A DNA stretch of 39,638 bases from Methylococcaceae bacterium (GTDB lineage: Bacteria; Pseudomonadota; Gammaproteobacteria; Methylococcales; Methylococcaceae), in NCBI GenBank assembly GCA_902812445.1, contig CADDZF010000012.1:1-39638 (forward strand), read 5' to 3'. The position numbers and the translations under genes were made by a program. The notes under the pieces are model-generated. The model made no database searches, was not told the DNA's origin, and saw only the letters and a program-made list of their open reading frames with translations. This document shows positions 1 to 39,638 of this stretch, piece after piece. Positions within the stretch are counted from its first letter, which is position 1, and each line of letters starts with the position of its first letter.

Positions 1-1
1 C

Positions 2-151
2 CCTTATCTCGATCCGCTGAACTATATTCAGATCGCCCTATTGCGGCGGGTGCGCGCCGAATCTAACGAGAATGGCAAGGACCCCCGCTGGTTGGACCCG
101 CTGTTACGCACCATCAATGCCATCGCGGCGGGGATGCGAAATACCGGCTAG
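2..151 (+). CDS. ppc: phosphoenolpyruvate carboxylase, C-terminal end (partial)
   Basis: The window opens inside a gene; 49 codons and a TAG stop are visible. The residues read [18 protein letters not shown], then a short variable linker, then [12 protein letters not shown] at the extreme C-terminus. This is the signature end of phosphoenolpyruvate carboxylase: the DPLN..Q..LLRR helix and the terminal RNTG, which in this family reaches into the active site. The enzyme adds bicarbonate to PEP to make oxaloacetate, an anaplerotic step also used in the serine-type assimilation found in some methanotrophs. Its TAG overlaps the stop of the convergent glycosyltransferase inside one CTAG palindrome, so no intergenic terminator separates them. 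The identification is firm; only the last few percent of the protein is seen. Confidence 0.9.
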
Positions 152-1014
152 TCCTCGAGCTGGCGGATTCTGAGTTCCAGCCAGCGGGGAACGACTCGGC
201 GATTGCACATCACCCAGCGTGCTTCAGCTAGCGCTTCCAACAGAGACTGACGAATCAGGCGCTGGCCGCGCGCCTCGACCACGCATCCCAACGTACTTCT
301 TAGCACTACGGTTAATGGCCGACGCAGCCATAGACACCACAGCCGATTACGCGCTTCGATGATGCGGCGGCGTTCGGGATCGCGCTTGGGTGAGGGATGA
401 TGATGCGCGATGACTTCATCGACATACGCCAAGCCATAGCCCGCCCACTCGAGATCGATGCTCAACAGCGCTTCCTCACCCCCCACGCCGAAGTGACGGT
501 CGAATCCTTTTGCGGCTAGAAAAGCGCTCCGGCGCACTGCCGCCCCGCAGGCCACGAAGCCAAGGAGCGCCGGACCCGGTAAGCTCACCAGAGGCCGCAG
601 CGGGCTCCTCGCCATCAGCTCGCAGACCGGATCGAGGTGGTTCTCCGGCCCTACCATGATCCGCGCCATCAGCACCGCCATCCCGGGATGGCGCTCGAAT
701 AGCTCTGCTACTCGCGCCAAGGCGCCCGGTGCCCACCAGGAATCGTCGTCGCTAAAGGCGACATAAGGCGTCTGGGCGGCCACCACACCGAGATTGCGGC
801 CCGCCGCACCGTGATTTTCGTCCAGCGCCAGGACGTTCACCTGGGGGAACTGCGCGCGCGTCATCGCCACAGTGCCGTCGCTCGAGCCATTATCCACCAC
901 GATGATGGGCGGCTGTTCCGGCAACGCCGCGAGGCGTTCCAGCGCGCCACGTAGGGAATTCCGGCGGTTGCAAGTGATGATGACAATCGAGACCCGGGAA
1001 GAAGTCGCTAGCAT
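148..1014 (-). CDS. family 2 glycosyltransferase
   Basis: This predicts a soluble GT-A fold glycosyltransferase (GT2) of about 288 residues. The N-terminus reads [11 protein letters not shown], the usual first beta strand and nucleotide-binding turn. [10 protein letters not shown] follows, and then FSDDDSWW, the DXD-type metal/nucleotide-sugar site with the following aromatic pair. No membrane segment is visible, so it probably acts at the inner face of the cytoplasmic membrane. The acceptor cannot be told. The frame is open to a TTG at 1029 and an ATG at 1026, but I chose ATG 1014 because GGAG lies six bases upstream of it and the conserved strand begins just after. It converges on ppc and is transcribed away from the glycoside hydrolase, so it is monocistronic in view. 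It may belong with the nearby hydrolase, carbamoyltransferase and flippase as part of a glycoconjugate set (inference). Confidence 0.85.
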
Positions 1015-1287
1015 CGAGTACTCCATCAATATTTTGGATAAAACGAATCATTTTTTGTCGGCCCTAAGCCTGAGCAACTGAATTCCGGGGACGCGTTCGT
1101 GGCGTACGATCGCTTCTCCGTCCGATATGCAAAGAATATTTTAAGCGATCGATAACTTCGGGGTTTACCTAGAGTCTGTGTTATGGACAACAGGGCCGTG
1201 CGGCCACCGCGATGGCGTTAAGCCTCGAGGGTCGCCCTATCCACTATCCTTTATGCCGTGCATCATTATTCCGGAGGAGCAGATTTC

Positions 1288-2550
1288 ATGATCGAATCGG
1301 TATTCACGAGTTTTTTCATTGGCGGTTTCGAGGGCTCTACCCATCGCCGCCTGGGCGATGCCCAGCGGCTGGACATGATCGCGGCGACCCAGCATGAACG
1401 CTTCGCTGCCGAGGACTACGCGCGCTTGAAATCCGTTGGGATAAGCACTGCGCGCGATGGCGTCCGCTGGTATCTGGCCGAGCGAGCAGATGGGCGCTAT
1501 GACTGGGAAAGCGTTCTGCCGATGCTGCGAACCGCCCGCGAGACGGGCGTTCAGACCATATGGGATCTCCTGCACTTCGGCTGGCCCGATCACATCGACC
1601 CATTTACGCCCGCGTTCATTGATCGCTTCGCCCGCTTCGCCCGCGCCTTTACGCGGCTCTTGATGGAAGAAGGAGACGGTGTGCCTCTCATTGCACCGAT
1701 CAACGAGCCTTCATTCCTGGCTTTCGCCAGCGGCGAGAAAGGTTTTTTCCATCCGTTTGCCAAGGAGCGCGGGGTTGAGATCAAGACGCAGCTCGTGCGC
1801 GCCATCATCGCGGCGTGCGAAGCCGTCTGGGAGGTATGCCCAAAAGCGCGCATCATACACACCGATCCCATCATTAACATCGTTGCCGATCCGCGCCGGC
1901 CGCAGGATCGGCTGGATGCCGAAATCTACCGCCGGGCGCAGTTCGCCGTGTGGGACATGATCGCCGGGCTCGTGCAACCGGAGCTGGGCGGACAGATGAA
2001 ATATCTGGACATCCTGGGGCTCGATTACTACATCCACAATCAATGGGTCCACAACGACGGCCTGCTCGTTCCGTCGCATCCTCATCATTTGCCTTTGCGC
2101 TACATGCTGCGTGAAGTTTACGAGCGTTACGCGCGCCCGCTCCTGATCGGGGAAACCAGCATCGAGGCCAGCGTTCGCGCCGACTGGCTGCGTTACATCG
2201 GGCATGAAGTCCGCTCCGCCTTGCGCATGAAAATTCCGGTGGAAGGCGTCTGTCTGTACCCGATCGTCGACCACCCTGGATGGGATGACGGGCGGTACTG
2301 CCCCAACGGTCTTTGGGGTTATGCCGACGAGCGCGGGGAGCGCCAGCTCTATCAGCCGCTCGCCGATGAACTGAAGCGCCAGCAACGCCTGTTGCTCGAA
2401 ATGAGGCAGGTGCCGGATCAAGAAGCGATCAGCGGTCCGGAGAGCGACATCGAGATTTTCGAGACCATGGATTGGAATGTCATGAACGCAGCGGCCCATA
2501 CCATGAATGAAGTGACCGCCCGCTCAAGGGGAGATGCGGCCGGTCCTTAA
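1288..2550 (+). CDS. clan GH-A (family 1-like) glycoside hydrolase
   Basis: A cytoplasmic TIM-barrel glycosidase of about 420 residues. The hallmark pair is visible: INEPS with the probable acid/base Glu near residue 140, and GETSIEAS with the probable nucleophile Glu near residue 289. TIWDLLHFGWPDHIDPF and LDYYIHNQW are typical barrel strands of beta-glucosidase-like proteins. It is a little shorter than standard GH1 enzymes (about 450) and could belong to a divergent GH-A family, so the substrate is open. The ATG at 1288 was chosen over the in-frame ATG at 1258 because GGAGGAG sits at 1273-1279 just ahead of it. The last roughly 60 residues after the barrel are acidic and look disordered. 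No signal peptide is seen, so the substrate is intracellular: perhaps a glycolipid, trehalose/sucrose-type sugar or pathway intermediate. Confidence 0.8.
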   Translation: MIESVFTSFFIGGFEGSTHRRLGDAQRLDMIAATQHERFAAEDYARLKSVGISTARDGVRWYLAERADGRYDWESVLPMLRTARETGVQTIWDLLHFGWPDHIDPFTPAFIDRFARFARAFTRLLMEEGDGVPLIAPINEPSFLAFASGEKGFFHPFAKERGVEIKTQLVRAIIAACEAVWEVCPKARIIHTDPIINIVADPRRPQDRLDAEIYRRAQFAVWDMIAGLVQPELGGQMKYLDILGLDYYIHNQWVHNDGLLVPSHPHHLPLRYMLREVYERYARPLLIGETSIEASVRADWLRYIGHEVRSALRMKIPVEGVCLYPIVDHPGWDDGRYCPNGLWGYADERGERQLYQPLADELKRQQRLLLEMRQVPDQEAISGPESDIEIFETMDWNVMNAAAHTMNEVTARSRGDAAGP

Positions 2551-2679
2551 AGTCCATCGCCTTGGCGGGAAGCTTGCCGGATAGGGCAGGCCGACCACGG
2601 ATCGCCTTTGGATGAATGGCCGGCCGCAAGCGAGTGAGATGTGCTCGACGACCCGCATCGCCGATACCGGATTTGCGCT

Positions 2680-3828
2680 TTACGGGTCGGTGCCGCCTCG
2701 TAAAGGGTAGAGCTTTCGGAAGGGCCCGAGCCGTCGCGCCTCAAGCTCCCGTATCGCTAGGCGCTGATAACAGCGGTTGAAGGATTTCGCCAAAAGCGCC
2801 GTGCCAAAGTAACCGCACGGTAGTTTCGGCCCAGCGGCAGAGTAGTTCAGGGTTTGATACGGCTTGGCTGGCCGGACGTGATGATCGGCGTGGCGGGCCA
2901 GTCCCACGAACGCGTGCAGGGTGAACCAGGAGTCGGTGACCCAAGCATCACGAGGACTGAATCGCTTGTCCTGGCGCAGGAGTCCCCAATGCTGGAAATA
3001 ATTCACCGCCTCGAGTAGCCGCACCGCTGCCAATGCCTGCAGCAGAAACATCGTCGCCGCTAGCCAACCGAAATACCAGCCGATCAGTGCCAGCACCCCC
3101 GACTCCAGCATGACGCCTTGAAAGACCTCGTGACGCAGCAGGCGCACATCGAACGCGGCGTTGCGGCTCATCCCCAAGCGCATATTTTCCAGCCGCCAAG
3201 CACTCTTGAACTGAGCGACCGCCGTGCGCCGCCAAAAGACGTTATAACACTCGCCAAAAAGGGCGCTGGCGGGGTCTTCCGGCGTGCTGGCGTGACGGTG
3301 ATGGCCGCGAATGTGTTCGACGGCAAAATGCTCATAGCAGACCAGGCACAGTAATAGCCGGCCCAGCAATTGCCAAAAACGCTGTGGCCGATGGATAAGC
3401 TCGTGGGCCACCGCGATGCCACAGCAACAGGAATTGGTGCCGACGAGGATGCGTAAGGCGAACAGGTTGGCGAAGCCGGCGGCGATATCGGCCGCGCTGG
3501 TCCAGGTGAGCCGCCGAACCAGATCGAGCATGAGCGCGATATTGACGATCTGAAAGGCGGCGAGAACGAGCAAAATAGCGATAAAAGGCTGAACCGGAAG
3601 CTCGGCGGGGGGATTGCTGCGATCGGAGGGGCCCAACACATCGGCCAGGATGAAGAGCCACACGGGAAGCGTCCAGAGCAGCGCAGCGTCCCAGTCGTGG
3701 GGCCCAGTCAGCAGACAGATAAAGCAGGCAGTGGGCAAGATCAGAGAAATTAGATGGCCGGCAATCGCACGAAGGCTGCCGGAGCTTGCGCGTGGCGGGC
3801 TATAGGTGGCCGCCGGCTTGGCGTTCAT
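2680..3828 (-). CDS. AlkB-type membrane di-iron monooxygenase (alkane hydroxylase family)
   Basis: A 382-residue integral membrane protein with all histidine motifs of the AlkB/XylM branch of the fatty-acid-desaturase superfamily: HELIHR (142-147), EHIRGHHRHASTPEDPASA (from 171), NYFQHWGL (276-283) and RHADHH (312-317), followed by YQTL and LPCGY as in AlkB. About six hydrophobic helices are spread between residues 20 and 275. Family members hydroxylate terminal carbons of alkanes or alkyl chains with electrons from rubredoxin or ferredoxin. None of these partners lies beside it here. Annotation pipelines may call it 'fatty acid desaturase', but the NYxxHWG and TPEDPASA motifs favour a hydroxylase. 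It is divergent from the carbamoyltransferase, with only 71 bases between starts. A TATAAT lies seven bases before the ATG and no Shine-Dalgarno is seen. The substrate is unknown. Confidence 0.82.
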   Translation of the reverse strand: MNAKPAATYSPPRASSGSLRAIAGHLISLILPTACFICLLTGPHDWDAALLWTLPVWLFILADVLGPSDRSNPPAELPVQPFIAILLVLAAFQIVNIALMLDLVRRLTWTSAADIAAGFANLFALRILVGTNSCCCGIAVAHELIHRPQRFWQLLGRLLLCLVCYEHFAVEHIRGHHRHASTPEDPASALFGECYNVFWRRTAVAQFKSAWRLENMRLGMSRNAAFDVRLLRHEVFQGVMLESGVLALIGWYFGWLAATMFLLQALAAVRLLEAVNYFQHWGLLRQDKRFSPRDAWVTDSWFTLHAFVGLARHADHHVRPAKPYQTLNYSAAGPKLPCGYFGTALLAKSFNRCYQRLAIRELEARRLGPFRKLYPLRGGTDP

Positions 3829-3899
3829 GAGCCGATTATAAGCATGCTATCGATCGTTTGCTTATGGTTTAGAATGTGCCGAGCACACGGGTTCACAGC

Positions 3900-5651
3900 A
3901 TGGGAAAAACATACTATATCGGTCTGTCCGCCACCTATCACGATCCGGCTCTGGCCATCCTGGACGATGCCGGCGAAGTGCTCTTCGCCGAGGCGACCGA
4001 GCGCTACCTGCAGTATAAGCGGGCGCTGAACGCCGAACCGGACAACTTGTACCTGATCCCCACGTTGCTCAAGACCTATTGTCCGTCGCCTGATGGCTTC
4101 GTCGTCGCCTACAACTGGCAGGAAAAGCGCCCGCTGTACGAGCGCCTGGTCGCACGAATGGGCATCCTGAAAGCGTCCGGACTGCTCAAGACCGGCATCC
4201 AGCCGCTGGCTTCGCCGCTTCCGAACTATAAGCTGCACCACATGATGGCCTGCCAGCGAAACAGTCTGGCCAAAGCGGGTCTGAACCTGGTGCGCATCAT
4301 TCACGAATTATTCCCGCACAGCCGCATTCGGTTGACCGACTTCGAGCATCACCTGACCCATGCCGCCGGCGCCTGTTATGCCAGCCCTTTCGAGGAGGCT
4401 GCTTGCGCCGTGGTGGATTCGTACGGCGAACGGGGCGCCCTGGCTTTTTATCATTATAAGAACGGAAAGCTGAGCCTTCACTGCGAAACGCACGGACTCG
4501 GTAGTCTGGGATTTTACTACATGAAGCTCACCGAGCTCTGCGGTTTCGACTGGCTGAAGGGCGAGGAGTGGAAAGTGATGGGACTTGCCGCCTATGGGGG
4601 CCTGGACGAAGAGATCTACCCGTTACTGCAATCGATGCTGAGGGTGGAAGGGCTTACCCTGCAGCACCGTCGCCGGCCGCTGTTCGAGGCACTGGACAAG
4701 CTAGAGCGGCGCGCTCTGCGAAACGGAACGGCGCCCGGGCTGGTGGCGAACCTGGCCTATACCGGGCAATATTTTTTTTCCGAGCTGATGACGACGATCT
4801 TGAACAATTTCCATGCCGCAGGCGCATCGGACAACCTGGTGCTGGCCGGCGGCTGTGCACTCAATTCATCCTATAACGGCCAGATTCTGGAAAAAACGCC
4901 GTTCACCCAACTCTATATTCCGCCCGCTCCGGCCGATGACGGTACCGCCTTGGGAGCCGCCTGGCTGGCTTATTTCAATGATCATCCCGAAGCGAGACCC
5001 AAGGCCGAAATGCTATCGCCCTATCTTGGCTCGGACGTTTCGCGGCGGACGCTGCAAAACCTGGCGCGATTTGGTCGCGGCCTTTCAGTGCAGCACTTGC
5101 CGAGAAAATCGGCGGTGGAAACCGCCCGGCTGCTGGCGGATGGCAAACTGATCGGCTGGGTCCAGGGCGGGGCGGAGTTCGGGCCCCGGGCCTTGGGTAA
5201 CCGCTCCATTCTGGCCGATCCGCGCAATGCCGGAATGCGGGATAAGATTAACAATCTTGTCAAACTGCGCGAGGAATATCGACCTCTCGCGCCTTCCATA
5301 TTGCACGAATTCGGCGATGAGTTTTTCTTGCAATATCAGGAATCGCCCTATATGGAGAGAACACTACGCTTTCGCCAGTCAGCCATGCACAAGGTGCCCG
5401 CCGTCGTGCACGTGGACGGCACCGGGCGGCTGCAAACGGTAAAACGGGAATGGAATCCGCGCTTCTACGATCTGATCCTGACGTTCTATCGACTGACCGG
5501 CGTGCCGTTGCTGATCAATACCAGTTTCAACGTCATGGGCAAGCCGATGGCGCACTCCGTCGAGGATATCGTCGGCGTATTCATGACTTCCGGGCTGGAT
5601 GCCCTGGTTATCGAGGATTATATGTTTACCAAACCGGATTGGCGTTCGTGA
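3900..5651 (+). CDS. carbamoyltransferase, NodU/CmcH/TobZ family
   Basis: A predicted O-carbamoyltransferase of about 583 residues, the usual length. The N-terminal Kae1-like half has YIGLSATYHDPALAI and the metal-binding EHHLTHAAGA (His about 150, 151 and 154). DSYGERGALAFYH is the nucleotide-binding strand. The C-terminal YrdC-like half carries EFGPRALGNRSILADPR (from about 426), which forms the carbamoyladenylate site. Family members make carbamoyladenylate from carbamoyl phosphate and ATP and pass the carbamoyl group to a hydroxyl of a sugar or natural product. I place the start at ATG 3900 because family members begin just before this GISAxYHDSA-like strand. An upstream in-frame ATG at 3876 exists, and neither has a clear Shine-Dalgarno. 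The stop overlaps a GTG of the next gene, so the two are probably translationally coupled. Confidence 0.88.
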   Translation: MGKTYYIGLSATYHDPALAILDDAGEVLFAEATERYLQYKRALNAEPDNLYLIPTLLKTYCPSPDGFVVAYNWQEKRPLYERLVARMGILKASGLLKTGIQPLASPLPNYKLHHMMACQRNSLAKAGLNLVRIIHELFPHSRIRLTDFEHHLTHAAGACYASPFEEAACAVVDSYGERGALAFYHYKNGKLSLHCETHGLGSLGFYYMKLTELCGFDWLKGEEWKVMGLAAYGGLDEEIYPLLQSMLRVEGLTLQHRRRPLFEALDKLERRALRNGTAPGLVANLAYTGQYFFSELMTTILNNFHAAGASDNLVLAGGCALNSSYNGQILEKTPFTQLYIPPAPADDGTALGAAWLAYFNDHPEARPKAEMLSPYLGSDVSRRTLQNLARFGRGLSVQHLPRKSAVETARLLADGKLIGWVQGGAEFGPRALGNRSILADPRNAGMRDKINNLVKLREEYRPLAPSILHEFGDEFFLQYQESPYMERTLRFRQSAMHKVPAVVHVDGTGRLQTVKREWNPRFYDLILTFYRLTGVPLLINTSFNVMGKPMAHSVEDIVGVFMTSGLDALVIEDYMFTKPDWRS

Positions 5652-5656
5652 ACGTG

Positions 5657-7903
5657 ATGCGGGCGCCGGTTACCGCGGCCGTCAGGGAATCGGGAAGCGT
5701 CCCTCGTGCTTACACCGAGCGCGAGCTGTTCTATTACCTGATTCATAGCGATGCATATCCCGAGATCGTCCCGGTCGCCTGGTGTTTGATCAACGCTTCG
5801 CTGGCCGACGCTCGCGGGCGATTCGGCAGAGAAGGACGATTGGATGATGACACCCTGCCCGATTCACTGACGCTCACCCCGCGATCGGAGCGTGCGACTT
5901 TCACCACGACCGCGGGATGTGTCGAACTGGTGCGCCAGCTTGCCCCGCTGCGCTTATTGGGAGTCGCTTGGTTGCAATCGATCTCGCAAGCGGCGACCGG
6001 CCACCTCGACGTCCACGCAGCCTTGTTCGGCATGTATTTGCATCTCACCGAAGGCGATCGTGGGGATCAGCGGCCGGCCAGTTTGTACCGCGCCTTATTG
6101 GCGCACCTGGGCATCTTTTTGCCGGAGATCGATAGCTGGGTGTTTGCCCAGCACGAGAAGCTGCTGGATGCCGCCTTCGAGCCTGCCGTGATCAGCCTCT
6201 GCCTGGGGCTATTTCCCCGCCTTCTATTCCCCGAAATTCTCGGCTTTACGCTGGCGCACTGCCAGGACCGGGCACCGCTATCTGCCTGGTCTATGGCCAC
6301 GCAGCCTAAAGCGGCTATCCCGCTGAGTTATTTCACGCTTTACGACCGGCTTCTCGGTGCGCAGCGCGATTCTTGCAAGCAGGCAATCGAACAGTATCTC
6401 CGCGAGCTTCCGGGCGATGATGAACGCGCTGCCGGACGTCAGAGAGTTCGCACCGGTGTTGGCCTCTATGAGTCCGCCGACGCTCGTTTTCGCTCGGCGC
6501 TGATTCATCGGCTGAACGATGCTCCCGATGCGCGGGCACAGCTTGCTGACCTATTGCGGCGCAAGGCCCCCTATGCCCGCGGCTTCCACCGGCAAGCCCG
6601 GTTGGGGGGAGAACCGCTGGACGCCTGGTTCGCCGCAGAACCCTTCGATGCCGAGCGGTTTCTCGACGAGCTCGCCGCATCGTCCTATCTTGATCCGCAG
6701 CAGCCGGAGGCAAGTTCATTTTTTAGGCTGCTCGAATTCGGCGGCCCGATGTACGGCGTTTTCAGCGAAGAAGAGCAGAGGATTTTTCGCGATTGGCTAG
6801 AGTCCATCAAACGAAACGATGACACGCAGGAATTCGTGGGAGACCCTGCATCCTGCGGGAAAGCTGAAATCCGGCTGGCCGATACCGCCGCTGAACCGCT
6901 GGTACGGGCGCAAGGGATGCCACAGCCAGCGACCGACCGACTGTGCGATAAGGCGGCGAACCCCCTCGACCTGGACCGTCTGAAAAACCGCGAGGCGTTC
7001 TATTACTTGATCAATTGCGATCGCTATCCTGACGTGTATCACACGGCCAGGCGGCGGGTGGCGCGTTGTTTGCGGAAAACAGATCGCGGCACACCGTTCC
7101 AGCGGCGAGATCATCAGGAGTTCTTTCCTTATCGCCCGGATCGCTTCGCGCGCTGGCTTGATGAACTTTACCGACGACAAGCGCAAGCCTTTAGGCCGGT
7201 CACGCCGCCCCCTCGGTTAAGCCGGGAAGCGTATCGATGGAGCATCGAACAGTTTGCACCCGCCATCCTGGTCGACGGCTGCTGGTTGCAGAACGCCTTC
7301 CGGGCGGATGCCGGGCAACCCGACCTCGCCGAGCGCCTGCTCAGGATTTACGCCGATGAGGTCGGCAACGGTGATCCGCAGCGCAATCATGCCAATGTTT
7401 ACCGGCGCTTGTTGGGAAGTCTTGACATCCACTTGCCCGCCGTCGATTCGCGCGCATTTTGCGCCCATCCCGGATTTCTCGATGCGGCCTTTGATCTGCC
7501 GGTTTATCTCATGGCGATTTCGTTGCTTCCACGCGAATTCCAGCCCGAAATTCTCGGTCTCAACCTGGCCATTGAATTGAGCGGGCTGGGCGCTGGCTAC
7601 CGCCGACTCGCGGATGAGATGGATTACTGGGGCATCGACTCATCGATCGTCCGCCTGCATCAGTCCATCGATAACTACGCCACAGGCCATGCGGCGCTCG
7701 CCAAAGAGGCCGTCATTCTATACCTCGATGATGCCTTGGCGCGAGGCGGCAAGGAGGACATGCAGAAGTGCTGGCGGCGGGTCTGGATCGGCTACCGCTC
7801 GCTTGCGGCTTCCGTGAGGCGGTTCAAGCTCGGCTGGTCGCTCGGATATGCCCGCAGGTTTCTGCTGGCGAAGCTGGGCACAAGCGTGCGACGTCGGGGC
7901 TAA
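5657..7903 (+). CDS. tandem-duplicated heme-oxygenase-like di-iron oxidase (HDO) family protein
   Basis: About 748 residues with two homologous halves. Each begins with an FYYLI..D.YP segment (near 25 and 448). Each then has an AP..L..WLQ helix, a Y.ALL/Y.RLL..L.I.LP..DS segment, LDAAF, and a PEILG helix (about 192 and 631). The second half carries plausible iron ligands of the HDO superfamily ('iron-containing redox enzyme'): E568 and H578 in YADEVGNGDPQRNH, E640, and H668, D672 and H678 in HQSIDNYATGH. The first half keeps the fold signature, but at the aligned places has L, P, C, F, D and Q, so it looks catalytically dead. HDO enzymes oxidise fatty acids or amino-acid-derived substrates. 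The start could also be GTG 5648, which overlaps the carbamoyltransferase stop. An open frame continues upstream inside that gene but there has shadow-like composition. The substrate is unknown. Confidence 0.75.
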   Translation: MRAPVTAAVRESGSVPRAYTERELFYYLIHSDAYPEIVPVAWCLINASLADARGRFGREGRLDDDTLPDSLTLTPRSERATFTTTAGCVELVRQLAPLRLLGVAWLQSISQAATGHLDVHAALFGMYLHLTEGDRGDQRPASLYRALLAHLGIFLPEIDSWVFAQHEKLLDAAFEPAVISLCLGLFPRLLFPEILGFTLAHCQDRAPLSAWSMATQPKAAIPLSYFTLYDRLLGAQRDSCKQAIEQYLRELPGDDERAAGRQRVRTGVGLYESADARFRSALIHRLNDAPDARAQLADLLRRKAPYARGFHRQARLGGEPLDAWFAAEPFDAERFLDELAASSYLDPQQPEASSFFRLLEFGGPMYGVFSEEEQRIFRDWLESIKRNDDTQEFVGDPASCGKAEIRLADTAAEPLVRAQGMPQPATDRLCDKAANPLDLDRLKNREAFYYLINCDRYPDVYHTARRRVARCLRKTDRGTPFQRRDHQEFFPYRPDRFARWLDELYRRQAQAFRPVTPPPRLSREAYRWSIEQFAPAILVDGCWLQNAFRADAGQPDLAERLLRIYADEVGNGDPQRNHANVYRRLLGSLDIHLPAVDSRAFCAHPGFLDAAFDLPVYLMAISLLPREFQPEILGLNLAIELSGLGAGYRRLADEMDYWGIDSSIVRLHQSIDNYATGHAALAKEAVILYLDDALARGGKEDMQKCWRRVWIGYRSLAASVRRFKLGWSLGYARRFLLAKLGTSVRRRG

Positions 7904-8210
7904 ACCGGTCGACGCCCCTCGTTGAGCCTTTGTAAAAATTCGTTGGCGCCCTGCGCGCGACGTTTGTCTCGCAGTTCGTCTCGATGCAACGGGCGTTGGC
8001 CACAACGGCCGCGCCGGCAGGCCATCATGCTTGTTTTTTGCAGGCCTGCGATAATCGAGCGCAGTTTCCCATGCCAATCGGATCAGGATGAATCCTGCCA
8101 TCAAGGCTCATTACAAGGCTCGGCGCCGGGTGCGTGGGGACGTCGATGCGTTAGCCCCTTCGCCGTGGTGAAAAGTTTTGCGTCTTCTCAATAACCTACA
8201 GGGGGGCGGC
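7904..8210. other. intergenic region without a gene, one possible hairpin
   Basis: This gap lies between the HDO gene and the flippase. I see no convincing coding frame in it. GCAGGCC at 8017-8023 can pair with GGCCTGC at 8043-8049 across a loop that includes a run of six T. It is not a classic terminator because the T run is inside the loop rather than after the stem. A promoter for the flippase could lie here, but I cannot identify one. Confidence 0.4.
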
Positions 8211-9491
8211 TTGAGACGCCGTCTCACCCGCGATGCGGTTGGCGCATTTGGCCTTAGGGTTTGCGGGTTGGGGCTCAATTTCCTTTTGAGTCTTTTGCTG
8301 GCCCGCTTGCTGGGCGCCGGAGAGTACGGATCTTATGCATTCGCGGTCTCGCTGGCTGGTTTGGTCGGTGTGCCGGCGCTGATGGGTATGGATAAGCTAC
8401 TGATGCGTCAATCGGCCATTTATGTTGCCCAGGCCGAATGGGGATTGCTGCGCGGCTTGTTGCGCCGCGCGAATCAAGCGGCGCTCGTCTTGGCGCTCGG
8501 ACTCGGGCTCGTCGCCGGCGGGGTGGTCTGGTGGACGCCGCACATGATCGGCATCACGCCGCCGCAGACCGTGTGGCTGGCGCTGGGCCTTCTTCCCGCA
8601 TTGAGCCTGACGCGGCTGCGGCAGGCGGTCTTGCGCGGACTGCACCAAGCCGCGCGAGCGCAGTTGCCTGAGATGGTGACACAGCCGGCGGTTTTTGTGT
8701 TGTTGCTGCTTTGTCTGTGGCGTTTTGGCGAGCTGGCGCCGACTGCGACTTCGGCTTTGGCGCTGAATTTGCTCGCGAGCACTGGCGCGTTTATTCACGG
8801 CGCGATCCTGCTGCGCAAGGCATTTCCTCAGCCGGTCCGCGCCTCTTCTCACGCCTACAGGACCGATGATTGGCTGCGCGGTGCATTGCCCTTGATGGCC
8901 CTAGGCTGCGTTCAGGCGTTCAACGCGCAGATCGACTTACTGTTGATTGGCGTTTTGCTGTCTCCGGAGCAGACCGGGCTGTACGCGGTGGCCCTGAAGG
9001 GAGCGGCGTTGGTGGCGATCGTGGCGGAGGTGGTGAATACCGTCTTGGCTCCCGCCGTGGCCAGTCTCCATGCGAGCGGAGAGAGCGGGCGCTTGCAGCG
9101 GATGATGGCGCGCAGTACGCGCAGCGTGTTCCTGTTATCCCTGCCGGCTGGCCTAGTATTGACAGTCTTCGCGGAGCGGTTTCTGGCACTTTTCGGCGCT
9201 GAATTCGTCGGCGGCGCCACCGCGCTGGCGATCCTCAGCATCGGCCAAGTGAGCTGCATGACGATGGGATCGGCCGGTTTGCTGCTGACGATGACCGGCC
9301 ATGAACGCGATACTGCCGGCGCATTCGCGCTCGGCGCGCTATCAAATCTGGCTCTGATCCTGTTATTTGCGCCGCGCTGGGGAATCAATGGCGTCGCATT
9401 CGGCAAGGGGCTGAGTCTGGTGGCTTTGCACCTGTTTCTGACGTGGCGGGTTCGCCGGCGACTCGGATTTTATGCAACAGCGTTGAACTAA
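8211..9491 (+). CDS. polysaccharide/lipid flippase-like membrane protein (MOP superfamily, Wzx/RfbX-like)
   Basis: A strongly hydrophobic protein of about 426 residues with around 12 predicted membrane helices. The N-terminus (FGLRVCGLGLNFLLSLLLAR, then LGAGEYGSYAFAVSLA) is the standard opening of Wzx-type oligosaccharide flippases. So is the mid-protein LLLIGVLLSPEQTGLYAVA, with the conserved LG-x-YA/GLYAVA turns. Such proteins move lipid-linked sugars or lipids across the cytoplasmic membrane. I propose TTG 8211 as start because AGGGGGG lies just before it. An in-frame TTG at 8178 would add 11 residues. It is co-directional with the carbamoyltransferase/HDO pair but separated by about 300 bases, so it may have its own promoter. 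The cargo cannot be deduced. It could export the product of this block or act in exopolysaccharide synthesis. Confidence 0.78.
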   Translation: MRRRLTRDAVGAFGLRVCGLGLNFLLSLLLARLLGAGEYGSYAFAVSLAGLVGVPALMGMDKLLMRQSAIYVAQAEWGLLRGLLRRANQAALVLALGLGLVAGGVVWWTPHMIGITPPQTVWLALGLLPALSLTRLRQAVLRGLHQAARAQLPEMVTQPAVFVLLLLCLWRFGELAPTATSALALNLLASTGAFIHGAILLRKAFPQPVRASSHAYRTDDWLRGALPLMALGCVQAFNAQIDLLLIGVLLSPEQTGLYAVALKGAALVAIVAEVVNTVLAPAVASLHASGESGRLQRMMARSTRSVFLLSLPAGLVLTVFAERFLALFGAEFVGGATALAILSIGQVSCMTMGSAGLLLTMTGHERDTAGAFALGALSNLALILLFAPRWGINGVAFGKGLSLVALHLFLTWRVRRRLGFYATALN

Positions 9492-9616
9492 CGCGTTTTC
9501 ACCCCTGTCGCTTTGATTTTTTGACGATTGATCGCAGTTTTTCGGTCGCCGTAATGTTGGTGAAAAACCACAAGACGACAGGATTTGCGAATTCCATACA
9601 CGGCCTTATAGGTAAA

Positions 9617-9647
9617 TTAGATTGCAAAATAGGGTTTATGTTATAGT
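9617..9647 (+). promoter_or_regulatory. possible sigma-70-type promoter of hpnM
   Basis: The region before hpnM is clearly more AT-rich than its neighbours. TATAGT at 9642-9647 is a fair -10 box. TTAGAT at 9617-9622 (19-base spacer) or TTGCAA at 9622-9627 (14-base spacer) are the only -35 candidates, and neither spacer is ideal. This is a visual call only. Confidence 0.3.
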
Positions 9648-9675
9648 AACTTAAACTATAAGACTTGGAGCGGAC

Positions 9676-10290
9676 ATGTTTCGACAGCTTATTTTATGGC
9701 TATTCATCGCCTGTTTCTCGCAGATTATCGTGGCTAAACCGCAACAACTCGGCGCCACCCCACGAGAGGCCGTGGATACATTGAACGGCACCTTGATCGA
9801 CGTCATGAAAAACGCGAAGCAGCTCGGCTATCAAGGGCGCTTCAAGAAACTGGAACCGATTGTAAAGAAAACCCATGACTTCGAATCCGTCGCTCAAATC
9901 GCTATCGGGAACCATTGGAAAACCTTGACCTCGCAGCAGCAGCAGGCTTTTGTCGATAAATTAACCGAGCACAGCATCGCCACCTATGCCGCCCAATTTA
10001 ACGAATATGGTGGGGAAAGCTTTAAATATGATTCCGAACAAAGGCTCAAACCGGATCGCGTTTTGCTACGTTATTTTTTGAATAGCCCGAAAGACAAGCC
10101 GGTCAAGTTTGACTACATTTTGACCGAAGAGAATGGCCGGTGGCGGATCGTCAATATAATTGTCGATGGAATAAGCGATCTTGCCCTGAGAAAAGCTCAA
10201 TATACCAGCATCATTACCCGAGAAGGATTTGACAGTCTACTGAACAAGTTATCGGAAAAAATCGCCGATTATGCCAACAGCAAATCCTGA
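9676..10290 (+). CDS. hpnM: hopanoid-associated periplasmic lipid-binding protein HpnM (MlaC/Ttg2D family)
   Basis: A 204-residue protein of the MlaC/Ttg2D fold, whose members carry lipids across the periplasm. An uncleaved N-terminus MFRQLILWLFIACFSQIIVA is a signal peptide, probably cut after VAKP or nearby. The family pattern follows: a FE.VAQIAIGNHWKTLT segment, QQQAFVDKLTEHSIATYA, a beta region with VLLRYFL and KFDYILTEENGRWRIVNIIV, and a C-terminal YTSIITREGFDSLLNKL helix. In hopanoid loci this protein is named HpnM and is thought to pair with the RND protein HpnN, also encoded here on the opposite strand. It is convergent with copD, with only 40 bases between stops and no obvious terminator. 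It could simply be the general MlaC, but mlaABDEF are absent from view, and the hopanoid context favours HpnM. Confidence 0.85.
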   Translation: MFRQLILWLFIACFSQIIVAKPQQLGATPREAVDTLNGTLIDVMKNAKQLGYQGRFKKLEPIVKKTHDFESVAQIAIGNHWKTLTSQQQQAFVDKLTEHSIATYAAQFNEYGGESFKYDSEQRLKPDRVLLRYFLNSPKDKPVKFDYILTEENGRWRIVNIIVDGISDLALRKAQYTSIITREGFDSLLNKLSEKIADYANSKS

Positions 10291-10330
10291 AATCCGGAAA
10301 GGAAGGTGGAAGGTCCGCTTGGCTTCGAAT

Positions 10331-11962
10331 TTAAACCAGCGGTTCTCGGTAAAACATTAGAAAGCTGCCGATCAGAAACAGCGAAGCGACCGATATCAAT
10401 CCGGCAATTTTTGCTCCGGGCGATGGAAGTCTGAGCTCCAGCCAGCGGCTGCATGCCAGAATCACCGCGAGCAATCCCATGCCTATGTGAGTCGATTGAA
10501 TCAGATATTCGGTCTTTAACTGAAATTCGGCATGCGCGTGGGTCAGCAACAGTATTCCTCCAAAGGCGCTCAAGAAGGGAAACATATAGGGCAAACGAGG
10601 GTTATGCTCTGAATCGGTCCGGGCCTTGATCTCGAATACGCCGAGCACGAATACCAGCAGCGTAGCGATCCTGTGCTGGAACACCTCGCCATTTTTGAAC
10701 GTACTCTCCCAGAAACCAAGCGGACCGAGTGGCCAAGCCTCTGCATCGCTTCTGAAAAACAGAAAAATCCCCAGGATGATGAAGCCGAGCGGCCAGTATT
10801 GTGCCCATCTGAAGTGTTTAACATAGGAAAACATGGCGACTACAGCCATGGTGGTCAAAAAAATGCCCGCCATATTGTGGTTGTAGTCGGACCAGTCGGT
10901 AGCGGCTCGGGAGGGAATCTTGCCGACTACTGCAACGCGTCCCGGCTCACCGGCCAAGAGCTGTTCATGTGTTGGTGAAATGATCCGAGGAGTCTTCGGA
11001 CTGAACATGCCCGCAACCTCGGAAATGCGTACGGTCAAGTTTGGAATATCGACCGCGGGCGGCTGCGACGACAGTGTGGCGGCGATAAATAGTATGCTAA
11101 CGAGGATGAAGGATTCGCCCGCGATGTAATGCGGGACTTTGATGATGATATCCGAAGCGCCTCCTGTATTACTCCAGCGCCGCCCTGCGGTAAAGTTGAG
11201 ATAAGCGAAATAAAGCGCAATCAGCAACAGCACAATTTTAGTGGAGACGAGGCTACCATACCCCGTGCCGAAGAGTCCTTCCCAAGTGCCAACGTAAAAC
11301 CAAGCGAGCGGTACGCCGGTCGCCAGTAGCAGCATGACCGAGGTAATGCCGAGGCGCCAGAAGCGCGCGATCATCACCGGCCATAGCGCTTTCGCGGTTG
11401 GATCACGATTACTGAGCCGCCACAATGAGAGCAGCTGCGCGACGCCGCCGAACCAGGCAGCCGCCGCGATCTGGTGCAAAACGGTCATGATCATCAGCGG
11501 CGTGCGATGCTCGAAACGGCCTACGGCGTGCACCAGCCAAGCGCCGGACAAAACCAGCGGAAGCGTCAGACAGGTGATCAATATCCAATTGGACCGGCCC
11601 GAAGGCACCTTACCCAGTCGCCCGCTCACGACGCCCAGGGCTAAGGCAAGCACCACGCGCAACAGTCCTGCTCTGAACTGTAGGGTGGACAGATAAGCGG
11701 TTATCGGAAATTCGCCCAAGGTCGCCGACAGAATGACAGGTTTTAGAAACAGCTCGATCGCCTGCGTAATCGCCAGCGCGTAGGCGCCCGCGCGCAGGAG
11801 ATAAAGACAGCGCGACAAAAGGGCGTCCTCAACATTAGATCGCCATGCTTTGAGGATAAAAAGACCCCAGAGGACGCTACCAACGGCGATGCAAAAGCTG
11901 ATGAGCTGTAAACCGCTCATGAGATCGTCGGTAAAGTTAGCTACCCCCTGAATATCTTGCAT
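10331..11962 (-). CDS. copD: CopD-family copper transport membrane protein with extra C-terminal membrane module
   Basis: A polytopic membrane protein of 543 residues, with about 12 hydrophobic helices. The CopD core is in the middle: LVHAVGRFEHRTPLMIMTVL, then HQIAAAAWFGGVAQL, the usual H..AA..W.GG loop. After about residue 360 comes an additional module with several His-containing helices (HNMAG, FQHRIATLL, THAHAEF, STHIGMGL). It makes this protein longer than a plain CopD of about 300. CopD is held to carry copper across the inner membrane from periplasmic CopC. The gene starts 12 bases after copC and ends the minus-strand hopanoid operon. Transport direction is not proven for the family, but CopCD pairs are generally linked to copper uptake, and in methanotrophs to pMMO copper supply. 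Confidence 0.88.
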   Translation of the reverse strand: MQDIQGVANFTDDLMSGLQLISFCIAVGSVLWGLFILKAWRSNVEDALLSRCLYLLRAGAYALAITQAIELFLKPVILSATLGEFPITAYLSTLQFRAGLLRVVLALALGVVSGRLGKVPSGRSNWILITCLTLPLVLSGAWLVHAVGRFEHRTPLMIMTVLHQIAAAAWFGGVAQLLSLWRLSNRDPTAKALWPVMIARFWRLGITSVMLLLATGVPLAWFYVGTWEGLFGTGYGSLVSTKIVLLLIALYFAYLNFTAGRRWSNTGGASDIIIKVPHYIAGESFILVSILFIAATLSSQPPAVDIPNLTVRISEVAGMFSPKTPRIISPTHEQLLAGEPGRVAVVGKIPSRAATDWSDYNHNMAGIFLTTMAVVAMFSYVKHFRWAQYWPLGFIILGIFLFFRSDAEAWPLGPLGFWESTFKNGEVFQHRIATLLVFVLGVFEIKARTDSEHNPRLPYMFPFLSAFGGILLLTHAHAEFQLKTEYLIQSTHIGMGLLAVILACSRWLELRLPSPGAKIAGLISVASLFLIGSFLMFYREPLV

Positions 11963-11974
11963 CGTTCTCTACCG

Positions 11975-12361
11975 TTACTCTGCAACGTGGAAATACACGA
12001 TGTCTTCGGTCAAGTGTCCGTCGGCCGCGAATACTTTGTATTTCAGGGCATAATCACCGACCGTTAACGGCGGAAGAGCAACCAGCACCTCGCCGGGTTT
12101 TTTGCCGTTATGTATCTTCACCGGCTGGTGAATGTCGCCCTTGCTGATCAGAAAGACCTTCGACAGCGCCAGCTCTATGTGAGTATTGAAATAAAGAGCC
12201 ACGGTGGCTGTGGTAGCCGGCTTTATCGGATTGGTTTCGAGCGAGGATGCGGTAATGACCGCGTGTGCCGATAGGTTTGACAATGGCGCCAGTGCAATCA
12301 GTAGGGCTGCCGTGACGCCGCATCGATGCCGCCAAAGAGAACCCGCTATTGGATTGAACAC
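11975..12361 (-). CDS. copC: CopC-family periplasmic copper-binding protein
   Basis: A small exported beta-barrel copper chaperone, 128 residues before processing. The frame is open far upstream into hpnO. I take GTG 12361 as start because it gives a clean signal peptide (RHR, then a hydrophobic VTAALLIALAPL stretch) ending in LSAHA. In known CopC proteins the mature chain begins with a His that ligates Cu(II). Here HAVITASS supplies that His, and FAADGHL near the C-terminus supplies the partner Asp and His, so the Cu(II) site is intact. The Met-rich Cu(I) site seen in some CopC proteins is absent. It starts 20 bases after hpnO and is followed 12 bases later by copD, so it is almost surely co-transcribed with the hopanoid genes. 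GTG starts with weak Shine-Dalgarno suggest modest translation. Confidence 0.9.
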   Translation of the reverse strand: MFNPIAGSLWRHRCGVTAALLIALAPLSNLSAHAVITASSLETNPIKPATTATVALYFNTHIELALSKVFLISKGDIHQPVKIHNGKKPGEVLVALPPLTVGDYALKYKVFAADGHLTEDIVYFHVAE

Positions 12362-12381
12362 GTCTCTCGTATTGCCGTTAG

Positions 12382-13770
12382 TCAGCCGGCTTTGGTTTTG
12401 AGCGCATGGCCAGTCAGCGTCTTCCCAAGTTCCCAGACGGCGCCCGGCACTTTGTGACAATCTGCGATCACACCTGCAAGAGCGGACACGATCCACGTCC
12501 TGTCTTTTTCCGAAACGACGAGCGGCGGTAAAAACTTGACCACGTTCATGCCGTGGCCCGCAACCTGACTCAGTATCCTGTGATTCTTGAAAAGTGGAAT
12601 GGTAATCATCTGACTGAACAGGCCTTTGTTCGCCGTTTCCAGCAAATTCCAGGCAGCCTTGAGCGAGAAACTTCTGGGCGCACCGAACTCCAGAGCGATC
12701 ATCAAGCCCTTGCTGCGAACCTCTTGAAAAAATTCGAACCTATCGATCAGAGCGCGCAGATCGCCGGTTATCGCATCGCCCATTCGGGCGGCGTTCTCCA
12801 CCAGGCGCTCTTCCTCGATTACCTTCAGCGTCGCCAAGCCGGCGGCCATGGCCATATTGTTCTTGGAGAAGGTTGATCCGTGCACAACGGCGCGGTCCAT
12901 GCGATTGAATACCGCATTCATGATGAATTTTTTCATCGCCACGGCGCCGAGCGGGATGAAGCCGCCTGATAACGCTTTTGCCATCAAAATCATGTCGGGC
13001 TCGACTCCCCAGTGCTCGATCGCCCAGAATTTCCCGGTCCGTCCGATGCCGGTTTGGATTTCGTCGGCGACGAACAAGGTGCCATATTGCCGGCAGAGGC
13101 GAGCCGCTTGTGGCAAGTACTCATCCGTGGGTAGATTGACTCCCTTGCCCTGGATCGGCTCAACGATGAAAGCGGCTACATCCTTGTTGCGCAAGGCGTT
13201 CTCCAGCGAGCGCAGATCATTGAAAGGCACGGGCAGGCACTGTGGCAACAGAGGACCGAAGCCGTCGCGGAAGACCTTTTCGCCATTCAGTGAAAGAGCA
13301 CCTAGGGTCAGCCCATGAAAGCCATGCTCGCAGAAGACGATTTTTTCCCGTTGGGTGGTGTAACGACTGAACTTGATTGCCGCTTCGACCGCTTCCGCGC
13401 CGGAGTTGCAAAAAAACAGCTTGCCGAGCTCGCCTGGCGTGGTCTTGAGGATTTGTTCCGCCAATAAACCGCTGAGCAAAGAGACGTCCATCTGGACTAA
13501 GTCGGGCAGTTCGCTCTGCAATACGTCCATCAAGGCGCGGACCACGGTCGGATGATTGCGGCCAATGGCGAAAACGCCGAAGCCGCTGAGCAGATCCAGG
13601 TATTCATTGCCTTTCTCATCGTACAGATAGGGACCACGTGCCCTGGCATACACCCGGTCATAGCCGATAGCCTTGAGCACTCTGACCATCTGGGTATTCA
13701 GGTAGTTTTCATGCAGCGCGAATTTTTCTCCGTGGTGCTCTTCGAGTAGATCCGTGATGTAACTGGACAT
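12382..13770 (-). CDS. hpnO: HpnO, class III PLP aminotransferase for 35-aminohopanoids
   Basis: A 462-residue fold-type I aminotransferase of the acetylornithine/ornithine (class III) group. Visible are NSGAEAVEAAIKFSRY (phosphate-binding region), CEHGFHGLTLGALS, VADEIQTGIGRTG (PLP-stacking Asp) and MAKALSGGFIPLGA with the Schiff-base Lys. The N-terminus (MSSYITDLLEEHHGEKF) and the final segment differ from ArgD. Together with the flanking hpnN, hpnG and shc they identify HpnO, which aminates the C-35 end of the hopanoid side chain to give aminobacteriohopanetriol. Aminobacteriohopanepolyols are hallmark lipids of methanotrophs. ATG 13770 is chosen because GAGG precedes it by nine bases; the open frame to 13785 uses a TTG. 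It lies 41 bases after hpnN and 20 before copC. Confidence 0.92.
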   Translation of the reverse strand: MSSYITDLLEEHHGEKFALHENYLNTQMVRVLKAIGYDRVYARARGPYLYDEKGNEYLDLLSGFGVFAIGRNHPTVVRALMDVLQSELPDLVQMDVSLLSGLLAEQILKTTPGELGKLFFCNSGAEAVEAAIKFSRYTTQREKIVFCEHGFHGLTLGALSLNGEKVFRDGFGPLLPQCLPVPFNDLRSLENALRNKDVAAFIVEPIQGKGVNLPTDEYLPQAARLCRQYGTLFVADEIQTGIGRTGKFWAIEHWGVEPDMILMAKALSGGFIPLGAVAMKKFIMNAVFNRMDRAVVHGSTFSKNNMAMAAGLATLKVIEEERLVENAARMGDAITGDLRALIDRFEFFQEVRSKGLMIALEFGAPRSFSLKAAWNLLETANKGLFSQMITIPLFKNHRILSQVAGHGMNVVKFLPPLVVSEKDRTWIVSALAGVIADCHKVPGAVWELGKTLTGHALKTKAG

Positions 13771-13811
13771 GGTAAAAAACCTCAAACGCTAAAGTGGCAA
13801 CGATTGGGCGC

Positions 13812-16487
13812 TCATGCGCGCAGCTGCGCCGATCGTTTGCCCCATTCGCTGAATGCGGGCAATATGACCAACGCGCACAAAAGCGTCAGCAGCAGACCGA
13901 TCGCCAGCAACTCGCCCATAGTCGCCATCCCGACATGAGAAGTAAAGGCAAGACTCATGAAACTGAAGATGGTGGTCAAGGTGCCGTAAAATACGCCTTT
14001 CGCTTCGCTGGCGCTGAACAGCGACTGATCGTCGGCATTCAAGTAGTGCAAGCGGTGAGCCATATGGATACCGCTATCAACGCCGAGGCCAAACAAGAGC
14101 GGCAAGGCGATGATATTGGCGAAATTGAAAGGTATGTCAAGGATCACTGTCGCAGCGGCCGTGAATAGCGACGAAAGCAAGAGAGGCAATAGGACGAGCA
14201 GGGTATCGCGGATGTTTCGCAAAATAATGAGCAAAAGGATGGTAATGGCTATCAAGGCGGTGCCGAAGGCTTGCTGAAACGCTTTGATGACTTCCTGCAT
14301 CGATTCCAGATAGGTGACCGGCAAATCGGTCACGTCCGGGTCTACGCGCTGTGCTTCATGGATAAATTCTCGCAGATTGGCGAGGTCGTTTAAGTCTTTC
14401 TTGGGAAAAATCTGGATGCGGTATATGCCGTACTTGCTGAGCCAGCGTTCCGATAAACTTTGTGGCAGATCCTTAAGGCCAACGGGATGAGCCTGCAGAC
14501 TGGATTGCAGGTCCTTGATCATTTTCGGCAGCGCGCTGAGCAGGCTGAACTCAAGCTTCTCGAGCAGGTCGCGTCGCGTCATGTCGTCCGCGGCCTTGAT
14601 GGTGGCGAGGAATTGATCAAGCTGATCGCGAAGCGCGGTCAAGGTTTCGGTTTGTGCATCGGTTGTTTTTTTGCTGAGGCTGTCATTTACGGCTTGGGTA
14701 AACTTTTCGATGGTCTCGACGCTCGCTTTACCCATCTGCGGCGGCGGGAACCGATCCAGTTGAGGACCTAGAATCAAGGCGAGATCCTCGATAATGGCCA
14801 GCTTTTCTTCCTGGTGATCCGGGATAAAATCGAAAATGGTCGTGACTTTATCGACGCTTTCGAGTTGCTCGAAGCGCGCCTTTTTGGCGAAGGTTTCGGT
14901 TTCGCTGCCAGCTAACGAAGCCAGCGTCATCGGCGAGGTGTCTTTGGATGATAACAAGGATTTGAACGTCTTCACCGCGTCACTGTTGGGATCGCGCAAA
15001 TTGATCGGATTGAAGTCGATTTTTATCTGAAATAAAAGGCCGAACGAAAGCAGGGCCAACACTAAAGTTACGCCGCGAATGAGCGGCGCGTACCGCAAAG
15101 GCCAGTTCTGCAGCACAGCGGACGTTTTCTTCGCGGACGCTTCAGTTCTCCAGGTTGAAACCGGTCTGAGCGGCATGATCTTCAGTAGGGCCGGCAATAT
15201 CGTGAAAGTAGTCACCAAGGCGATAAACATACTGGTACCGGCGATGATACCCAGTTCAGAGACGCCAGAATAGTTGGTCGGGATGAAGGCATAAAGTCCG
15301 ATCGCTGCCGTCAAAGTGCAGAGAAGGAGTGACGATGCCGTCGATGTCATGGTGCGTACCAAGGCTTCGCGCGGTGTCATGTTGCGTTGTAATAATTCTC
15401 TGTAGCGCAAGCAGAAATGCGACGAATAAGCATCGCCCATGCCGATGAAGAGGACGGCGAAAGCGATGGAAATCAGGTTCAAATGGCCGATCGCCGCGGT
15501 GGCGAAACCCATCGAAAAGATCAATCCGACGGATAGCGTGAAAAAGGTCGCGAACATCAGCTTGATTGATCGGTAAGCGACTAGCAGGGTGGCACATACG
15601 AGGATGAGCGAGGCGATGCTGGCGATCGCCGTACTTTGACCGACCGCCTGCACCTCCTCGTGTTCGAGCACGACCTCACCGGTCATGCGCACGCGGACGT
15701 CCGGCAGGCGGTCGTCGTGAAGGCCCGCGATGAGTCCATGAATGAGCTGAATGGGTTTTTCCGCCGGCAGTACGGCGCTGAAATCCAGTATCGGCGTGGC
15801 TAGAATAAAGCGCTGGGTGGTTCCCAACTTGGTTTTGCCTTCCAACATGAGCTGCTGCCAGGATAACTGGTAAGGTTTTCCCTCCTGAACCGCTTGCACG
15901 CTGCGCTGGATTTTTTTCAATAAAGGGTCGAGATCAAGCGGCAGGTCATCGGCGGATGTTTTGAGGGCGGTTTCGAGTATTCCGAAAAGGCCGTCGAGGC
16001 TGTTGTCCTCAGCCAGTCTACCGATAAAAGGCTGAGCGCTGGCGAGTTGTGCCGAGAGATTTTCCAGCTCATCAAGATCGAGAAACAGCAGACCGTTTTG
16101 AGTGAAGAATGCTTCTTCACCCGGAATATAGACGGCCTTGATAAATTGCTTGTCGGCGCGGAGTCGTTCGCCGAGTTGTGCGACCGCCTGTGCAGTTCTT
16201 TCCGGCGTATCGCCTTCGACCACCAGCAGAATGTCATTAACGTCCTGCGGAAAGGCGCGCTCCAGGCGTAGCCGTTTCTGCTGGAACGGTACCTCGGTCG
16301 ATATCATATCCGCGGTATTGGTATTGATGCTGAGATTGTCCAGCGAATACTTTAACGTCAGGCCACAGGCGACGAGCACGAATAACAGCAGCCACCAGGG
16401 CCGACTCAGGATTTTCTGGTTCCACCCAATCATGAACCGTATCAGTACGTTATTGGCTTTCTTGTTGAGCGTTAACGGTTGTGACAT
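13812..16487 (-). CDS. hpnN: HpnN, hopanoid-associated RND-superfamily transporter
   Basis: About 891 residues, the usual size of HpnN/MMPL-like RND proteins. One membrane helix near the N-terminus (WWLLLFVLVACGLTLKY) is followed by a large periplasmic region. Five or six helices follow, from about SIASLILVCATLLVAY through LNLISIAFAVLFIGMGDAYS, which holds the family's GxGxD-like motif. A second periplasmic region and a second helix bundle with LLFGLGVDSGIHMAHRL complete the duplicated RND architecture. In Rhodopseudomonas and Burkholderia, HpnN moves hopanoids to the outer membrane. I start at ATG 16487, 13 bases after the hpnG stop. An ATG at 16532 would overlap hpnG, and neither has a strong Shine-Dalgarno. 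Confidence 0.9.
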   Translation of the reverse strand: MSQPLTLNKKANNVLIRFMIGWNQKILSRPWWLLLFVLVACGLTLKYSLDNLSINTNTADMISTEVPFQQKRLRLERAFPQDVNDILLVVEGDTPERTAQAVAQLGERLRADKQFIKAVYIPGEEAFFTQNGLLFLDLDELENLSAQLASAQPFIGRLAEDNSLDGLFGILETALKTSADDLPLDLDPLLKKIQRSVQAVQEGKPYQLSWQQLMLEGKTKLGTTQRFILATPILDFSAVLPAEKPIQLIHGLIAGLHDDRLPDVRVRMTGEVVLEHEEVQAVGQSTAIASIASLILVCATLLVAYRSIKLMFATFFTLSVGLIFSMGFATAAIGHLNLISIAFAVLFIGMGDAYSSHFCLRYRELLQRNMTPREALVRTMTSTASSLLLCTLTAAIGLYAFIPTNYSGVSELGIIAGTSMFIALVTTFTILPALLKIMPLRPVSTWRTEASAKKTSAVLQNWPLRYAPLIRGVTLVLALLSFGLLFQIKIDFNPINLRDPNSDAVKTFKSLLSSKDTSPMTLASLAGSETETFAKKARFEQLESVDKVTTIFDFIPDHQEEKLAIIEDLALILGPQLDRFPPPQMGKASVETIEKFTQAVNDSLSKKTTDAQTETLTALRDQLDQFLATIKAADDMTRRDLLEKLEFSLLSALPKMIKDLQSSLQAHPVGLKDLPQSLSERWLSKYGIYRIQIFPKKDLNDLANLREFIHEAQRVDPDVTDLPVTYLESMQEVIKAFQQAFGTALIAITILLLIILRNIRDTLLVLLPLLLSSLFTAAATVILDIPFNFANIIALPLLFGLGVDSGIHMAHRLHYLNADDQSLFSASEAKGVFYGTLTTIFSFMSLAFTSHVGMATMGELLAIGLLLTLLCALVILPAFSEWGKRSAQLRA

Positions 16488-16500
16488 CGCTGTTTCTTGG

Positions 16501-17238
16501 CTAAGCAATTCCGGAGCTCGATGGTTTAGCATCAAGCAAGAAGGCGACTTCGGCGAGCGGGGTCAGCTCTCTTAAGGTTCTCATTGCAGACTGAAAAGCT
16601 CTGGCGAGACGCATTAATCCAATGATGCCCACTGGGTGGCGAACAGTGTGATGTAGTAATTTGCGCCGGTTGATGCAGCCTTGAGCTTCCAGCGCGTAAA
16701 TGACCGCGCCGGGAACGTCCATGTCGGCGGTATCCGCAACAGCGCGCAGGGCAACGAACGGTACTCGCCTTTCCCCGGCGATTCTTGCAATAGCAACGCT
16801 CTCCATATCGAGTGCTATTGCATCCGCGGTTGAAGCCAGCGCTTTTTTATCGCCAGCGTTGGTGAGGATGCGGTCGCTTTCCAGCAGGGAATCGCAATGT
16901 ATCGGCCGCTTTTCGCCGAGCTGCGACTGTAACCTTTGGCGCCAGCTGGCATCGACGGCGTAGCGGCGGCCATCGATGCCGACCAGCTGCGCCGGCAGCA
17001 GTAGATCGCCCGCGACAAGGTCTGGACTCAGCGCGGCGGCACAACCCCAACTGACAAGGGCGTCTGCACCATTGGCAATCAGCAAAGCCGCCGCCTGACC
17101 TGCCTTGAGCGGACCGGTACCGCTGAGCGCAAGCAGGCAGCGGTCGTTCAGAGGCATCCATCCCCCGATAGCAATAGGTTGCCTAGTGAGGCTGCGGCAT
17201 TCTTCAGAAAGCGCGCCGACGAGCCCTACTCGCTTCAC
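16501..17238 (-). CDS. hpnG: HpnG, adenosylhopane nucleoside phosphorylase
   Basis: A 245-residue cytoplasmic protein of the nucleoside phosphorylase (PNP/MTAN) fold. LVGALSEECRSL opens the family's first strand. LALSGTGPLKAGQAAALLI is the phosphate/ribose-binding glycine segment, and IALDMESVAIARIAG holds the ribose-binding Met-Glu pair. FVALRAVADTADMDVPG carries the catalytic D of the family. HpnG removes adenine from adenosylhopane to give ribosylhopane or its phosphate, the precursor of bacteriohopanetetrol. It starts with GTG inside the shc stop (GTGA, four-base overlap), showing translational coupling. The C-terminal residues (LLDAKPSSSGIA) extend close to hpnN. Confidence 0.88.
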   Translation of the reverse strand: MKRVGLVGALSEECRSLTRQPIAIGGWMPLNDRCLLALSGTGPLKAGQAAALLIANGADALVSWGCAAALSPDLVAGDLLLPAQLVGIDGRRYAVDASWRQRLQSQLGEKRPIHCDSLLESDRILTNAGDKKALASTADAIALDMESVAIARIAGERRVPFVALRAVADTADMDVPGAVIYALEAQGCINRRKLLHHTVRHPVGIIGLMRLARAFQSAMRTLRELTPLAEVAFLLDAKPSSSGIA

Positions 17239-19199
17239 GTTGAGCGGCGCAGATTACGATAGCGGGCCAGCGCCCATAGCGGGAAGAATTTGTCATAGCC
17301 GTGATACTTGAGATAGAACACGCGGGGGAATCCGGGGGCCGTAAAGCAGTCGTCCTGCCAGAATCCATCAGCTTTCTGGGTGCGTAACAAGTACTCGATG
17401 CCGGCCGCTACTTCGGGTGAAGCGGCTTCACCGGCCGCCATGAGGCCCAGTAGCGCCCAGGCGGTTTGAAAGGATGTGCTGACGTGATACTGTCCGCGCA
17501 GGCTTGCATCGTGGTAGCTGAAATTATCTTCACCCCAACCGCCATCGCTGCGCTGCATGCTTTTCAGCCAGGTCGCCGCCGCACGGATGCGCGCATCGTC
17601 GTTGGGGATGCCGGCGGCTTCCATCGCGATGAGCACTGACCAGGTACCGTAAATGTAATTGGTTCCCCAGCGACCGAACCATGCGCCGTCCGCTTCCTGT
17701 TCTTTCCACAGATAGCGGATGCAATCATCGAGGGATTTGCGAAACTCTGGATAGCGGTCCACCAGTTTGCCGAACAGCATGGCACAGCGGGCGCTGACGT
17801 CGCTGGTAGGGGGGTCGAGCAGGGCGCCGTGGTCGGCGAAAGGAATATGGTTCAAGTAGTAATGAGTATTGTCGCTGTCGAACGCGCCGTAACCGCCGTT
17901 ATAGGACTGCATGCCAGCGATCCATCGTGCCGCCCGTACGATATTTTCGGCAAACTGGGGTTCGTCCGCTTGTACCATGGCAGAAGCCACGATTCCGCTA
18001 TCATCCACATCAGGATAGTAACTGTTGTCAAACTGGAACGCCCAACCGCCACCTGAAAGACCGGGATGGTTGACCTGCCAGTCGCCCGGTTCATTGCGCA
18101 ACTGTTTGCTGGCCAGCCATTTCAAGCCACGCTTGGTGGCCCGTTTGATGACCACATCGCGCTGGCTGCAATGAACTTCCTGCAGGGCCAGGACGGCGAG
18201 GCCCGTATCCCAGATGGGAGATACACAAGGCTGACAATAGGCAGTATCGTGACCCATTACCAATAGCTTTTCGAGCGCTTCCTTCGCCATCCTCCGGCGT
18301 GGATCACTCGCTGGAAGGCCCAAGAAATCAATTGCTTCATAAGCATTTACCATGGCGGGAAAAATGGCGCCCAGTCCAGCCACGCCGTTGAGCCGCGCCA
18401 GCAACCAGTCTTGAGCCTTTTGCGTGGCTTTCCGGCGAACCGACTTGGGAATTAGCGCTTCCGCCAAGCGGCCTAATCGCTCTAACGCCAGAACCGTTTT
18501 GCCGAGACGAGTCTTGACATGCGAAAAGTAGCTTTGCTCTCGTTCTGGCGGTATGCGAAAAAGTTCTTTTATATCAATGGCGTGTGGATTGCGTGCCTTA
18601 ACTCGGTGGCTACACAGAATGAGTAGAGGCACCATGACTGTTCGGGTCCAGTAGGAAACCTTATCGAGATGAAAGGGGAACCAGCGCGGCAACAGCATGA
18701 CTTCCACCGGCATAAATGGCACGCCCCGCCATGGGATTTGCTCGAACATGGCGAGCATGATGCGGGTGAAAACGTTGGCTTTGGCGGCGCCGCCCTGCTG
18801 CAGAATCCACGCGCGCAGCTTCTCCATGTGGGCCGAGTCGGGTGAATCGCCGGCGAGTTTCAATGCGTAGTAAACTTTGACTGAGCAACTGATATCGCCT
18901 TTACCGATCTGAAAAAGCGGATAGCTGCCGTCTGCGCTTTGGTGCGCGCGCAGGTAGTTGGCAAGTTTTGCCTGCAATTTCTGATCGATTTCATCCATGT
19001 AGTGCATCATCAAGATGTATTCGGCCGGAATGGTGCAATCTGCCTCTAGCTCGAAAACCCAATAGCCGTCCGCGTGTTGCAAGCTCAATAAGCTGTCCGC
19101 AGCGCATCGGATGGCGCTCTCCAACGGTTGCGTGCTTGCGTCGTCGAAATAGGCTGGGGCCAAACCCGCTGGTGCTGTCGCGTCTCTTCGCATGTGCAT
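17235..19199 (-). CDS. shc: squalene-hopene cyclase
   Basis: A 654-residue cyclase, full length. The catalytic DXDD is present as DVDD at 397-400, inside YYPDVDDSGIVASAMVQA. Several QW repeats are visible: LSLQHADGYWVFELE near the N-terminus, GMQSYNGGYGAFDSDN, SMQRSDGGWGEDNFSY and RTQKADGFWQDDCFTAPG. The C-terminus FPRVFYLKYHGYDKFFPLWA is typical of hopene cyclases. The enzyme is a monotopic membrane protein that folds squalene into hopene/hopanol. I prefer ATG 19199; the frame is open to TTG 19217, six bases after the squalene synthase stop, and ATG 19193 is also possible. The gene lies directly between its substrate-making enzyme (sqs) and hpnG. I see no sign of the lanosterol-cyclase variant that Methylococcus also has. 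Confidence 0.95.
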   Translation of the reverse strand: MHMRRDATAPAGLAPAYFDDASTQPLESAIRCAADSLLSLQHADGYWVFELEADCTIPAEYILMMHYMDEIDQKLQAKLANYLRAHQSADGSYPLFQIGKGDISCSVKVYYALKLAGDSPDSAHMEKLRAWILQQGGAAKANVFTRIMLAMFEQIPWRGVPFMPVEVMLLPRWFPFHLDKVSYWTRTVMVPLLILCSHRVKARNPHAIDIKELFRIPPEREQSYFSHVKTRLGKTVLALERLGRLAEALIPKSVRRKATQKAQDWLLARLNGVAGLGAIFPAMVNAYEAIDFLGLPASDPRRRMAKEALEKLLVMGHDTAYCQPCVSPIWDTGLAVLALQEVHCSQRDVVIKRATKRGLKWLASKQLRNEPGDWQVNHPGLSGGGWAFQFDNSYYPDVDDSGIVASAMVQADEPQFAENIVRAARWIAGMQSYNGGYGAFDSDNTHYYLNHIPFADHGALLDPPTSDVSARCAMLFGKLVDRYPEFRKSLDDCIRYLWKEQEADGAWFGRWGTNYIYGTWSVLIAMEAAGIPNDDARIRAAATWLKSMQRSDGGWGEDNFSYHDASLRGQYHVSTSFQTAWALLGLMAAGEAASPEVAAGIEYLLRTQKADGFWQDDCFTAPGFPRVFYLKYHGYDKFFPLWALARYRNLRRST

Positions 19200-19223
19200 T
19201 TTTCTATTTAAATCCAAGGCGTT

Positions 19224-20321
19224 TCAACTGTCGGTTCGATTGGCAAGTGCGGTCGAGGCCTTTCCTGAGGAGGGAAGGCCTAATCCGGCCAGGCAAAATG
19301 TAAGCTTTAAGAGGGAATCGTGGCTTCTCATCAAGCGGCTAGTCAAAATCGTTGACTTGACACTGCGGCGAGTGATTTTGACGTGCGTTGACTGGCTGAA
19401 ATCGAGGTGGCGATTTATCTTGCGCAGCGTGAGCACCGCCATCCCCAGCGCCCACAGGCAGAATTCGCGGAGACCCGTTTCGTGCCGCGGGATCAGCAAG
19501 GTGTAGGCCAGCGCGTTTTTTAGGTGATCATGGGCCATGCCGATCAAGTGTCGCAAGCCCTGACGGAAAGCCAAGCTGTGGTGATCAGGGGTCAATCGAT
19601 CGAGATCAAAACCGGCTTCAAGGAAGATCTCCCTGGGCAACCAACAGACCCCGCGCGCGCGATCATCCCAGATGTCTTTTAGGATATTGGTCATCTGCAG
19701 CCCTTGACCGAAGGAGATCGATAATTCCATCAAGGTCGATCTGACGGCCGCAATCTCGGCAGAGTAATGGCAAAATAGCCGGGTTAGCATTTCGCCTACA
19801 ACGCCAGCTACGTAATAGCAGTAATTGCTCATCTCGGCCACGCTGGCGAGTCCATGTCTCAGGTCGCGATCTTGGAATTCGGCCATTCCTCTCGCCATGG
19901 TCTCGACACAACTGACGAGCGCACTCCGCTGGATCGAATCGAAGCTTTTGGTGATATGAATCACTCGCGGCACGCACTGGATCAGTTCGTGTTCGGCGCG
20001 AAGGGTATGCTCGGACAGTAAAGGCGTGAGTTCACGGCTAAAGCCAACCGCCGGCTGTTTGGCAGCGACGACCTCGACAAACCATTGGCAGAAGCGCCGT
20101 TTCTGCTGCGATGTCAAGTTGTATTCGTCCTCGATGGTATCGATGATGCGGCATAGTAGATAGGCATTAGCGACGACTCGAGTCAAAGCCCGTGGCAGCT
20201 GGGGAATGGTTAAAGCGAAGGTACGTGAAACGCCGTCCAGCAATCTCGCCTGCAAATCGTCATCCGACAAGGTATTTAGCGGAATCGACCCAGCGGGGTG
20301 CCGCCTTTGCACTCCGTTCAC
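19224..20321 (-). CDS. sqs: squalene synthase, single-enzyme (ERG9-like) type
   Basis: A 365-residue trans-isoprenyl diphosphate synthase (head-to-head). SRTFALTIPQLP precedes the first Asp-rich motif LLCRIIDTIEDE. YCYYVAGVVGEMLTRLF and GLQMTNILKDIWDD carry the central Tyr helix and second Asp-rich motif. These match the eukaryotic/methanotroph squalene synthase pattern (DTxEDD, YCHYVAGLVG, LQKTNIIRD) better than HpnC or HpnD. So the two-step condensation and NADPH reduction of farnesyl diphosphate may be done by one enzyme. The C-terminal part after residue 310 is basic and has one hydrophobic patch (LLKLTFCLAGLGLP), which could be a loose membrane contact. The start GTG 20321 has GGGGGGA six bases upstream. 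It is the first gene of the minus-strand hopanoid operon. Confidence 0.85.
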   Translation of the reverse strand: MNGVQRRHPAGSIPLNTLSDDDLQARLLDGVSRTFALTIPQLPRALTRVVANAYLLCRIIDTIEDEYNLTSQQKRRFCQWFVEVVAAKQPAVGFSRELTPLLSEHTLRAEHELIQCVPRVIHITKSFDSIQRSALVSCVETMARGMAEFQDRDLRHGLASVAEMSNYCYYVAGVVGEMLTRLFCHYSAEIAAVRSTLMELSISFGQGLQMTNILKDIWDDRARGVCWLPREIFLEAGFDLDRLTPDHHSLAFRQGLRHLIGMAHDHLKNALAYTLLIPRHETGLREFCLWALGMAVLTLRKINRHLDFSQSTHVKITRRSVKSTILTSRLMRSHDSLLKLTFCLAGLGLPSSGKASTALANRTDS

Positions 20322-20900
20322 TAGTTCCCCCCGCTATCGAGCGTTGCCACCCAACGTCGAGTAGTTATCGAAAATCTGGCTGATTGGAGCATATTTAAAG
20401 CGCTTGCATGATCCACTGATGAACTCGTGTACGCGGTGTAATGATCGGAAGCCCCGGGGCGTATGCTGGGTCTCGATCGAAAACGCCGGTCTTCACAGAC
20501 CGCCCACGATGGTGGGGGACGCTCAACCGAACCGCGAACTCGACCCGGGGTCAGAAAACTCATAATCCATCAAGCCAAATAAACGGGCCAAGTGAATTTG
20601 GCCGGGATTTATCGTCGCCGATTCTAGTGATTTCGGCAAATGCGTCAAGCATTGTTGCGTCATATATGATTATTTTGATTAAAATACAACTAATTTGCGC
20701 AAAACACTTGTCGAATGGATAAAACTATCACAATATACATTTAGTCATGAACAGCAAAGAAAACCAATCAAATTCATGCCGTACCCGCAAAACCAGTTCT
20801 CGTCGCTATGGCGTTATGGTGCATTCTCAAAACCCACGCGTTTTTTAAGTAGCAGAGCGATATCGAGCCGCTTTATCTTTCTTTACTCAGGAGACGATGC
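20322..20900. promoter_or_regulatory. divergent promoter region between sqs and hpnH
   Basis: This 579-base region separates the minus-strand hopanoid operon from hpnH, so promoters for both must lie within it or further off. The left half is GC-rich and holds a perfect ten-base palindrome (GCCCCGGGGC, 20451-20460) and a small stem (CCCAC/GTGGG, 20503-20516). From about 20640 it turns AT-rich (TATATGATTATTTTGATT), as expected of an upstream region of hpnH, but I cannot pick a clear -35/-10 pair. An open frame at 20441-20722 has shadow-like composition and no ribosome binding site. I see no gene here. Confidence 0.45.
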
Positions 20901-22007
20901 ATGAGTGTTCCACTACGTCAACAATTAAGCGTTGCGCGGTATTTGGTTATCCAGAAGCTAAGGGGTGTCAAGCGTTATCCTTTGGTTTTAATGTTAGAGC
21001 CGTTGTTTAGATGCAATCTCGCCTGTGCAGGCTGTGGAAAAATCGACTATCCGGAAGAAATCTTAAATCGCCGTTTGAGCGTAGAGGACAGCCTGGCTGC
21101 GGTCGATGAATGCGGTGCGCCGATCGTGTCGATAGCGGGTGGCGAGCCGTTGTTGCACAAAGAGTTGCCGCAGATCGTCGAAGGAATTATCAGGCGCAAG
21201 AAGTTCATTTACCTGTGCACTAATGCTTTGCTCTTGAAAAAAAGGATTGATGATTACACGCCGTCGCCCTTTTTGACTTTTTCTATTCATCTGGATGGAA
21301 ACCGCGAGCGTCATGATACCTCGGTGTGTCAGAAGGGCGTGTTCGACCGGGCGGTCGAGATTATTCGACTGGCCGTTGGAAAAGGCTTTCGGGTAACCGT
21401 AAACTGTACGTTGTTTCAGGGTGAATCGGCCAAGGAAGTGGCGGAATTTCTGGATTATGTCAGCGATCTCGGTGCTGAAGGCGCTACCATTTCGCCCGGC
21501 TTCAGCTATGAGCATGCGCCGCAACAAGGCATCTTCATCAAAGGGAAGGATACCAAGGAGCTGTTTCGCCGCATCTTCGAGCTGGGCAAGAAACGTCGAT
21601 GGAAGCTGAATCACTCGGGCCTTTATTTGGATTTTCTAGCCGGCAATCAGAGCTACAAATGTACGCCGTGGGGGAATCCGACGCGCAATATCTTCGGTTG
21701 GCAAAAGCCTTGTTATCTTTTGGTCGACGAGGGTTATGCGCCATCCTTCAAAGCGCTGATGGAGGATACCCCCTGGCATAAATATGGCGACTCGAAAAAT
21801 CCCAAGTGCGCGAACTGTATGGCGCATTGCGGTTATGAGCCGACAGCTGTAGAGGACACCTTGCGGCACCCGCTGAAGGCTGGCTATGTAGCGCTGTTCG
21901 GTCCTCGCACAACGGGCGCCATGGCGCCGGAACCTATACCCGAATACGCTATCGACCCTAGGCCGACTCAAGAAGGCGCTGCGGTTAGCGCCGAAGCGAC
22001 TGATTAA
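20901..22007 (+). CDS. hpnH: HpnH, radical SAM adenosylhopane synthase
   Basis: A 368-residue radical SAM enzyme. The cluster motif CNLACAGC (Cys 38, 42 and 45, CX3CX2C) follows YPLVLMLEPLFR. SIAGGEPLLHKEL is the SAM-binding GGE motif, and FSIHLDGNRERHD is a further family strand. The C-terminal region has paired cysteines (CANCMAHCGYEPTA) of the B12-independent HpnH family. It joins a 5'-deoxyadenosyl radical from SAM to diploptene to make adenosylhopane, the first step of side-chain building. CAGGAG precedes the ATG by seven bases. The last 30 residues are Pro/Ala-rich and probably disordered. It is divergent from sqs and convergent with apt. The 20550-20900 leader is AT-rich, so it may have its own regulation. 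Confidence 0.95.
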   Translation: MSVPLRQQLSVARYLVIQKLRGVKRYPLVLMLEPLFRCNLACAGCGKIDYPEEILNRRLSVEDSLAAVDECGAPIVSIAGGEPLLHKELPQIVEGIIRRKKFIYLCTNALLLKKRIDDYTPSPFLTFSIHLDGNRERHDTSVCQKGVFDRAVEIIRLAVGKGFRVTVNCTLFQGESAKEVAEFLDYVSDLGAEGATISPGFSYEHAPQQGIFIKGKDTKELFRRIFELGKKRRWKLNHSGLYLDFLAGNQSYKCTPWGNPTRNIFGWQKPCYLLVDEGYAPSFKALMEDTPWHKYGDSKNPKCANCMAHCGYEPTAVEDTLRHPLKAGYVALFGPRTTGAMAPEPIPEYAIDPRPTQEGAAVSAEATD

Positions 22008-22082
22008 ACCATCGCGTTCAGCAGTGGTGCTGCGATAGCATCAGCGGCCTGCTTGACGCCGGTTGTCGTCTACCGGCCGCCG

Positions 22083-22113
22083 CTACGGGCCTAGCGGCCC
22101 GCTAGGCCCGTAG
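22083..22113. terminator. perfect 13-bp inverted repeat between hpnH and apt
   Basis: CTACGGGCCTAGC (22083-22095) and GCTAGGCCCGTAG (22101-22113) pair perfectly around a five-base loop GGCCC. It lies 76 bases after the hpnH stop and 71 bases beyond the apt stop, so it could act as a two-way transcription barrier for the convergent pair. Neither side is followed by a T run, so it is not a standard intrinsic terminator. It might instead be a repeated extragenic element or mRNA-end stabiliser. Confidence 0.55.
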
Positions 22114-22183
22114 ACGGTTGGCATCCTGGCGGATGGATGGTAAGGTCTTAGAACAACGACGGGAATTAACCGTTAGGCCGGCA

Positions 22184-22699
22184 TCAATAGTGCAGCACGG
22201 AGTACACCGGGTAATCCTTCAATTGCTCCCGACCTCCCAACGCATCCAACTCGATCACAAACGAGCAGGCGACAACTTCCGCGCCGAGGTTTTCTACCAA
22301 CTCGCAGCTCGCCCTGGCAGTGCCACCGGTGGCTAGCAGATCGTCCACCAATAACACCCTGTCGCCTTTTCCGAGAGCATCGAGATGGACCTCGAGCGCA
22401 GTCGAACCGTATTCCAGATCGTAAGTGACGCTTTGCACGTCATACGGAAGCTTACCGGGTTTGCGCAGCGGCACGAAGCCGACGCCCAGTTCCCAGGCGA
22501 CCAGCGAGCCGAAGATGAATCCCCGTGCCTCCATGCCGGCGACGGCGGTGATGTCCTGGCCGAGAAATGGATGCAAAAGCTGGTGCACGGTCAGGCGCAA
22601 GGCCGTCGGATCCTTCACCAGTGGAGTGATATCTCTGAACAAAATGCCGGGTTCTGGGAAATCGGGAATGTCCCTGATTTTTGCCTTAAGCCGCTCCAT
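22184..22699 (-). CDS. apt: adenine phosphoribosyltransferase
   Basis: A 171-residue type I phosphoribosyltransferase of the usual Apt length. RDIPDFPEPGILFRDITPL is the Apt N-terminal signature. The PRPP-binding motif is VLLVDDLLATGGTA, and AVAGMEARGFIFGS and VPLRKPGKLP are the adenine/PPi loops. The enzyme turns adenine and PRPP into AMP. The ATG is two bases upstream of the dxs stop in transcription order, with GGGG ahead of it, so it is the last gene of the ispA/dxs group. Its position next to hpnH/hpnG is striking, because HpnG frees one adenine for each side-chain-bearing hopanoid made and Apt would recover it. That link is inference. Confidence 0.95.
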   Translation of the reverse strand: MERLKAKIRDIPDFPEPGILFRDITPLVKDPTALRLTVHQLLHPFLGQDITAVAGMEARGFIFGSLVAWELGVGFVPLRKPGKLPYDVQSVTYDLEYGSTALEVHLDALGKGDRVLLVDDLLATGGTARASCELVENLGAEVVACSFVIELDALGGREQLKDYPVYSVLHY

Positions 22700-24619
22700 T
22701 CATGACACCCCTTTGGAGATTAGACGTTCATTCTTCAGCTTGAGCGCTGTTTGCGGATAGATGAAATTCTGCACGGAGCGTGTAATGCTCACTGCGTCGA
22801 GTCCACACTCGGATAGCAACTGTTCACGACTGCCGTGCTCGATGTAACAGTCAGATAGACCCAGATTTAGCGTCGGCATGAGGCAGTGATGAGCATTTAA
22901 ACACTCATTGACCGCGCTGCCTGCACCGCCGGCAATCGCGTTTTCCTCTAGGGTGACAAACGCTTCATGGGTTTTTGCCAGTTCCAGAAGCAGCGCCTGA
23001 TCCAGCGGTTTGACGAAACGCATATTGACGACCGTGGCGTTCAGCGTCTGTGCCGCGTCCAAGGCTGGCGCGACCATGCTGCCGAACGCGAGCAGGGCGA
23101 CCCGCTTGCCCCGGCGCTTGATCACCGCCTTGCCAATGGCCAGCGCGGTCATTGGCTTCTCGATCGGGACTCCGGGGCCTTTCCCGCGTGGATAACGAAC
23201 GGCTGCCGGCCCGGCGTGTACGAAGCCCGTGTAGAGCATCTGGCGGCACTCGTTTTCGTCGGCAGGCGCCATGATCAGCATGTTTGGGATACAGCGCAGG
23301 TAGCTGTAGTCGAAGCTCCCCGCGTGCGTAGGTCCGTCTGGCCCCACTAGGCCAGCGCGGTCGATCGCGAATAATACCGGTAAATTTTGTAAGGCCACAT
23401 CATGAATAAGCTGATCATAAGCGCGCTGCAGGAAAGTCGAATAGATGGCGACCACAGGCTTATAGCCTTCGCAGGCCTGTCCGGCAGCCAGCGTGACGGC
23501 GTGTTGCTCGGCAATGCCGACATCGAAATAGCGTTGCGGGAAACGCTTGGAGAATTCGACCAGGCCGGAGCCTTCGCGCATGGCCGGTGTAATGCCTAGC
23601 AACCTACTGTCCTGCTCCGCCATATCGCACAGCCACTGGCCGAAGATTTCGGTGTAGCTAGGACTACTGACTCGCGCTTTGGGAAGGCAGTCTTGGCGAA
23701 GATCGAATGCGGAGACGGCGTGGTATGCGACGGGATCCTTCTCGGCGGGTAGATAGCCTTTTCCTTTTTTGGTCACGATATGCAAAAATTGCGGGCCCTT
23801 CATTTCCCGTAGATTTTGCAGCGTCGAGACCAAGGTATTCAGATCGTGGCCGTCGATGGGGCCAATATAATTGAAGCCGAGTTCTTCGAACAGCGTGCCG
23901 GGCACGACCATGCCCTTTACGTGTTCTTCGGCGCGGCGCGCCAGTTCCCAGACGCTGGGCATTGTCCGGCTAAGTAGCTGTTTGCTGCCTTGCCGCACGG
24001 TCGCATAAAGTTTGCTGGAAAGCAGCCTGGCCAGATAATTATTGAGCGCACCGACATTTGGCGAAATCGACATTTCATTGTCGTTCAATATCACCAGCAG
24101 GTTGGCATCCAGCACGCCAGCGTGGTTGAGCGCTTCGAACGCCATGCCGCCTGTGAGCCCGCCATCACCGATGATCGCCACCGCGCGCATTCCCCGTTTT
24201 TCCAACGTCGCAGCGATCGCCATCCCGAGCGCCGCGCTGATGGAAGTGCTCGAATGACCGACGCCGAAGCAGTCGTAGGGGCTTTCCCCGCGCTTGGGAA
24301 AGGCGGACAGCCCGCCTTTCTGGCGAATTGTCAACATCCGGTCACGGCGGCCGGTGAGAATCTTATGCGGATACGCTTGATGGCCTACATCCCAAACCAG
24401 TTTATCCGTCGGTGTATTGAAGACGTAGTGCAGCGCGATGGTGAGCTCGACAGTACCGAGCCCCGCCGCGAAATGGCCGCCGGATTGGCTCACGCTGTCG
24501 AGTAAAAAGCCGCGCAGCTCTCTTGCCAGCGGAACCAGCTGGTCTTCGGAAAGCTTACGCAGATCGTAGGGCGATTCGATTCGGCTCAACAAGGAATACG
24601 TTTCAGTTTTATCGTTCAT
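22700..24619 (-). CDS. dxs: 1-deoxy-D-xylulose 5-phosphate synthase
   Basis: A 639-residue thiamine-diphosphate enzyme, full length. [19 protein letters not shown] and [15 protein letters not shown] open the N-terminal domain. The ThDP-binding motif is [18 protein letters not shown], then [15 protein letters not shown]. The pyrimidine domain has [15 protein letters not shown] with the catalytic Glu, and the central [18 protein letters not shown] is highly conserved. It condenses pyruvate and glyceraldehyde-3-phosphate, the first and usually rate-limiting step of the MEP isoprenoid pathway. It lies downstream of ispA after a 216-base gap containing a hairpin, so it may have its own promoter, and it is directly followed by apt. 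The placement next to the hopanoid genes fits a high demand for C15 units. Confidence 0.96.
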
Positions 24620-24785
24620 TTATGAGACATTTCAAGGCGTCATCGAGAATATTAGCGACTGCGTAAGACGCGCGGCCGGTTTGTCTTGCCCACAATCACG
24701 ACGAGGCTGATCATTATCAAACGCTGGCTTTTCGCTTTCAAGCGAAGATTCAGGAAGACCGGTGACCCATGAATGACTCATTCCG

Positions 24786-24827
24786 CTGCACTTCGAGCCC
24801 TGAGGTGTTCGGCTCTTAAGCGTGCAG
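24786..24827 (-). terminator. imperfect hairpin downstream of ispA
   Basis: CTGCAC (24786-24791) pairs with GTGCAG (24822-24827), and inside it GAGCC pairs with GGCTC, giving a nested stem of about 42 bases. It lies just after the ispA stop in the direction of transcription. No T run follows, so any terminator role is weak. The same gap also holds TTCGCTT/AAGCGAA (24731-24746) and a 13-base palindrome GAATGACTCATTC (24771-24783). Confidence 0.35.
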
Positions 24828-24835
24828 GGGACGGC

Positions 24836-25738
24836 TCAGTGCTGCCGTTGTACGATAAAAAGCGAAAGCGAGCGCAGTAAGTCGGCTTCTCCTGCAAAGA
24901 TGTCCAGGCTGTCCATAGCGTCTTGATACAACTCCAGCGCTTTCTGCTTGGCACCGGCAAGGCCGAGCAGAGCAGGATAGCTGGGTTTATTGTTATCGCG
25001 GTCCTTGCCTTGGGTTTTTCCGAGGGTCTGCGTGTCGCTTTCCTCGTCGAGCACGTCGTCCTGGATCTGGAAAGCCAAGCCAATACACTTGGCATAATGA
25101 TCGAGCCTATCGACAATACTAGCATCGAGCGCAGCTTTAGCCAGGGTCGCCAGCCGGATGCTGGCGCGGATCAGTGCCCCGGTCTTGTGGATATGCATGT
25201 TCTCGAGGCCAGGGATATCAAGTTTCTGGCCCACGGCGGCCAGATCGATTGCTTGCCCACCCACCATCCCGCACGATCCGCTCGCACTGGCGAGCGTTTC
25301 GATCATCGCTAGCCGGTTCTCCGCCGGTACCGCAATCGTATGATCGTGAGCCAGTACGTAAAATGCCAGCGTCTGCAAGGCATCGCCGGCGAGAATGGCG
25401 GTCGCTTCGTCATAAGCGAGGTGGCAGGTCGGTTTACCGCGCCTCAGTTCATCATTATCCATAGCCGGCAAGTCGTCGTGGATCAGCGAGTAGGCGTGAA
25501 TGAATTCCACCGCACAGGCCGGGCCGTCGAGGACAACCAATGGAATGCCGAGGATGTGACCCGCCGCGTAGGTCAGCAAGGGACGCAAGCGTTTGCCGCC
25601 GCCTAGCACGCCGTAGCGCATCGCTTGGTGCAGCCGTACGGGTAACTTGCTGGCGGCCGGGAGCCAAGCGTCGAGTGCGCTCTCTACCCGTTCTTGACAG
25701 GCTTGCATGAAATCTCTAAGTGTCGCGTCAGGATTCAT
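24836..25738 (-). CDS. ispA: farnesyl diphosphate synthase
   Basis: A 300-residue trans-prenyltransferase. The first Asp-rich motif is [19 protein letters not shown] (DDxxxxD form typical of bacterial IspA), and the second is [29 protein letters not shown] near residue 50 is the diphosphate-binding segment. It builds C15 farnesyl diphosphate from IPP and DMAPP/GPP, the direct substrate of the squalene synthase encoded 5 kb away and of CyoE (heme O farnesylation) encoded 7 kb away. The frame is open to a TTG at 25744; I take ATG 25738, which overlaps the end of xseB by 11 bases. The last residues ([13 protein letters not shown]) match the normal family end. Confidence 0.95.
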
Positions 25739-25958
25739 CGGCAAAAGGCTTCAAGGCGGGTTCGCCATTTTCTTCCAACAGGATTTGGACTTTTTGCTCG
25801 GCTTCTTTCAGCGCGGTCTGGCAAATTCGGCTCAGCTGCACGCCGCGCGCAAACAATCGCAGCGATTCTTCCAGTCCGAGATCGCCTTGTTCCAAGCGTT
25901 CGACCAGATGTTCGAGCTCGGCCAGGGATTCCTCGAAGGGCGGGGTTTTTCTTGCCAT
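25728..25958 (-). CDS. xseB: exodeoxyribonuclease VII small subunit
   Basis: A 76-residue protein of the expected length for Xse[21 protein letters not shown] followed by [19 protein letters not shown] is the family signature: two amphipathic helices that form a coiled hairpin. Several XseB chains bind the large nuclease subunit XseA, which is not in this window. XseB-IspA-Dxs is a common gammaproteobacterial gene order. The C-terminal tail is short and acidic. The 193 bases before it, up to parE on the opposite strand, must hold the divergent promoters. Confidence 0.93.
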
Positions 25959-26151
25959 TGTTCAACGAATCAGCCAGACGAAACGGTACGATAAAGGTTA
26001 CAGCCCTTTGCTGTCAAAAAACAGGCTGGCCCGGCACTCCGGTAGATCAGGGAACTTGCTCAAGGCCCGAGGAAACTCTACGCTATAACGTAGCCCGCTC
26101 GAAGCCTTCATGAATAAATGGCTGCAGCGATTTTTTGCCTAATTTCCCGCC

Positions 26152-28038
26152 ATGAATGAAGTTTACGATGCATCCGCCATCGAAGTGTTGAGCGGTCTTG
26201 ACCCGGTGCGCAGACGGCCCGGCATGTATACCGATACGACGCGTCCCAATCATCTGGTGCAGGAAGTCGTCGATAACAGCGTCGATGAAGTCTTGGCCGG
26301 TCATGCCAGGCAGATAGAGGTCAGATTGTTGCAAGACGGAGGCGTCGAGGTACGCGACGATGGACGCGGCATGCCAGTGGATCGGCATCCGGAGCTTGCC
26401 ATCTCTGGCGTCGAGGTCATCCTCACTCGGCTGCACGCGGGCGGCAAGTTCAACCATAAGAGTTACCGCTATTCGGGCGGTCTGCATGGTGTCGGCGTGT
26501 CCGTGGTGAATGCCTTATCCAGGCGCCTGGAAGTCGAAATCAGACGCGGCGGGAGAGTTTACAACATGGCCTTTGTACAGGGCGATAAAGCCAGCGAGCT
26601 TCAGGAGACCGGCGTGGTCGCCCGGCAAAATACAGGCACTTTGCTACGGTTTTGGCCGGAAGAGCGCTATTTCGACTCCGGCCGCATCGCGGTCCACAAG
26701 CTGAAGCATCTGCTGCGCGCCAAAGCCGTGCTGTGCCCGGGTCTACAGATCAGCCTGGAAGACGAAGAGACGGGCGAAAAAGAGCTCTGGCATTACCATA
26801 ATGGTCTTTCCGAATATCTGCTCGACCAGCTTGGTCGCGTCGAGTGTTTACCGGCAGAGCCATTCGCCGGCTCGCTGGAGGCCAAGCAGGAAGCAGTCGC
26901 TTGGTCCGCCGTCTGGGCAAACGAGGTGAGAGAGCCCGTCGCCGAAAGTTACGTCAACCTGGTGCCCACCCCGCAAGGCGGCACGCACGTGAACGGCTTC
27001 AGGACTGGGCTGACCGAGGCGGTACGGGAGTTCTGCGATTTTCGCAAGCTTTTGCCTCGCGGCGTCAAGATCGCGCCGGAAGACGTCTGGGAAAAATGCC
27101 ACTTCGTGCTTTCGGTCAAGCTGCAAGAACCGCAATTTTCCGGGCAGACTAAGGAACGCTTGAGTTCTCGGGAATGCGTGGCGTTTGTATCCGGCGTGGT
27201 CAAGGATGCTTTCAGTTTATGGCTGAACCAGCACGCGACCGTGGGTGAAAAAATCGCCGGGCTGGTTATCGACAACGCCCAGAAGCGCCTGCGTGCAGAC
27301 CGCCTGGTAATCCGTAAGAAGACCGGCAGCGGACCCGCTCTGCCCGGTAAATTGGCCGATTGCGCCGCACAGGATAGTCGCCTGACCGAACTATTTCTGG
27401 TGGAGGGTGACTCGGCCGGTGGTTCTGCCAAACAGGCGCGCGCGCGCGAATTCCAGGCGGTCATGCCGCTGCGCGGCAAGATATTGAATACCTGGGAGAT
27501 CGACTCCGCCAGCGTGCTCGCTTCGCAGGAAGTGCACCACATCAGCCTGGCGCTTGGCGTCGAGCCCGGCGTGGACCGGCTGGAAAACCTCCGCTACGGC
27601 AAAGTCTGTATCCTGGCGGACGCGGATTCCGATGGCAATCATATTGCGACGCTTCTGTGCGCGCTCTTCGTCAGGCATTTCCGCCCTTTGGTCGCCGCAG
27701 GACACGTCTACATCGCCATGCCGCCGTTATATCGTATCGATATCGGCAAGAACGTCTATTACGCCTTGGACGAGGCGGAGAAAAAAGGCGTACTGGACCG
27801 CATTGACGCCGAAAAGATCAAGGGCAAGATCAATATACAAAGGTTCAAAGGGCTGGGCGAGATGAATCCCGCGCAACTGCGGGAGACCACCATGAATCCG
27901 GATACCCGCCGTCTCGTGCAGCTGACGTTGGATGAAAGCGGTGAAACCACCAGTCGGCTGGACCTGCTGCTGGCCAAAAGGCGCGCCGCCGACCGGCGCG
28001 TCTGGCTGGAAGCAAAAGGCAACCTGGCGGAAATTTGA
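26152..28038 (+). CDS. parE: DNA topoisomerase IV subunit B
   Basis: A 628-residue ATPase subunit. The GHKL ATP site is seen as EVVDNSVDEVLAGH, DDGRGMPVDRH and GGLHGVGVSVVNALS. The TOPRIM domain has LFLVEGDSAGGSAKQAR and ILADADSDGNHIATLL. The C-terminal end RFKGLGEMNPAQLRETTMNP is the ParE/GyrB signature. The length and the DSDGNHIA form, rather than the DVDGSHI of GyrB, and the partner ParC downstream, make it ParE rather than GyrB. With ParC it decatenates daughter chromosomes. The ATG at 26152 has no strong Shine-Dalgarno. Unusually, parC is not the next gene; a 1.1-kb envelope-type gene lies between. Confidence 0.96.
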   Translation: MNEVYDASAIEVLSGLDPVRRRPGMYTDTTRPNHLVQEVVDNSVDEVLAGHARQIEVRLLQDGGVEVRDDGRGMPVDRHPELAISGVEVILTRLHAGGKFNHKSYRYSGGLHGVGVSVVNALSRRLEVEIRRGGRVYNMAFVQGDKASELQETGVVARQNTGTLLRFWPEERYFDSGRIAVHKLKHLLRAKAVLCPGLQISLEDEETGEKELWHYHNGLSEYLLDQLGRVECLPAEPFAGSLEAKQEAVAWSAVWANEVREPVAESYVNLVPTPQGGTHVNGFRTGLTEAVREFCDFRKLLPRGVKIAPEDVWEKCHFVLSVKLQEPQFSGQTKERLSSRECVAFVSGVVKDAFSLWLNQHATVGEKIAGLVIDNAQKRLRADRLVIRKKTGSGPALPGKLADCAAQDSRLTELFLVEGDSAGGSAKQARAREFQAVMPLRGKILNTWEIDSASVLASQEVHHISLALGVEPGVDRLENLRYGKVCILADADSDGNHIATLLCALFVRHFRPLVAAGHVYIAMPPLYRIDIGKNVYYALDEAEKKGVLDRIDAEKIKGKINIQRFKGLGEMNPAQLRETTMNPDTRRLVQLTLDESGETTSRLDLLLAKRRAADRRVWLEAKGNLAEI

Positions 28039-28483
28039 GCATCAAACAGGGTCGTTTCGCAAGCATATGGGGGTCGATCGGCTCGAGCCGAGCGGCTTGG
28101 CTACTGGATGGAACGGCCGGCTGAGAGACTCCGCCATTAGCCGCGTCGTGACATAGCCGGCGAAGTCCCTTGGAGCTTTCTTTCTCGGCGCATAGGGGAA
28201 CGTAACCCTTGCCTTGGCGGGCAAGGCTGGCTTGTAAAAATTGCAGATCGAATTGTAAGAAAGCAATAGACGCGCTGATGGCGCGTGCAGGCGACTGAGG
28301 GATGTTGAGGGTCGGTAAACCGCATAGCACCCGCTGATCGTGCCTGCCAGCGATACGGGTTCTGGGTCAGGATCGCGATCGAGCGACAGAAAGCGGTGTA
28401 CCGCTCCGTCTGTATTTCGGCACGGCGATTGCTGGTTTGTATTCCTTAAAGAACTAAAACGCAAACGCTGAGGAGGAATTGTC
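28039..28483. other. 445-base intergenic region with small inverted repeats
   Basis: I find no coding sequence that I can support in this region. It holds a perfect 14-base palindrome TCGGCTCGAGCCGA (28078-28091), 40 bases after parE, and a small hairpin CTTGCC/GGCAAG (28208-28225). Neither is followed by a T run. A long minus-strand open frame that crosses it also runs through the well-supported downstream gene and is a shadow. The promoter of the BON/SRPBCC gene probably lies in the AT-richer last 60 bases. Confidence 0.4.
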
Positions 28484-29611
28484 ATGACTAGATTGCATCC
28501 GCTAAGCGGTATCGCGCTGGGCGCTACGCTCATGTACCTGTTCGATCCTAAGCAGGGCGGACGCCGCCGCGCACTTCTTCGGGACCAGTTCTCGAGCGCC
28601 GTCAGCAAGATTGATGATGCTCTTGAGATGACGGCGCGCGACCTCGGCAATAGAACCCAGGGGCTCATCGCGGAAACCAAGGCGATGCTGCTCGAGGACT
28701 CGACAGCCGACGAGGTTCTCGTTGATCGCGTACGCGCCGCCCTCGGCCGGGTGGTTTCTCATCCGGGCGCCCTTGACATCAAAGCTGAGCAAGGCCGCAT
28801 AGCTTTAAGCGGTCCCATACTGGAACGCGAGCACGAGGATGTGCTGCACGCAGTCAGATCGGTGCGCGGCGTGATCGATGTGATGGATCATCTGGATGTG
28901 CACAAGACGGCGCAAGGTGTTTCGGCCCTCCAAGGCGGGCGCCGGCGAGTCGAGCGCCCTGAGCTCTTGCAGACCAACTGGTCGCCGGCCATGCGGTTTT
29001 TGATGGCGACGGCCGGGGGAAGCCTCGTCGTCTCCGCCTGCCAACGCAGAGACCTCATCAGCGCACTTCTCGGTCCGGTTGGCGCCGCTATGTTCTTGCG
29101 GGGCCTCACCAATCTTGATCTAAAACGGTTGTTCGGCATCGCGGCGGGCCATCGGGCGATCGATATAGCGAAGACCCTCACGGTAGCCGCTCCGCTGGAC
29201 CAGGTATTCAAGACCTTGACCGACTATGAGAATTTTCCTCGGTTCATGGCCCGCGTCCGCGAGGTGAAGAGGCATGACGGTATGTCCCATTGGAAAGTCG
29301 CAGGGCCCGCGGGCGCCTCAGTCGAGTGGGATGCCGAGACCACCAAGCTGGTACCCAACGAAGTGATCGCCTGGAAAACGCTACCTGGCTCACTCGTCGA
29401 TCATGCCGGAATCATACGTTTCGAACCCGTTTCCCAAGGCACGCGTCTGAATATTAAAATGAGCTATAACCCGCCCGGGGGAGCCGTTGGGCATGTTGTG
29501 GCGAAGCTGTTCGGTGCTGACCCGAAGAGTGAATTGAATGAGGATCTGGTGCGAATGAAGACTTTCCTCGAGACGGGTAAAGCCCCTCGCGACGCGGCGG
29601 CCCGACATTAA
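28484..29611 (+). CDS. BON-domain plus SRPBCC-domain membrane-associated protein
   Basis: A 375-residue protein with three visible parts. Residues 1-35 hold a glycine-rich hydrophobic helix and a basic motif (GIALGATLMYLFDPKQGGRR), as in YtxH-like membrane anchors. Residues 70-140 are a BON domain (DRVRAALGRVVSHPGALDIK, then SVRGVIDVMDHLDV). A hydrophobic stretch lies near 165-215, and residues 225-360 are an SRPBCC/polyketide-cyclase-like fold (VAAPLDQVFKTLTDYENFPR, EVIAWKTLPGS, GTRLNIKMSYNPPGG). The role is unknown. BON domains bind membranes, and SRPBCC proteins hold hydrophobic ligands, so lipid binding or stress response is a fair guess. AGGAGG eight bases upstream gives firm support for the ATG. 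It lies between parE and parC, an unusual site. Confidence 0.85.
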   Translation: MTRLHPLSGIALGATLMYLFDPKQGGRRRALLRDQFSSAVSKIDDALEMTARDLGNRTQGLIAETKAMLLEDSTADEVLVDRVRAALGRVVSHPGALDIKAEQGRIALSGPILEREHEDVLHAVRSVRGVIDVMDHLDVHKTAQGVSALQGGRRRVERPELLQTNWSPAMRFLMATAGGSLVVSACQRRDLISALLGPVGAAMFLRGLTNLDLKRLFGIAAGHRAIDIAKTLTVAAPLDQVFKTLTDYENFPRFMARVREVKRHDGMSHWKVAGPAGASVEWDAETTKLVPNEVIAWKTLPGSLVDHAGIIRFEPVSQGTRLNIKMSYNPPGGAVGHVVAKLFGADPKSELNEDLVRMKTFLETGKAPRDAAARH

Positions 29612-29861
29612 GTCGCGTCGGTGCAAATAGCTTTGGTCAGCACCCTGCCAACCGTTCGGGCGCTTGATCGAATATTCGGTTACAAGCCCTGACGAGAGTC
29701 GGCAGCCTCACGCGGAGAAGTGGCAGCAGCGCCGCTACCGCGGTGCTCCCGGCGTGTAGGGGCTCGACAGGCCAACTGCTTGTCAATGGCTCTTGCCCGG
29801 TGCGGCGTGCAGGCGGTCACTGCACCGGCTCTGCCGGGCTTAGCCGAACCCCTAACTGACG

Positions 29862-32099
29862 ATGAATATCCAATCCAATCACGAGCGTCTTCCACTCAAA
29901 GACTTCACCGAAAAGGCGTACCTGGATTATTCCATGTACGTTATTCTCGACCGCGCCTTACCCCACCTCGGGGATGGCTTGAAGCCGGTACAGCGGCGCA
30001 TCATCTATGCAATGTCCGAGCTGGGCCTGTCGGCCCAGGCCAAGCACAAAAAATCGGCGCGGACTGTGGGCGACGTGCTAGGTAAGTACCATCCGCACGG
30101 TGATACGGCCTGTTACGAGGCGATGGTGCTGATGGCGCAGCCGTTTTCCTACCGTTATCCCTTGATCGACGGACAGGGCAACTGGGGCTCGCCAGACGAT
30201 CCCAAGTCTTTTGCCGCCATGCGCTATACCGAAGCGCGCCTGACGCCGTATGCGCAGGCCTTGCTGTCCGAGCTGGAGCAAGGCACGGTGGGGTGGACCG
30301 CCAACTTCGATGGCACCCTTGAAGAGCCCCAGCTTTTGCCGGCCCGCCTGCCGAATGTCCTGCTGAACGGCGCGACCGGCATCGCGGTGGGCATGGCGAC
30401 CGACATCCCGCCGCATAATCTTGGCGAAGTGGTCAGCGCCTCGATTCATCTCCTGGACCATCCCGCAGCCAGTGTCGATTCACTGTGCCATTTCATCCAT
30501 GGTCCGGATTTTCCGAGCGAGGCGGAAATCATCACGTCGCTGACCGATATGCTGAGAATGTACCAAACCGGCAGCGGTTCGATACGCATGCGGGCGCGCT
30601 ACGAACGGGAGGACGGCAATATCGTCGTAACCGCGTTGCCGTATCAAGTCTCTCCGGCCAAGACGATGGAGCAGATTGCCGCTCAAATGCAGGCGAAAAA
30701 GCTGCCGATGATCGAAGACTTGCGCGATGAGTCCGATCACGAGAATCCGATCCGCCTGGTCATCATGCTGCGAAACAATCGGATCGATGTAGACCCGTTG
30801 ATGTCCCATCTGTTCGCAACGACCGATCTGGAGAGAAGCTATCGCGTCAATTTCAATCTGATCGGTCTGAATGGCAAGCCGCAGGTCAAGAACCTGCGCG
30901 AAATCCTGCTCGAATGGCTGAGTTTCCGTACGGGGACCGTGCGCAAGCGTCTGCGCTACCATCTAGATAAGGTACTGGCACGACTGCATCTACTGGAAGG
31001 CTTACTCGTGGCATATCTCGAGCTGGACGAGGTAATCGCCATCATCCGCCGCGAAGAGGAGCCAAAACCCGTGCTAGTGGCGCGTTTCGGGTTGACTGAC
31101 CGGCAGGCCGAAGCCATTCTGGAATTGAAATTACGCCACTTGGCCAAACTGGAAGAGATGAAAATCCGTGGCGAGCAAAAGCAGCTCGAGCAGGAGCGCG
31201 AGCGCTTACAAGCGATTCTGGATTCGCCCAGGAAGCTGAACGCGCTGATCAAGCGTGAACTCAGGCACGACGCCGAGAAATACGGCGATGCCCGGAAATC
31301 GCCCATCGTCGAGCGTGGGGTGTCGCAGGCACTGGCTGCCACCACGTTGATCGCCGATGAGCCAGTCACCATCGTTCTTTCCGAAAAGGGCTGGGTGCGC
31401 GCGGCCAAGGGACATGATGTAGATCCCGGCGCACTGGCGTACCGTTCCGGTGATGCGTTCTTAGCGGCGGCTCTGGGCCGGTCCAGTGAGCTGGCCTATT
31501 TCTTTGATTCCACTGGCCGCGCCTATGCGCTGCCCATGCGCGGTCTGCCATCCGCCCGTAGCCAGGGGGAACCGTTGACGGGTAAGCTGAATCCCCCGCC
31601 GGGCGCTGCGTTTATGGCCGTTCTGGCGGGATCGGAGGAGGACTGGTATCTGCTGGCTTCCAATACCGGTTACGGGTTTTTGATTCGGTTGGGTGAGCTC
31701 ACGACCAAAAGCCGCACCGGAAAAGCGGTGCTGGTGCTGGCGGGAGAAGCGAAGGCAATGGCGCCGCTGAGAGTGGATCAGCCGGAAACGGACCGACTGG
31801 CCTTGGCTACCACGCAAGGCCGCCTGCTGGTGCTTCCGATGGGTGAAATCCCGGGGTTGAGCCGAGGCAAAGGCACTAAATTGATTCAGCTTCACGCCGA
31901 TCGCTCGACAGCGGGCGAGGATTTTGTCGTCGCCATGACTAGCCTGTCCGCGCACGCTGCATTGCGTGTTCAGGCAGGTAAGCGCACGCTAACCTTGCAA
32001 GCCAAGGACATCGAGAATTACCAAGGTTCCCGAGGTCGCCGCGGGAGCCTTTTGCCGCGCGGTTTTCAGCGCACCGATAGGCTCTGGCCGGTCACCTGA
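29862..32099 (+). CDS. parC: DNA topoisomerase IV subunit A
   Basis: A 745-residue breakage-reunion subunit. [20 protein letters not shown] and [18 protein letters not shown] are the winged-helix and quinolone-resistance region. [14 protein letters not shown] holds the catalytic Tyr. The long coiled segment with [18 protein letters not shown] leads to a shorter beta-propeller C-terminal domain. It lacks the GyrA box, as expected of ParC. The quinolone-region positions corresponding to Ser80/Glu84 are Thr (KSARTVGDV) and Lys/Tyr-adjacent residues of the family type. ATG 29862 has no clear Shine-Dalgarno. Its stop overlaps the stop of the convergent cyoE by eight bases. Confidence 0.95.
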
Positions 32100-33000
32100 C
32101 CAGCACGCTCCAGAAATAGTGGTCCAGCAGCAAGGACGAAAAAATCCCGATCAGATAAACCAGCGAATAAGCGAAAGTTTTCATGGCGATTCGATTATGA
32201 GCGGCTTTCTTGAGCCGAATCGCGTGATACAAAAACCCCGCACCGAAGACGACGGCTCCAAGCAGATAGATTGCCCCGCTCATACCGGTGAGATACGGCA
32301 GCAAGCTGACGACGACCAATAGAATGGTATAGAGCAGCACGTGTAGTTGCGTGAACTCGACGCCATGGGTGACTGGCAGCATTGGAATGTTCGCTTTGGC
32401 ATAGTCTTGCCGCTTGGCGATGGCATAAGCCCAGAAATGCGGCGGCGTCCACACGAAGATGATGAGAAACAGCAAGAGTGCGTGCGGATGCACCTGCCCG
32501 GTTGCGGCGCACCAGCCGAGCACCGGTGGCGCCGCTCCGGCGGCGCCGCCGATAACGATATTTTGCGGCGTCGCGTGCTTCAGATAAACGGTATAGACGA
32601 TCGCATAGCCGATCAGTGACAGAAAGGTTAACAGCGCGGTCAGGGTATTGACGAAAAGAACCAGAATCAGCATGGATAGCGTGCCGAGCGTCAGTGCAAA
32701 AATCATGACATGGGTCGGACTAAGCTGACCGGTCGGCAACGGCCTGGCTCGGGTTCGCGGCATTTCCGCGTCGAGCTCGCGATCCAGATAGTGATTCAGT
32801 GCGGCGGCCGAAGCAGCGGCCAGTCCGATGCCGAGGGCTCCGTAAAACACGACCGGTAAAGGCACCATGCCGGGTACAGCCAGAAACATGCCGACGACAG
32901 CCGTAAAGACAATATGGCCGACCACTTTCAGTTTGCAGAGCTGCAGATAGGCACTCCACGGCGCGTCGATGGCGGTCGTCGCGTCGATATTCGATTTCAT
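32092..33000 (-). CDS. cyoE: protoheme IX farnesyltransferase (heme O synthase)
   Basis: A 302-residue integral membrane prenyltransferase of the UbiA family with about nine helices. The first Asp-rich motif is [20 protein letters not shown], with PTGQLS after it, the CyoE/CtaB form. [20 protein letters not shown], then [32 protein letters not shown], is the signature second half with the conserved WTPPHFW. It adds farnesyl from FPP to heme B to give heme O for the terminal oxidase. No cytochrome oxidase genes are adjacent in view. It is transcribed away from the M16 protease genes and converges on parC with an eight-base stop overlap. Confidence 0.95.
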
Positions 33001-33057
33001 CGTTTTCGCTGGCTATCGTTTACAATAATCGGCTTTTGCCACCGGAGACTTCATACG

Positions 33058-34440
33058 ATGTTCTTGTTCAGACTCGCTTTGCTCATCGTTTTAGCCCTGC
33101 CGCCGCTGCACGCGGCGACCCCACAAGTGCATGAATTCAAGCTCGATAATGGCCTGAAACTGGTGATTCAGGAGGATCATCGGGCCCCGGTCGCGGTATC
33201 CCAAATCTGGTACAAGGTCGGTTCCAGCTACGAACACGGCGGCATCACTGGCATATCCCATATGCTCGAACACATGATGTTCAAGGGCACGGAAAAGCAC
33301 CCCGCCGGGGAATTTTCCCGTATTATCGCAGCAAACGGCGGCAGTGAAAACGCCTTTACGGGCGAGGACTACACGGCCTATTTTCAGACGCTGGAAAAAA
33401 GCCGCCTTCCGGTGAGCTTCGAGCTGGAGGCCGACCGCATGCGTAGCCTCACTCTGCCCAAGGGTGAATTCGATAAGGAGCACCAGGTGGTGCTCGAAGA
33501 GCGTCGGCTTCGCGTGGACGATCAACCGCACGCCAAAATGGATGAACACTTCAACGCGCTAGTTTACAGCAATGGGCCGTACAAGAATCCGGTCATCGGC
33601 TGGCCGTCCGATGTCACCGGTCTGACCGTCGACGACCTGAGAGACTGGTATGGCCGCTGGTATGCGCCGAATAACGCGACGCTAGTGGTCGTCGGCGATG
33701 TCAATCCGCAGGAAATTTTGTCACTCACAAAAAAATACTTCGCCTCCCTCAAGCCTAGCCAGCTGCCGCTGCCGAAATCTCGCCAGGAAGTCGAGCAGCT
33801 TGGCCCGCGTCGCATGACCGTGCGGCTGCCGGCCAAGCTGCCATCCTTGACGATGGGCTACAAAGTCCCCGTGTTGAACAGCGTCGGAAGCGTCGAGAAT
33901 CAATGGGAAGCCTACGCGCTGGAAGTTGCGGCCGGCGTGCTCGACGGCGGCAACAGCGCGCGTTTGTCCAGCCGCCTGGTGCGCGGGCAGCAGATCGCCG
34001 CCTCGGCGGATGCCGGCTACGATCTCTATGCACGACTGCCGTCGCTGTTCCTGCTGCAGGCGACTCCGGTGCAGGGAAAGACTCTGCAAGCGGTGGAAAA
34101 ATCGCTGACGACCGAGATCGAGCGTCTGCAGCAGGAGCCGGTCACCCGAGATGAGCTGGAGCGGGTTAAAGCGCAGGTGCTGGCCAGCAATGTCTATCAG
34201 CGCGATTCGATGTTTTATCAAGCAATGCAGATCGGTGTGCTGGAAACCATCGGGGTAGGCTGGAAAAGAATCGATGAGTACCTTGACCGCATCAATGCGG
34301 TCACGCCGGAACAGGTGCAGCAGGTCGCGCGCAAATATCTGATCGACGATCGGCTGAGCGTTGCCTGTCTGGAGCCCTTGCCGATCGACAGCGAACGCCA
34401 GGAGGCCGCGCCGCCCATGGGAGATCATCATGTTCGTTAA
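33058..34440 (+). CDS. M16-family zinc metalloprotease, catalytic subunit
   Basis: A 460-residue exported protease. The signal peptide is FLFRLALLIVLALPPLHAA. The inverted zinc motif HXXEH is intact: HMLEH at residues 68-72 within ISHMLEHMMFKGT. A third ligand Glu follows about 75 residues on, in EHQVVLEERR. NAFTGEDYTAYFQTL is the typical substrate-side strand. It has the two-domain M16B build of mitochondrial processing peptidase beta and YmxG-like proteins. GGAG ten bases before ATG 33058 fixes the start; the frame runs open to 32914 but crosses the cyoE start. It overlaps the second M16 gene by 11 bases, so the two are coupled and most likely form one periplasmic enzyme. Confidence 0.92.
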   Translation: MFLFRLALLIVLALPPLHAATPQVHEFKLDNGLKLVIQEDHRAPVAVSQIWYKVGSSYEHGGITGISHMLEHMMFKGTEKHPAGEFSRIIAANGGSENAFTGEDYTAYFQTLEKSRLPVSFELEADRMRSLTLPKGEFDKEHQVVLEERRLRVDDQPHAKMDEHFNALVYSNGPYKNPVIGWPSDVTGLTVDDLRDWYGRWYAPNNATLVVVGDVNPQEILSLTKKYFASLKPSQLPLPKSRQEVEQLGPRRMTVRLPAKLPSLTMGYKVPVLNSVGSVENQWEAYALEVAAGVLDGGNSARLSSRLVRGQQIAASADAGYDLYARLPSLFLLQATPVQGKTLQAVEKSLTTEIERLQQEPVTRDELERVKAQVLASNVYQRDSMFYQAMQIGVLETIGVGWKRIDEYLDRINAVTPEQVQQVARKYLIDDRLSVACLEPLPIDSERQEAAPPMGDHHVR

Positions 34441-35735
34441 GGGTTTCATTCTCGCGGCTTGCCTACTGTTACCGGCGTTTGCCCACGCCGTACCCGACAT
34501 TCATCAGTGGACGACAGGCCAAGGCGCTCGCGTCTATTACGTGCAGACCGAGGGTCTGCCGATGCTCGATCTGCGCGTGGTGTTCGATGCGGGCAGCGCC
34601 CGCGATGGCGCGCAGTTCGGCGTCGCGGCACTGACGTCGAACCTGCTGGACACCGGAGCAGGTGACTGGAATGCCGACGCCATCGCGCAGCGCCTTGAAG
34701 GCGTAGGCGCCAATGTGGGAACCGGCATCTCTCGAGACATGGCCTGGGTGACACTGCGCAGCCTGACGAGCCCGCATCGTCTCAAGATCGCTTTGGAAAC
34801 GGTGCAGCAAATCCTGACGCATCCGCGTTTCGACCCGAAGGATTTCGATCGTGAAAAGCATCGCGTGCTACTCGCTCTGAAGCAGCGCGAGGAATCGCCG
34901 TCCGACCTGGCCGGCATTGCGTTTTTTGACGCTGTATATGGAGATCATCCCTATGCACACCCGAAGGACGGCGTAATTCAGACGGTCGACAAGCTCACGC
35001 GCGATGATCTGGAGCAGTTCTACCGGCAGTACTACGTGGCGAAAAACGCGGTCGTCGTCATCGTTGGCGAGATCAAGCAGACTCTAGCCAAATCCATCGC
35101 CGAAGAGGTGTTGCAGGGCCTGCCGGTAGGTGATAGGGCGCCCGAACTGCCGGAAGTGAAACCGCCCGAAACGTCCACGGTCATCAAGAGAACGTTTCCT
35201 TCCGAGCAGACGCATATTTTTTCCGGCCTGCCGGGCCTGCGGGTGAACGATCCCGATTATTTTCCGCTCTACGTCGGCAATCATATTCTGGGCGGTAGCG
35301 GACTGATTTCCCGCATCAGCGACCAAGTACGCGAGAGGAGAGGCCTGTCCTACAGCGCCTACAGTTATTTTTATCCACTCAAGCGCAGCGGACCTTTTTT
35401 GATGGGTTTGCAGACCCGCAACGATCAGACCGATCAAGCCCTGAACGTAATGCTGCAAACCTTGCGCGATTTTATCGCTAAGGGTCCGACTAGCGATGAG
35501 TTAACCGCAGCCAAACAAAACATCACCGGCGGCTTCGCCATGCGTCTGGACAGCAATAGCAAATTGACCGAAAACGTGGCGAATATTGGGTTTTATGGCC
35601 TACCGCTCGATTACCTTAATACCTTCACCCATCGCGTGGAGGCGGTAACCGTCGATAATATCAAAAAAGCGTTTCAAGACCGGATCGATCCCAATAAACT
35701 GCAGACGGTGCTAGTGGGCGGCGCAGCGAATAAAC

Positions 35736-35746
<11 letters not shown>
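34430..35746 (+). CDS. M16-family protease partner subunit lacking the zinc motif
   Basis: A 438-residue exported M16 protein. The signal peptide is FVKGFILAACLLLPAFAHA. Where the first gene has HXXEH this one reads GVAALTSNLLDTGA, so the zinc site is absent. The Arg/Tyr pair of the C-terminal half is present (ERRGLSYSAYSYFYP). In M16B heterodimers one subunit brings the zinc site and the other the Arg-Tyr pair, so this is probably the obligate partner of the upstream protein. ATG 34430 lies inside the end of the first gene with GGGAG ahead of it. It overlaps rsmD by 11 bases, so protease and rRNA methylase share a transcript, an order also seen in other gammaproteobacteria. Confidence 0.9.
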
Positions 35747-37081
<1,335 letters not shown>

Positions 37082-37281
37082 GCCGGGACATTGCCTTGCT
37101 AGACCCGGCGCATGGGGCTTGAAGAGATCGATCAAGGCAACGACAGCGGCCAGAGGAACTACCTCACCGGCATGTGCGGCAAGCGACTCTTCATCGGCGC
37201 GCCTTGAGAACCCGGCCCTGCGCGAGGAAAGGCCTCACTCAGCCGTCTCTCGCGATAAGCCGTTGCACGTCTTGGAGCGTC

Positions 37282-37626
37282 TTATTCAACTCCCGCTTCT
37301 TCAGCCATCGCCTGGCAAGATTCGGCGCAGCGACGGCAGGTCTGGGCGCAGTTTTGCATTTCGGTATCGCCGCCAAACTGCTCGCAGGACTCGCCGCACT
37401 GGGTGCATACTTCCTCGCAGATATCGCAGGTCAATGTGTGCAATTCCGAACCGCGCAGCATGAAGTTTGCGCTGGTCTGGCAGATTTCGGCGCAATCGAG
37501 CAGCAAGCGAATATGGTCCGCCTGCGCATGTTCGCCGCCTTTTTGCAGGCAATGCACGGCTGTTTGTAGGCAAATGCTATGGCAGCCCAGACATTCCTGT
37601 ATACAGGATTGCATCTTCTCGTTCAT
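37282..37626 (-). CDS. csp3: cytosolic copper-storage protein (Csp3-like four-helix bundle)
   Basis: A 114-residue, all-helical, cysteine-rich protein with 16 Cys, mostly in CX2C/CX3C spacing along four predicted helices (Cys 8, 12, 15, 19 and 26; 45 and 49; 67, 70, 74, 77 and 81; 93, 97, 100 and 104). This is the Csp/DUF326 pattern. In methanotroph Csp proteins the thiols face into the bundle and hold many Cu(I) ions. There is no Tat or Sec signal, so it matches cytosolic Csp3 rather than exported Csp1. GGAGAGG before ATG 37626 is strong. It stands alone on the minus strand, 1.9 kb from pmoC, whose enzyme needs copper. A heavy-metal role other than copper cannot be excluded from sequence. 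Confidence 0.9.
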   Translation of the reverse strand: MNEKMQSCIQECLGCHSICLQTAVHCLQKGGEHAQADHIRLLLDCAEICQTSANFMLRGSELHTLTCDICEEVCTQCGESCEQFGGDTEMQNCAQTCRRCAESCQAMAEEAGVE

Positions 37627-38045
37627 GGTTACCTCTCCTCTGCTTATGGAATGGCAACCGTCGGCGTTGCAACCAATGTGCCCAGCGCGGGAACATCAGT
37701 GGCCTCGGGTGTCATTCACTACCGCGGCCGCCAGCTGAGAGCCTGTCCCGGCGGGCCGTTTGCCCCGGCTGCCAAAGGGTTTGTAAAGCCGCCAGGACAA
37801 TGATTACGTGAAGTCGAATGCCTTCCGGATACGCCCTTCGGTCGGCAGCCCAGCGCGTCGATCCTCTACCGTCAGCCTCGTAAAGTTTACAGCGCGATCG
37901 GTAAGTCTTACCGGTCCAGTGGCCTCAAAGCGCTATACCGCAATTTGCTCGCGGCCAGCATGACGATCGATCGGCTTTCCACATCGCTTGGCATGGATGC
38001 TGTTACCCAGTAACGCATATCCCTAGCAACATTCAGGAGCATTCC
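37627..38045. other. 419-base intergenic region, possible gene remnant
   Basis: I cannot support a gene here. The csp3 promoter must lie at the left end. Between 37804 and 38013 a 69-codon frame is open on the plus strand but lacks a start and ribosome binding site. Its first residues (EVECLPDTPFGRQPS) faintly recall the start of methylthioadenosine phosphorylases, but the rest does not follow. It may be a decayed gene or chance. The last 30 bases carry the AGGAG of the entericidin gene. Confidence 0.3.
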
Positions 38046-38177
38046 ATGCGAAACAAACTGTTGGCCTTCATGGCCTTGCTCGTGCTAATGATTGATTTAA
38101 GCGCGTGCAACACCGTACGCGGCGTTGGCCGCGACGTTGAGAAAGGTGGAGAAGCGATACAGAAATCAACTCGCTAA
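38046..38177 (+). CDS. ecnB: entericidin-like small lipoprotein
   Basis: A 43-residue protein, short enough to be missed by length filters. The N-terminus MRNKLLAFMALLVLMIDLSA followed by Cys 21 is a lipoprotein signal with lipobox LSAC. The mature part CNTVRGVGRDVEKGGEAIQK matches the EcnA/EcnB family (CNTxRGxGxDxxxxGxAI). AGGAG stands eight bases before ATG 38046. Family members are tiny outer or inner membrane lipoproteins tied to envelope stress and stationary phase; whether this one is a toxin/antidote is unknown, and there is only one copy. It sits alone between csp3 and pyrD. Confidence 0.88.
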   Translation: MRNKLLAFMALLVLMIDLSACNTVRGVGRDVEKGGEAIQKSTR

Positions 38178-38358
38178 GTGGTGCAGTATCGAAAGACCTC
38201 GCCCGTAGAGCGGCGTCTGGCCCGAGGGGATCTGGGATCGGCCGTCGCTTGATGGCGCGCTCGGCTGAGGCGATTCCACTCCGTTTTGGGGCGAGGTTCT
38301 GCGCCGCTGGCGCCCGAGTGGGAACGGTCTTTAGCTTGAGTTGTGGGAACGACTGCAC

Positions 38359-39381
38359 GTGATCAAGCCTTTTGAGGTGATACGTCCAATCCTGTTTCAA
38401 CTGGACCCCGAGCGATCGCACGAGTGGTCACTCAAAATGCTGAACCTCTGCTGGCGAGCCGGCATCCGGCTTTCCGGCAGCCACACCACACGGCCGCGGC
38501 AAGTGATGGGCCTCGAATTTTGCAACCCGCTAGGGCTTGCCGCCGGTATGGACAAGAATGGCGACTACATCGATGCGCTGGCGAATTTGGGTTTCGGGTT
38601 CATCGAAGTCGGCACGGTGACGCCTCGACCGCAGCCGGGCAATCCCCGGCCGCGGCTGTTCAGACTGCCGGCCGCGCAAGCGATCATCAATCGGATGGGG
38701 TTTAACAACCGAGGAATCGACTATCTCCTGGAGCGGGTCAAGCAGGCGAACTACAAGGGCATACTGGGCATCAATATCGGCAAGAATGCGGATACGCCGA
38801 TGGCGCGGGCAGCCGAGGACTATCTGCTCGGATTGAGAAAAGTCTACCCGCTCGCCAGTTACGTCGCGATCAATATCTCCTCACCGAATACGAAGGACCT
38901 GCGTCAATTGCAAAACGCCCAGGAAATGTGCCGACTGCTGCAGCTCCTCAAGGCCGAACAGTCGCATCTGCAGACGATACATCGGAAGTACGTGCCTCTG
39001 GTCGTCAAACTTGCACCCGATCTCGACGATGATGAGATTAGAAACATCGCCGCGCTGTTGCTCGACCTACAGATTGACGGCGTGATTGCGACCAACACGA
39101 CGGTTTCGCGCGAAGATGTTGCAGGCCTGCCATGTGCAGGGGAAGTCGGAGGCCTGAGCGGCAGGCCGCTGAGACGGCAAGCGAACCGGATCATTGCCCA
39201 GCTCGCTGTTGAGCTCGGAAAAAAAATTCCTATTATCGGCGTCGGGGGCGTTGTCAGCGGGGATGATGCCGTCGAAAAGCTCCGCGCCGGCGCTAGCCTG
39301 GTACAAATCTACAGCGGCCTGATTTATCGAGGTCCAGGTCTAATTGAAGAAGCGAAAGTCGCGATCGAAAATGCCTCATGA
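38359..39381 (+). CDS. pyrD: dihydroorotate dehydrogenase (quinone), class 2
   Basis: A membrane-associated FMN enzyme of about 340 residues. The N-terminal helix IRPILFQLDPERSHEWSLK is the class 2 membrane-contact region. NPLGLAAGMDKNGDYIDAL and FGFIEVGTVTPRPQPGNPRPR are signature strands. INRMGFNNRG and NISSPNTKDLR hold FMN and substrate contacts; the Ser of NISSPNT is the class 2 catalytic base. GVGGVVSGDDAVEKLRAGAS near the end binds FMN phosphate. It oxidises dihydroorotate to orotate and feeds electrons to ubiquinone. GTG 38359 is preferred because GGGA lies ten bases upstream and family members begin there; the frame is open to TTG 38341. It is followed by pmoC after about 140 bases. 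Confidence 0.95.
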   Translation: MIKPFEVIRPILFQLDPERSHEWSLKMLNLCWRAGIRLSGSHTTRPRQVMGLEFCNPLGLAAGMDKNGDYIDALANLGFGFIEVGTVTPRPQPGNPRPRLFRLPAAQAIINRMGFNNRGIDYLLERVKQANYKGILGINIGKNADTPMARAAEDYLLGLRKVYPLASYVAINISSPNTKDLRQLQNAQEMCRLLQLLKAEQSHLQTIHRKYVPLVVKLAPDLDDDEIRNIAALLLDLQIDGVIATNTTVSREDVAGLPCAGEVGGLSGRPLRRQANRIIAQLAVELGKKIPIIGVGGVVSGDDAVEKLRAGASLVQIYSGLIYRGPGLIEEAKVAIENAS

Positions 39382-39524
39382 AAGCATCGCTTTTTCGTAT
39401 TCCTGCCCTCTCTCTCGCGTGCTCGACGGATGATAAATTTTTCTATTCAGTGCAGGTGCGCGGGAATTTTTTCAGCAGCCTCGTGTCCTATTTACGCCCA
39501 ATAATTCATTTGGAGGTAGTAAAA
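39382..39524 (+). promoter_or_regulatory. leader region of the pmo operon
   Basis: This gap between pyrD and pmoC should hold the pmo promoter. AAAGC (39381-39385) and GCTTT (39389-39393), followed by two more T, form a weak stem that could end pyrD transcription. Downstream the sequence becomes AT-rich (GATAAATTTTTCTATTCA). CTCGAC at about 39421 followed by TATTCA after 16 bases is the best, still poor, sigma-70 match. I saw no sigma-54 -24/-12 pair. A strong Shine-Dalgarno GGAGGT is at 39512-39517. Confidence 0.4.
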
Positions 39525-39638
39525 ATGGCTGCAACAAGTCAATCCGTTGTCACGGGCGTGGAAGGAGAAAAAGACCAACCGTTGTTGAATCTCAAATGGC
39601 TGGCCTTTGCCTTCTCCATCTACACCGTGTTTTACATC
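39525..39638 (+). CDS. pmoC: particulate methane monooxygenase subunit C (start only)
   Basis: The first 38 codons are visible before the window ends. A charged N-terminal tail beginning MAATSQ is followed by PLLNLKWLAFAFSIYTVFYI. This closely matches Methylococcus PmoC, where MAAT starts the protein and LLDKKWLTFALAIYTVFYL opens the first membrane helix (from memory). GGAGGT seven bases before the ATG is a near-perfect Shine-Dalgarno, as expected for one of the most highly made proteins of a methanotroph. PmoC carries the metal site now implicated in methane oxidation; pmoA and pmoB should follow. AmoC (ammonia oxidisers) is a homolog, but the surrounding genes favour methane. The PxmC paralog is less likely because pxm operons start with pxmA. 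Confidence 0.88.
   Translation, partial: MAATSQSVVTGVEGEKDQPLLNLKWLAFAFSIYTVFYI

Follow-up and report, generated by a model that had tools for sequence, protein, structure and literature searches.

A two-unit HDO protein with a degenerate first unit, a carbamoyltransferase and an AlkB-type monooxygenase form a three-gene cassette in Methylococcales

The window analysed here, a stretch of 39,638 nucleotides from a Methylococcaceae bacterium (assembly GCA_902812445.1, contig CADDZF010000012.1), contains a carbamoyltransferase gene closely followed by a gene for a protein of two HDO-like halves. The locus raises the question of whether the first half is a dead copy of the second, whether the two genes belong together and what such a pair might make. 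The features concerned are collected in Table 1.

Table 1. Features of the cassette region (residue numbers refer to the two-unit HDO protein)
Feature	Position	Strand	Basis
AlkB-type integral-membrane non-heme diiron monooxygenase, divergently oriented to the transferase and HDO genes	2680..3828	-	PF00487 E 4e-25
Short divergent intergenic region, AlkB-like gene to carbamoyltransferase	3829..3899	.	Gene ends
NodU/TobZ-type O-carbamoyltransferase	3900..5651	+	Carbam_trans_N E 1e-32, Carbam_trans_C E 2e-65
Two-unit HDO protein (GvgC/AzsE-type), 748 aa	5657..7903	+	AlphaFold mean pLDDT 85.6, pTM 0.82
Unit 1 (HDO fold, iron ligands absent), about residues 17-291	5705..6529	+	Own AlphaFold model, VIA-align
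Domain following unit 1, about residues 292-391	6530..6829	+	Conserved K303, H311, W324, FGGPM 361-365, E373, W380
Low-confidence linker, residues 392-440	6830..6976	+	pLDDT <50 through most of 393-434
Unit 2, residues 441-748, HDO with E568, H578, E640, H668, D672, H678	6977..7900	+	PF14518

Both domains of the NodU/TobZ O-carbamoyltransferases, Carbam_trans_N and Carbam_trans_C, are present in the transferase, as are the carbamoyltransferase motifs, including HHLTHA. Its solved relatives are NovN (E 1.5e-63), TobZ (1e-59), 7xb6 (2e-59) and GdmN (1e-56). With TobZ, NovN and GdmN it shares the two Pfam domains and motifs along the N- and C-domains, but it forms a long separate branch and its carbamoyl transfer is predicted only; it would move a carbamoyl group from a donor to a hydroxyl, the family using carbamoyl phosphate and ATP. 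The most likely start is ATG 3900, because the homology begins there. The stop codon is TGA 5649-5651 and the HDO gene starts at ATG 5657, five bases past it, with an in-frame GTG at 5654. The original prediction had the transferase stop overlapping the start region of the HDO gene; the tight coupling stands but the overlap does not, since the five-base spacing makes the genes tightly coupled and non-overlapping. In several relatives the two genes do overlap, by about 4 bases.

The HDO fold is found in both halves of the second protein, as had been proposed from the sequence. Unit 2 matches the Pfam family Haem_oxygenas_2 (PF14518) with an E value of 5e-19; neither unit 1 nor the domain at residues 292-391 has a Pfam match. 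The separate AlphaFold model of unit 1 has a pLDDT of 82 overall and above 90 in the core, and its VIA-align superpositions gave Z scores of 23.3 with HrmI over 261 residues, 22.2 with RohS and 19.8 with SznF. The corresponding values for unit 2 are 22.8 (RohS), 22.3 (HrmI) and 21.9 (SznF), with UndA, CADD and BesC scoring well below these three for both units. The N-oxygenases HrmI, RohS and SznF are the closest solved folds to both units and have a six-ligand diiron site as in unit 2, but each has one HDO unit (SznF adds a cupin) and shares only about 10-16% identity with the window units. The 292-391-type domain also follows the only HDO unit of single-unit gammaproteobacterial HDO proteins.

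In the window protein the ligand positions of the two units pair (unit 2/unit 1) as E568/L130, H578/P140, E640/C202, H668/F226, D672/D230 and H678/Q236, with the unit 1 stretch F226-Q236 aligning uncertainly and one alignment placing a gap at F226. The reading by eye that five ligands are replaced by L, P, C, F and Q and that D672 is kept holds for this protein; D230 has not been conserved in the family, and elsewhere the position shows E, S, Q, R or a gap. The set EHEHDH occurs in unit 2 of all 44 proteins (one with D for E) and in 12 of 12 single-unit HDOs tested, while the full set is absent from all 57 first units, so that the pattern is not a matter of chance. Unit 2 has both the fold and the six carboxylate and histidine ligands of the HDO superfamily, and is predicted to bind two metals and to activate O2; unit 1 has the fold and lacks the six ligands. 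The dead-half/live-half fusion that was predicted is borne out, unit 1 being a degenerate pseudo-HDO with no complete ligand set of its own in any of the 57 cases. The two halves derive from one old duplication or fusion, and the dead-plus-live architecture is family-wide, including GvgC and AzsE-type proteins, a point which the original prediction missed. It might be argued that unit 1 is not dead but binds a different cofactor or performs a second catalytic role: even at very large distances it remains folded and of full length, E193, G196 and A200 are nearly invariant, and in planctomycete L008 it retains four of the six ligands (E, H, H and D). However, no polar residue is conserved across unit 1 at the six ligand positions, and in 1593 of 1596 comparisons unit 1 is the faster-evolving half (mean identity 23% versus 38% for unit 2). 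We regard a catalytic unit 1 as extremely unlikely; it would be a relic HDO, retained for fold, assembly or substrate placement and not for iron chemistry.

A third member of the Methylococcales cassette, which was also missed originally, is the AlkB-type monooxygenase. All nine iron-binding histidines of the AlkB family are present in the HExxH, HxxxHH, H and HxxHH boxes (H142, H146, H172, H176, H177, H280, H313, H316 and H317), and they are invariant among 35-36 relatives. In these histidines and in overall alignment the protein resembles two alkane 1-monooxygenases of solved structure, 8f6t (E 3.5e-39) and 8sbb (E 8e-29), but it differs in having no fused rubredoxin and in its linkage to a carbamoyltransferase and an HDO, and it is a predicted hydroxylase only. 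In relatives, the homology starts of the AlkB-like and transferase genes lie 5-228 bases apart. We considered a regulator site shared by the divergent genes and set the idea aside, because this spacer is too short and too variable to reveal one.

The HDO protein was found in 44 of 61 Methylococcales genomes, and the three-gene cassette in 37 of the 50 of good quality. In these 50 genomes, which are phylogenetically non-independent, the AlkB-like and HDO genes are present or absent together without exception, and the presence of transferase and HDO agrees in 49, in both cases even where the genes are unlinked. The expected conservation of the carbamoyltransferase as a neighbour was confirmed in 37 of 40 loci, where it lies in the same retrieved stretch as the HDO gene and is nearly always adjacent; two of the other three loci are contig ends, and the third (G001) carries the transferase and AlkB together elsewhere. 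Cassette parts have moved apart in G001, G020 and G051, with all of them retained, and G004 and G040 sit among cassette carriers yet lack all three genes. The cassette is gained or lost as a unit, which predicts a metabolite made by many methanotrophs and as yet unnamed. Methylococcales show no conserved transporter, activating enzyme or carrier next to it, and no cassette partner was found for the planctomycete relatives L003 and L008. The cassette was rejected as a marker of methanotrophy, as pmoA-type AMO matches do not track it and families f6, f7 and f8 have AMO without the cassette.

The original prediction held that no named system has this pairing. We dropped this claim once the FVG literature was found: GvgC (an HDO) and GvgF (a NodU-family carbamoyltransferase) were reported in 2021 to form the core of the FVG and gvg-like clusters (PMC8064604, PMC8067088), although Methylococcales are absent from the text of the account of these clusters by Davis et al. 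(2021; PMC8064604). Locus L145 is a complete gvg cluster in a Pseudomonas-type genome (order R-A-C-D-E-F-H-I-J-K), in which a two-unit HDO with a dead first unit likewise adjoins a NodU-family carbamoyltransferase; GvgC in L145 and L146 has the architecture and ligand pattern of the window HDO at 27% identity over 620 residues. The gvg clusters differ in that their HDO is only 27-33% identical to that of the cassette and in that the Methylococcales cassette adds the AlkB-like monooxygenase. The cassette transferase and GvgF are not orthologues: the AU test rejects a clade that unites it with the gvg-like transferases (p-AU 0.0067). A gvgA-like SGNH/GDSL hydrolase gave no match in the window's genome, in a search without a positive control, and none is evident among cassette neighbours; nor was a gvgB-like small lysine-rich ORF seen in the spacer before the transferase, which is too short for one in most loci. 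With the transferase outside the GvgF clade and gvgA not found, we rejected filing the cassette as a gvg-like cluster. It is a variant of the known GvgC/carbamoyltransferase pairing, but not a gvg cluster, and the differing transferase clade suggests that the pairing arose more than once. A literature search on methanotroph carbamoyltransferase clusters or on GvgC/GvgF function returned nothing.

Comparison with AzsE of the azaserine pathway, for which a heme-oxygenase domain has been described only at the C-terminus (residues 528-706) and which is 27% identical to GvgC (PMC10445470), extends the family further. The L128 and L129 relatives belong to azaserine-type clusters with gene order as in azsC-azsI, and have the same dead first unit. 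Unlike the cassette, the AzsE-type clusters examined, and N-nitroglycine clusters, have no carbamoyltransferase or AlkB and use hydrazine/NRPS chemistry instead; a carbamate is therefore not a necessary substrate for this kind of HDO. The HDOs of azaserine-type clusters are candidates for N-oxidation (PMC10445470, PMC13274452), but in vitro attempts with AzsE and AzsG failed (PMC10445470), and in the literature no reaction has yet been demonstrated for any GvgC- or AzsE-type protein. The cassette joins two open problems: how these proteins act, in forming the FVG N-O bond and the azaserine diazo group, and why each retains a degenerate copy of itself. With only three genes, the methanotroph version may be the simplest place to learn how an HDO acts on a carbamoylated substrate.

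Our preferred interpretation, held tentatively and as somewhat short of probable, is a compact oxidative tailoring pathway of Methylococcales that runs from the AlkB-like enzyme to the transferase and then to the HDO protein with its relic unit 1. The gene set, its co-occurrence, the folds and the gain or loss of ligands are observed; the order of the reactions, the N-oxidation, the product and the part played by unit 1 are inferred. The membrane enzyme would hydroxylate a metabolite, small or lipid-like, at a carbon that is not activated, the transferase would convert the new hydroxyl to an O-carbamate, R-O-CO-NH2, and the live unit 2, with its diiron site and O2, would oxidize the carbamoylated product, perhaps at the carbamate nitrogen. 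The result might be an N-hydroxycarbamate or, after rearrangement with CO2 loss, an aminooxy group (R-O-NH2) like that of FVG, and the whole would look like a short relative of the pathways that lead to FVG, a herbicidal amino acid, and to azaserine, an antitumour compound. Catalytic competence is supported for each enzyme, by the six ligands of the HDO, the nine histidines of the AlkB-like protein and the motifs of the transferase. N-oxidation is favoured by the modelled folds, whose best matches for both units are N-oxygenases, and by analogy with the same two-unit family in azaserine-type clusters and in the gvg cluster, which makes an N-O product. The partners fit as well: other clusters with this HDO and a carbamoyltransferase carry a different oxygenase, which is of the TauD type in L109, L111 and L149 and of the SidA type in L126. 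Against the pathway stand the failed AzsE and AzsG assays, the AzsE-type clusters without a carbamoyltransferase, the lack of a conserved transporter, activating enzyme or carrier and the phylogenetic non-independence of the co-occurrence counts. In addition, fold similarity does not fix the reaction, and AlkB relatives often act on lipids, where N-oxidation is less obvious.

The last point leads to lipid tailoring. Here the substrate of the AlkB-like enzyme would be a fatty acyl, hydrocarbon or hopanoid chain, which the transferase would carbamoylate after hydroxylation; the HDO would then act like UndA or MboA, by desaturation or by cleaving C-C or C-H bonds, and the product would be a derivative of a fatty acid or a membrane lipid. 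In favour of this, the AlkB family is one of alkane hydroxylases, some HDOs decarboxylate or desaturate fatty acids (PMC13108848, PMC13185094), and a near order-wide single-copy distribution without export genes suits a housekeeping lipid better than a secreted antibiotic. For both HDO units, nevertheless, N-oxygenases are clearly closer matches than UndA or BesC, the clusters known to contain this HDO subfamily yield amino-acid-derived N-N or N-O products, and no lipid gene is conserved nearby; in our view this route is rather unlikely. The methylcarbamate hopanoids of type I methanotrophs were considered as the product but stay speculative, as no gene points to them: an O-carbamoyltransferase would not make their reported group, N-CO-OCH3 (PMC5100885), and the surroundings of the cassette have no conserved hopanoid gene.

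A variant gvg-like antimetabolite pathway would turn a free amino acid into a compound of the aminooxy or vinylglycine type, its other steps being encoded elsewhere. This would agree with the gvg-like core (PMC8064604) and with the ability of PF00487-superfamily membrane enzymes to hydroxylate free amino acids (guanitoxin GntB, a weak match in the NCBIfam list). The gvgA result and the transferase phylogeny described above speak against it, as does the finding that neither a LysE exporter nor an ATP-grasp ligase is conserved alongside the cassette, and we consider it distinctly unlikely. Still less probable is a protective or regulatory HDO protein, as proposed for DtpC (desiccation, peroxide) and early for GvgC. 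Many Gammaproteobacteria have single-unit HDOs followed by the 292-391-type domain, Acinetobacter baumannii DtpC requires its HDO ligands to protect dried cells (PMC13232832) and hundreds of transcripts are altered in gvgC knockouts (PMC8067088); however, these transcript changes resemble those of other gvg mutants and are therefore explained by product feedback (PMC8067088), and the HDO gene is tightly linked to, and lost together with, two biosynthetic-type enzymes.

Going beyond the tailoring pathway that we prefer, the cassette could be an undescribed three-enzyme route to a metabolite that matters to methanotrophs in general, either an N-hydroxycarbamate or an aminooxy compound. Carbamate N-oxidation by a pseudo-HDO/HDO fusion would then be chemistry common to the cassette and to the making of FVG, and would have been put together more than once, each time with an unrelated carbamoyltransferase; in this full form the proposal is doubtful.

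The genes of the cassette and its neighbours in the window are listed in the table below. The coordinates originally predicted for the carbamoyltransferase (transferase) and two-unit HDO genes were correct. The predicted overlap of the two was not found: they lie five bases apart in the window, and an overlap of about 4 bases occurs in several relatives. No Pfam match was obtained for the 430-residue protein, and neither this gene nor those of the GT2 glycosyltransferase and the flippase are conserved with the cassette.

Cassette genes and their neighbours in the window (contig G000:C12)
Feature	Coordinates	Strand	Remarks
GT2 glycosyltransferase	148–1029		Adjoins 430-residue protein
430-residue protein	1258–2550		Weak glycoside-hydrolase similarity (GH35, E 6e-6)
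AlkB-type membrane monooxygenase	2680–3828		Divergent, directly upstream of transferase; 8f6t match 3.5e-39
Carbamoyltransferase	3900–5651	+	ATG to TGA; start and stop codons
Two-unit HDO protein, 748 residues	5657–7903	+	From ATG
Wzx-like flippase	8178–9491		After HDO gene

Comparison with relatives from the same order, Methylococcales, substantiates the conserved carbamoyltransferase neighbour of the original prediction: in 37 of 40 fetched loci the transferase adjoins the HDO gene or lies within the same short stretch. The AlkB-like gene, whose product has nine histidines that are invariant among relatives, is also present in 33 of these loci and is almost always divergent. Of 50 good-quality genomes, 37 have both the AlkB-like and HDO genes and 13 have neither, with no exceptions. 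The transferase, counted as present at an identity of at least 50%, agrees with the HDO gene in 49 of the 50; in the lone mismatch (G009) the HDO gene lies at a contig end. Since shared ancestry inflates the Fisher p for co-occurrence (about 3e-12), the argument for linkage rests on concordant losses and split cassettes. Two genomes placed among carriers (G004 and G040) are without all three genes, and three others (G001, G020 and G051) retain all three although their linkage is broken. In one complete genome (G054; L053, 10870–12973) the transferase and AlkB-like genes both lack the N-terminal coding parts that flank their shared promoter region, and the HDO protein has only 600 residues; with all three shortened, the cassette seems to be decaying as one. 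Confidence in the anatomy and linkage of the cassette is high. A second, unlinked cassette-type transferase (52–53% identity) was noted in genomes of genus g16 (L163, G037:C88; L164, G044:C24; also G050:C17). No pmoA/amoA-type gene was found in the window's assembly, though most relatives have one, possibly owing to a gap in this fragmented assembly.

Pfam detects only the second half of the HDO protein (unit 2; PF14518, E 5e-19). Residues 1–441, which include the first half (unit 1), were folded separately with 40 family members, giving a model (mean pLDDT 82; core above 90) that aligns with HrmI with a Z score of 23.3 across 261 residues and with RohS, SznF, CADD and UndA with scores of 22.2, 19.8, 16 and 14.6, respectively. 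Unit 2, taken from the full-length model (pLDDT 85.6, pTM 0.82), scores 22.8, 22.3 and 21.9 with RohS, HrmI and SznF. Given these alignments to HDO N-oxygenases, the modelled fold of both halves is that of an HDO, as had been proposed, and both look closer to the N-oxygenase branch than to UndA or BesC.

The six unit 2 ligands (Glu568, His578, Glu640, His668, Asp672 and His678) are conserved in 44 of 44 proteins, with a single Asp-for-Glu change. When the first and second units were all aligned together with 12 single-unit relatives, EHEHDH appeared in each single unit and each second unit, apart from one DHEHDH, and the complete set was absent from all 57 first units, which upholds the proposal of a dead first and a live second half. 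The first unit of a planctomycete protein (L008, 1–1964), the only relative in which Pfam detects both units, retains four of the six ligands (E, H, H and D) and is a candidate intermediate in the loss of the first active site. A tree of the halves, made by a quick method and with several long branches, separates the first units from the rest at one split (SH-aLRT 90), a topology consistent with one ancient duplication or fusion event. In 1593 of 1596 pairwise comparisons, identity was lower between first units than between second units (means of 23% and 38%). The dead unit probably has a structural or substrate-positioning role.

Residues from about 292 to 391 are conserved (Lys303, His311, Trp324, FGGPM, Glu373 and Trp380) and have no Pfam match. 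This domain follows unit 1, so that the order is dead HDO, domain, live HDO. A domain of the same type follows the sole HDO unit of single-unit gammaproteobacterial proteins, and the present order could stem from duplication of an HDO-plus-domain unit and subsequent loss of the last domain.

Two-unit HDOs with a dead first unit also occur outside Methylococcales. Clusters of the gvg type (FVG biosynthesis) have one adjoining a carbamoyltransferase (L109–L111, L126, L131, L132 and L145–L149), and L145 matches the published gvg in gene order and content. The core of gvg-like clusters is given as gvgA, B, C and F, and FVG requires both GvgC, the HDO, and GvgF, the carbamoyltransferase (PMC8064604, PMC8067088); the searched literature contains no functional assignment for either. 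The cassette shares this pairing, but its transferases fall outside the gvg-like clade, in a clade of their own, and forcing the two into one was rejected (p-AU 0.0067, on a quick tree with long stems). A search of the window's genome, run without a positive control, gave no match to a gvgA-like hydrolase. The cassette was accordingly rejected as a gvg cluster. Within limited carbamoyltransferase sampling, the separate clades suggest that the HDO–carbamoyltransferase pairing arose on at least two occasions; if true, this would strengthen the functional link. Another carbamoyltransferase, grouping with the gvg-like ones, is present in some Methylococcales (L151, L155, L157, L161 and L165); the cassette-less G004 is among its carriers.

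The cassette keeps together three enzymes that look catalytically intact, one of them with a dead HDO unit. Tentatively, and with rather less than even confidence in the chemistry, the AlkB-like enzyme would create a hydroxyl by hydroxylation, the transferase would carbamoylate it and the HDO protein would oxidize the product, probably at nitrogen. Nitrogen is favoured by the fold neighbours of the HDO units, by the N–N or N–O products of other pathways with this HDO subfamily and by the nitrogen that the carbamoyltransferase supplies. Rearrangement of an N-hydroxycarbamate with loss of CO2 would yield R–O–NH2, the group found in FVG. The oxygenase found with the pair in other clusters is of TauD or SidA type, as though varied hydroxylating partners fed one step. 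An uncharacterized cluster found in Pseudomonas-type genomes and in a more distantly related proteobacterium (L109, L111 and L149) comprises a two-unit HDO, a carbamoyltransferase, an SGNH hydrolase, a TauD dioxygenase, two ATP-grasp ligases and a LysE exporter; its product would seem to be an antimetabolite of amino-acid or dipeptide type that has yet to be explored. On Agrobacterium vitis plasmid pRvVAR031a (L126) the two-unit HDO, accompanied by LysE, carbamoyltransferase and SGNH hydrolase, adjoins ectB, a SidA-type N-hydroxylase, a PLP enzyme and ketoacyl synthase III; N-hydroxylated diaminobutyrate is a possible product.

In azaserine-type Streptomyces clusters (L128 and L129) the neighbours of the two-unit HDO are genes for an acyl-CoA dehydrogenase, a P450 and a saccharopine dehydrogenase, arranged in the azs order. 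The HDO of that pathway, AzsE, is described with a C-terminal heme-oxygenase domain only (PMC10445470), and the finding of a degenerate unit at the N terminus therefore seems, within the searched literature, to be new. An azaserine-like set is also carried by the rhizobial plasmid pSmeSM11b of Sinorhizobium meliloti (L127), comprising a class I tRNA-ligase-like protein, NRPS, ACP, C45 peptidase, two-unit HDO and acyl-CoA dehydrogenase.
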